Virus record (IMG/VR): IMGVR_UViG_3300034200_000774
Location: 1-40,480 of that record
Direction: 5' to 3' (one strand)
Origin: a virus
DNA: 40,480 bases
The position numbers and the translations under genes were made by a program. Positions 1-40,480 of this stretch are shown here, one piece after another. The notes beneath the pieces were generated by a model. It was not told the DNA's origin and searched no databases. It worked only from the letters and a program-made list of their open reading frames with translations. The number at the start of each line of letters is the position of its first letter. Position 1 is the stretch's first letter.

Positions 1-127
1 TGGTTCATCGATGAAACACAACAAAAATGAAAGTAGCACAAATTAGCGACATTCAGAACTTGGCCGATGGCAGCGTCATCGGAGAAATGCGGGTGACGAT
101 CAAAGCGACGTTCCCGCCTAAAACTGG
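1..127. repeat. Left copy of 127-bp terminal direct repeat (contig overlap)
   Basis: These bases are identical to the last 127 bases of the window. The repeat covers the leader and the first 101 bases of the SSB-like gene. A repeat of exactly 127 equals a common maximum assembly k-mer, so it most likely marks a circular or circularly permuted genome joined by the assembler and not a biological terminal repeat. Confidence 0.95.
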
Positions 128-668
128 CGAAGGTAAGTTTGGCCCCTGGCGGGTACAGAACTGTGTCCTTCAGGACTCCACCGGCGAGTGCCGTGCATCG
201 TTCTGGTTGCCGGACGAGATGGGTGACCTTAAGGGACAGATGGTGACTCTTAAGTCACAGGCTGGCAAGAAGGGCTTGCAGGGCATCTCAGTTAAACATA
301 GCACACACTCCGGTGAGAACGAACTTAAGATCACCGACCAGTGTGCCATCATCGACGACGCAGGCGCAGCCGTAGCCGCAGCAGGCCCGCGCAAGCCAGT
401 GCAGGCCTCGTCGCCTGTGTCGCTTACCGTAGCAGACGCCAAGCGTGCGCTCTTCCAAGCGGCACAGCTCATGGCTGAAGCCATCAAAGCTGCTGAGTGG
501 GTTGGCGGTCAGGTCAGCGTCACGCCTGAGCAGCTTCAGGCTATCGCTACCAGTCTGTTTATCTCCGCAGATCGTGCGGGATTTGCGAAGGCATTCCCCT
601 CAGCGCAGACCAAGCCGGTGAAGAAGGACGAACCTGTTGAACTTGAGGAGGACGATCTCAAATGGTAA
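27..668 (+). CDS. SSB-like OB-fold single-stranded DNA-binding protein
   Basis: This 213-residue protein probably coats single-stranded DNA during replication and recombination. The N-terminal ~110 residues look like an OB-fold: beta-rich, with a conserved-looking FGPWRVQNCVLQDSTGE stretch and a FWLP strand. A low-complexity Ala/Pro linker follows, then a helical segment, then an acidic tail ending DEPVELEEDDLKW. Bacterial and phage SSBs use such acidic tails to recruit partners. The start ATG follows the A-rich leader CACAACAAAA with no Shine-Dalgarno. The stop overlaps the next gene. It heads a block with helicase, exonuclease and resolvase-like genes. Identity as SSB is inferred from fold impression, tail and context; another OB-fold nucleic-acid-binding protein is possible. 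Confidence 0.6.
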   Translation: MKVAQISDIQNLADGSVIGEMRVTIKATFPPKTGEGKFGPWRVQNCVLQDSTGECRASFWLPDEMGDLKGQMVTLKSQAGKKGLQGISVKHSTHSGENELKITDQCAIIDDAGAAVAAAGPRKPVQASSPVSLTVADAKRALFQAAQLMAEAIKAAEWVGGQVSVTPEQLQAIATSLFISADRAGFAKAFPSAQTKPVKKDEPVELEEDDLKW

Positions 669-841
669 AAGCTAAAGACATCTCGACGTTGTGCGGTGTC
701 ACGCTTCAGACCATCTTGAAGTGGTGCCGCGAAGGGAAGATCCCACATCACCGTATCAGCGCACGCTGCCTGCGGTTTGATGTGGCTGAGGTTAACGCTT
801 GGTTACAGGCCAAACGCGATGCCAATAAACAGCAGGGCTAA
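662..841 (+). CDS. Small helix-turn-helix DNA-binding protein (excisionase/MerR-like)
   Basis: A 59-residue protein starting MVKAKDISTLCGVTLQTILK, followed by a basic wing with RFDVAEVNAWLQAKR. This is the layout of small winged-helix excisionase/MerR-type DNA-binding proteins: a helix-turn-helix, a short beta wing, then the helix that ends AWL. It starts inside the last codons of the SSB-like gene (overlap 7 bp) and overlaps the next start. No integrase is present, so a role as true excisionase is unlikely. It could be a transcription regulator or origin-binding accessory factor. Confidence 0.7.
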   Translation: MVKAKDISTLCGVTLQTILKWCREGKIPHHRISARCLRFDVAEVNAWLQAKRDANKQQG

Positions 842-1154
842 AGGCTGCCGGGGAGAGCGCATGTGGCGCGACGAACTCCGGGCTGCTGGTTTCACCGCAA
901 GACGTGGTCAGCAGTTCGCCGGAGGGACGGACTCGCCAGATGTGATCTGTGAGGAACTTGCTAAACTCCATCAAGAAGTGAAGTTTGTAGAGAACCTCAA
1001 CCTCATTAAAGCTACAGAGCAGGCCGAGCGCGATGGTGCTGGCAAAGCTTGGATTGTCGCTCACAAGAAGAACCGTACACCTTGGCTAGTCACGATGAGC
1101 AGCGAATTGTTCTTCAAGCTACTCAGGGATGGCATGGAAGGTTTGGTTAAATAA
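819..1154 (+). CDS. Holliday-junction-resolvase-like PD-(D/E)XK nuclease
   Basis: A 111-residue protein beginning MPINSRAKGCRGERMWRDEL. It matches the pattern of small archaeal-Hjc-like/phage endonucleases: an N-terminal RAKG..GE segment, then SPDV (catalytic Asp), then HQEVKFVE (the E-x-K pair), then a Gln helix with TEQAERD and a WIVAHKKNR strand. Such enzymes cut branched DNA and would resolve recombination or replication intermediates before packaging. The ATG at 819 is chosen because the family begins near there. An upstream in-frame GTG-type extension lies fully within the HTH gene. The overlap with the previous gene is 23 bp. Confidence 0.7.
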   Translation: MPINSRAKGCRGERMWRDELRAAGFTARRGQQFAGGTDSPDVICEELAKLHQEVKFVENLNLIKATEQAERDGAGKAWIVAHKKNRTPWLVTMSSELFFKLLRDGMEGLVK

Positions 1155-1197
1155 TTCTGCACCATGCAGGGGCGCGACTGCACAACGCGCACATTTT

Positions 1198-1746
1198 ATG
1201 AACATCAGCATCAATATAACATACACGTCAGGAACCAAGGTTGAGCTTGTCGTCCCGCTGGAAGAGTCAGCGCAACTCATCAGTAAGTTAGAGTCACCTG
1301 TGACACCCGAGCCGGTGCAGCCTGCGCAGGACTTGGCGGATGCCATGTGCATAGTCACGAACAAAGAACTTGAGTCGTCCGGCAAGCGGTACACTTCCGT
1401 TAACGAGCTTATCGACGATCTGTGCAAAGACCCCGAGTCAGGCAGGACGATGAGCATGTACAACATGACGTACACAACTATCGACGGCAAGGAGTGGCAG
1501 GTGCCGCCGGGCTTGATGAAGGATCTCGTCATCATCTACGGTGAGAAGACCGTCGAGCAGGAGCTGCTCAAGGCCCACGCTTGGCTCGAAGCTGACCCTG
1601 CAAGACGCAAGACGCCACGCGGCATGGGGCGCTTCCTTAACGGTTGGCTCTCCCGTGCATCATCGATGGTGCGTACGCCGATCAAGACCTTACTCAAGCG
1701 TGATAGTTTGATGTCTACCAATGGAAGCACACAAGAAAGCTGGTAG
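1198..1746 (+). CDS. Phage replication-associated protein (C-terminal WL-domain)
   Basis: A 182-residue protein. The C-terminal part, with VEQELLKAHAWLEADPAR followed by RKTPRGMGRFLNGWLSR, matches a short domain that recurs at the C-termini of phage replisome-organiser and primosome-like proteins. The N-terminal half is beta-rich and I do not recognise it. The gene ends 26 bp inside the helicase gene, so a loader or initiator role beside the helicase is plausible but not shown. The start is ATG at 1198, after a 43-bp gap. An in-frame ATG at 1129 would overlap the nuclease gene and is less likely. Confidence 0.45.
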   Translation: MNISINITYTSGTKVELVVPLEESAQLISKLESPVTPEPVQPAQDLADAMCIVTNKELESSGKRYTSVNELIDDLCKDPESGRTMSMYNMTYTTIDGKEWQVPPGLMKDLVIIYGEKTVEQELLKAHAWLEADPARRKTPRGMGRFLNGWLSRASSMVRTPIKTLLKRDSLMSTNGSTQESW

Positions 1747-2431
1747 ACGTAGGCCGGTGGAGTTGCCACCTGACACGGTGGTGCCAACTGCGCTGGAAGC
1801 CGAGCGCGGCATAGCTTCAATTGCGCTGAATCATCCCGAGGTCTTCTTGCACCACATCTCGGAGAAGAACTTCAAGGTATCGGACATCTTCGACCCGCTC
1901 AGTCACCGGGTGTGCGAGATTATCCTACAGCAGCAGTCCCGCAATGCGTCATCCGAGATTCGCGTAATCTTCGAGAAGTGTCGCGAGACACTGCCAGCGA
2001 CCGAGTTCCACCAACTCAGCGACCTCTACACGCTCATGCCAATCGCCGGCGCGATAGGCGACCTCGTAGACATCGTCAAGAACACAGCCAAGCGGCGCAC
2101 CTTGCAGCATGTCGCCTACGAGACGCTGATGGCCATTAGCGACGCTACAGTGCAGACGCCCGAGCTTCTGAGCGACGTTGTGATGAAAGTCGAGGGACTG
2201 TCCCGTGAACTTGCTCCGCCAAAGGTGATGGACACTAAGGCGCTCCTGCTCAATGCGCTGACACGCTACGAGACAGGTGACGACGAGTCCATGCGGATAA
2301 AAACAGGCTATTCTGCTATCGACAACATCTGTCCGATCAGATACGGAGACTTCGTAGTCATCGGCGGTGAAACCAAATCTGGTAAAACCATGCTGGCACT
2401 CAACATTATTGCAAATCTAATAAATGAATAA
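1721..2431 (+). CDS. dnaB: Replicative DNA helicase, N-terminal half with Walker A (split DnaB)
   Basis: This 236-residue protein is the front half of a DnaB-family helicase. Residues ~20-130 are the all-helical DnaB N-terminal domain, beginning EAERGIASIALNHPEVF. A linker helix follows, then the start of the RecA-like core (TGYSAIDNI, GDFVVIGG) and Walker A GGETKSGKT at about 215-223. The protein ends 13 residues later at ...NLINE. The rest of the core (the SLEM strand, Walker B, arginine finger) is missing here and is encoded at 3758-4342. The two parts sum to about 430 residues, the usual DnaB length. The stop codon overlaps the next start as ATGAATAA. The protein presumably must pair with its C-terminal partner to bind and hydrolyse ATP. 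Confidence 0.9.
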   Translation: MEAHKKAGRRRPVELPPDTVVPTALEAERGIASIALNHPEVFLHHISEKNFKVSDIFDPLSHRVCEIILQQQSRNASSEIRVIFEKCRETLPATEFHQLSDLYTLMPIAGAIGDLVDIVKNTAKRRTLQHVAYETLMAISDATVQTPELLSDVVMKVEGLSRELAPPKVMDTKALLLNALTRYETGDDESMRIKTGYSAIDNICPIRYGDFVVIGGETKSGKTMLALNIIANLINE

Positions 2432-2738
2432 ACTCGTAAACCTTACACCTCACGACATTACCATCACTGGCTACGGCGTGATCGAGCCGAGTGGCTACTC
2501 GGTAAAAGTACACTCACACCTGAGCAAGGTGGCAGACGTCGATGGCGTGCCCATCATGTGCTGTAAAGACGCCAAGGTCAGCAACCTGCCTGATCCCGTG
2601 AAGGGCATTTTGTACATCGTCCCTGGCTATGTGCGCACGGCACTACCCAACCGAACAGATTTGGCGAGTCCAACAAAACTCATCCGTGACGGAGCCGGTA
2701 AGATTGTCGGCTGCGGGGCGCTTGAAATTAACCCATAA
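2424..2738 (+). CDS. Conserved phage protein of the NLTPH family
   Basis: A 104-residue protein opening MNKLVNLTPHDITI. The NLTPH opening, a central LPDPVKGILYIV strand and a late DGAGKIVGCGAL segment are typical of a small family widespread in phages and actinobacteria. Its function is not known to me. It is the first of three genes lying between the two helicase halves. Its start is embedded in the end of the N-half gene (ATGAATAA), which implies translational coupling. No membrane segment or known catalytic motif is seen. Confidence 0.65.
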   Translation: MNKLVNLTPHDITITGYGVIEPSGYSVKVHSHLSKVADVDGVPIMCCKDAKVSNLPDPVKGILYIVPGYVRTALPNRTDLASPTKLIRDGAGKIVGCGALEINP

Positions 2739-2742
2739 CAAA

Positions 2743-3522
2743 ATGAAAACAGAACTATTACAAAACCTAGAGATGACAACCTACCGTGGAATGCACGGTC
2801 TATCGAAACACAGCCTCGACTCGTTCGCAGTCTGCCCAGCGTACTACAAGTGGAAGGAAAAGCAGGACTGGAAGCCATCCCGCGAGATGGAGCTTGGCAC
2901 GCTTGTGCACAGCTTGGCTCTTGAGGGGCGCTGCGAGTACGCTATTGCTCCAGCGTGTGATCGTCGCACGAAAGAAGGCAAGCTGACATGGGAGAATTTC
3001 TGCCAAGAGAACATCGGCAAGGTAATTCTCAACGAAGACGAAGGGGCGCGTGTCGAAGGCGCTTGTGCAGCCGTTGAGCCTTTGCTCCAGATGGTGACGG
3101 CGGCGAAGATTGTCGAAGCCTCCATGTTCTGGGAGCGTGACGGCGTGCAGTGCAAGGGGCGCCCCGACATGATTACCGAGATCAAGGGACGTCCAGCTAT
3201 AGTTGACCTAAAGACGACCAGCGACTTCTCGAAATTCGACCACAAGTTCTTTGGTTTCGGCTACGACAAGCAGGCCGCTTGGTACACCTACGGTCTTGAG
3301 CAGATTACCGGCCAAGAGGACATCGACTTCTATTTCCTCGTCGTCGATATGCAAGCGCCTCACTTGAGTCAGTGGGTGAAGGCGTCCACGGAACTTATCG
3401 ACATTGCTAACCAGCAGCTCGACGTGACGTTGTCGCAGTACAAGCTGTGCCTCGATCAGGATGTATGGCCCGGTCCACCAACGATGCGCGTGATGCTGCC
3501 ACGTAGATGGGAGGAAGCATGA
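2743..3522 (+). CDS. RecE/YqaJ-type PD-(D/E)XK exodeoxyribonuclease
   Basis: This 259-residue protein has the ordered motifs of the RecE/Cas4-like PD-(D/E)XK nucleases. They are an LSKHSLDSFAVCPAYYKW opening helix, GTLVHSLALEG (metal-site His), KGRPDMI (Asp), IVDLKTTSD (Asp-x-Lys) and DKQAAWYTYGL (the Gln-x3-x-Tyr helix). Such enzymes resect double-stranded ends to 3' overhangs for annealing by an SSAP. I see no clear SSAP here, though the OB-fold protein at 27-668 could assist. The gene is the main part of the cassette separating the helicase halves. The start is ATG at 2743 with the A-rich leader AACAAA. The stop overlaps the next gene as ATGA. Confidence 0.8.
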   Translation: MKTELLQNLEMTTYRGMHGLSKHSLDSFAVCPAYYKWKEKQDWKPSREMELGTLVHSLALEGRCEYAIAPACDRRTKEGKLTWENFCQENIGKVILNEDEGARVEGACAAVEPLLQMVTAAKIVEASMFWERDGVQCKGRPDMITEIKGRPAIVDLKTTSDFSKFDHKFFGFGYDKQAAWYTYGLEQITGQEDIDFYFLVVDMQAPHLSQWVKASTELIDIANQQLDVTLSQYKLCLDQDVWPGPPTMRVMLPRRWEEA

Positions 3523-3761
3523 GCGACTGGGTACTCATACGCCGCACTAACGTCTTGCAAAACGTGGAGCTGCCGCGGCCAAAGAAGACGCAGGACGTCA
3601 TCTGTATCGGCCCGAAGGACGCACTAGGCTCAAAGATGGAGGCGCTTATGCTTCTGCCGGAGAATCAATCGACGGATCTCATCGAGGTCAAGTATCTGCT
3701 TGAGCCGTACACGGGACAGCATAGTCACACGTCTGCAAGGCCAATGAATGGACTGCGATGA
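3519..3761 (+). CDS. Hypothetical 80-residue protein between nuclease and helicase C-half
   Basis: I do not recognise this protein, which starts MSDWVLIRRTNVLQN. It contains a plausible beta-rich core with IEVKYLLEPYTGQ and a basic C-terminus. It is coupled on both sides by ATGA overlaps, to the exonuclease upstream and the helicase C-half downstream. Its start has one of the few SD-like sequences in the window (GGAGG four bases upstream), which lies in the upstream coding sequence. In another frame its last ~36 bases read VCKANEWTA directly before the MNKG of the helicase half. That could be relict helicase sequence, so this gene's 3' end may have been created by the insertion. Confidence 0.5.
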   Translation: MSDWVLIRRTNVLQNVELPRPKKTQDVICIGPKDALGSKMEALMLLPENQSTDLIEVKYLLEPYTGQHSHTSARPMNGLR

Positions 3762-4342
3762 ACAAAGGAATCCTCGTCATCTCGCTTGAGATGCCAGCTA
3801 ACCAGATCATAGACCGTCTCGTCGCCCGGCTAGGCAACGTCAGCCTGCGTGCGCTTGCTGAAGGAGCAAAGCATGAGCGCGACATCAGAGGCGTCCACAG
3901 TGCCATCCAGAAGCTCAATAACAGCCGTTTGGTGGTGCGCGACGATCTCTATGACATCGCCAACATCTGCGCCACTGCGCGGGCTATGGCGAAGTCCCCG
4001 GATGGCCTGGGCGTGCTGTTTGTAGACTACATCCAGCTTGTCAGGGCCGACCTTGGCAAGGATAGCAGCCGTGAGCGTGAAGTAGCTGAGGTCAGCCGGA
4101 GTCTGCGCTTACTTGGCATCGAATTAGGTTGCTTAGTTATCTCGATTACGCAATTAAATGAACAGGGTAAAGCTCGCGAAAGTCGTGCAATCGGGCAAGA
4201 CGCTACAGCCGTGATGGTTGTGAAGCTGTCCGATGACGCAGAGTTCCGCGAGGTTGGCATACCCATCCAACGAAACGGCCCGTGCGGCGTCAGTGCAAAT
4301 CTGCGCTTTACAGGCAAGACAGCAACATTCCACAATGAATAA
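3758..4342 (+). CDS. dnaB: Replicative DNA helicase, C-terminal half with Walker B (split DnaB)
   Basis: A 194-residue protein that begins exactly where the N-half stops. Motifs in order are NKGILVISLEMP (core strand and SLEM), GVLFVDYIQLV (Walker B), ISITQLNEQGKARESRAIGQ (sensor/loop motif), DATAVMVV, and the terminal RNGP..VSANLRFTGKTATF that carries the arginine-finger and final strand. It has no P-loop and cannot be a helicase alone. The start ATG overlaps the upstream stop (ATGA). After Walker A, DnaB proteins have about 16 residues before the next hydrophobic strand. Joining ...NLINE to NKG gives the same spacing, so little or nothing has been lost at the break. Confidence 0.9.
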   Translation: MNKGILVISLEMPANQIIDRLVARLGNVSLRALAEGAKHERDIRGVHSAIQKLNNSRLVVRDDLYDIANICATARAMAKSPDGLGVLFVDYIQLVRADLGKDSSREREVAEVSRSLRLLGIELGCLVISITQLNEQGKARESRAIGQDATAVMVVKLSDDAEFREVGIPIQRNGPCGVSANLRFTGKTATFHNE

Positions 4343-4550
4343 ACACTACCAAAGTTACATGAAACTAGAACCTGACAACTCCAACAAAGCAGTCCCGTAC
4401 TTGTGGGGCTTCGCTACTCTTGCTGTCTTTGACGGACTCGCCATCGCTTACTTCGCTGAAGAGCTATGGGAGGCCATTGTATTGCTCATCCTATTTTGGG
4501 CCAGCGCAGCGTTTGCAGTGTCAGCCATGCAAGAATGGAGGGGTAAATGA
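4335..4550 (+). CDS. Small two-helix membrane protein
   Basis: A 71-residue protein with two hydrophobic stretches, roughly YLWGFATLAVFDGLAIAYF and AIVLLILFWASAAFAVSAM, separated by an acidic turn (EELWEA). This predicts a hairpin in the inner membrane. The start sits in an ATGAATAA overlap with the end of the helicase C-half. The longer in-frame ATG at 4233 would lie wholly within the helicase and is rejected. Function unknown; it lies far from the lysis cassette, so a holin role is not suggested. Confidence 0.6.
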   Translation: MNKHYQSYMKLEPDNSNKAVPYLWGFATLAVFDGLAIAYFAEELWEAIVLLILFWASAAFAVSAMQEWRGK

Positions 4551-4849
4551 CTGACGAACAAATTAACGAGCGGATCACGGAAGTAACAGGCTTATGGGAT
4601 CACCCATACAGTTCTGATACACGGAGAATGATGGACTTTTGCACCGACCTTAACGCGATGCATGAAGCGGAGGCAACATTAAGCGTTAGTTGCAGGTTGG
4701 ACTATCCAACTGTGCTGCTTAGGGCTCTGTTTGAGTTAGACAAATACACATGGTATGCAACTGGTGGATTCACTCACATTACAGCAACAGCACGCCAACG
4801 CGCAGAAGCATTTCTGCGGACGCTAGGCAAGTGGGAGGAGGCAAAATGA
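4547..4849 (+). CDS. Conserved hypothetical phage protein (ATARQRAEAFLRTLGKW)
   Basis: A 100-residue soluble protein beginning MTDEQINERITEVTG and ending with a helix ATARQRAEAFLRTLGKWEE. Both ends, and the DFCTDLNAMHEAE segment, look like a family of small proteins common in phage early regions. No function is known to me. It is coupled to its neighbours by ATGA overlaps at both ends (4547 and 4846). Confidence 0.6.
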   Translation: MTDEQINERITEVTGLWDHPYSSDTRRMMDFCTDLNAMHEAEATLSVSCRLDYPTVLLRALFELDKYTWYATGGFTHITATARQRAEAFLRTLGKWEEAK

Positions 4850-4992
4850 TCAGCACAGGTTAGCCTAACGACAGCGACCCGCTAGCCGAGTTACCAACAT
4901 GCCCAGACTGTGGCATCTGGCTGACGCAAGACTTGTTCGACGATTGGATCTGCGAAGACTGCGACGCAAAGAAAAATGAAGAACCCACCTAA
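4846..4992 (+). pseudogene. Zinc-ribbon ORF interrupted by an in-frame amber codon
   Basis: The ATG at 4846 overlaps the previous stop in the usual ATGA manner and reads M-I-S-T-G, then TAG (4861-4863). The same frame continues open to 4992. The downstream part encodes LPTCPDCGIWL, an acidic spacer, then WICEDCDAKK, a C-x2-C...C-x2-C zinc-ribbon pattern. No ATG or GTG follows the amber in frame before the first Cys pair. The frame therefore looks like a small zinc-finger gene inactivated by one nonsense change, or read through at low level. TAG ends other genes here (for example 18585 and 28165), so genome-wide recoding is unlikely. Confidence 0.5.
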
Positions 4993-5062
4993 AATTCAGG
5001 TTGCTATTGCTATCTTGAGCATCATAGCTTTGGCGCTGAGCTTTATCCTCGACAGAGAATGA
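4976..5062 (+). CDS. 28-residue single-helix membrane peptide
   Basis: A tiny ORF: MKNPPKIQ, then a hydrophobic helix VAIAILSIIALALSFIL, ending DRE. Positive N-terminus and acidic C-terminus predict a single transmembrane helix with the N-terminus inside. It overlaps the end of the zinc-ribbon frame and its stop overlaps the next ATG (ATGA at 5059). That tiling supports it being translated. Function unknown. Confidence 0.45.
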   Translation: MKNPPKIQVAIAILSIIALALSFILDRE

Positions 5063-5310
5063 GTGCTCAACTAATCGACAACCTCATGGAGAAGATCCAT
5101 GTACTAACAACAGAAAACAAACGACTAAAAGATGAGAATCAGAAACAGGCAGAGACAATCGAACGGCTGGGTAGCCAAATTGCGGAAGGTAGATCCACGG
5201 GAGTGGAAGTCACGGATCATGGAACTACCAACACGGATGCAGGTGTTTGTAGCGCAGATCGTGTGGTGGGATTACTTTGCGGACAAGACGGTGCCGAACC
5301 GGTGGCCTGA
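5059..5310 (+). CDS. Coiled-coil hypothetical protein with out-of-frame overlap
   Basis: An 83-residue ORF. Residues 1-45 form a strong coiled coil (heptads in LIDNLMEKIHVLTTENKRL and QAETIERLGSQI). The last ~38 residues look unstructured and unlike a selected protein, and they overlap the next ORF in the +1 frame for 179 bp. Either the two genes truly overlap, or a frameshift once joined this coiled coil to the downstream protein. Start supported by the ATGA junction with the membrane peptide. Confidence 0.5.
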   Translation: MSAQLIDNLMEKIHVLTTENKRLKDENQKQAETIERLGSQIAEGRSTGVEVTDHGTTNTDAGVCSADRVVGLLCGQDGAEPVA

Positions 5311-5473
5311 GCTAGACATGTGGCTCCGCGCACATCCTAGCACTTTTCGCAAGGAAGTGTGCCCTACTGACGAGGAGATGGTTGATGCGCTGGTAAGCAT
5401 CGGGTACGAGGAAAGAACCGCTCTTCGTCGGATGGGCGTGAACCAAAACAATAAGTGGCACAAGTACAACTAA
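5132..5473 (+). CDS. Hypothetical protein with VDPREWKSR / WWDYFAD segments
   Basis: A 113-residue ORF (or 84 residues from the internal ATG at 5219, MELPTRMQVF). Its conserved-looking core is MQVFVAQIVWWDYFAD...RWPELDMWLR, followed by a helical region and a basic C-terminus NNKWHKYN. I do not recognise the family. The first 60 codons overlap the coiled-coil ORF in another frame. The 5132 start lacks an SD. The protein ends one base before the next ATG. Confidence 0.5.
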   Translation: MRIRNRQRQSNGWVAKLRKVDPREWKSRIMELPTRMQVFVAQIVWWDYFADKTVPNRWPELDMWLRAHPSTFRKEVCPTDEEMVDALVSIGYEERTALRRMGVNQNNKWHKYN

Positions 5474-5474
5474 C

Positions 5475-5666
5475 ATGGACGCAAACGAACTAATCATGTA
5501 CCGGCACGTCTTGGCCCAGGCTGCATCCGCTATCGAGCAACTCAAGCACTGTTTACTCAAGCACTACGATGCTCACTCGGCGTTTGCCAACGACCGGGCT
5601 GCACTGCTCGACGCTGACCTTGTGTTGGCGCAGGCGTATAAGCTGACAACGAAGGAGGGGAAATGA
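5475..5666 (+). CDS. Small helical hypothetical protein
   Basis: A 63-residue, mostly alpha-helical protein (MDANELIMYRHVLAQAASA opening) with no known motif. It lies one base after the previous stop, and the next ATG (5663) overlaps its stop. It is part of the run of tiny coupled early genes. Confidence 0.5.
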   Translation: MDANELIMYRHVLAQAASAIEQLKHCLLKHYDAHSAFANDRAALLDADLVLAQAYKLTTKEGK

Positions 5667-5800
5667 CTGACAAAACGAAATACATCATTACTGCCATTTT
5701 GTTCCCACTGCTTGCCTATGCGGGCTTTAAGTGGCGGATTGCAGAGATCCGCTACTTTGCCGGAACATGTAATTGCACGCACATTTGCACACAGAAATGA
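5663..5800 (+). CDS. 45-residue single-pass membrane protein with Cys-rich tail
   Basis: The sequence is MTDKTKY, then a hydrophobic helix IITAILFPLLAYAGF, then a basic segment KWRIAEIR and a short tail with Cys residues (GTCNCTHICTQK). This predicts one membrane anchor with a cysteine-containing C-terminus. It starts in an ATGA overlap and ends in an ATGA overlap with the nucleotide kinase gene. Function unknown. Confidence 0.5.
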   Translation: MTDKTKYIITAILFPLLAYAGFKWRIAEIRYFAGTCNCTHICTQK

Positions 5801-6279
5801 TCCTCCGCACCAAGATCATCGGCTTCACCGGGTTATCCGGCTCAGGCAAGAGCTACGCAGCTTCAATCGTTAAGGAGTGCTATCCTGCCTATCGGCTCTT
5901 CTCGTTTGCTTACGAGATCAAGCGGCTTGCTGGCTGCTACATGGGCTGGGATGGCAAGAAGGACGAGCGTGGGCGTAAGCTCTTGCAAGACCTAGGTATG
6001 GCAGGCCGCGCGTATGACCCGCAGTTGTGGGTGAGTTTCATGCCGCCAGACAGGCTGCTCGTCATCGACGATGTGCGCTTCCTCAACGAGGCTGCGGCTA
6101 TTCGTGAACATGGCGGCATCGTCATCCGTGTCAGGCGATTCGGCGTAGATCCTATGGATCATGTGTCCGAGACCGAGCAAGAGCAAATCAGCCCGGACTT
6201 TACGCTGGTCAACGATGGCAGCGATACGTTCAAGCACATCCTGCTACACGAGCTAAAGAAATATGGCAGCAATGAATAA
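5797..6279 (+). CDS. Deoxynucleoside monophosphate kinase
   Basis: A 160-residue P-loop kinase of the phage dNMP-kinase type (T4 gene 1-like), which phosphorylates dNMPs to dNDPs to supply precursors for phage DNA. Visible motifs are the Walker A GLSGSGKSYAA near the N-terminus, LLQDLGMAGRAYDPQLWV, VIDDVRFLNEAAAI (substrate/Mg region), and GGIVIRVRRFG. The ATG at 5797 fits the family start (MILRTKIIGFTG) and the ATGA junction. The in-frame ATG at 5773 would add eight residues inside the previous gene. The gene ends ...SNE with its stop inside an AATGAATAA junction. Confidence 0.85.
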   Translation: MILRTKIIGFTGLSGSGKSYAASIVKECYPAYRLFSFAYEIKRLAGCYMGWDGKKDERGRKLLQDLGMAGRAYDPQLWVSFMPPDRLLVIDDVRFLNEAAAIREHGGIVIRVRRFGVDPMDHVSETEQEQISPDFTLVNDGSDTFKHILLHELKKYGSNE

Positions 6280-6565
6280 GCGTCAGCTATGGATACGCCG
6301 GGTTGAAGCCCGGTGCGGGATTGCGCCCCTTGACTTCAAGATGGCGCGATACATCGAGTTGCTCAACATCAGTAACATGCAGGACTTACGCTGGTCGTTC
6401 ACGACATCCAAGAACGTGTATGGCATAGGTGCTGGTACGATAAACAAGTTGAAGGCGCTCGCTGGCGTGCCGGTGCCGCTGGTGAAGACATCATGGAAAC
6501 GGGAGGCGCTGCGGCTGTATGCGCTTCTCGACGCAGCAGGAGTAGAGTATATTAAACAACGATGA
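6272..6565 (+). CDS. Hypothetical protein with helix-hairpin-helix-like segment
   Basis: A 97-residue basic protein. The segment VYGIGAGTINKLKALAG resembles a helix-hairpin-helix DNA-backbone-binding motif, and many Lys/Arg residues flank it. A DNA-binding accessory role is a guess. The start is placed at MNKRQLW within the AATGAATAA overlap with the kinase gene. The stop overlaps the next start (ATGA). Confidence 0.5.
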   Translation: MNKRQLWIRRVEARCGIAPLDFKMARYIELLNISNMQDLRWSFTTSKNVYGIGAGTINKLKALAGVPVPLVKTSWKREALRLYALLDAAGVEYIKQR

Positions 6566-6765
6566 CACCAGACGAAGAGATTTACTGGATTGAAGCTGGT
6601 CTTCAATGCGACGGCGTTGAGCTAGACGACTGGACAAAGGATGCAATCATCCGCTATGGGCGAATGCTGACCGATCGGTTCATAGAAGACATCTATGACT
6701 TGCGTCTTGAGAACAGCGCACAGGCAGCGATCATTGAGCAGCTTAAGAATGAAATACAAAAATGA
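6562..6765 (+). CDS. Small acidic hypothetical protein
   Basis: A 67-residue acidic, helical protein (MTPDEEIYWIEAGLQCDG... ending IIEQLKNEIQK) with a C-terminal coiled-coil tendency. It is joined to both neighbours by ATGA overlaps. Family not recognised. Confidence 0.5.
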   Translation: MTPDEEIYWIEAGLQCDGVELDDWTKDAIIRYGRMLTDRFIEDIYDLRLENSAQAAIIEQLKNEIQK

Positions 6766-7007
6766 CACCAGAACACGCTATCGCTACAGAGATGCTCCTG
6801 CTACAGGCCGAGGAGGAGATTTCAAGATTGAAATCCGAAATTCAAATTTTGAAAAAGGAACGTGAAATTGAAGCTGACATCCAGCTTCGCATCGCGCTTA
6901 AGGCGGATCACTACTACATGCAGCTTCAGGCTATCAAGGAGTCAGCTTTCGGTGAGATACACGGCATCACGGCTGAGGATCTGTCGTTTATGAGCGAACG
7001 AGAATGA
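6762..7007 (+). CDS. Coiled-coil protein containing an AT-rich repeat block
   Basis: An 81-residue coiled-coil protein (EMLLLQAEEEISRLKSEI). Bases ~6819-6855 within it carry a short block of the same AT-rich repeat seen at 7615-7745 and 8640-8760, including AAATCCGAAATT. The heptad region therefore may have been built or modified by that repeat. Coupled by ATGA at both ends. Function unknown. Confidence 0.5.
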   Translation: MTPEHAIATEMLLLQAEEEISRLKSEIQILKKEREIEADIQLRIALKADHYYMQLQAIKESAFGEIHGITAEDLSFMSERE

Positions 7008-7588
7008 GCGACAACCCCAAGCGCAAGAAGCGCAACGCAGTCTATCGGTCACCAGAGTCCCGTGCTAGGCAACTAGCCGGGCTTTCTGGCGTGAAGATAG
7101 AGAAGCATGTGCCAGGCGTAGTCATGGAGAAGGTGAACGGACAGGGCGCCTTGGCCGGCATTCCGCCTGAGATACAGAAGAAGGTGCTGGATCTGTTTAT
7201 CACAGGGCAACACAGCCGTGCGATAGCCATGCAGCTCGGGATCAGCGAGCGGAGCGTGGACGAGATCAAGGTATCGGCACTGGACATGGACAGCCAGTTC
7301 CGCAATGCGTACTTCAACACGAATTTGAAGGCGAAACTACAGTCGGTGATCGACGGCGCTGCTCAGCGTGTCATGGAGCTAATGCCCGAGATGAGCGCCA
7401 AGGACGCCGTGCTGGCCCTGGGAATCACACTGGACAAGTATGCTAACCTAGAGAAGAACAAGGTGCCGGATCAGCTGCACCAGCATGTGCATCTGCACAC
7501 GAACAACGACATCTCTGCCGCTTTCATGGCGGCCCTTAAGCCGCCGAAAGCCCAAGACGATCATGTTGGAACGATTGAAAACGAGTGA
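7004..7588 (+). CDS. terS: Helix-turn-helix protein, probable small terminase subunit
   Basis: A 194-residue protein. Residues ~53-90 hold a clear helix-turn-helix: IPPEIQKKVLDLFITGQHSR, then AIAMQLGISERSVDEIK. This is followed by a helical region (AAQRVMELMPEMSAKDAVLAL, then ITLDKYANLEK) of the sort that forms the oligomerisation core of small terminases. The basic N-terminus (NPKRKKRNAVYRS) would contact DNA. TerS recognises phage DNA and feeds it to TerL. It is unusual that TerL lies 4.4 kb away across a leftward gene block. A sequence-specific regulator is the main alternative. Starts in an ATGA overlap. Confidence 0.5.
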   Translation: MSDNPKRKKRNAVYRSPESRARQLAGLSGVKIEKHVPGVVMEKVNGQGALAGIPPEIQKKVLDLFITGQHSRAIAMQLGISERSVDEIKVSALDMDSQFRNAYFNTNLKAKLQSVIDGAAQRVMELMPEMSAKDAVLALGITLDKYANLEKNKVPDQLHQHVHLHTNNDISAAFMAALKPPKAQDDHVGTIENE

Positions 7589-7880
7589 TGCGATGGCCGG
7601 GCTACCTTGTAAATCAGACATTGAACTTCTAAATTTCAAGGTGGACTTCAAAAATCAAATTTTAAATTCCAAATCCGAAATTGAAAATCAAATTTCAAAT
7701 TTCAAAATCAAATCTCAAATTCAAAATTCAAATTTGGTTTTACCGAACGGGATTGACCTGGCCAATGAGGTACACGACCTGCGCGATCTTACCGATCGGT
7801 ATTGGCGCATCATCCAAGCGCAGCACGTCAGGATAGCACGCTTGCAAAGCGAACTATGTGCCCAGATTGCGAGACGCTAG
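7563..7880 (+). CDS. Hypothetical protein whose centre is built from AT-rich repeats
   Basis: A 105-residue ORF (or 95 from ATG 7593, just after the previous stop). The middle third is translated from the repeat array at 7615-7745 and is a low-complexity run of N, Q, K, I, S and F. The C-terminal third is ordinary helical sequence (NEVHDLRDLTDRYWRIIQAQ). The repeat array appears to have expanded within, or inserted into, a small coiled-coil gene while keeping the frame open. Function unknown. Confidence 0.4.
   Translation: MLERLKTSDAMAGLPCKSDIELLNFKVDFKNQILNSKSEIENQISNFKIKSQIQNSNLVLPNGIDLANEVHDLRDLTDRYWRIIQAQHVRIARLQSELCAQIARR
7615..7745. repeat. AT-rich direct-repeat array (ATTTCAAAATCAAA family), copy 1
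   Basis: About 130 bases made almost only of overlapping variants of AAATTTCAAAATC, in sharp contrast to the GC-balanced flanks. The exact 14-mer ATTTCAAAATCAAA lies at 7699-7712 and recurs at 8683 and 8709. The array lies within a coding frame. Candidate roles are origin iterons, partition/packaging sites, or a host-derived dispersed repeat. Confidence 0.75.
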
Positions 7881-8038
7881 AAAATGAAACGGAGTTTTAT
7901 GCGCAGGAAGCTGCGAAGTGGAAGCGGATGTATGTGCTAGTGCATAGGCGTGAGCGGATGTTGGCGCGCCAGCTCGCTACGCTGCTAGAGAGCCTGCGCA
8001 GGGTAGCGCGAGAGGTGCGTGGAGTGGGGCGGAATTAA
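7856..8038 (+). CDS. Small arginine-rich protein with N-terminal CPDC
   Basis: A 60-residue protein starting MCPDCETLENETEFYAQEAA and continuing as a long basic helix (RRERMLARQLATLLESLRR). It is the last gene of the rightward early block. Its TAA is formed from the same TTAA that provides the stop of the convergent leftward gene. It overlaps the previous ORF by 25 bp. Function unknown. Confidence 0.45.
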   Translation: MCPDCETLENETEFYAQEAAKWKRMYVLVHRRERMLARQLATLLESLRRVAREVRGVGRN

Positions 8039-8235
8039 CCCCGTCGAATTTGACGGGATTGAGGGATTAGTGTCGCGCGGAATTCCATGTTTGTGCATTG
8101 GCCCCAAGGGCCTCCGCAGCGATCAAAGGCAAGTTCTTCAGCGTGCTCATGATCATAGGCGGTGACATAAATGACCTCAGTGTCGCTTCCGCCGTCTAAG
8201 TAGCGTTGTATGCATTCGACTTTATAGCGTTTCAT
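8035..8235 (-). CDS. Leftward hypothetical protein (MKRYKVECIQRYLDGG)
   Basis: A 66-residue protein with a ferredoxin-like pattern: a basic first strand KRYKVECIQRY, an ACT/Dof-like middle (DTEVIYVTAYDHEHAEELAF) and a basic C-terminus. The ATG at 8235 is preferred over the upstream in-frame ATG at 8271 because it follows an A-rich leader (CCAAACATC). It is the last gene of the leftward block and its stop shares bases with the convergent rightward stop. Confidence 0.5.
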   Translation of the reverse strand: MKRYKVECIQRYLDGGSDTEVIYVTAYDHEHAEELAFDRCGGPWGQCTNMEFRATLIPQSRQIRRG

Positions 8236-8249
8236 GATGTTTGGTTGGG

Positions 8250-8624
8250 TTAGTCCGCGATGGCGCTCCACATTGCATTGAATTCAGCGTCCGACACGCC
8301 ACAAGTGCACCCTATCATCGGATGATATGGCATTGGATGCCCGGAACAATAGGCGCAGAGCGGCGCCGCTTGTACCCGGTCGATCAGTTTAGTAGGCACT
8401 GGCTTGTCAGTATCGACGTAACGCAGGTGCGCCTTGTATTTGTGCCCCCGGGCAGTTTGCAGCGAGCGTCCCCAGCCGCAGTAAGTGGCACGCACTGGGC
8501 GACCGTCCAGGGTGCCGGTGAGACCGTCCCAGCCGTGAACAGCTTTGCGAACGGCGGTGTGCACGTAGGTGACGCCAAAGCGGCGGGTTTCGCGGACGTA
8601 GGGTAGTAGGTTGATGATTGTCAT
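8250..8624 (-). CDS. Leftward hypothetical protein with Cys/His pairs
   Basis: A 124-residue protein starting MTIINLLPYVRETRRFG. The C-terminal third has a possible metal site, CAYCSGHPMPYH..IGCTC. Codon use and tiling with the other leftward genes favour this strand over the antisense frame at 8241-8606. It lies just downstream of the AT-rich array at 8640-8760, which may hold its promoter. Family not recognised. Confidence 0.5.
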   Translation of the reverse strand: MTIINLLPYVRETRRFGVTYVHTAVRKAVHGWDGLTGTLDGRPVRATYCGWGRSLQTARGHKYKAHLRYVDTDKPVPTKLIDRVQAAPLCAYCSGHPMPYHPMIGCTCGVSDAEFNAMWSAIAD

Positions 8625-8639
8625 ATGTGTTTTTGGTTT

Positions 8640-8760
8640 TGGTTTTGCTTATCTGAAATCAAATTTGCTTTTCTGATTCCAGATTTCAAAATCAAAATGG
8701 TATTGGTGATTTCAAAATCAAAATTGGTTTTCTAAAATCAAATTTCAAAAAAGGTTTTTG
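8640..8760. repeat. AT-rich direct-repeat array (ATTTCAAAATCAAA family), copy 2
   Basis: The exact 14-mer ATTTCAAAATCAAA occurs at 8683-8696 and 8709-8722. Looser copies (GAAATCAAATTTG, AAAATCAAATTTCAAAA) surround them, and GGTTTT runs lie at the edges. The array is in non-coding DNA directly upstream of a leftward gene. It shares its unit with the array in the coding region at 7615-7745. Confidence 0.75.
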
Positions 8761-8892
8761 CCTGGGGAAAGCCAAAGCCGAAACGCACCTGGGCGACACG
8801 GAGCCGCCGCCGCTTGGGTGTGCTGGCGCGCAGGGTGGCAAAGGCGCGCGACGGCGCCCGCGGTAGCCGGCTCGGATCCGAGCAAAAGAGAA

Positions 8893-8918
8893 CCCGCTGG
8901 GCGGGAAAACCCAGCGGG
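8893..8918 (-). terminator. Rho-independent terminator for leftward transcript
   Basis: A perfect 9-bp stem, CCCGCTGGG paired with CCCAGCGGG, encloses an 8-base loop. Read leftward, it is followed by TTCTCTTTTGCT, a U-rich tail. It sits 16 bases after the stop of the leftward gene at 8934-9158, where a terminator would be expected. Confidence 0.8.
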
Positions 8919-8933
8919 CCCGAGTGTGGCGGG

Positions 8934-9158
8934 TTAAATCATGCCACGCATGACGTTCCTATAAAGCGCGCGGTTTTCTTCGTGGAGGGCTCGACAGGCG
9001 CGAGCGAATTGGACGCGGAACGATAGGGGTTGCGCTTGCCAATAGGATGGCTTTAAACGGCTGATAGCGTACGTTAGGACATCGCGATGCGAATCAGCGA
9101 CGCTACAGCGTATGACGATGGAATAAAGGGCGGATTTCATGGCTGTAAGATTATGCAT
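8934..9158 (-). CDS. Leftward small helical hypothetical protein
   Basis: A 74-residue basic protein (MHNLTAMKSALYSIVIRCSV) with helices and a VQFARACRALHEENRALYR segment. The start ATG overlaps the stop of the gene upstream (ATGCATAA read leftward), which supports the start at 9158 and translational coupling. A terminator follows directly. Function unknown. Confidence 0.5.
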   Translation of the reverse strand: MHNLTAMKSALYSIVIRCSVADSHRDVLTYAISRLKPSYWQAQPLSFRVQFARACRALHEENRALYRNVMRGMI

Positions 9159-9951
9159 TAACGACGAACCCGGATGTAGAGCGCTTTGCTTTGCCTTTGG
9201 CGGTTAATCCTACTACGCAACCCTTCGGATCCAAAAAACGCAGGTCGGATTCATCTCCGACGATAACCCGTTTTCCTAGGTATCGCTTCGGAAGTGTTTT
9301 CCGAAACACAACCGCCACGTTGCCGCGGGCCTCTAAAACCCGCTTGCAATCGGCTTCGTTGGTTTCGGAGCGTGAAAAGACTAGGCGGTAGTTTTTAGGG
9401 TGTTTCCCGGCCGCATTATCAAGCGCACGCTTCGGGTTCTTTGTGTAATCATAGAACGCAACCCGCGGGAAAAGTTCCATTAAGTTAAGGTTATTCAACC
9501 TCAGCTTTTCCCAAGCGATGTCACTGGTCCCGTTTAGACGTACCACCGGCCGCAACCCGAGCTTAAGCGCTTTCAGCTGTAGAGCGTAGACATCAAGCGC
9601 CAGGTTGCAAAGGAAGGTTGCGTTTGCTTTGAAGAATAAAGCGGTTTTAGCGCGCCTTGCCTTTTGAACCGAGTTGAAAGCGCCGCGGCCGGCTGAGTTA
9701 AGGCAATCGGCTGAGCAACCCGGTGAAGCAAAGGGACATACGTTCCCGAAGCCACCCAGATCCAAGGGGGAAAGGTAGAGAATCCCGGTAAGGAAGCCGA
9801 AAGATTCGCCTTTCACGGTTTTAGCGTCGTTGCTAATACCAAGCAATTCACGGCGCTGAAAGCCGTTTGGCAAGGTTAACCCTAGTAGGTGCGCAGTACG
9901 ATAGAAACCGCGGCCGATAGTGTGGAGGCAGTGTTTAGCTGGTGCGTTCAT
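9151..9951 (-). CDS. GP88/DUF7227-like phage protein
   Basis: A 266-residue protein. Several stretches match a phage family of unknown function (GP88/DUF7227-type): AKTVKGESFGFLTGILYLSP, then VCPFASPGCSADCLNSAGRG with three spaced Cys, FNSVQKARRAKTALFF, and VVRLNGTSDIAWEKL. The CP-x5-C-x3-C cluster could bind metal. The family is common in phage early/accessory regions. The start is placed at MNAPAKHCLHTIG (9951), where homology begins. An in-frame ATG at 10017 would add 22 low-complexity residues and overlap the upstream gene. It is the largest gene of the leftward block. Confidence 0.7.
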   Translation of the reverse strand: MNAPAKHCLHTIGRGFYRTAHLLGLTLPNGFQRRELLGISNDAKTVKGESFGFLTGILYLSPLDLGGFGNVCPFASPGCSADCLNSAGRGAFNSVQKARRAKTALFFKANATFLCNLALDVYALQLKALKLGLRPVVRLNGTSDIAWEKLRLNNLNLMELFPRVAFYDYTKNPKRALDNAAGKHPKNYRLVFSRSETNEADCKRVLEARGNVAVVFRKTLPKRYLGKRVIVGDESDLRFLDPKGCVVGLTAKGKAKRSTSGFVVNA

Positions 9952-9988
9952 AAGTATGTTTTTTTGTAGTGTGTTAGGTTGCTGAGTT

Positions 9989-10132
9989 TTACTTGCGGTT
10001 TGCTTTGCGGTAGTCAAAATATACTGAGAGCCAAAGGGATGCGGTTATGATTGCGCAGCCTCCCATCAAAAGGAAAAGGCACAATCTGGTGTAAGCCGCG
10101 TATTCTAAGGCATTCATGTCGCTAGGATTCAT
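9989..10132 (-). CDS. Leftward 47-residue membrane protein
   Basis: It starts MNPSDMNALEYAAYTRL and contains one transmembrane helix, LCLFLLMGGCAIITASLWLS, followed by a basic tail DYRKANRK. It is the first gene of the leftward transcript. The ATG at 10132 is preferred to upstream in-frame ATG 10183, which would sit in likely leader DNA. Function unknown. Confidence 0.45.
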   Translation of the reverse strand: MNPSDMNALEYAAYTRLCLFLLMGGCAIITASLWLSVYFDYRKANRK

Positions 10133-10282
10133 GTTTGTAGGTTGGTTAAGGTTGTACTGACGTGAGCAAACATAGCGATGCACGATACGATGGCAACAAA
10201 AAAGTGACGATGAGTGAAGAAAAGTGATGTGCCTGGATGTGCGTGCTGTTCGGTGGATGCACGAGTGACGCGGGTGTGGTAC

Positions 10283-10325
10283 GTGCGGCGGAGTGCGTGC
10301 GAGAGCGGAGTGCGTGCGGCGGAGT
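10283..10325. repeat. GC-rich tandem repeat in control region
   Basis: CGGAGTGCGTGCG occurs at 10289-10301 and 10306-10318 (period 17), and GTGCGGCGGAGT at 10283-10294 and 10314-10325. The copies overlap and form an interleaved direct repeat just left of the inverted repeat. Iteron-like spacing makes protein binding plausible. Confidence 0.7.
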
Positions 10326-10331
10326 CGGTGG

Positions 10332-10360
10332 GAATACCCTAGTGCTGTGGTAGGGTATTC
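10332..10360. promoter_or_regulatory. Perfect 10-bp inverted repeat, candidate operator
   Basis: GAATACCCTA (10332-10341) and TAGGGTATTC (10351-10360) are exact reverse complements separated by nine bases. No T-run follows on either strand, so it is not a typical terminator. Its location between divergent transcripts suggests an operator, origin hairpin or nicking site. Confidence 0.65.
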
Positions 10361-10606
10361 GATTCGTTACCGCCCCCGCATGACATAGCATGACCGCGCG
10401 CCCGCGCCCGACCCGCTCGGCACACGCTGCGCAGCCTGTTCGGCCCGTCAAAAGCGACCTCGCCGAGCACCAAAGCGGCGCATTCGGCACGTCACGTTTA
10501 AGCCACCCTTGCAAGCTGTTGCGGTTGAGTAGGTTGGGTATAACGATGCACAATGTAAGTCATATGGAGTGGCGATTCTACAGAGTAAAACCGGCGATAG
10601 GGGGGG

Positions 10607-10669
10607 GAGGGGGTTCGACCTGTTATTACGACGGCGACGGCGACGCATAAGCCCCCTCAGACTTTTTTT
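10607..10669 (+). terminator. Weak candidate terminator with G-tract stem
   Basis: GAGGGGG (10607-10613) can pair with CCCCCTC (10652-10658), closing a long 38-base loop, and seven Ts follow at 10663-10669. The long loop makes it weak. The G-tract could alternatively form a quadruplex. Confidence 0.3.
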
Positions 10670-10870
10670 CGCCAACTGGCCCCCTTCGCACTTGCCCTAC
10701 ACCTGTAGCTTGGCCTAGCCTGCGTGTGGCAGCGTGTGTACATGCTGTGCCGCTGGGAGCAAATAGACGTGTTTCTGTGGGGGTACACGTCGAGCGGGCG
10801 CCCGGTTAGCTGGCCCGTGTTGGGCGTAAGCTTGCGCTGCCGCTTCTTTTCCTGTACCGTCGCTAGTACT

Positions 10871-11272
10871 ATGACCAAGTACACACTAAGCGAAAAGACT
10901 GTTAAGGCGCATCTAGGGAGCGCGTATCGACCATTGTCGTACAAGCTGGATGAGGACTACATCGAGCGTAAAGCCTTCAGGGGCATTCGCCGTATCTATC
11001 GTAGCAACCTGCTTGATGGGACGCTACCGAGTGAAGTGGCCGAGCAGCCGGTTGAGCAGCCTACGCCGGTGACACAAGAGTCACCTGTTACGGAACCTCG
11101 TTACATCCCGATACATAACGAGTCTATGGAGCAGAGGATCGTGTACTTGTACCCCAACAAGCGTTGGGTACGCACAGACGTCGAGGATATGGTGTTTGTC
11201 GGTATGAAGGGCGTCAACTTTCGTCAGGGTCAACGTATTTGGGTTAAGAACAAGACGCTATGCATAAGATGA
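10871..11272 (+). CDS. Hypothetical protein at head of late block
   Basis: A 133-residue basic protein starting MTKYTLSEKTVKAHLGSAYR. A Pro/Glu/Val-rich linker (EQPVEQPTPVTQESPVTEP) joins two folded-looking parts. The C-terminal part is beta-rich (RIVYLYPNKRWVRTDVEDMV). The ATG at 10871 is chosen since the upstream in-frame extension is low-quality sequence in the control region. It is the first rightward gene after the divergent region and is coupled by ATGA to the next. Family not recognised. Confidence 0.5.
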   Translation: MTKYTLSEKTVKAHLGSAYRPLSYKLDEDYIERKAFRGIRRIYRSNLLDGTLPSEVAEQPVEQPTPVTQESPVTEPRYIPIHNESMEQRIVYLYPNKRWVRTDVEDMVFVGMKGVNFRQGQRIWVKNKTLCIR

Positions 11273-11463
11273 CGCTTAAGGACAAGTTGGCGGTATATGA
11301 CAAGCTTGAGCAGCTTAAGAGTAAGCTTAAGTCGCTTATGTTCGCGTTAAGCGCAGGTTATGTTCTGCATATCGCGCTTAAGTGGGTGTTAAGCCTGGTG
11401 AACGCGCAAGAGATGCAGCTTAACACGTTTGAGTTGGCTATACTCTGGATTATCTGTTCTTAA
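11269..11463 (+). CDS. Small amphipathic/membrane hypothetical protein
   Basis: A 64-residue protein: MTLKDKLAVYDKLEQLKSKL (amphipathic), then a hydrophobic stretch SLMFALSAGYVLHIALKWVL, then ELAILWIICS at the end. One or two membrane helices are likely. The ATG at 11269 overlaps the previous stop (ATGA). The DNA is rich in CTTAAG hexamers. Function unknown. Confidence 0.45.
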   Translation: MTLKDKLAVYDKLEQLKSKLKSLMFALSAGYVLHIALKWVLSLVNAQEMQLNTFELAILWIICS

Positions 11464-11482
11464 GCTGAGGAGAAGTTCTTAC

Positions 11483-11511
11483 TCACTAGTGATATTCCCC
11501 TTCACTAGTGA
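11483..11511. promoter_or_regulatory. Paired palindromic operators TCACTAGTGA
   Basis: Two identical perfect 10-bp palindromes, at 11483-11492 and 11502-11511, have starts 19 bp apart, close to two helical turns. This is the arrangement of cooperative dimeric repressor/activator sites, and it precedes the late genes. Candidate binders encoded here are the HTH proteins at 662, 7004 and 39770. Confidence 0.6.
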
Positions 11512-11631
11512 TCTTCCCTTACTCTTACTCCGTGTTGCCGTTCGCACTAGGCTTCGCCCAGATGCTCACTCTCGCAGCAAGCTGCTCACCGGAGGAGATA
11601 AACAATCCGGCAAGAAGAGTTGCGAGTGAGC

Positions 11632-11680
11632 ATAGTACCCCCAAGACTCAGCATTACTGCCTATCTTGGGGGAATACTAT
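11632..11680 (+). ncRNA. Long imperfect hairpin in terL leader
   Basis: ATAGTA plus CCCCCAAGA (11632-11646) pairs with TCTTGGGGG plus TACTAT (11664-11680), giving 15 bp interrupted by a two-base AA bulge and closing a 17-base loop. There is no following T-run, so it is not a classical terminator. It could be a processed RNA end, an attenuator, or a protein-binding RNA. Confidence 0.45.
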
Positions 11681-11944
11681 ACAAAAAGGAGATCAACGAT
11701 CCGTATAAGTGTCGTCGTTCGTTTCGCAATTACAGTCATGAGTGATGGCTACCCGTTCGGGAAACTCTTGCCCTTCTCGTAGGCGTGACTGCTAGTACTC
11801 TGCAACTTTGAAGCCGAAGCAGATGTTTAATCCAGCTCGAGAGGGATGGCTGGAACCATTTAGTCGCTCGTGCGTCCGATGTTTCAGGTGGCGCAGAAGG
11901 TACACGGTCGTTATTTGACGACAGAGGGAATATAGAGCATCCTA

Positions 11945-14077
11945 GTGAAAACGTCAACGTGTATGGATGAAAAAAATCAAGAAATTATCGAGAAAGTCTT
12001 AGCCTATAAGTTGGAGGAACATCCGACGCTTCCGCTGCCGAATAAGCGGCAAAGGATGGAGATGATCCAGAACATTGGCCCGGAGAAGGTACTCGACTTG
12101 TTCTTGATGCGGGAGAACAAGATTAAGGCGGAACTGAACGATCCCATGCGGTATGGGCACGAACTGCCTCACTGGCCGGATGCGGATAAGCTCTTGGGCC
12201 GCTATAATGAACTGGTCGTCCTTGGTGGGAACAGATGCCTGGCTGGCGAGACGGAGATGATTGACGCAAAGACCGGCAAGAAAATGCGCCTAGATGCCAT
12301 CAGGAAGCCGTTCCATGTTTTGTCGATTGATGAGCAAACGCAGCAGGTTGTTGTGGCTGAAGCTGAGGTGCCATTTAAAAAGGCCAAGGCCGACTTGTTT
12401 GAAGTAAAGACAAACCTTGGGAGGCCGGTTGTTTGTTCTGGGGCGCACTTGGTAATGTGCAAGGATAAAACATGGGCTCCCATTTCAAGTCTGGCTGCTG
12501 GGTCAAAACTGTTTCATCCCATAGAAGATCTTGAAGTGGTTTCCATAGAGTTTGTGCGGAATGACTTTGTGTGGGATTTCACCGTTCCAGTATATCATAA
12601 CTACCTTCATGCAACGATAACACATCATAACAGTGGAAAAACTGAGTTTGCCGCCAAACGTATGGCCCAAGCTTTCATCGGCACGGACCTCAATGGCCAG
12701 GCGCCGGACTGGGTAAAAGAGCGTCACGGTAAGCGTAACATCCGCATCTGGTGCCTGCACACTACCCACATGACCAGCGTCTCTGCGCAGCAGAACGTCT
12801 TCTATAAGTACCTGCCGCCTGAGATACGCAACATTAAGCGAACTAATCATACGCAGATTAGCTTTAGCCAGAAGAACGGGTTCAGCGACAATACGGCCGT
12901 GTATATGGGTAACCAGATCTGGTTCCTCAACTACGCCCAGGACATCAAGGTCGTCGAAGGTGGCGAGGTAGACTACGTTTGGTGCGACGAACTTGTCCCA
13001 CAGAACTGGCTTGAGACGCTTCGCTACCGTTTGGTCACTCGGTCCGGCAAGCTTATCGTCACCTTTACGCCGGTGCAGGGCTACACCCAGGTCGTGAAGG
13101 AGTACATCAACAGCGCCAAGGTTACCGTTAGCCGCCCATCTCCATTGCTACCCAATCACAACGTCCTAACCGTTCCCAAGGGCGAGATGCCCTACCAAGC
13201 TGAGAACCTCTACGGACGACACGCCTGCATCTGGTATCATACCGAATTAAACCCGTATAACAACTGGGAGCGCATGAAGCAGGAGCTTTCGGGGCGCTCT
13301 AGCCATGACATCAAGATCCGCGCTTATGGTTGGGCAGATCAGACGGCTGGCTCTGAGTTCCCCATGTTTGGCGACCACAACCTGTGGAAAGGTGACGCCG
13401 AAGAGGTCATCCCCGAGGGTAGCAACTACATGGCCATCGATCCAGCAGGAGCGCGTAACTGGTTCATGCTTTGGGCTAGAGTAGATAAGCACGGTATACT
13501 ATGGGTCTATCGTGAATGGCCCGATCAAAGCTACGGTGAATGGGCGCTGCCTAGTGACAAGCCCGACGGTCGAGCTGGCCCGGCACAGAAGGCGGGTGCA
13601 GGCCGTGGAGTCAACGAGTACACCGAGCTTATCTGGAGCCTTGAGACTGCCGGTGACAAGCGTGAGATGATCGTGGACCGCTGGATTGACCCTAGAACCG
13701 CTGGCACAGAGACGATCACTAAAGACGGCGGTGTCACCGTGCTTGATTTGCTTAGTCAGGCTGATAATCCGCTCATATTTACTCCTGCCGCAGCCCTGCC
13801 AATTGAAGAGCGGGTGCTATTAATCAATGATCTTTTGTCATGGGACAGAGAAAAACCAATGGAAAAAGGAGTAAACCATCCAAAACTGATGATACATGAG
13901 TCTTGTCAGAACTTAATTTATAGTTTAAAGGAATGGACTGGACAAGATGGACAAAAAGGTGCTAGTAAAGATCCTATCGACGCTTTAGGCTATATGGTTG
14001 TCATGCAGCCAGCCTATTTTGGCGGCTTAGATTGGGAAAAACAATCTAAACGAATGTCTATGACAGGAAGTTATTAA
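11945..14077 (+). CDS. terL: Terminase large subunit with an embedded intein
   Basis: The 710-residue precursor is the packaging motor ATPase/nuclease. Removal of the 132-residue intein gives a 578-residue terminase. Extein motifs are LVVLGGNR joined to SGKTEFAAKRM (Walker A), GGEVDYVWCDELVP (Walker B with catalytic Glu), and KLIVTFTPVQGYT (coupling motif). The nuclease-domain acids are YMAIDPAGARNW, VDRWIDPR and a late KDPIDALGYMV. The GTG at 11945 and the ATG at 11963 are both possible starts; neither has an SD. Base composition shifts to AT-rich from about 13770, suggesting recombination in the nuclease domain. It is followed two bases later by the portal gene. Confidence 0.92.
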   Translation: MKTSTCMDEKNQEIIEKVLAYKLEEHPTLPLPNKRQRMEMIQNIGPEKVLDLFLMRENKIKAELNDPMRYGHELPHWPDADKLLGRYNELVVLGGNRCLAGETEMIDAKTGKKMRLDAIRKPFHVLSIDEQTQQVVVAEAEVPFKKAKADLFEVKTNLGRPVVCSGAHLVMCKDKTWAPISSLAAGSKLFHPIEDLEVVSIEFVRNDFVWDFTVPVYHNYLHATITHHNSGKTEFAAKRMAQAFIGTDLNGQAPDWVKERHGKRNIRIWCLHTTHMTSVSAQQNVFYKYLPPEIRNIKRTNHTQISFSQKNGFSDNTAVYMGNQIWFLNYAQDIKVVEGGEVDYVWCDELVPQNWLETLRYRLVTRSGKLIVTFTPVQGYTQVVKEYINSAKVTVSRPSPLLPNHNVLTVPKGEMPYQAENLYGRHACIWYHTELNPYNNWERMKQELSGRSSHDIKIRAYGWADQTAGSEFPMFGDHNLWKGDAEEVIPEGSNYMAIDPAGARNWFMLWARVDKHGILWVYREWPDQSYGEWALPSDKPDGRAGPAQKAGAGRGVNEYTELIWSLETAGDKREMIVDRWIDPRTAGTETITKDGGVTVLDLLSQADNPLIFTPAAALPIEERVLLINDLLSWDREKPMEKGVNHPKLMIHESCQNLIYSLKEWTGQDGQKGASKDPIDALGYMVVMQPAYFGGLDWEKQSKRMSMTGSY
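12236..12631 (+). mobile_element. Mini-intein (132 aa) in the Walker A motif of TerL
   Basis: The element begins with Cys (CLAGETEM, block A) and ends THHN directly before Ser (block G: penultimate His, terminal Asn, Ser+1). Between them are a block B-like GRPVVCSGAHLVM with the conserved His and Ser in place of the usual Thr three residues before it, then WAPISSLAAGS, and a block F WDFTVPVYHNYLHA. There is no LAGLIDADG or HNH endonuclease, so it is a class 1 mini-intein that cannot home by itself. Removal rebuilds GGNR-SGKTE exactly. Until it splices, TerL has no P-loop, so packaging depends on splicing. Confidence 0.93.
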
Positions 14078-14078
14078 C

Positions 14079-16184
14079 ATGATCTCACCAGTTGACCCTT
14101 TAGCTATTGCTTCTGATACGCCTGACATCGGCGAGCTATTGAGCGAGTACAACCGCTCGATGATTAACTCGTCACAGGGCAACTTGGTGACGAAGTTTGA
14201 TAACATCCGTTTTGCTCGGTGGGCAGGACAGACTGATGACGGGAAAAAGCATAGTGATTCCCGTCCAGAAGGCAGCCCGGCTTGGCCGTTTGAAGGTGCG
14301 AGCGACGTTCGTAACCGTCTCATCGACTCTTCCTGCAACGAGCTGTCAGCACTGCTTGTTACGGCCTTTCAGCGTGCAACCATCCGGGCATCTGGTGTGA
14401 CGCTTGACGATGCGCCAGTAAGCGGCATTGCGACGAACCTTTTGCACTGGATTCGCGACTCTAAGATGCCGCAGGAGCTTCGTAAAGAAGCCGAGCTTGG
14501 AGCGCAGTACGCTTTGCAGTACGGCTGGAGCGCGTTCTTTGTAGGCTGGCAGCAGAACATCAGCAAGCGTACACAGGAAATTACCGCTGAAGAGCTTTTT
14601 CAGATGGCTGCGCAGGCACAGGGATCTGTGTTGGCCGAGTTGCCACAGATGATCTTGGACGCTCCAGATCAAGCTGCTGCGATACTTCAAGCTGCAATTC
14701 CTGATCTGGATGAGGCAAACGCCAAGCGCATGGTCAATGAGATGGCGACGACTGGTCGTGCGACGTACGACCAAGAGTACGTCAGCCGCAATCTTCCCGA
14801 GATCGTTGCGCTTAAGCCCTGGGATGAAATTATCGTTCCGCCAGAGACGGCTGACTTGCAGCGATCACGGGTCATCTACCGTAGGACATGGATGTCCGAG
14901 GTTGAGTTGCGCGAGAAGATTACCACAGAAGGCTGGGATCCAGACTGGGTTGAGCGTGCGCTTCAACAGATTGGCAAGAGCAGCACCTTCTACAATATCA
15001 ACCTGCTCCCAACAACGACCATGTTGGTTTACAACGGCGTAAACTACATGAACATGGTGGAGGTTGTTTATGCTTACACGAAAAGCCTCGACGGAAAAGC
15101 TCCCGCCATCTACTTCACCGTTTTTTGTCCGCAAGCTGCGTCCAATCGAAAAGAAGATGCAGCCTCGTGGGCTATCCATCAGCGACTTGATTACGCTCAC
15201 GGCGAATACCCGTTTGTTGAATTCCGTCGTGAACAGTTGCGCCGCGCTATTACTGATACTCGTGGTATACCCGAGTTGGCTAGCACTGATCAAGACGAAG
15301 TCAAGGCCCAGCACGATTCGATCCGGGATCATACTGCCTTCTCGACTCTACCTCCCATCAAAGTCGTCAAACGAATTGGTGCCATCAACAAAGTGGGCCC
15401 AGGAGTACAGTTGCCTGTCGTAAGTCCTACGGACTACAGCTTCATGGAGCCACCTGCGCGTGAGCCCACGGTGGCGTTTAACTTGATCAACCGAGTTGAG
15501 GCTAATCATGCAGCTTACTTTGGCACGATTAACCCACTTGTGCCACCGGCCAAGACGCAGATGTTGCAGCAGTTGCTGGTGAACAGTTGGCTCTTAAGCT
15601 GGCGTAACATCTACCGGCAGATGTTTGCATTGTGCTGCCAGTACATGAGCCCGGAAGAGATCTTGCGTGTTACCGGCGGTCAGTTGCCGCAGAGCTTGTC
15701 CGAGATACACAACGAGTTCGACCTTAACGTCCGCTTTGACGTGATGGACATGGACAAGGAGTACATCGCGCAGAAGATCGACTTCCTAACCAAGGTCGCG
15801 CAACTCGACACAGGCGGCGTGCTTAACAGAACTCGCCTCACTGAGATGATGATTCAAGCTATCGCGCCTGAAATGGCAAGCGAGCTCATCGTCAACCAGC
15901 AGCAGGCTAGTGTGCAAATGTTTAAGGACGTCCAGAGTGATATTGGCATGATGCTCCTTGGCAACGAGGCGCTGTACCAAGAGAACGACCCAGCTGCACA
16001 GACCAAGCTGCAATACGCGCAACAGGTGCTGCAGTCTAACCCGAAAGCGCAGGCTGCGTTGCAGCAGGACGAGAACTTTAAGGCGCTGTTTGAGAACTAC
16101 GTTAAGAGCCTGCAAATGTCAGTTATGCAGCAGCAAAACGCGCAAATTGGCCGGATTGGTGTAACTCCTGTATCACAACAATGA
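14079..16184 (+). CDS. Portal protein
   Basis: A 701-residue protein directly after terL, in the normal position and size of podovirus-type portals (the dodecameric DNA channel at one head vertex). Recognisable portal-like parts are an N-terminal WPFEGASDVRNRLID segment, a long wing/stem region with YALQYGWSAFFVGW, the EFRREQLRRAITDTRGIPEL helix preceding AQHDSIRD, and a Gln/Ala-rich C-terminal helix (barrel). Family assignment rests on context and these segments. The stop overlaps the next ATG. Confidence 0.78.
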   Translation: MISPVDPLAIASDTPDIGELLSEYNRSMINSSQGNLVTKFDNIRFARWAGQTDDGKKHSDSRPEGSPAWPFEGASDVRNRLIDSSCNELSALLVTAFQRATIRASGVTLDDAPVSGIATNLLHWIRDSKMPQELRKEAELGAQYALQYGWSAFFVGWQQNISKRTQEITAEELFQMAAQAQGSVLAELPQMILDAPDQAAAILQAAIPDLDEANAKRMVNEMATTGRATYDQEYVSRNLPEIVALKPWDEIIVPPETADLQRSRVIYRRTWMSEVELREKITTEGWDPDWVERALQQIGKSSTFYNINLLPTTTMLVYNGVNYMNMVEVVYAYTKSLDGKAPAIYFTVFCPQAASNRKEDAASWAIHQRLDYAHGEYPFVEFRREQLRRAITDTRGIPELASTDQDEVKAQHDSIRDHTAFSTLPPIKVVKRIGAINKVGPGVQLPVVSPTDYSFMEPPAREPTVAFNLINRVEANHAAYFGTINPLVPPAKTQMLQQLLVNSWLLSWRNIYRQMFALCCQYMSPEEILRVTGGQLPQSLSEIHNEFDLNVRFDVMDMDKEYIAQKIDFLTKVAQLDTGGVLNRTRLTEMMIQAIAPEMASELIVNQQQASVQMFKDVQSDIGMMLLGNEALYQENDPAAQTKLQYAQQVLQSNPKAQAALQQDENFKALFENYVKSLQMSVMQQQNAQIGRIGVTPVSQQ

Positions 16185-16432
16185 CGGAAGATCAAAAGGA
16201 CGCCTTTGGCTTTTCAGGGAAAAACATTGTCTGGAGCGAAGTGCTTAAAGTTATCGAGCAGTTGCAAGAACAGCACTGGATGATGGCTATAAGTAAAGAT
16301 TGCAAAGGAGAAGATAGAATACATTCCGCAGGCCAAGCTGACGGGATTAATCTTACTTTGAGCACGCTTATTGAATTAAGAAGGCAAGCAAGAGAATTAA
16401 ATGGCTTGACTAATAACGAAGATTTGGCATAA
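16181..16432 (+). CDS. Small hypothetical protein between portal and scaffold
   Basis: An 83-residue helical protein (MTEDQKDAFGFSGKNIVWSE). A family of similar small proteins of unknown role (VLKVIEQLQEQHWMMAIS... LSTLIELRRQA) is common next to portal genes. It is more AT-rich than its neighbours. It overlaps the portal stop by four bases. Confidence 0.5.
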   Translation: MTEDQKDAFGFSGKNIVWSEVLKVIEQLQEQHWMMAISKDCKGEDRIHSAGQADGINLTLSTLIELRRQARELNGLTNNEDLA

Positions 16433-16495
16433 CGCCACTAGCGGGCTAACCAGCGCTACTGGTTTGATTATATAAAGGACTTGCTACCTATTAGC
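16433..16495 (+). promoter_or_regulatory. Hairpin and TATATAA-containing spacer before scaffold gene
   Basis: AACCAG (16448-16453) and CTGGTT (16459-16464) form a 6-bp hairpin with a five-base loop, followed by TGATTATATAAAGGA. This could be a weak terminator or processing site followed by a -10-like TATATA for the scaffold/capsid transcript. No good -35 was seen. Confidence 0.35.
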
Positions 16496-17494
16496 ATGAA
16501 CGAAGCACAAACACAGCCTGACGCCGGGAGTCAGGAGGAAGGAACGACACCCGTTGCATCAAAACTCGGTTTGCTGGATCAGCAAAGTCTCAGTGACTTG
16601 CTTAAATCTGGTTTCCTTGACGAGAAGGAGGCAGCTCCGGCCACACAGGAGCAGGCTGAACCTGAAGTTGAAGCTGAGGAGCCAATTGTGGACTCGGAAG
16701 CTGAAGCTGAGGCGCCAGCCGATCAGCCCATTGAAGAAGAAGCTGAAGCTGAAGAAAGTTCGTTAAGCAAGGGCGTACAGAAGCGTATCAACAAATTAGT
16801 TGCTGCGAAGAAGGCCGCTCAAGCTGAACTGGAAGCGCAAAAGGCCCGTCTGTCTGAGTTGCAGAGGGAGCTAGAGACTGCAAAGTCTTCGGCCCCGGCA
16901 AAGCAGGTGGACGTATCTGACGCAGTCGAACGCTTGTCTACCATCGAACAGGTGAAAGAGGAGCGCCAGAGAGCGTTGGATGTCATTTTGTGGTGCGAAG
17001 AGAACCCAGACGGAGGAGTAATTACCCTGCCGGATGGAACTGAGAAGGATTTAACTGATCAGGAAGTTCGCAGCATGAAACGATTGGCGATTCGGCGCAA
17101 GGAAATCGAGCTGCCAGCCCGCGAAGAGTACCTGCAACAGCAGACGTACGTCGAGGGTGAAGTGGTGAAAGACTTTCCTTGGTGGAGCAAGCCAGAGACT
17201 GAAGAGTACCAAACTGCTCAACAGATTCTGCGTGAGTTCCCAGAGCTGAAGAAGCGCAGGGCAGACTGGAAGCATGTTGCTGGACTACTTGTTATGGGCA
17301 TCAAAGCCTATGGCGAGAAGAAGGCACAGAAGAAGCCGGTTGCACCCATTAAACGCGCCCCTGCACAGCCGTCTATTAAGGCAGCTCCGGCAAGGACGAC
17401 CCAGACGGATCTTCAGAAAGCCAAGCAATCGTTCGTTAGGAACAATTCAAGAGATGGGATGACTGACGTGATTAAAGCAATGGGACTTGTGTAA
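16496..17494 (+). CDS. Scaffolding protein (head assembly)
   Basis: A 332-residue, very acidic and Ala/Glu-rich protein just before the capsid gene, the standard place for scaffold. The N-terminal third is disordered with AEAEAP/EEEAEAEE runs. A long coiled coil follows (KRINKLVAAKKAAQAELEAQ), and the C-terminus is basic (KKAQKKPVAPIKRAP then QSFVRNNSRDGM), which in scaffolds binds the capsid protein. The start is ATG 16496; the longer in-frame start at 16481 would be TTG. There is no SD. Confidence 0.75.
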   Translation: MNEAQTQPDAGSQEEGTTPVASKLGLLDQQSLSDLLKSGFLDEKEAAPATQEQAEPEVEAEEPIVDSEAEAEAPADQPIEEEAEAEESSLSKGVQKRINKLVAAKKAAQAELEAQKARLSELQRELETAKSSAPAKQVDVSDAVERLSTIEQVKEERQRALDVILWCEENPDGGVITLPDGTEKDLTDQEVRSMKRLAIRRKEIELPAREEYLQQQTYVEGEVVKDFPWWSKPETEEYQTAQQILREFPELKKRRADWKHVAGLLVMGIKAYGEKKAQKKPVAPIKRAPAQPSIKAAPARTTQTDLQKAKQSFVRNNSRDGMTDVIKAMGLV

Positions 17495-17529
17495 GTCCTT
17501 AACAATCAAACTTAGTTTTACTCTTATTT

Positions 17530-18585
17530 ATGGCTATTCTTACTGAACCCCAACTTAGCGGTCGCGGTCTACGCGAAGATCTGATGGACATGATTGCGCT
17601 CGTTGACGCAAAGGACACTCCTTTTACGTCGATGGCTCGCAAAGGCAGCAAGCCCGGGAATATGTACTTCCGCTGGCAGTCTGACTCGCTTCCTACCCCT
17701 CAGGTAGGTGGTGTTGTGGACGGCACGGACGTTTCCAGCTACGACAACTACGTTGTTGGCTACCGCGCTGAACTCGCAAACTACGCACAGGTGTTCCGCC
17801 GTGCAGTGCGCGTGTCCAAGCTCACCCAGGACATCGCTGATGTCGCAGGTGTGCGTGACGAACTGGCTGACAACGTCAGCAAGGGCATCACTGGCATCAA
17901 GCGTGACATGGAAGCGACCTTCACGTCGAACCAGCTCTCGCAGCAGGACAATGGCACGACTCAGGCCTACCGCACCGCTGGTGTGCAGACCTGGATCAGC
18001 AACGCTGGTACTGGCACGCCTACTCCCGGAGACATCCCTTCGCAGTTCCGTACTCCTCTGACCTCGATCCTTACTGGTGCATCCAGCGGATTGACGGACG
18101 CAGGTGTGCAGGGACTTCTGAAGTCGATCTTCGACCAGACTGGCCACTACACCAGCTTCGACGCCATCGTCGGAACTGACCTGAAGCGTGCTTTCACCGG
18201 CTTGCTCGGAACGACGGCTCTAACCACGGTCAGCAACTCCAGCAACACGCTTGCTGCTGGTGCTACCAAGGTGCAGACCTTCCAGCGTGACGCTGCGGCT
18301 GACACCTTCATCCAGAGCTTGGACGTGTTCCAGGGTGACTTCGGAACGGTGCGTCTGCATCCTTCCACGTTCATCGGAACCGTGTCCGGCACGACCTGGA
18401 CGCCTGCACCTTACAAAGGTCTTGTGCTTGACATGAATCTCATCGAGGTTCGCTACGGCGGAAACGTCGCTAACGTCACTGCACTGCCAGATTACGGTGG
18501 TGGCCCTGCTCGCCTCATTGAGGCAGTTGCTGGTTTGGTTGTCGGCAACCCGCTCGGCCTTGGGAAATTCGACTACTCCTCCTAG
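17530..18585 (+). CDS. Major capsid protein (SU10/DUF5309-like, HK97 fold)
   Basis: A 351-residue protein following the scaffold gene. The opening GRGLREDLMDMIALVDAKDTP with a later MYFRWQSDSL matches the SU10-type major capsid family (DUF5309): a leading helix, the DTPF motif, then a W-x-x-D-x-L strand. The body is Thr/Ser-rich with high-abundance codon choice, as expected for the main virion protein. It ends at a double stop TAGTAG. A highly structured 342-bp non-coding stretch follows. The start follows an A/T-rich leader without SD. Confidence 0.88.
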   Translation: MAILTEPQLSGRGLREDLMDMIALVDAKDTPFTSMARKGSKPGNMYFRWQSDSLPTPQVGGVVDGTDVSSYDNYVVGYRAELANYAQVFRRAVRVSKLTQDIADVAGVRDELADNVSKGITGIKRDMEATFTSNQLSQQDNGTTQAYRTAGVQTWISNAGTGTPTPGDIPSQFRTPLTSILTGASSGLTDAGVQGLLKSIFDQTGHYTSFDAIVGTDLKRAFTGLLGTTALTTVSNSSNTLAAGATKVQTFQRDAAADTFIQSLDVFQGDFGTVRLHPSTFIGTVSGTTWTPAPYKGLVLDMNLIEVRYGGNVANVTALPDYGGGPARLIEAVAGLVVGNPLGLGKFDYSS

Positions 18586-18927
18586 TAGTTGTTGATCGGT
18601 GACACCTACTTTAGTGGTGTATGTGACCGTTCCCGCAGTATACTAGGACGGATCGAACGCCGGAAGCCCGCTAGGCGTGACACTCTGGAGAGACAGAGAT
18701 TATAGACCTGTCAAGGCTAGTGCAAAAGCATCCTCAAACCGATGGGTCACTTATTGCGACACCTGCTCGGCGGCTCCATGCCGCTAAGCATTGATTGGGT
18801 TTATTCCTGTCAATGAAGTGGTGTGACTAGCTGGAGAGACAGCCTCGTCGGCAACGCGACATGAAGCGTTGTGGGGAACGCACCTCTTAGTGGCGTGACA
18901 CCTCGGAGAGACGGGGACAATTTTACT
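18586..18927 (+). ncRNA. Structured region with three GAGAGA-loop hairpins downstream of capsid gene
   Basis: This gene-free 342-base stretch contains at least three copies of a two-hairpin unit. Second hairpins are CTCTG-GAGAGA-CAGAG (18683-18698), GCTG-GAGAGA-CAGC (18830-18843) and CCTCG-GAGAGA-CGGGG (18901-18916): the loop is constant and the stems differ with compensating changes. Each is preceded by TGAC and a first hairpin (for example ACGCC/GGCGT in unit 1 and ACGC/GCGT in unit 3). Further stems are ACACC/GGTGT near 18601-18620 and GCGGC/GCCGC at 18770-18784. The pattern says the RNA fold is selected. Its function is unknown; termination, processing, protein binding or antitermination are options. 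Confidence 0.6.
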
Positions 18928-19272
18928 ATGATTACAATTCCTACTGATTTAGTGCCGCAGCTTGAGCAAGAATTGCGTAAAGGCTGGCAGAAGAACCGTA
19001 TTGAAGCGGAAGTTCAAGCCAAGCAAAACGAAAAGATCAATAAGCAGAAGCATAGGTCAATAGAAGGATTGGGTCAGCTTACCGCAAGGATTCCTCCCAC
19101 GGCGTATCACTTTTGGGGACAGAAGCTCGGATACGAGTGTTGGAACGATAAAGCGTTCATGGATGAGTTTTTGCGTGACAATCCTGAGTGTCGAGTCAAT
19201 AGTGGAGGGACTAAAGAAATCCACGTTGGCTGGACACCAACCAATGTTCGTTCCCGTACCGTTTATCAATGA
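18928..19272 (+). CDS. Conserved phage head-region protein
   Basis: A 114-residue protein. Its core, SIEGLGQLTARIPPTAYHFW followed by GQKLGYECWNDKAFMDEFL and RDNPECRVNSGGTKEIHVGW, is a conserved block in small proteins found after capsid genes in many podovirus-like phages. Its function is not known to me; a virion or assembly role is likely from position. The ATG at 18928 lies 11 bases after the third GAGAGA hairpin, so that hairpin may affect its translation. The stop overlaps the next gene. Confidence 0.65.
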   Translation: MITIPTDLVPQLEQELRKGWQKNRIEAEVQAKQNEKINKQKHRSIEGLGQLTARIPPTAYHFWGQKLGYECWNDKAFMDEFLRDNPECRVNSGGTKEIHVGWTPTNVRSRTVYQ

Positions 19273-20477
19273 AGACCGTTCCGTTTAGCGACATTCTTGC
19301 TTCTGTCTGCCAACTTGTTGGTCTGGATCGCGCTACGCTAAACGATAAGTCTTTTGGCGCAATACGCGACTTTACGAGTCGCCGGTTGTCGGTTGTGTGG
19401 GATCGTGAGGAGTGGCCTGATGTGCAAAGATACATGTACACTTGGCCTGGGATGCCAGTGTCCTCGATTGAGTCTGGGTTAAACATTCTTGCGTCGGAAA
19501 GCAATGTGCCGCTTTCGACCGAAGACGGCGAAGACTTCTTTACCGAGAACGAGCTTAACACGAACACGACTCGGATTAACTTTGACACAAACTTCAAGCG
19601 GATTTACCTGCAAGACTTTTTGCATGACAGGTACAAGCTGGGCACAGTTGGCGAGTCGTATGTGAAGTTCTTGAACCCGTTCTACGGCTCCGTGGATGAC
19701 GGTCCGCTGACCTCCGTTGGCGAGAACCAATACAACTTCACTTACTCAACAGCCACCGATAGCCTCGGCGAATACATCACAAATGTCGTGATTGAGGTTG
19801 AGTTCACTAACACGAACTACTTCACCTACAACGGCCCGAATTCGCCGCTTACGACCAAGGCGTTGTTCATGGACAACCAGCAGTTGTTGATCCAGATTCC
19901 ACAGGGATCGCTGCAAGGTTTGGCTATTTACACGAACGACCCGCGGCAGACAACCAAGGCTATTCCGCTGCCGTTTATTGCGGAGGACTTTGCCGATCAG
20001 ACGCCCCAAGACTTTGGCGACGACGTTAACTACCTGCGCACTTTCAATACATCGAAGCAGTTCGTGCAGTACCGGCTTACACCGCCGCGCATGTTTGGTG
20101 TGAAGTACGACAACACATCGGTGTACTCCGCGGGGTCACAGATCTACTTTGACCTTGGCCAGAATAGCGGCAGTTATAGCATTAACGACAAGACCAAAGC
20201 CAGCAATGGCAACTTCTTCTTTGCGACGACCAACGTAACTTCCGGGGTAACGCCGGTGAACCAGACCACAGATATCTGGCAACAAGTTGAGATTCCTGCG
20301 CGGTTCAGGGATTACTTGGCCAACTCTGTTTCGTCTGACTTCCTTAAGTCTGAAGGTCGCGCTGATGAAGCTGTCGTGCTCGAGCAGTTGGCTGAGTCTG
20401 CAATTCAGCAGCAGATTGACGTTCTTATCCGCCAGCAGGCGCAAAATCAACGCCTGAACATGGCCTACACCTACTAA
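19269..20477 (+). CDS. Virion structural protein, candidate head-tail adaptor
   Basis: A 402-residue protein starting MKTVPFSDILASVCQLVGLD, with an N-terminal helical segment (FGAIRDFTSRRLSVVWDREEW) and then a long beta-rich body. The N-terminal pattern is seen in connector/tail-tube proteins that follow the capsid gene in podoviruses. The C-terminus is a Gln-rich helix (ESAIQQQIDVLIRQQAQNQR). I infer an adaptor or tail-tube role from order and length only. Confidence 0.5.
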   Translation: MKTVPFSDILASVCQLVGLDRATLNDKSFGAIRDFTSRRLSVVWDREEWPDVQRYMYTWPGMPVSSIESGLNILASESNVPLSTEDGEDFFTENELNTNTTRINFDTNFKRIYLQDFLHDRYKLGTVGESYVKFLNPFYGSVDDGPLTSVGENQYNFTYSTATDSLGEYITNVVIEVEFTNTNYFTYNGPNSPLTTKALFMDNQQLLIQIPQGSLQGLAIYTNDPRQTTKAIPLPFIAEDFADQTPQDFGDDVNYLRTFNTSKQFVQYRLTPPRMFGVKYDNTSVYSAGSQIYFDLGQNSGSYSINDKTKASNGNFFFATTNVTSGVTPVNQTTDIWQQVEIPARFRDYLANSVSSDFLKSEGRADEAVVLEQLAESAIQQQIDVLIRQQAQNQRLNMAYTY

Positions 20478-20478
20478 G

Positions 20479-20676
20479 ATGATTACGAGATTTCTAAGAA
20501 AGCGGAATCCAAATGTGGCGCTTGATGTAAATAAGAACTTTGCCCGAATTCAAGTCAGGGGAAACTCTCAAACATTTCAGTACAAAAAGACAGACATTCC
20601 AGTTTCTGCTAGAATATTGACACAAGCAGATGATTTTCTTAATACTGAATCCAGCCAGCGCCTTAACATCGGATAA
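20479..20676 (+). CDS. Small hypothetical protein
   Basis: A 65-residue basic protein (MITRFLRKRNPNVALDVNKN) one base after the previous stop. AT-rich relative to neighbours. Not recognised; position suggests a minor virion or tail assembly factor. Confidence 0.45.
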   Translation: MITRFLRKRNPNVALDVNKNFARIQVRGNSQTFQYKKTDIPVSARILTQADDFLNTESSQRLNIG

Positions 20677-20679
20677 TCC

Positions 20680-21528
20680 ATGAGCATTAAAATCTCCAAC
20701 CTCCCAGCAGCCGTTGCTGTAAACAATGAGGATCTTGTTCCGATTGTCCAGAATGGTACTACAAAGAAAGCAACCGCAATTTTAATCCGCCCAACATTCG
20801 GCACTGCTGCGGGTACAGTTTGCGAAGGTAACGATGTTCGCTTGAGTGATCCTCGCAATCCGAAAGGGCCAGCAAGTGGTGACTTGACTGCCGAGTATCC
20901 TGGACCTGCACTTACGACGACCGGCGTTGTTGCGTTGACTTACGGTGGAGCTGCTCAAGTTGGCCAGTTCACGGTAGACGCCAAGGGGCGCATCACCTCG
21001 GCTGCTTCTGTTGCCATCACGCCAGCCGCTATCGGAGCCTTGTCGCTTTCTTCACTCGGATCAAACGTATCGACGTTCTTGGCTACACCATCAAGCGCAA
21101 ACTTGGCTGCTGCGCTTACCGATGAGACTGGCACAGGCGCGGCTGTCTTTGCAAGCGGACCCACAATTGCGACGCCAACAATCTCTACTCCAACCATCAA
21201 CGGCTACATCGAAGGAAACTCTGATATTGGCGTTGTGGGGGCATCTGCGACCCTTAGCATTGCCAGCAGCACGGTGATTACTGCCACACTAACAAGCGGC
21301 ACAGCAACGACGTTCACAATGCCTGCGGTGGCAGCAGGTAAGGCGTTTACATTGTATCTCAAGCAGCCTGCATCTGGAGCAGTTGGTTCTGCCGTGTTCA
21401 CCGGCGTTAAGTGGCCGAGCGGTGGCGCCCCTGTTGTCACCGAGCTTAATGGTGTTCTTGATATCTTTCCGTTCATCTCTGATGGAGTTAACTGGTACGG
21501 ATCTTCGCTGCAAAACTTTGCTTACTAA
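20680..21528 (+). CDS. Tail fibre protein (short, anchor-type N-terminus)
   Basis: A 282-residue protein. The N-terminus KISNLPAAVAVNNEDLVPIV then QNGTTKKATA is the anchor motif found at the start of many phage tail fibres and is shared with the next gene. It continues with GDLTAEYPGPALTTTGVV and QFTVDAKGRITSAASVAITP, typical trimeric fibre repeats, and then a beta-rich C-terminal head. It probably forms a trimeric fibre or a base that carries the long fibre encoded next. Confidence 0.7.
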   Translation: MSIKISNLPAAVAVNNEDLVPIVQNGTTKKATAILIRPTFGTAAGTVCEGNDVRLSDPRNPKGPASGDLTAEYPGPALTTTGVVALTYGGAAQVGQFTVDAKGRITSAASVAITPAAIGALSLSSLGSNVSTFLATPSSANLAAALTDETGTGAAVFASGPTIATPTISTPTINGYIEGNSDIGVVGASATLSIASSTVITATLTSGTATTFTMPAVAAGKAFTLYLKQPASGAVGSAVFTGVKWPSGGAPVVTELNGVLDIFPFISDGVNWYGSSLQNFAY

Positions 21529-21530
21529 TT

Positions 21531-24500
21531 ATGTCTGACATCAAAATCTCACAACTTCCAGTAGCCAGTGTCGTTAACGATGGCGACATTGCAGTTATTA
21601 ACCAGGGAGGTGAAACTAAAACTGCTGCAAGAAGTTTGATCGTTGCAGGACTGGCAACGACTGATCAGATCTCAGCATTTGCCACAACTTCACAGGTTGA
21701 GTCGATTGCTTCTGCGCAGATTGCTGCGATTACTCCTGCCAGCATTGGTGCTTTCGCAACAAGCGCAATCATCGCCATTGAGAACGGCGGCACCGGAGCT
21801 ACAGACGCTCCCAGCGCCCTTGCAGCGTTGGGCGGGATTACTTCCGCGCAGGTTCCTGCGTTTGATACGGCGCAGTTGTCTGCTTATGTGCAGAAGGCTG
21901 GAGACACGATGCAGGGTCGCCTCATCATGGCGGCAACTACGGATCAGGCAAAGGCTAACATTGGTGGCGCTCTTACTGGAGTTGCAGCGCCAGCGTCTTC
22001 CATTGCTGGAGATGTTTGGATTAGCAACCAGAGTAAACTTACGTTTTCTCCAACCACAGGCACTGCAATTACACTCGCTGGACTTTCTCAGCAAAACACT
22101 TTTAATCAACAGCAAACCATTGGATCTGCTACTGCGGCAACTGGCCTTATTGTCAGCAACACGAGCACAGGTCGCGCTGCTACATTCGCTGCAAACAGCA
22201 CTGCTCCTGCTGTGGCAATTACGCAGTCTGGCACGGGAGCCGCGCTCTCGGTTGATAGCAAGGGGATATTGTTCTACGACGGCTCGCTGCAATCTACTGC
22301 GACCGGGCACTATCAAGCAAGATATGCGTCCACCGTAAACCATGCGGGAACATCCAACACCGGCGTAACTCCAAACACGTTTACCTACGAGACGTTTGGC
22401 CTTCCGCAGTGCGACAGCAGAAACATCGCGCTAAACGATCTTCTTGTTTTCACAGCACAAGCTGACCAGAAACAAAACGGGCCGTGGATTGTGACTACGA
22501 TGAACGTCAGTGGAGTATCAGGCGCTATATTGACTCGCCCAACTTGGTTTAGCGGGAATGCAATCAAACAGGGAATCACTCTTAACATTGGTGATGGGCA
22601 AACTCGTTCTGGACAAATCCTAAGTGTAACTAAGGCCACGAACGGGCTGATCGCAGTTGGCGGCGACAACCTCACTATTATTGTTGTTAACTACAACCAA
22701 AACACAGTTCAACAATCGCAGATCTCTGGCCTTGCAACTACGGCGCAACTGGGCGGCTACGCGACCACTTCGCAGATTGAAGGCATCGCCTTTACGTCGC
22801 AGTTGGCAGCATTCACCAATAGCGCACAGGTAGAGGCACTGGCCTCAGCGCAGATTGCTGCTATCACGCCCACGTCCATTGGCGCTTTTGCTACTAGCGA
22901 CGTTATTGCTATCACTAACGGCGGTACAGGATCAACCAGCGCAGCAGCGGCTCTTACGGCTCTTGGGGCGTTGAGCGCAACGGCAGCGGCTGGTGGCGAC
23001 TTGTCGGGGAACTACCCTGACCCAACGGTGGCTAAGATCCAAGGTCAAGCGGTATCGTCTGCCGCCCCTGGCACAGGCCAAGTGTTGACTTGGAACGGAA
23101 CAACATGGATCGCTACGGCTCCAGCAGCAGGTGGATCTGGTGGCGGCGGGGTATTGTTCTACTTCAATTATGGCACAAACCCAGATGCGCCTGCACCTGT
23201 TGGCGCAAAAGAACTTGGCCGTACCGCTGAGGTTACGCTGTCTTCGATTACGACGCCTACGCTTACGACTGGCGTGTGGACGGATGTTGCCGGGTTTGTC
23301 TCGGACACGCTCGACCCTAACCTTGAGTTCCTGCCCGCTGGTATCTTCGACTTCAACGTCTGGTGCGCTGGGACTGCAAATGTTAACGCTCCTACGGTAC
23401 TGCGTGTTGAGGTCAACAAGTGGGACGGCACGACATCAACGAACATCGCAACCTCTGGTAATGCAGTTGTTCCAAATAACGGCACGCCGCTTCAGACGGC
23501 TATCTCGCTTGTCATCCCTCAAACGGACATTACGCCTGCTGACAGGTTGTACATTGTCATTCAGGTGCAGGCATCCGGCGCGGGACACACTGTGACGGTT
23601 GACTTCGGCGACGGCGCACCCAGCCATGTTCACACGACGATCCCATCGGTTGGTGGCACGGGCGTGCTCAAACTCATTAACGGTGTTCCGCAAAACCCAG
23701 CCTCGTTCATCATTGACGCTGATATCGCTACTGACGCTGCTATTGCACTTAGCAAGGTGCAGATGTCGCAGATCAGCGTGCTGACAGGTGACGGGCTTGT
23801 GGGTGGCGGCGACCTTTCCACGAGCAGGACTTTGGCTCTTGCTACGACTGGCATCTCTGCAATCACGGTTGGCTCATCTGCCGCAGTGCCGGTTATCACG
23901 GCAAACGTGTACGGTCAGATAACGGCACTCACCACGGAAGCTATTCCGTTCAACGCTGGCACGGTAACCTCGATTACAGCAGGCACGGGGCTCACAGGCG
24001 GCACGATCACCTCAGACGGCATCATTGCCCTTGAGACTGCTGGCCCGGGGGTGCTGACAAACGTAGGATCGAGTGCAGCGGTGCCAGTAATCAGCGTGGA
24101 CGCTTACGGGCGTATCAGTGCGCTTGAGACGGCTTCGATTGCTGAACTTGGCGTTGGAACTGTGACGAGCATTGCCATGACGAGCCAAGTGTCCGGCTTG
24201 TCGTTCACGCCAACTACGGCGATCACCGACAATGGCACGTTCAACCTGACTGGCGTGCTCGATATCAGCAACGGCGGAACAGGTGCTACGGACGCTGTAG
24301 CGGCTCTGAGTAACCTCGGCGGAATCACGACTGACGCGCTGTCCGGCTACGCTTCCACAAGCCAATTGGCGGGCTTGCAACCTGCGTTGACTACAGCAGC
24401 ACCGCTCGGCATCGAACTGGGCGGCACAGGGGCAACTACTGCGATTGGAGCACTAACCAATCTTGGTTCGTTGCACTTTGCTGGTGGATGGTCGCAGACA

Positions 24501-25418
24501 AGCGTGATTACCGGCACGATGGATACTGGTGTTACGCCAAACACGTTTACCGTTACTGCTACAGGGGCGCTTTCAGTAGACGCCGGTGCGCCGATTGCCG
24601 GCAATGTTGTAGTGTTCACCTCACAACCTACAGGCAGCCAACATTTTGGGCGCGATAACGGACCTTGGGTTGTAGTAAATCCTGGTGCAGTTGGAGTTCA
24701 GGCAACATTTGTGCGTCCAGATTGGTTCTCTGGGACAGTTAAAACTGGAATACTGGTTACCAACCAGTTTGGAAGCACTCGTACTGGTGTTACATATGCC
24801 ATCCAAGGTCCAAACGCACCCACAAGTGGCGACTTTATCTCTGTAGGTACAGACATATTGAATGTTTATACGGCGTACCAACGTGTTGGAAACGCTGGAA
24901 CTGCATCAAACACATTCAGTTCAAGACAAACATTTTCTGCATCATCAAGCAGCACTACTGTTAACCCAATTACATTTAGTACATCATCGCCTGTATTACT
25001 GTCCACGCGCCAGCTTGGTGCGATTGAGTGGGATAACCAGCAGCTCTACATCACTTCGTCCACGCAGTTTGCTTTGCTTAACCGCAACCCAATTGCTACG
25101 GCTACGGTGTTGATCAACCAGCAGACTGGCACGAGCTACACACCCGGTCTGACTGACGCAGGCAAGCTGATTACTGCAAGCAACGCTGCTGCAATTTCGC
25201 TAACGATCCCAACGGATGCAACGGTAGACTTCCCTGTGGGCACACAGTTAATCGTAATGCAGCTTGCTGCGGGTCAAGTGACAGTTTCGGCGGTTACGCC
25301 GGGGACGACCTCAGTGAACAGCAAGAACGGCACGAAGACTTCTGGACAATATGCAGTCATTTCGCTAATCAAAGTGGCCGCAAACAGCTGGGTCGTTGGT
25401 GGCGATGCAACAACGTAA
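21531..25418 (+). CDS. Long tail fibre protein with repeated domains
   Basis: A 1295-residue protein. It starts with the same anchor motif (KISQLPVASVVNDGDIAVI). Repeated fibre units follow, such as NGGTGATDAPSALAALGG and NGGTGSTSAAAALTALGA, and VDAYGRISALETASIAEL. A ~110-residue domain occurs twice, near residues 285-390 and 1005-1115, marked by TGVTPNTFT, then NGPW(I/V)V, RP(T/D)WFSG and a late GGDNLTI/GTDILNV. The C-terminal part (LINQQTGTSYTPGLTDAGKL) is a fibre-tip type fold. It is the likely host-recognition fibre. Confidence 0.8.
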   Translation: MSDIKISQLPVASVVNDGDIAVINQGGETKTAARSLIVAGLATTDQISAFATTSQVESIASAQIAAITPASIGAFATSAIIAIENGGTGATDAPSALAALGGITSAQVPAFDTAQLSAYVQKAGDTMQGRLIMAATTDQAKANIGGALTGVAAPASSIAGDVWISNQSKLTFSPTTGTAITLAGLSQQNTFNQQQTIGSATAATGLIVSNTSTGRAATFAANSTAPAVAITQSGTGAALSVDSKGILFYDGSLQSTATGHYQARYASTVNHAGTSNTGVTPNTFTYETFGLPQCDSRNIALNDLLVFTAQADQKQNGPWIVTTMNVSGVSGAILTRPTWFSGNAIKQGITLNIGDGQTRSGQILSVTKATNGLIAVGGDNLTIIVVNYNQNTVQQSQISGLATTAQLGGYATTSQIEGIAFTSQLAAFTNSAQVEALASAQIAAITPTSIGAFATSDVIAITNGGTGSTSAAAALTALGALSATAAAGGDLSGNYPDPTVAKIQGQAVSSAAPGTGQVLTWNGTTWIATAPAAGGSGGGGVLFYFNYGTNPDAPAPVGAKELGRTAEVTLSSITTPTLTTGVWTDVAGFVSDTLDPNLEFLPAGIFDFNVWCAGTANVNAPTVLRVEVNKWDGTTSTNIATSGNAVVPNNGTPLQTAISLVIPQTDITPADRLYIVIQVQASGAGHTVTVDFGDGAPSHVHTTIPSVGGTGVLKLINGVPQNPASFIIDADIATDAAIALSKVQMSQISVLTGDGLVGGGDLSTSRTLALATTGISAITVGSSAAVPVITANVYGQITALTTEAIPFNAGTVTSITAGTGLTGGTITSDGIIALETAGPGVLTNVGSSAAVPVISVDAYGRISALETASIAELGVGTVTSIAMTSQVSGLSFTPTTAITDNGTFNLTGVLDISNGGTGATDAVAALSNLGGITTDALSGYASTSQLAGLQPALTTAAPLGIELGGTGATTAIGALTNLGSLHFAGGWSQTSVITGTMDTGVTPNTFTVTATGALSVDAGAPIAGNVVVFTSQPTGSQHFGRDNGPWVVVNPGAVGVQATFVRPDWFSGTVKTGILVTNQFGSTRTGVTYAIQGPNAPTSGDFISVGTDILNVYTAYQRVGNAGTASNTFSSRQTFSASSSSTTVNPITFSTSSPVLLSTRQLGAIEWDNQQLYITSSTQFALLNRNPIATATVLINQQTGTSYTPGLTDAGKLITASNAAAISLTIPTDATVDFPVGTQLIVMQLAAGQVTVSAVTPGTTSVNSKNGTKTSGQYAVISLIKVAANSWVVGGDATT

Positions 25419-25421
25419 TTT

Positions 25422-27749
25422 ATGTTCTCTTCTATGTTATCCTTACTAGGCAGTCTCAGGCGCGGAAACTTTGTTCAAAGATCACTTCGGTTTAGATCGA
25501 GTGCTTCTGCAGACTTAAGCCGGACTTTTAGCACGCCAACTAACAATAAAATTTATACATTTAGTGCGTGGGTTAAACGAGGATCATTTGCAAGACAAGG
25601 ATTATTTATTGCTACAAACGCTGGAGCAACAACCTATTCATCAATACAATTTCTTGCAAATGATGTATTAGATGTTCAAGGAAGCAATGGCACATGGAAA
25701 GTTGAAACATCTCAAGTATTTCGCGACACATCAGCATGGTATCATATTGTTGTTGCGATAGACACACCTCAGTTAACTGCTTCAAATAGAGTAAAAGTTT
25801 ACGTTAATGGATCTCAAGTAACGTCTTTTTCAACAGCTACATATCCAACAGTAGATTCTAATAATTACGCAAATAGTGCTGTTTTACATAGAATTGCATC
25901 TTGGCAGCCAGCATCTTCATCGCTTTACTTCGATGGCTACCTCACAGAAGTCAACTTCATCGACGGCCAAGCCCTGACACCATCGTCCTTTGGCCAAATC
26001 GAGTCCACCACCGGCGTGTGGTCGCCCAAGCAGTACGCAGGCAGCTACGGCACGAACGGCTTCTACCTCAAGTTTGGCAATACGTCGTCTGTAGCCGCGC
26101 TAGGCACGGACAGCTCTGGGAATGGTAACACTTGGACGGTGAACAACGTGTCGCTGACGGCTGGCGCGACGTACGACAGTATGATCGACGTCCCGGTGAA
26201 CTACAGTGACAGCGGGAATGGCAGGGGGAATTATGCGGTGCTGAATCCGTTAATTAACACAGGAGGAGTAACCGCAAATGCAAACTTGCAAGTTACAACA
26301 ACGGTTGGAGTTGGGCATTCTCGTGCAACTATTGCTATTCCGGCAACTGGCAAATGGTATGCAGAATTTACAGCAGTAGCTGCCGCAACTTCGACTGATT
26401 ACATTTTGGGAATTGTTGGTGCTGATACCGCAGAGGCATCATTTGGATACAACCAAGCTCCATCTTACTCATATAGCGCATTTGGAGAAAGAATTGTTAA
26501 TGGAACATTTACATCTAGTTTTTATTCATCTTATACTACTGGAGATATAATTGGATGTGCCGTTGATTTAGATGCAAATCAACTTACTTGGTATAAAAAT
26601 GGAGTAGCACAAACTGCAATTAGCATAGCAAACGGAAGTTATTTTTGGATGGTGTCAGATGCATCTGGAGCACGCCAAGTTACTGCTGCATTTAATGCCG
26701 GCCAACGCCCCTTCGCCTACACGCCTCCCGCTGGCTTCCGCGCACTCAACACGAACAACCTGCCTACACCGTCCATCGTCAACGGAGCCAACTTCATGGC
26801 TGCTACGACGTACACGGGCAACGGTGCTGCGCGGTCACTGTCGAATGCGGTGAACAACGTGTCGTTCCAGCCGGACCTAGTGTGGATCAAGTCGCGTACA
26901 CCGGGAGCTACGAGTCATGCTTTGTTCGACTCGTCACGTGGCGTCACGAAGTACCTGTCATCAAACACGACGACAGCCGAGACTACGCTTGCACAGAGCT
27001 TGACGGCGCTCAACGCTGACGGCTTTAGCCTTGGGACGGACACGACGCTGGTGAATGCGACCGCCAACTCGTATGTGGCTTGGCAGTGGAGAGAGAGCAT
27101 CACGGCTGGCTTGGACATTGTGACGTACACTGGTACTGGAGTAACTCGCACTGTAGCGCACAATCTTGGCGTTGCGCCTGCGATGATTATTATCAAAGAT
27201 AGAGGTGCTGCTGTTAATTGGGTTGCATATCACTCTACACAAGGAGCTGGTAAGTTTTTGCGTTTAAATACCACAGATGCTGCAACTGCTGATTTAACAA
27301 TTTGGAATAATACAGCGCCAACATCATTTGTATTTACAGTTGGCGGCGTTGCTGGTGTAAATACAAATACAAACACATACGTCGCCTACTGCTTCGCCGA
27401 AATCGCAGGCTTCAGCAAGTTTGGCAGTTACACGGGCAACGGGTCTGCTGACGGGCCGTTTGTGTTCTGTGGGTTTAGGCCGAGGTTTGTGATGGTGAAA
27501 GCGGCAGTTGGAGGAGTTGGGAATTGGGTAATGCATGATTCCACTAGATCTCCAAGTAATGCGGTTGGCCTTCAGGAACTAAGTGCAAATTCACCAGGCA
27601 CTGAACCGGCAGGCATTGAAAGGTTTGATTTTACAGCAAACGGCTTTAAGGTTAGAAGCGTGACCGCACAGGATTATAACATATCTGGCGTTACCTACAT
27701 CTTTATGGCCTTCGCAGAAGTGCCCAGCAAGTACGCTTTAGCTCGCTAA
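25422..27749 (+). CDS. Receptor-binding/appendage protein with LamG, SPRY and repeat domains
   Basis: A 775-residue protein. Residues ~30-200 form a LamG/concanavalin-like domain (YTFSAWVKRG, WYHIVVAID, VKVYVNGSQV, LYFDGYLTEVNFIDG). Residues ~275-430 form a SPRY-like domain (KWYAEF, GDIIGCAVDLDANQLTWYKN). From ~440 come three diverged repeats, each opening YTGxG and containing a hydrophobic-K strand (PDLVWIKSR, AMIIIKDRG, RFVMVKAAV), a W/H...S-x-R element and a SYVAWQW/TYVAYCF/TYIFMAF end. Such proteins bind surface glycans. Base composition alternates sharply between AT-rich and GC-rich blocks along the gene. Confidence 0.75.
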   Translation: MFSSMLSLLGSLRRGNFVQRSLRFRSSASADLSRTFSTPTNNKIYTFSAWVKRGSFARQGLFIATNAGATTYSSIQFLANDVLDVQGSNGTWKVETSQVFRDTSAWYHIVVAIDTPQLTASNRVKVYVNGSQVTSFSTATYPTVDSNNYANSAVLHRIASWQPASSSLYFDGYLTEVNFIDGQALTPSSFGQIESTTGVWSPKQYAGSYGTNGFYLKFGNTSSVAALGTDSSGNGNTWTVNNVSLTAGATYDSMIDVPVNYSDSGNGRGNYAVLNPLINTGGVTANANLQVTTTVGVGHSRATIAIPATGKWYAEFTAVAAATSTDYILGIVGADTAEASFGYNQAPSYSYSAFGERIVNGTFTSSFYSSYTTGDIIGCAVDLDANQLTWYKNGVAQTAISIANGSYFWMVSDASGARQVTAAFNAGQRPFAYTPPAGFRALNTNNLPTPSIVNGANFMAATTYTGNGAARSLSNAVNNVSFQPDLVWIKSRTPGATSHALFDSSRGVTKYLSSNTTTAETTLAQSLTALNADGFSLGTDTTLVNATANSYVAWQWRESITAGLDIVTYTGTGVTRTVAHNLGVAPAMIIIKDRGAAVNWVAYHSTQGAGKFLRLNTTDAATADLTIWNNTAPTSFVFTVGGVAGVNTNTNTYVAYCFAEIAGFSKFGSYTGNGSADGPFVFCGFRPRFVMVKAAVGGVGNWVMHDSTRSPSNAVGLQELSANSPGTEPAGIERFDFTANGFKVRSVTAQDYNISGVTYIFMAFAEVPSKYALAR

Positions 27750-27753
27750 CCAT

Positions 27754-28014
27754 ATGCCAAAGAAATCCGTATCACTATCCGTTGGCCGAGGCGAGAAGTT
27801 GCCTGCGTCGAGAGGCGCAGGGCTGACGGCCAAAGGTCGAGCTAAGTACAATCGCGCTACAGGCAGCAACCTGAAGGCTCCTGCACCTAGTCCCAAGACC
27901 AAAGCTGACGCTGGCCGCAAGAAGAGTTTCTGCGCTCGTATGGCAGGTGTAGTCGCCAAGGCTAAAGGTCCGGCAGAACGCGCTAAGGCAAGCATGAGAC
28001 GCTGGAAGTGCTAA
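27754..28014 (+). CDS. DUF6321-like small basic phage protein
   Basis: An 86-residue Lys/Arg/Ala-rich protein. The C-terminal block RKKSFCARMAGVVAKAKGPA and the end KASMRRWKC are the signature of a family (DUF6321-like) frequent in aquatic phages. It lies just before the lysis cassette. Its function is unknown; the charge suggests DNA or RNA association. Confidence 0.7.
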   Translation: MPKKSVSLSVGRGEKLPASRGAGLTAKGRAKYNRATGSNLKAPAPSPKTKADAGRKKSFCARMAGVVAKAKGPAERAKASMRRWKC

Positions 28015-28018
28015 CTTT

Positions 28019-28165
28019 ATGAAACGAGGACTCTACGCCAACATCCACGCCAAGCGCGAGCGTATCGCCGCTGGCAGCAAAGAACGTATGCGGAAGCCCG
28101 GATCGAAGGGTGCGCCAACCGCAAAGGCGTTTAGACAATCGGCCAAAACCGCCAAGAAGAAGTAG
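28019..28165 (+). CDS. Small lysine-rich phage protein (GLYANIHAKRERI)
   Basis: A 48-residue protein: MKRGLYANIHAKRERIAAGS, then ERMRKPGSKGAPTAKAF and a Lys-rich tail. This short family recurs in many phages beside structural genes. Its role is unknown; it may be a DNA-condensing or internal virion peptide. It begins four bases after the previous stop. Confidence 0.7.
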   Translation: MKRGLYANIHAKRERIAAGSKERMRKPGSKGAPTAKAFRQSAKTAKKK

Positions 28166-28167
28166 GT

Positions 28168-28347
28168 ATGGACGAGTTTGTTGGCAAGGTTCTTACTCAC
28201 ATCTTCGACCAAGGCTTAACGGTGTCGCTACTGGCACTGGCGCTGTATTATCTGCACAGTAAACTAAACAAACTAGAGTGTAAGATCTCCGAGTGCGAGC
28301 AAGACAGGCTCAAGCTCTGGGAACGAATCGCTCAACTTCACGACTGA
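28168..28347 (+). CDS. Membrane-anchored coiled-coil protein, holin/spanin-like
   Basis: A 59-residue protein with one hydrophobic helix, GLTVSLLALALYYL, followed by a charged coiled coil (HSKLNKLECKISECEQDRLK). Small single-helix proteins with a coiled-coil tail before an endolysin gene are typical of holins, antiholins or inner-membrane spanins. It lies two bases after the previous stop and just before a second hydrophobic protein. Confidence 0.55.
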   Translation: MDEFVGKVLTHIFDQGLTVSLLALALYYLHSKLNKLECKISECEQDRLKLWERIAQLHD

Positions 28348-28349
28348 TT

Positions 28350-28505
28350 ATGAAAGAATACCTCAAGCAACCCTCCACTTGGCTCGGCATCGTTAAACTT
28401 GGCACGGCTATCGGGCTGTACAGCACCGGCATCGGTGGCGCAATCGCCCAAGGTGTCATCACCATCTTTGGTATCATCGACGTTATTCGTAACGAGAAAC
28501 TGTGA
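28350..28505 (+). CDS. Holin-like small membrane protein
   Basis: A 51-residue protein: MKEYLKQPSTWLGIVKLG, then hydrophobic segments around TAIGLYSTGIGGAIAQGVIT and IFGIIDVIRNEKL. The QPSTWLG opening and IDVIRNE end are a recurring pattern of short proteins next to phage endolysins. I infer a holin or holin partner that permeabilises the inner membrane. The stop TGA overlaps the GTG start of the endolysin. Confidence 0.6.
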   Translation: MKEYLKQPSTWLGIVKLGTAIGLYSTGIGGAIAQGVITIFGIIDVIRNEKL

Positions 28506-28978
28506 TTGACGAACGGTCAGCCAAGTTCATAGCGACGCTGCTACCTGAAGTCAGGGACGCCTTTATCGCGTTCATCGTAGACGCGAAGGAACTGGTTGCT
28601 CAAAATGGACTGGATTACAAGGTCATCTGTGGAACTAGGACGTTCGAGGAACAATCGGCGCTGTATGCCAAGGGGCGCACTGCTCCGGGGCCAAAGGTGA
28701 CCAATGCCAAACCAGGATCATCCATGCACAACTTTGGGCTCGCCATCGACTGCGGCGTGTTCAAGGGTAAAGTGTACATGGATGGCAGCACACCCGCTGA
28801 CGCGAAGCTCGCTGACCTTATGCATAAACACGCCTCAAGCTTGTGTGCAAAGCACAAGTTACGCTGGGGCGGGAACTTTAAATCGCTATACGATGCGCCT
28901 CATTTTGAGTACGATACTCCTTATTCTCTTGCTGAGCTCCGCACTCGCAGAGAAGCCAAGAAATCTTTAATCGCCTAA
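28502..28978 (+). CDS. Endolysin: M15 family L-alanyl-D-glutamate-type peptidase
   Basis: A 158-residue peptidase that cuts peptidoglycan stem peptides to release progeny. The M15/VanY zinc-site motifs are present: GTRTFEEQSALYAKGR, SSMHNFGLAIDCG (SxHxxGxAxD: His and Asp ligands) and a late APHFEY (catalytic/zinc His). RWGGNFKSLYDAPHFE is typical of the phage M15C group. There is no signal peptide, so it depends on a holin. The start is GTG at 28502, in a GTGA overlap with the holin-like gene. Confidence 0.9.
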   Translation: MIDERSAKFIATLLPEVRDAFIAFIVDAKELVAQNGLDYKVICGTRTFEEQSALYAKGRTAPGPKVTNAKPGSSMHNFGLAIDCGVFKGKVYMDGSTPADAKLADLMHKHASSLCAKHKLRWGGNFKSLYDAPHFEYDTPYSLAELRTRREAKKSLIA

Positions 28979-29026
28979 TCTTATGCCTAAGTCAATGAAT
29001 GCAATGTTGGCATCCTTGGTGGCCCT

Positions 29027-29227
29027 ATGGGTGGCAAGAGCCGCTCCTGTCCTGAATGTGAGTCTCCTATGGAGTCCGACGGTACTTGTTCTGAGTGCGG
29101 TTACGGCGAAGAGGAAGAGTACGAGGGCGAGGAAGAGGGTGAAGATGATGGCCACATGGAGCGCATGATTGAACTGCGCGACGATCTCCAGCGGGTTGTA
29201 GACAAGCTCAGTAAGCTTATTTCCTAA
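29027..29227 (+). CDS. Zinc-ribbon acidic protein, possibly frameshifted at its 5' end
   Basis: A 66-residue protein with CPECESPMESDGTCSECGYG (a four-Cys zinc ribbon), a Glu/Asp run and a C-terminal helix (ELRDDLQRVVDKLSKLIS). In another frame the ATG at 28983 reads MPKSMNAMLASL and lies four bases after the previous stop, the spacing used by neighbouring genes. A one-base shift near 29018 would fuse it to ...GPMGGKSRSCPEC. So the true protein may start at 28983 with a frameshift, or the gene starts at 29027. Its stop overlaps the next ATG (TAATG). Confidence 0.6.
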   Translation: MGGKSRSCPECESPMESDGTCSECGYGEEEEYEGEEEGEDDGHMERMIELRDDLQRVVDKLSKLIS

Positions 29228-31158
29228 TGGCACAAGAAGCACAGGCTGAAGGTGATGACATGTTCATCGGATTTGCAAGTCGTCTCGACCCTGCAAACCT
29301 ACAGCCTGGCATCTTGCAAGCGAGCTTCAACACTCGGCTGCAACGTGGCATTGCGCAGCCACGCAAGGGAACTAAGCGGTTGACCGAGACTGAACTCATC
29401 GGTTTAACGATGGTTGGCTCTGGCCTGTACGTTGACGCTGCCGGCCACGATAACATCGTCATGGTCTTCACGGACAGGCTATACCTGTACAAGCCAGCTC
29501 AAGGGCAGGATGCGGAAGAGTTGAGTCAACCTTATAGCTTTCCGGCAGGTCGTGTAATTGAAGCTGGCGGCATCTGTGACGTAGTGACGGCGCTGAACAA
29601 GGTGTATATCTTCCGCGGCAAGTACGACAAGACGACGTTTGTTGCTACTGAGTCGAATGGCAATATCCTCGACAATACGACTGGCACGATCACAATCACG
29701 ACGACGTTGCCGCATGGATACTCTACCGGCGACGAGGTCACTATCGGGCGCACAGACGGCTCAGATACAGCAGGACAGGCCGTTACTGGCAGCTACGTCA
29801 TCACGGTGACTGGCACGAACACGTTCACGTTTCAGTACACGAACAATACTGGCGTAACTTACGCTGCTCGGACTACACAGGCAGGCTGGAACGCTCGCCG
29901 TGGATTGCCACCGCTTGTATGGCAAGATGGACTTGCAGCAGTTACGTTTGCACAACAGAAGTTCACAATAGATGGGACTACAGTAACAGGAATCACACAG
30001 TCTGTGCCATGCGCTGACTTTGGCTTGTACTTCCAGAACCGGCTTATCCTTAAGTACGGCGACTACCAGATGCTCGTTAGTGACATCTTAAGCGAGCAAT
30101 GCGACACGACGCTGAACAACTTTGTCATCAATACTGGCGGGAATGACTCAATTGTAGGGGTACTGCCGTGGGTGCAAGACCAGTTCTTGGTCTTTATGAC
30201 CAACAGTATTTATGTTGTTTTTGTAGAGACTGACAACTTTAACATCAACTCGCCTCCCGGGGTTAACAGCAGCACGACAGTAGTAACGACTGAGATTGGC
30301 TGCTTGGCTAGACGTTCAATTGTAGCTGCCGGCCAGTTCGTGTTCTTCCTGTCTGCCAACGGCGTTCACATGCTGACGCCCCAGCTTGACCTAAAACTGC
30401 TAGGCAACACGCTGCCACTTAGCGAGCCGATTGCAGACTTCTTTGAGAGCGTTAACTACGATGCCGTTCAAAACTCGGTAGCGACCTATTACAGCAACCG
30501 TTTTTACATCGCGATGCCTACTGGCGCGGCGACTAGGAACGACAAGATCCTTGTATACAATACACTAAACCAGAACTGGGAGTCGATTGACTATTATCCT
30601 ACCGGCTTATTCTCAGATAACTTGATCTTGTCCGCGTATCTTAATCAACGCAGGTTAATGATCATCACCAACTTTGCCGGAGCTGGCCAGTACGGCGGAG
30701 TCTTTTTAACAGAAGAAGAGGCTGACGGTGACGAGTTCAACACGTCCAACGCAACTCCGGCGCTGCCCTTCAACCTGTTCCCAGCGTCCAGCCAGATCAC
30801 CGAGTCTACGCTAATCCCAAGCACGCAAAACTTCGTCCACATTCCTGCCTCTGTGAAGACTAGGGAGTACGCCTTTGGTGGTACGTCAGAGAAACGGTTT
30901 AGCCGAGGTGAGTTTACATTCAACAACGTCGCCAACGACTTTGTGCGACTCGACACGACTACTTACGACCCAGATGCTACCGAGACTGTCCTTGAGTACA
31001 GCTTTAGCGGCACCTCAGACGGAACCTTGCGACCCCGCATCGCTGCCCGAGGAACGTCGATAGCTTGCACGGTTAATTTTGTGGTTGGAAGACCAGCCTT
31101 GAAAAGTGTTGCTGTTTATGCTATAGCAGCAAATAGACCAATGATTTCTCAGGAGTAA
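29227..31158 (+). CDS. Tail nozzle/tubular-type structural protein
   Basis: A 643-residue beta-rich protein beginning with MFIGFASRLDPANLQPGILQ and RGIAQPRKGTKRL, an opening like podovirus tail tubular protein B/nozzle proteins (a G/N-rich 'all genes replaced by rules' start, then a propeller-like body). It contains VSDILSEQCDTTLNNFVINTG and a late KTREYAFGGTSEKRF. It probably forms the distal tube that carries DNA through the envelope. The assignment rests on length, order and N-terminal resemblance. Confidence 0.5.
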   Translation: MAQEAQAEGDDMFIGFASRLDPANLQPGILQASFNTRLQRGIAQPRKGTKRLTETELIGLTMVGSGLYVDAAGHDNIVMVFTDRLYLYKPAQGQDAEELSQPYSFPAGRVIEAGGICDVVTALNKVYIFRGKYDKTTFVATESNGNILDNTTGTITITTTLPHGYSTGDEVTIGRTDGSDTAGQAVTGSYVITVTGTNTFTFQYTNNTGVTYAARTTQAGWNARRGLPPLVWQDGLAAVTFAQQKFTIDGTTVTGITQSVPCADFGLYFQNRLILKYGDYQMLVSDILSEQCDTTLNNFVINTGGNDSIVGVLPWVQDQFLVFMTNSIYVVFVETDNFNINSPPGVNSSTTVVTTEIGCLARRSIVAAGQFVFFLSANGVHMLTPQLDLKLLGNTLPLSEPIADFFESVNYDAVQNSVATYYSNRFYIAMPTGAATRNDKILVYNTLNQNWESIDYYPTGLFSDNLILSAYLNQRRLMIITNFAGAGQYGGVFLTEEEADGDEFNTSNATPALPFNLFPASSQITESTLIPSTQNFVHIPASVKTREYAFGGTSEKRFSRGEFTFNNVANDFVRLDTTTYDPDATETVLEYSFSGTSDGTLRPRIAARGTSIACTVNFVVGRPALKSVAVYAIAANRPMISQE

Positions 31159-31161
31159 TAT

Positions 31162-31896
31162 ATGCCCGGCCAACAAATCCAAAAAGGAACGACATACGTC
31201 AATTACCCTACCCCAGGCGCGAACCAAGTGACTGCGGAGAACCTGAACGATCATGTCGATAACGCGATCCTGTTGCCGGGAGCCATCTCCGCACAGCTTG
31301 AGGACACGCCACAAGAGAACGATTACCTGTTAGCCGAAAGAACGGGGACTTTGTTTAGGTACACTATTGAGAGCATTAAGGATCTATTCGCGTCTATTTT
31401 TGTGCCGCTTTCCGGTGGCACGATGACTGGGCCGCTGGTGCTGGTGAACAGCACACCCTCCACGGCAGCTACAGCAGCCAGCAAAGGGTATGTGGACGCC
31501 ACAGCGGCGGCTACCGTGTTGTCTGGTCAAATCGTTATGTGGGGGACGTCTACGGTTCCGTCCGGCTGGCTGGAGTGCAACGGACAGTCTACTGCTGGCT
31601 ATCCTAATCTTATCACGTTATTTGGGACTAACCTTCCCGATTTGCGAGGTGAATTTATCCGTGGATGGGATAACGGCCGTGGAGTAGATGTCGATCGTGT
31701 GCTTTTGTCTGCTCAAGCGCAATCTGTCCAGCCGCATACGCACTCTTATACTATAACCAATTCCACTTCCAGCTCTGGGCAAGGTGGAGCTGGAACAGGG
31801 TCTATTCCATCGCAGGCTGGCGCAACCACAGGCTCAACGGGCACTGCCGAAACCCGTCCCCGCAACGTAGCCTTGATGTTCATCGTCAAAACCTAA
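31162..31896 (+). CDS. Tail fibre protein with phage tail collar domain
   Basis: A 244-residue protein. The N-terminal part resembles fibre linker (PLSGGTMTGPLVLVNSTP, SKGYVDATAAA). The C-terminal part is a tail collar domain: SGQIVMWGTSTVPSGWLECN, LPDLRGEFIRGWDNGRGVD, QPHTHSYTI and the end ETRPRNVALMFIVKT. Such domains form compact receptor-binding tips. An AGGAG six bases upstream of its ATG is a rare SD-like match, but it lies in the upstream coding sequence. Confidence 0.8.
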   Translation: MPGQQIQKGTTYVNYPTPGANQVTAENLNDHVDNAILLPGAISAQLEDTPQENDYLLAERTGTLFRYTIESIKDLFASIFVPLSGGTMTGPLVLVNSTPSTAATAASKGYVDATAAATVLSGQIVMWGTSTVPSGWLECNGQSTAGYPNLITLFGTNLPDLRGEFIRGWDNGRGVDVDRVLLSAQAQSVQPHTHSYTITNSTSSSGQGGAGTGSIPSQAGATTGSTGTAETRPRNVALMFIVKT

Positions 31897-32294
31897 TGAC
31901 CGTACAGGACTGGGAGCAACTCGTCGATACACTTTATGAACAATGCCGCAACCATATTCAGCTTCTGGGACAGGTATCCCGAGATGATGTGGATGGTTAT
32001 CTTAGTTTCTACGGCGTCCATGATAGCATTTATGTTGCTCGGCGGGACGGTAAGATTACAGGCGTCTCAACCACACATCCGGGCGTTAGCGACTTCAACT
32101 GGAAGTGGCGCAAGCAGGATGGCATCTGGACAATCCACATGGCTTGGGCAAGCGAGCCTGAGGCAGTTGGTGAAATGTTTGGTCAGTTTTTTCAACGTAA
32201 AGCACCTATCACGCAAGTTTGGGCATGGAGACACGACCACGCCACACAGATCACTCCTAAAAAACTAGAAAGACTTTTATATGGGCGGAGGTAA
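31896..32294 (+). CDS. Hypothetical protein, GNAT-like, in ejection-protein region
   Basis: A 132-residue protein (MTVQDWEQLVDTLYEQCRNH). The order of elements (IYVARRDGKITGVSTT strand pair, W..HMAWASEPEAVGEMFGQF, then TQVWAWRHDHATQITPKKLE) resembles the GNAT-like proteins encoded before internal virion proteins in podoviruses (T7 gp13-like position). No acetyltransferase activity can be claimed. It overlaps its neighbours at both ends (TAATG; 14 bp). Confidence 0.45.
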   Translation: MTVQDWEQLVDTLYEQCRNHIQLLGQVSRDDVDGYLSFYGVHDSIYVARRDGKITGVSTTHPGVSDFNWKWRKQDGIWTIHMAWASEPEAVGEMFGQFFQRKAPITQVWAWRHDHATQITPKKLERLLYGRR

Positions 32295-33141
32295 AACTCA
32301 AGTTGTATCGGCACCACCGGCTCCTAACTATCAGGAGTCCATGCGGTCTATTTTGCAGGCGCAGATTGAACTGGCTCCACAGATTTACGAGAGCGAAAAG
32401 ACTTATCAGCCTAAGTACCAGACCCTGCAAGATCAGATTGCCCAGCAGGCTGCTACTAGCCAGATCAACCTATACAAGCAGCTTCAGCCGTCTTACTCGC
32501 AGTTAGAGGAAGACTACATGAAGAGCCAGCAGGCAGCGCAGTTACGCGGCTTGCAGGAGCGGGCTCCAGAGTACATCCAAGCTTTCCAGCAGGCGCAAGG
32601 TGTTGGCGGAATCAACCAAGCTCTTCAAAAGTACACAGAGCAGAAGCTCGGAGGCTTGCAGGCTAACGGGGCAGCGTTGTCGCCAGAAGAACAGCGCATG
32701 CTCGACCAGCAGGCTAGAGCAGGCTACGCAGCGCGTGGAACGTCGCTGGGCGGGCAGAGCAACCTAGCTGAAGTGATGAACCGCTACAACGCACGTCAGG
32801 CTCGGGAACAGCAGCTTGTGGCCCTTGGCACAGGCTTGGGCGGCTACTTCCAGCAGCAGTCTGCTCCTGCGTTGACTTCATTCTATCAGCAGCCTATGTA
32901 CGCCGGTTCGTTTGGCGGTCAAGCTGCACAGAACGCAATGATGGCACAACAGCAGGCTGGCCCGCAGTACTTCAATCCTGAGTCGCAGACTGGCATGGGC
33001 TCGATCTACGGAGCTTACAATGCGCAGATGCAGTTGGCTGCTGGTACAGCTCAAGCCAACGCAGCTAGAAGCGCAGGTAAGATGGGCGCGCTAGGCTCAA
33101 TCGGTGGCGGATTGCTGATGGGAGCTGGAATGGCACTTTAA
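32281..33141 (+). CDS. Internal virion/ejection protein (Gln- and Ala-rich)
   Basis: A 286-residue protein rich in Gln, Ala, Gly and Tyr (QAQIELAPQIYESEKTYQPK), with a C-terminal glycine-rich hydrophobic segment (GALGSIGGGLLMGAGMAL). Such composition and ending are usual for small ejection proteins that leave the capsid with DNA and insert in the envelope. It is followed directly (TAATG) by the PP-loop gene. Confidence 0.6.
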   Translation: MGGGKTQVVSAPPAPNYQESMRSILQAQIELAPQIYESEKTYQPKYQTLQDQIAQQAATSQINLYKQLQPSYSQLEEDYMKSQQAAQLRGLQERAPEYIQAFQQAQGVGGINQALQKYTEQKLGGLQANGAALSPEEQRMLDQQARAGYAARGTSLGGQSNLAEVMNRYNARQAREQQLVALGTGLGGYFQQQSAPALTSFYQQPMYAGSFGGQAAQNAMMAQQQAGPQYFNPESQTGMGSIYGAYNAQMQLAAGTAQANAARSAGKMGALGSIGGGLLMGAGMAL

Positions 33142-33983
33142 TGAATACTGTTCACGCCATAGATACGATTAAAAAGGCACTTGGCCGGGCCAGGCGTCCC
33201 GCTGTTCTATGGAGTGGCGGCAAGGACTCTACTGTGCTGTTGGATTTATGTTTGACCGTCAGACCGGACATCGAGGTAATTCACTTCAAGCTGCCTTTCT
33301 TGTCACACAAGTACAAGCATCACCATGAAGTGCAGGAAGAGCTTAAGCTAACCGTCCATGACTGGGTTCCTGCGTCGATTGCACTAACACACGGGAATGA
33401 CCGTATTGACGTTTGTGAGACGTATTCACTCGGAACCGGGCAGCTAAAAGTCATGCGCGGCACAGAGATGATGGACTTAACAAAGCCTTGGGTGTGTGGC
33501 AAAGAGTGGCTGCATAGGCCAAAGGCAAATGTTGTTAACGACTTTGATGTACTGTTCTGTGGGCATAAAAGCAGTGATGAAGATCCATTGACTGGCCAGA
33601 TTCCACTAATGGTGGACATGAAGCTTATAGGCAACGGCACAGAGATGTGGTTCCCGCTTCGTGAGTGGACTGACGAAGATGTTTCTCTGCACATCACATC
33701 AAACAGCATCAAGTACGACCAGAACAGGTATGACTCGGACGTTGTGTCGCGCCCGGACAAGCACATGAACAGCGACTACGTCCATGCCTGCTTCCGCTGC
33801 ATTGATCGCAGAGAATCTGCATTTGTGCATTGCCCAAAGCTAAAGATCGACGTAGAGAACCTGCATGAGCATGTCCTCCACGAAGAACCAGTCAGCCCAT
33901 ACTGCAACATGCGAACTGGATTGCCAAAAGTGCGGAGCGTGTTGCAGCCACAAGGCCAGTTGGCCGATTCTGCGAAAGGATAG
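33141..33983 (+). CDS. PP-loop ATP pyrophosphatase, PAPS-reductase family
   Basis: A 280-residue protein with the N-type pyrophosphatase loop SGGKDST at residues 25-31, then DLCLTVRPDIEVIHFKL. The overall layout matches the phosphoadenosine-phosphosulfate reductase family. The C-terminal region has a Cys cluster (ACFRCIDRRESAFVHC) but not the classical ECGLH reductase motif. Members act in sulfate reduction, tRNA thiolation or DNA sulfur modification, so the substrate is open. It interrupts a run of virion-protein genes and overlaps the next gene by 119 bp in another frame. Confidence 0.75.
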   Translation: MNTVHAIDTIKKALGRARRPAVLWSGGKDSTVLLDLCLTVRPDIEVIHFKLPFLSHKYKHHHEVQEELKLTVHDWVPASIALTHGNDRIDVCETYSLGTGQLKVMRGTEMMDLTKPWVCGKEWLHRPKANVVNDFDVLFCGHKSSDEDPLTGQIPLMVDMKLIGNGTEMWFPLREWTDEDVSLHITSNSIKYDQNRYDSDVVSRPDKHMNSDYVHACFRCIDRRESAFVHCPKLKIDVENLHEHVLHEEPVSPYCNMRTGLPKVRSVLQPQGQLADSAKG

Positions 33984-34206
33984 ATCCGATGCAGTTAACA
34001 TCCCCAAAGAGTACATCCGCGATGATCTGCCACTGCTTAAGTGCGTTGGAGCTCGCTGTATTGCGCTTTCGGGGATTGTTGGGCAGAAAGTTTCGTGTAC
34101 AATCTATGAACATAGACCGCTTGCCTGCCAGCGGTTTGAGAAAGGCAGTCCTCTTTGTTTAGAAGCTAGAACCAAATTTTATGGCAAGACCTCGCGAACT
34201 CTTTAA
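33865..34206 (+). CDS. YkgJ-family cysteine-cluster protein
   Basis: A 113-residue protein with CQKCGACC (Cys20, 23, 26, 27), then LKCVGARCIAL and SCTIYEHRPLACQRFEKG...CLEAR, the YkgJ-family (putative Zn/Fe-S binding) signature. Nine or more Cys residues could hold a metal cluster. The first ~39 codons, including the main Cys motif, overlap the end of the PP-loop gene in a different frame. Starts at 33865 (MSMSS) or 33871 are possible. Overlap and pairing suggest it works with the PP-loop enzyme, for example as its redox or cluster partner; this is inference. Confidence 0.75.
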   Translation: MSMSSTKNQSAHTATCELDCQKCGACCSHKASWPILRKDRSDAVNIPKEYIRDDLPLLKCVGARCIALSGIVGQKVSCTIYEHRPLACQRFEKGSPLCLEARTKFYGKTSRTL

Positions 34207-34777
34207 CACACCAGCGCCACAAGCGATGAGCTTGATGGGCCAAGGCATTGCTGACGCTTACGCTAACGTGGGCCAAATTGAAGGGCGGGGCTACGCTGCA
34301 CTCGGGGAAAGTATTGCCAAGGGCATTACTGGAGCAGCCAGCGCAGTTGCTGGGTACGCAAAAGAGCAAAAGCAGATTGAGTCGCAAAATAAAGCATACG
34401 ACAACCTGTTCAAGAACCCACTAGTTCAGAACATGTTCTTTCAAGATAAACAAGGCCCAGAAGGTGTGATTACCGCAAAAGAACAAGCCAGTCAATTTCT
34501 TGCGCAGACTGCTGACATGAAGCCATCGGAGAAGAACATGTTCTTTAACACGATTGTGCCTCCGGCTATCGGGCAGTACTACAAGATGCAGCAGCTTCAG
34601 GCGGAACAAACTGGAGCCATGGGTCGTGCGATGGTTGGCGTTGGCCCGCAGTATGCGCAGCTTGAGGAGCAGAGGAGGCAGCGTTTAGCCGAACAAGAGA
34701 GATACAAGGGTGTAAATGCCAAGATCGATGAATTTAGATCAAGCCTAGGGTCATTCAGAGGCATGTTTTCACAGTAG
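34181..34777 (+). CDS. Internal virion protein candidate
   Basis: A 198-residue Ala/Gln-rich helical protein (RPRELFNTPAPQAMSLMGQG). It is typical in composition for podovirus ejection proteins and lies between the YkgJ gene and a larger helical protein. It overlaps the YkgJ stop by 26 bp. No specific family recognised. Confidence 0.5.
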   Translation: MARPRELFNTPAPQAMSLMGQGIADAYANVGQIEGRGYAALGESIAKGITGAASAVAGYAKEQKQIESQNKAYDNLFKNPLVQNMFFQDKQGPEGVITAKEQASQFLAQTADMKPSEKNMFFNTIVPPAIGQYYKMQQLQAEQTGAMGRAMVGVGPQYAQLEEQRRQRLAEQERYKGVNAKIDEFRSSLGSFRGMFSQ

Positions 34778-34788
34778 TCCAACAACGT

Positions 34789-35769
34789 ATGGCATCACTA
34801 TCTGATTACTTTCTAGAGCTTTTCCCAGAAAAGCCATCCAAACAGGCGCGGCAGATGGCGTCTGACACGCAGTTCCTTCAGCAGACTCCACCGCAAGAAC
34901 AGCCTGCCGGTGGCCCTGGCACTGTGTCCGTGCTTAGCATGGAACCCACACCTGCACAGCCACAGCAACAGGCTGCACTCGTAGCGTTCCCATTTGACGA
35001 GTTTGCAAGTAAGGCATCAAAGGCGCAAGAGGCTAGAAGGATGCTCACATCTCAGATTAACTCGATTGTGCTGTCTGCGCCAAAAGACATGCGCGATGAC
35101 CTGCGTAAATCGCTAGAAAGTGAGATTGACTTTATTCCCAAAGAAACGCCAACTCCAGAGTCGTTTTTTAAACAAAACCCGATATTGGTTGAGCGGTCTA
35201 AGGACTTGTCTCAAAGAGCAATGCTTAGGTCTAAAACAACATCTGACGCTAGGTCGATTGTTGATTTGATTGACTCTACATTTGCAAATTTGCCTAAAGA
35301 CCCAGAAAAGCAGCGCACATATTTGGCTAACTTCTCTAAAGAACTTTTGTCTCAAGGTAAAACTTATAACCAGATGATGAGTGATACGCCGGATGCCTTG
35401 TCAGAAGGTGAAGCTCGGCGTGTTATGCCAAGTCTTGAATCATCATTTGTAAATCTTTCAAACCTATTTGAGATGGGTAAAGATACCCTTCAAGGCATAA
35501 ATGCTGTAAAGAACGGCGTTAATCTTTACAAAAAACAAGTTCAGGATATGCATGATGTAATGATCAGAAGAAACATTGCTGATTATAACAATTTTGCTCA
35601 AAGCACTAACCCTGAAATTGCAAATCAACTTGGGTTTAATGCTGATAAGTTAAAGGCATACAATCCTGCAATGCAGATGCAGGTGATCAGCAGAAAGAAC
35701 CCGGTTGGATCTAGTAGGGAAGATTTGATCAGAGAAGCTGAACGCAGGGGACTTTTTAAGACTAAGTAA
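34789..35769 (+). CDS. Virion-associated helical protein
   Basis: A 326-residue protein with a Pro/Gln-rich N-terminal region (QQTPPQEQPAGGPGTVSVLS) and a long helical remainder. The 3' two-thirds is clearly AT-rich (~35160-35700) compared with the 5' part, suggesting a recombination joint near codon 120. Position between ejection-type proteins suggests an internal virion component. Confidence 0.5.
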   Translation: MASLSDYFLELFPEKPSKQARQMASDTQFLQQTPPQEQPAGGPGTVSVLSMEPTPAQPQQQAALVAFPFDEFASKASKAQEARRMLTSQINSIVLSAPKDMRDDLRKSLESEIDFIPKETPTPESFFKQNPILVERSKDLSQRAMLRSKTTSDARSIVDLIDSTFANLPKDPEKQRTYLANFSKELLSQGKTYNQMMSDTPDALSEGEARRVMPSLESSFVNLSNLFEMGKDTLQGINAVKNGVNLYKKQVQDMHDVMIRRNIADYNNFAQSTNPEIANQLGFNADKLKAYNPAMQMQVISRKNPVGSSREDLIREAERRGLFKTK

Positions 35770-35770
35770 T

Positions 35771-38700
35771 ATGGCTGACATTTCGCAGTTAAGTGACGCA
35801 CAGTTAATCTCGCTGCTTGGTGACTTTGAGGCCGAGCGGGAAGCTGCTATGCCTAAGTCTGGCTTTCAGGCTGGGTTTGCCAAGGCAACTGGCGTTACTA
35901 ACCTTGCTGGCTTTGGAGAGACGCCAAAAGAGATATTTGACACTGCCGTCTCCGAGGGCTTGCTTTCGCCTACATTCACGCCATCTGAAGACACAGACCC
36001 TGAGTTTGCACAGGCATGGAATGCCTACAAGCAGGAGATGCAGCCTAGCGCACTTGGCGCTGCATACCGGGGCGCAACACGAGCGATCATCCCCACGCTA
36101 GGCGCGATTGGTGGCGGCGCACTAGGCTCGATGGCTCCCATTCCGCTGGCAGGCACGATTGCAGGTGGCATGGCAGGATCTGCCGCTGGTTCAGCTTTGC
36201 AGGAAAGCATGATGCCAATGTCTTCCGAAGAGCGTGCACAAGCTAACTTTGACGCTGCATCGGCAGGAACTCGTTACTCAAGACTTGCAGGTGAAGTTGT
36301 GCCTCAGTTTATGGTAGCCAAGGTTCCTGTGTCAAAGATAGGCGCAGCATTAGCCGGTGACATCCAAGTCGGTAAAGCACTAGCTAAAAGCGCGGGCATC
36401 GGCGCAGGCGTAGGCGCAGGGGTGTCAATTGCAGGCAGTGCAGTGCGAGGCGAGTTACCTGACCTTGAGCGACTGGCGTTCGACACGCTCACTGGCGCTG
36501 TGCTTGAGCCAACCAAGTTTGGACAAAGGTTGTTTGATCCAAAAGCTAGACAGGAGATCGCTGCCCGCCAGGCTGCTGGCAATGTCATGGACAGGTTTGT
36601 CAGCGACAAGGACAAGGCTGTCGCCAAACTTGCAAGAGCCGGTGAAGTCATAGGAGAAGGTGTGCGTCCGCTAAGTGGCGACGTTGTAGGTGACGAGGGA
36701 TTCCTTGGCCTTCAACAGGCTCTACGCAACCGCGAGGCTATGCTTAGAAACATCGACCAAGCTAGTGCAGAAGCTTTAGCTAAGAAGGTTGATGTTACAC
36801 TTGAGCCGTCTGCCGTCTCTCCAGTAAGGACACAAGAGATTTTTACGGAACAAAACCAAAAGCTGCTTACTAGTGCGCAAGATGCTTTTGATGGCTTGAT
36901 AAAACAGGGCGATGTCAATTCAGCAAACATCTTGCGTCAAGCACAGGAGAAGGCGATAGAGGAAGTAAGGCTGGTTGAGCAGGGTGTGCGCACTGCTGAA
37001 TCAGCAAACGCAATCATAGCTAATGCGCTAAACGCTGCTGAAGCGGACATTTCATCTCGCCGAGGAGCGCAGACAGAAGTTAATAAGGTTGTTCGTAATG
37101 CTCTCAACTCAGAATTTCAAGAGTCAAAAGAGTATGCGAAGTCTTTATACCAACAACTTGAAACGGGTGGGTTAATTACAACATTTGAAAAAGGACGTGA
37201 AGCGGCTGCAAAAGTCAAAGGTGAAATTCCAGAAATGGATTCACTGCCACCGAAAATTAAGGACTTTTTTACTACATACAAGGGACAGGAAAAGCCAGCT
37301 TCTGAGCTAATTAATGTACTGCAATCTATCTCTGGGGCCATTTCCGAACAAAGCGGGCCGGGAGGAAACAGTAATACAGCAAGGCTGCTTAACGATGTTA
37401 AACAGGGCATTGAACTAGACCTCAATGAACTTGGCAATTTGTCCGTTGATTTAAAGTCTGCAATTGCAAATTATAAAATTCATGCAGACAAATACCTTAA
37501 CGACGTTTCAGGACGAGTGCTCAAAGGTGGCGTGTATCCATCTCAAACAATTGAAGCTTACGCCACTTCAGATGAAGGTCTTCGGCAACTTAGATTGGCA
37601 GCAAATGCTGAAAAACGACCAGAAGTAGTCAAGGCAGTTGGAGACTGGATCTATGGACAGATGCTTGATTCTGTGCGGGCAAATCCATCCGCAAAGGCAA
37701 TTCAAAACTGGGTAAACGGCAAAAGCGGCAGGACGCTACTGGATGTTTTCCCGGAGGTTTACGAAGCAAAGATTGCTCCAGAACTAGCTGCTTTAACCGC
37801 AGCCGAAAAGCAAAAGTCTGTTGCAGAGCTTAAGCTTTCCAAGGCAAAGGAAAAGTCAATCGAAACAAAGAAGCTTGCGGTTGAAGACATCAAGGAAGCA
37901 AGAGCTGAATCGTTAAGGGTAAAGGGCGAGGCTAAGGCAGAAGCTCAAGTAAGGTTCCAAGACGAGAAGAAGGCCGTGCAGGCTAGTCAGGCTGCTCAGT
38001 ACATTGGCGCAGCTCCAGAGTCAGCGATAGGCAAGGTGCTTAACAGCGATAACGCTGTGGTATACATGGAAGAACTGATTACTAGGGCCGCGCAAGATCC
38101 AAGCGGAGATGCAATTGAAGGACTTAAGAACGCTCTTAAGAACTACCTCAATACGGTGCTGCGTAGGACTGGTGAAGTGGCGTCAACCGAGAACGCAATT
38201 AAGCCGATCTCTAAAGCGGACCTTTCACTTTCATTTGATAAGCTCAACAAGTACTTGGGTGAAGGGGCGCAAAGATCAGCAGTTGAGGTATTGTTTGGAA
38301 AAGGATCACAAGAGCTTCAAGCCTTAGACAAGGCTCGCAGGCAAATTGAGTTGTATGCTCGCCGTAAACGTGCGGCTGGTGGCCAATCAGTCACAAGTCT
38401 CAACCAAATGCTCGCAGGCGACCTCGATATTAGCTTGGCCGAAAACACGCTTGGTGTGCTTGGTAGGCTTACTGGAGCGGTGCTTCCTGCTGACATTAAG
38501 AAGTTAACCGGGCCAATGTCCAACATGACAGACTTGTTCCGTGGTATGTGGCGCGGTGATGTCGCAAAGAAGGCGCAGGGTATGCTTGTTAACGCGATGA
38601 TCGACCCGCAAGCTGCCATCGAGCTACTGCGCCCCTTGAACCAACAGTCACTGCCTCGCATCAAGTCCTGGTTGCGTATATATCCGCAATCTGGCGCGAG

Positions 38701-38905
38701 TCTGCCATTCAATGAGATAAACTCCAATGAGCAGCAGTTGCCGAGTGGAAACGTCACAACTGACAATTTTACCGGCTACAGGATTGTGGAGACTGGCAAA
38801 AACAATTTTAGGCTTTACAACGACAGAAAGCAGCTTGAAGGCGTGTATACTTCTGGAATAGAAGCTAAACGAGCAGCAGTCCGAAAAGCATTTGGATCTA
38901 AATAA
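35771..38905 (+). CDS. Large internal virion/DNA ejection protein
   Basis: A 1044-residue protein, the largest in the ejection cluster. Residues ~85-150 hold Gly/Ala-rich hydrophobic segments (IIPTLGAIGGGALGSMAPIP; LAGTIAGGMAGSAAGSAL) and a second set lies near 205-225 (GIGAGVGAGVSIAGSAV). These are suited to forming a channel through the envelope. The rest is long helices with coiled-coil stretches (KAKEKSIETKKLAVEDIKEA). No lytic transglycosylase motif was seen. It is comparable in place and size to podovirus gp16-like proteins, but the link is by position. Confidence 0.6.
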   Translation: MADISQLSDAQLISLLGDFEAEREAAMPKSGFQAGFAKATGVTNLAGFGETPKEIFDTAVSEGLLSPTFTPSEDTDPEFAQAWNAYKQEMQPSALGAAYRGATRAIIPTLGAIGGGALGSMAPIPLAGTIAGGMAGSAAGSALQESMMPMSSEERAQANFDAASAGTRYSRLAGEVVPQFMVAKVPVSKIGAALAGDIQVGKALAKSAGIGAGVGAGVSIAGSAVRGELPDLERLAFDTLTGAVLEPTKFGQRLFDPKARQEIAARQAAGNVMDRFVSDKDKAVAKLARAGEVIGEGVRPLSGDVVGDEGFLGLQQALRNREAMLRNIDQASAEALAKKVDVTLEPSAVSPVRTQEIFTEQNQKLLTSAQDAFDGLIKQGDVNSANILRQAQEKAIEEVRLVEQGVRTAESANAIIANALNAAEADISSRRGAQTEVNKVVRNALNSEFQESKEYAKSLYQQLETGGLITTFEKGREAAAKVKGEIPEMDSLPPKIKDFFTTYKGQEKPASELINVLQSISGAISEQSGPGGNSNTARLLNDVKQGIELDLNELGNLSVDLKSAIANYKIHADKYLNDVSGRVLKGGVYPSQTIEAYATSDEGLRQLRLAANAEKRPEVVKAVGDWIYGQMLDSVRANPSAKAIQNWVNGKSGRTLLDVFPEVYEAKIAPELAALTAAEKQKSVAELKLSKAKEKSIETKKLAVEDIKEARAESLRVKGEAKAEAQVRFQDEKKAVQASQAAQYIGAAPESAIGKVLNSDNAVVYMEELITRAAQDPSGDAIEGLKNALKNYLNTVLRRTGEVASTENAIKPISKADLSLSFDKLNKYLGEGAQRSAVEVLFGKGSQELQALDKARRQIELYARRKRAAGGQSVTSLNQMLAGDLDISLAENTLGVLGRLTGAVLPADIKKLTGPMSNMTDLFRGMWRGDVAKKAQGMLVNAMIDPQAAIELLRPLNQQSLPRIKSWLRIYPQSGASLPFNEINSNEQQLPSGNVTTDNFTGYRIVETGKNNFRLYNDRKQLEGVYTSGIEAKRAAVRKAFGSK

Positions 38906-38909
38906 CACT

Positions 38910-39062
38910 ATGCCACTAAAGAAATCCGCATCAGACAAAGCTTTCACTGAGAACCTCAAGCGCGAAATCGGCGCTGGCAAGCCACAGAAGCAGGCCGTCG
39001 CTATCGCGTACAGCGTCCAGCGTGAGGCTGCGAAGAAAGCTGCTGCTGCCAAGCGCAAATAG
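38910..39062 (+). CDS. Small lysine-rich phage protein (KSASDKAFTENLKREIGAGK)
   Basis: A 50-residue basic protein. It starts MPLKKSASDKAFTENLKREI, continues AGKPQKQAVAIAYSVQREAA and ends in a Lys/Ala tail. This pattern recurs as a tiny ORF in many aquatic phages near structural genes. Its role is unknown. It begins four bases after the ejection protein stop and ends three before the next ATG. Confidence 0.75.
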   Translation: MPLKKSASDKAFTENLKREIGAGKPQKQAVAIAYSVQREAAKKAAAAKRK

Positions 39063-39065
39063 CCT

Positions 39066-39818
39066 ATGGCGAACATAACACGGAAGTGGCGACGCTTCCT
39101 TGCAGTTAGTTGCAGCCATGGGTTCATGGCGGACCAGGCTGTACTCAAGGAAGTGCTGCGCTTTCGTGATCGGTGGAAGCCGGACACGGTGCTGCATCTT
39201 GGTGATGCCATCGACATGACGTGCTTGCGCAGTGGTGCAATCACCGCTGACAGTCACGACGCCACCGTAGATCCCGAGGCCGATCTCAACGATGGCCTAG
39301 CATTTATCTCGGCGCTGAGACCACAGCACTACCTGCTTGGCAACCATGAGGCTCGGCTTGTCACGCTGATGAGCCATCCTAAAGCAATCATCTCGGCTCT
39401 AGCGACTCGCGTCTATCACCAGATCCACGACAGGGCTAAGTCGATCAGGTGCAAGGTCTACGACTATAAGCTCAAGACCGGCTTCGTTGGCTTGGGCGAC
39501 GCTCTCTTCCAGCACGGCTATCTGCACAGCGAGAACGCTTTGCGTGATTCTGCCGAGCGTATGTGTCACGGCAAGTACACCAAGCTTGTCATGGGGCACA
39601 TCCACCGTGTACAAATTGCTGAAGGTCGGCGCATTAAAGGGGTGACTGGCTACTCTGTTGGGTGGCTGGGAGATCCCGAAATGGCTGGCTACGCGGAGAA
39701 TAGGATTGCAACCACCGCTTGGAGCAGAGGCTGGGCGTGGGGCGAATATACTGACAACGAAACAATTGTATGGCTGACAAAAGAACTAAAGGACGGAAGC
39801 TTCAAGCTGCCCCTGTAG
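39066..39818 (+). CDS. Calcineurin-like metallophosphoesterase
   Basis: A 250-residue phosphoesterase with the motif series VSCSHGF, LHLGDAIDM (GDxxD), LGNHEARL (GNHE), FQHG and MGHIHR (GHxH). The first motif is normally D-x-H; here the Asp position is Cys or Ser (SCSHG), which removes one usual metal ligand. The remaining four motifs are intact, so the fold is secure while activity or metal choice may differ. Possible roles are nucleic-acid end processing or nucleotide hydrolysis. It overlaps the next gene by 49 bp. Confidence 0.8.
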   Translation: MANITRKWRRFLAVSCSHGFMADQAVLKEVLRFRDRWKPDTVLHLGDAIDMTCLRSGAITADSHDATVDPEADLNDGLAFISALRPQHYLLGNHEARLVTLMSHPKAIISALATRVYHQIHDRAKSIRCKVYDYKLKTGFVGLGDALFQHGYLHSENALRDSAERMCHGKYTKLVMGHIHRVQIAEGRRIKGVTGYSVGWLGDPEMAGYAENRIATTAWSRGWAWGEYTDNETIVWLTKELKDGSFKLPL

Positions 39819-40027
39819 AAGGGGACTGGCTCTCGCAACTTGCGGAGAATCTCGAACTAAAGCCTGCACCTCCAGGGTGGTATACACTCTCACAAATTGC
39901 TCAACGGCTTGGAATTGGCAGAACTGCTACACGCAACATCCTTGCTCAAAAAAAAGCTGTACAGCAAAAGTTTTACCACAAGACAAGTGACGGCAGGATT
40001 CTGCCCACCGTACACTACAAGCTATGA
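39770..40027 (+). CDS. Small helix-turn-helix DNA-binding protein
   Basis: An 85-residue basic protein. The segment PGWYTLSQIAQRLGIGRTAT then RNILAQKK is a helix-turn-helix, followed by a wing-like HKTSDGRILPTVHYKL. It is a good candidate for a late or early regulator, being close to the leader of the early block. Coupled by ATGA to the next gene. Confidence 0.6.
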   Translation: MADKRTKGRKLQAAPVEGDWLSQLAENLELKPAPPGWYTLSQIAQRLGIGRTATRNILAQKKAVQQKFYHKTSDGRILPTVHYKL

Positions 40028-40308
40028 GCCCCGAGGAAAAGGAACGCCAAGTCATCATCCAACGCGCAAAGGACATTCTCTCTGAACACTTTGAGTGTGG
40101 CGAGATCCTCGTACAAGCGCAGGACGAGAACGATAGCGACAATACGAACCGCTACGAGAGTGGCTGGGGCAATCGTTTCGCCCGGGACATGCACATCAAC
40201 CTCATGCACAAGGAAAGAGTGCTGGAGCACTCATGGATCGAAGAGTGTGGGGATGAGGATGATGACGATGACGAGGATGACGACGACGAAATAAAAGCAA
40301 AAAAGTAG
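40024..40308 (+). CDS. Acidic-tailed hypothetical protein
   Basis: A 94-residue protein (MSPEEKERQVIIQRAKDILS). The first ~70 residues are ordinary, including GNRFARDMHINLMHKERV. The end is an Asp/Glu run from a GATGAC-type triplet repeat (~40250-40290). Acidic tails may mimic DNA or bind basic proteins; its role is unknown. It is the last gene before the contig joint. Confidence 0.5.
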   Translation: MSPEEKERQVIIQRAKDILSEHFECGEILVQAQDENDSDNTNRYESGWGNRFARDMHINLMHKERVLEHSWIEECGDEDDDDDEDDDDEIKAKK

Positions 40309-40353
40309 TTGCGCGTAGTAGACCAACGTATACTTTGCTAGGCATTCGGTGAA
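40309..40353 (+). promoter_or_regulatory. Intergenic leader before the early block, candidate promoter
   Basis: This 45-base stretch, continuing across the circular joint through base 26, separates the late and early blocks. TTGCGC (40309-40314) and TATACT (40329-40334) resemble -35 and -10 boxes, but the 14-base spacing is too short for a standard sigma-70 promoter. It is at best a weak or activator-dependent promoter. Confidence 0.3.
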
Positions 40354-40480
40354 TGGTTCATCGATGAAACACAACAAAAATGAAAGTAGCACAAATTAGC
40401 GACATTCAGAACTTGGCCGATGGCAGCGTCATCGGAGAAATGCGGGTGACGATCAAAGCGACGTTCCCGCCTAAAACTGG
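40354..40480. repeat. Right copy of 127-bp terminal direct repeat (contig overlap)
   Basis: Exact copy of bases 1-127. It includes the leader and a partial second copy of the SSB-like gene start (ATG at 40380), which should not be annotated as a separate gene. Confidence 0.95.

Follow-up and report, generated by a model that had tools for sequence, protein, structure and literature searches.

The three tandem RNA units that lie behind the capsid gene of the virus analyzed here are members of a structured RNA family that is widespread among mobile genetic elements. The window that we analyzed is the full 40,480-nucleotide stretch of IMG/VR record IMGVR_UViG_3300034200_000774 (positions 1 to 40,480). 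In each unit, which is under structural selection, the linker GAC joins two hairpins, P1 and P2. We tentatively favor the reading that the motif is a cis-acting RNA antiterminator, which would act in the manner of HK022 put or Tn916 canT although it is unrelated to put in sequence.

A tandem array of two-hairpin RNA units

The array fills the gap between the stop codon of the capsid gene and the ATG of the next gene with three full units and one degenerate copy (Table 1). The original prediction described three GAGAGA hairpins with different but intact stems in the region 18586-18927, each preceded by (G)TGAC and a first stem-loop, and all of these features are present. It also judged units 1 and 3 to be alike, and both indeed have the P1 stem ACGC(C)/(G)GCGT, whereas unit 2 has ACACC/GGTGT. 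In unit 2, the P1 loop holds a 56-nt insert that forms its own hairpin. At the position of the degenerate copy, relatives such as L020 have GACAGCCGGAGAGACGGC.

Table 1. Features of the array and its flanking genes, in window coordinates
Feature	Position	Strand	Details
Major capsid protein gene, 5' of the array (stop codon at 18585)	17530..18585	+	PHROG 1328 major head protein, E 1.9e-39
Degenerate copy (P1 hairpin ACACC/GGTGT without P2)	18598..18620	+	R2 11.5 bits, E 0.088
Accessory hairpin 5' of unit 1 (CCGTTC...GGACGG)	18627..18651	+	
Unit 1	18653..18702	+	R2 E 5.3e-8
Unit 1 parts			P1 18657-18661/18674-18678; GAC 18679-18681; P2 (CTCTG/CAGAG, 18683-18698) 18683-18687/18694-18698; GAGAGA 18688-18693
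Unit 2	18755..18848	+	R2 E 3.8e-9
Unit 2 parts			P1 18759-18763/18820-18824; GAC 18825-18827; P2 (GCTG/CAGC, 18830-18843) 18830-18833/18840-18843; loop 18834-18839
Accessory hairpin 5' of unit 3 (GCAACGC/GCGTTGT)	18851..18872	+	
Unit 3	18874..18920	+	R2 E 1.6e-9
Unit 3 parts			P1 18878-18881/18893-18896; GAC 18897-18899; P2 (CCTCG/CGGGG, one G.U pair, 18901-18916) 18901-18905/18912-18916; loop 18906-18911
G-poor, T-rich tail (ACAATTTTACT) 3' of the last P2, reaching the next start codon	18917..18928	+	
Next late gene, function unknown (ATG 18929)	18929..19272	+	Frame kept in relatives; without PHROG match

A search with the capsid protein yielded 80 related contigs, of which the 71 that extend 250 nt or more downstream of the gene were used for comparison. 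The sequence GGAGAGAC occurs in the 700 nt that follow the capsid stop codon in all 71 relatives, in one to four copies with varying spacing, and is found elsewhere in the same contigs at 0.0025 per 700 nt. Behind capsid genes, the base that follows GGAGAGA is C in 159 of 159 cases. Between 97 and 100% of cells are paired in the alignments, a value that is partly built in because alignment units had to pair for selection. A selection-free test was also conducted on all GTGGTGTGAC-N3-6-GGAGAGAC matches with GACACC upstream, and the control consisted of P2 arms shuffled between matches. At least three further P2 pairs are present in 88 of the 113 distinct arm pairs (shuffled mean 15.2, maximum 25), and in 38 of 45 when the test is confined to sites behind capsid genes (7.5 shuffled).

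We also used a covariance model, R2, that was trained solely on unrelated phage and bacterial loci, which have no tested protein in common with this phage and no 20-mer in common with the region. Its scan of the window returned exactly units 3, 2, and 1 and nothing else strong. Selection on RNA structure, as claimed in the original prediction, is supported by the pairing in the alignments and by arm shuffling. The structure belongs to the plus-strand RNA because its G.U pairs would read A.C on the other strand. Single-sequence folding is modestly exceptional (z of -2.2 for the whole region and of -0.65, -3.0, and -2.8 for the units), and for unit 2 a competing structure has the lowest energy. 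Therefore, the case for the structure is comparative rather than energetic.

Across the family, a unit comprises a short 5' flank, P1, the GAC linker, and P2, with a conserved core of about 45 nt. The basal A-U and C-G pairs of P1 never vary, and its loop serves as a free insertion site whose inserts differ greatly in size among family members. P2 has 4-5 freely covarying base pairs and an invariant G-C pair that closes the loop (G[GAGAGA]C), which places the constant loop at a fixed distance of 4-5 bp from the linker. P1 occurs in two interchangeable versions: class 1 (GYG-ACACC...GGUGU-GAC, as in unit 2) and class 2 (GGA-ACGCC...GGCGU-GAC, as in units 1 and 3). The identity of the two flank bases goes with that of the third P1 pair (n=65): YG accompanies A-U 36 times and GA accompanies G-C 23 times. 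Class-2 units often have an extra hairpin on their 5' side, which in 14 of 71 carries a constant GACG loop on varying stems. A kink-turn at the P1/P2 junction was ruled out, as the second stem has no room. In Gammaproteobacteria, a conserved hairpin CGCTCGC...GCCCAGCG precedes the element (L407 1250-1700, minus strand; L306, L317, L340, and L352), and the RNA may therefore be larger there.

On the 3' side of P2, family members are depleted in G from +1 to +7 and rich in U from +4 to +7, with T at about 50% from +4 to +6. T-phi of phage T7 exemplifies an intrinsic terminator behind a capsid gene, and the array shares its position behind the major capsid gene. However, the terminator signature is missing: a search of 18300-19300 for a GC-rich hairpin with a direct U tract found 0 sites, and the T-rich part begins 4 nt after P2. 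Alternatively, the GGAG in the loop could be a Shine-Dalgarno sequence that a translation-control hairpin hides or offers. The distance from P2 to the ATG does peak at 8-9 nt in a subset of copies, but 79 of 261 have no ATG in the next ~45 nt. We regard both the terminator and the translation-control readings as very improbable.

Searched against Rfam 15, the window region 18560-18960 matched no family, whether at the gathering threshold or at E values up to 10, in agreement with the earlier view that the RNA belongs to no known family. Likewise, an Rfam search of 18 bacterial loci carrying the motif returned tRNAs only, and ARAGORN found 0 tRNA or tmRNA genes in the window. A small self-cleaving ribozyme could have a compact invariant core around a junction, a loop that tolerates inserts, and a distribution over many phages and mobile elements, but no Rfam ribozyme family matches the motif and we consider this explanation quite unlikely. 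Our search of the open-access literature found no description of the motif, although one may exist in subscription journals or preprints, and a text search for the motif letters returned unrelated primer matches only. The RNA family appears to be undescribed so far.

Distribution and genomic context

Covariance-model and pattern scans found related copies in many phages, plasmids, and integrative elements, where for viral contigs the matches listed from pattern scans are a lower bound. The carriers belong to Gammaproteobacteria, Alphaproteobacteria, Actinobacteria, Cyanobacteria, Chloroflexi (Bellilinea), Bacilli, and other groups. A scan of GTDB genomes matched 69 contigs, many with a complete upstream half and part of them chance matches without P1. 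Phage carriers include Marinobacter phage PS3, Sinorhizobium phage phiM9, Gordonia phages, Mannheimia phage 587AP2, Aggregatibacter phage S1249, Pasteurella phage Pmp14, and Planktothrix phage Pag-Yong1, and plasmid carriers occur in Microbulbifer, Marinobacter, Vibrio, and Sedimenticola. Neighbors at bacterial loci include genes for phage integrase, CagX/VirB9, primase, and a Clp-type protease as well as restriction genes. Cellular genomes rarely carry the motif (2 of 274 Gammaproteobacteria, one being the seed genome) and the E. coli genomes searched gave no match, which rules out a chromosomal housekeeping RNA.

Several candidate matches were not accepted. Those on E. coli and E. albertii plasmids are weak (21 nt), and one near the 3' end of a Leviviricetes ssRNA phage is a GGAAAGAC variant that has no further support and is taken as chance. 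Similarity of the whole array to named phages is limited to short, chance-like matches. Among relatives in the phage family of the window (L425-L431), some genomes carry a second array, which lies in the early region after a gene for a RusA-like resolvase, and modules are common to the capsid-side and RusA-side arrays in these relatives. The second array is absent from the window phage and from some relatives.

To describe orientation, we used 82 viral copies with usable flanks and a simple ORF definition (110 aa or longer), which replaced a noisier ORF-context statistic based on 50-aa ORFs. Most copies are sense-oriented: 67 have a codirectional downstream gene, 64 have a codirectional upstream gene, and 5 are antisense to both neighbors. 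The motif is located mostly in long untranslated stretches (the noncoding span around viral copies has a median of 473 nt) and in tRNA arrays, and a tRNA or ORF often follows immediately. A tRNA gene lies within 400 nt of 21 of 134 copies, always on the same strand, compared to 7.3 expected at random positions, and this proximity may partly just reflect the fact that both sit in noncoding DNA.

Two viral contigs of 127-138 kb (L131 275-792; L122 2571-3137, minus strand) have the element interleaved with intron-bearing tRNA genes, for whose detection ARAGORN needs 20-80 nt introns to be allowed. Several of the insertions have a common ACAGCA near the 3' part, and one gene of the set has a stop (TTA) anticodon. 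In phiM9 and a Gordonia phage (L381 2900-3000; L382 1000-1060), T-arm-like sequences (GGTTCGAGTCC and GGGTTCGAGACCC) occur close to the element, and ARAGORN calls no tRNA at these sites.

The original prediction was framed around the capsid gene and a late gene, and this framing is not supported because copies also occur in the leaders of early operons, in tRNA arrays, and in conjugation operons and plasmids. For the same reason, a packaged small RNA is unlikely, as is a capsid-specific binding site. The part of the protein-binding proposal that we retain is a decoy or sponge, whose highly transcribed loops would titrate a host RNA-binding protein or defense factor. A constant loop on free stems and tandem copies of variable number would suit such a role, as would the site behind what is presumably the most expressed gene in the capsid-relative family. 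However, single copies occur in low-expression settings (plasmids and leaders) and the target would need to be conserved across several phyla; we view a decoy as improbable.

Proposed antitermination and its strongest rival

To our knowledge, very few systems of RNA-only antiterminators are known (put, canT, and EAR). The motif would be a new variant of this mechanism if the best explanation holds. We infer both the polymerase as the partner and antitermination as the output, by analogy with put and canT. The nascent core would fold compactly and dock on some conserved component of the host's transcription apparatus; the elongation complex would then resist pausing and termination, as with HK022 put and supposedly canT. 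In the window phage, the tandem units 3' of the capsid gene would re-arm polymerase heading into the distal late genes. With slightly less confidence, we suggest that the family may be a phylum-spanning class of RNA-only antiterminators whose sequence and fold are independent of put and which are used in tandem, including in late operons and tRNA arrays.

HK022 putL and putR are RNA-only processive antiterminators that sit at the RNA exit channel, on the beta' zinc-binding domain; in their fold, stem II is long and stem I contains an RNA triplex (PMC9378689). Like put, the motif has two hairpins, a short linker, and presumed non-canonical junction pairs, and a partner protein is not evident. 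In three Pasteurellaceae phages it is also a leader site after cI, as put is in lambdoid phages. Its sequence and fold differ from those of put, and it spans many phyla, forms tandem arrays, and extends to late operons; the array in the window is in the late region, whereas put is downstream of an early lambdoid promoter. We located putL (AGACGAAC...CGUCUU) at HK022 28293-28310 on the minus strand, and an R1 scan of HK022 returned nothing there, with its best match (6.2 bits) elsewhere. A match at HK022 28674 reads GDSMEG and is taken as cI coding sequence rather than as a put homolog.

For Tn916 canT, in an integrative conjugative element, a cis-acting RNA antiterminator is the favored reading; its activity was mapped to 341-452 nt and the paper reports no resolved structure (PMC11658703). 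The motif, whose core is about 45 nt, is likened to canT by description only, as an RNA-only candidate in a mobile element. The compact RNA, its invariant linker and loop, its presence in leaders and in untranslated or tRNA-rich transcripts of mobile elements from many phyla, and the lack of a partner gene fit put-like action. Its target would have to be conserved, and RNA that ribosomes do not cover is the kind on which Rho can act.

The best-annotated contexts agree with antitermination, which was among the roles first proposed. In the three Pasteurellaceae lambdoid phages, the element is on the leftward transcript between cI and the early-left genes, which is where HK022 has putL and lambda has nutL/N. 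A boxA lies 334 nt upstream in Aggregatibacter S1249 and 236 nt upstream in Mannheimia 587AP2, and Pasteurella Pmp14 has boxA-like sites about 440 and 920 nt 5' of the element with small ORFs annotated between. All three have an annotated Q and no annotated N, and in 587AP2 intrinsic terminators are annotated within the operon behind the element and ahead of the distal genes. Two Pasteurellaceae early-left leaders (L420 34289-34930 and L380 2680-3040) comprise a promoter, boxA, a noncoding stretch of 230-330 nt whose RNA is apparently structured, and the element. In Planktothrix phage Pag-Yong1, two tandem copies lie in a 749-nt leader that heads 32 codirectional genes, an operon of ~14 kb. 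The sense orientation, long noncoding spans, same-strand tRNA proximity, and carriers in several phyla also favor antitermination.

Other observations stand against it. HK022 has put sites in both early operons, whereas a search for a PR-side copy in the Pasteurellaceae phages found the element on the left side only. The boxB-N pair of lambda nut is absent, and boxA is hundreds of nucleotides away where present and missing from most copies; its exact core is within 800 nt of 5 of 274 copies (2.1 expected), and a general dependence on boxA is not supported. One copy should suffice, yet arrays reach four, and a sequence relation to put is absent.

Copies at operon 3' ends that face a convergent gene (Sedimenticola and Marinobacter plasmids and phage PS3) also do not favor antitermination and would suit an RNA processing or 3'-end stability element, which is the strongest rival, followed by the protein decoy and then the ribozyme. 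Here P1-P2 would shield upstream RNA such as capsid mRNA or tRNA precursors, and the U-rich, G-poor tail would be an RNase E-type cut site that separates polycistronic transcripts. Placement between genes and between tRNAs, often right before the next one, and the tail composition are consistent with this role. However, it leaves the invariant GAC and GAGAGA unexplained, since stability hairpins require no constant loop, and sites just behind early promoters would be odd; we consider it plausible but unlikely. If, as antitermination would have it, the RNA binds host RNA polymerase, then such RNAs would be a common currency of mobile elements. With any other function, the motif would be a strongly conserved ~45-nt core with an apparently universal target.

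Further observations concern the window as a whole. A search for phage RNA polymerase with PF00940 matched nothing in the window, and its controls were not matched either. A 710-aa protein at the terminase position (11945-14077) has a below-threshold match to the intein-splicing family PF14890 (E 6.4e-6, residues 111-177). Furthermore, a 127-nt direct repeat is present at the window ends (1-127 and 40354-40480), and thus the genome is probably complete and either circular or terminally redundant.
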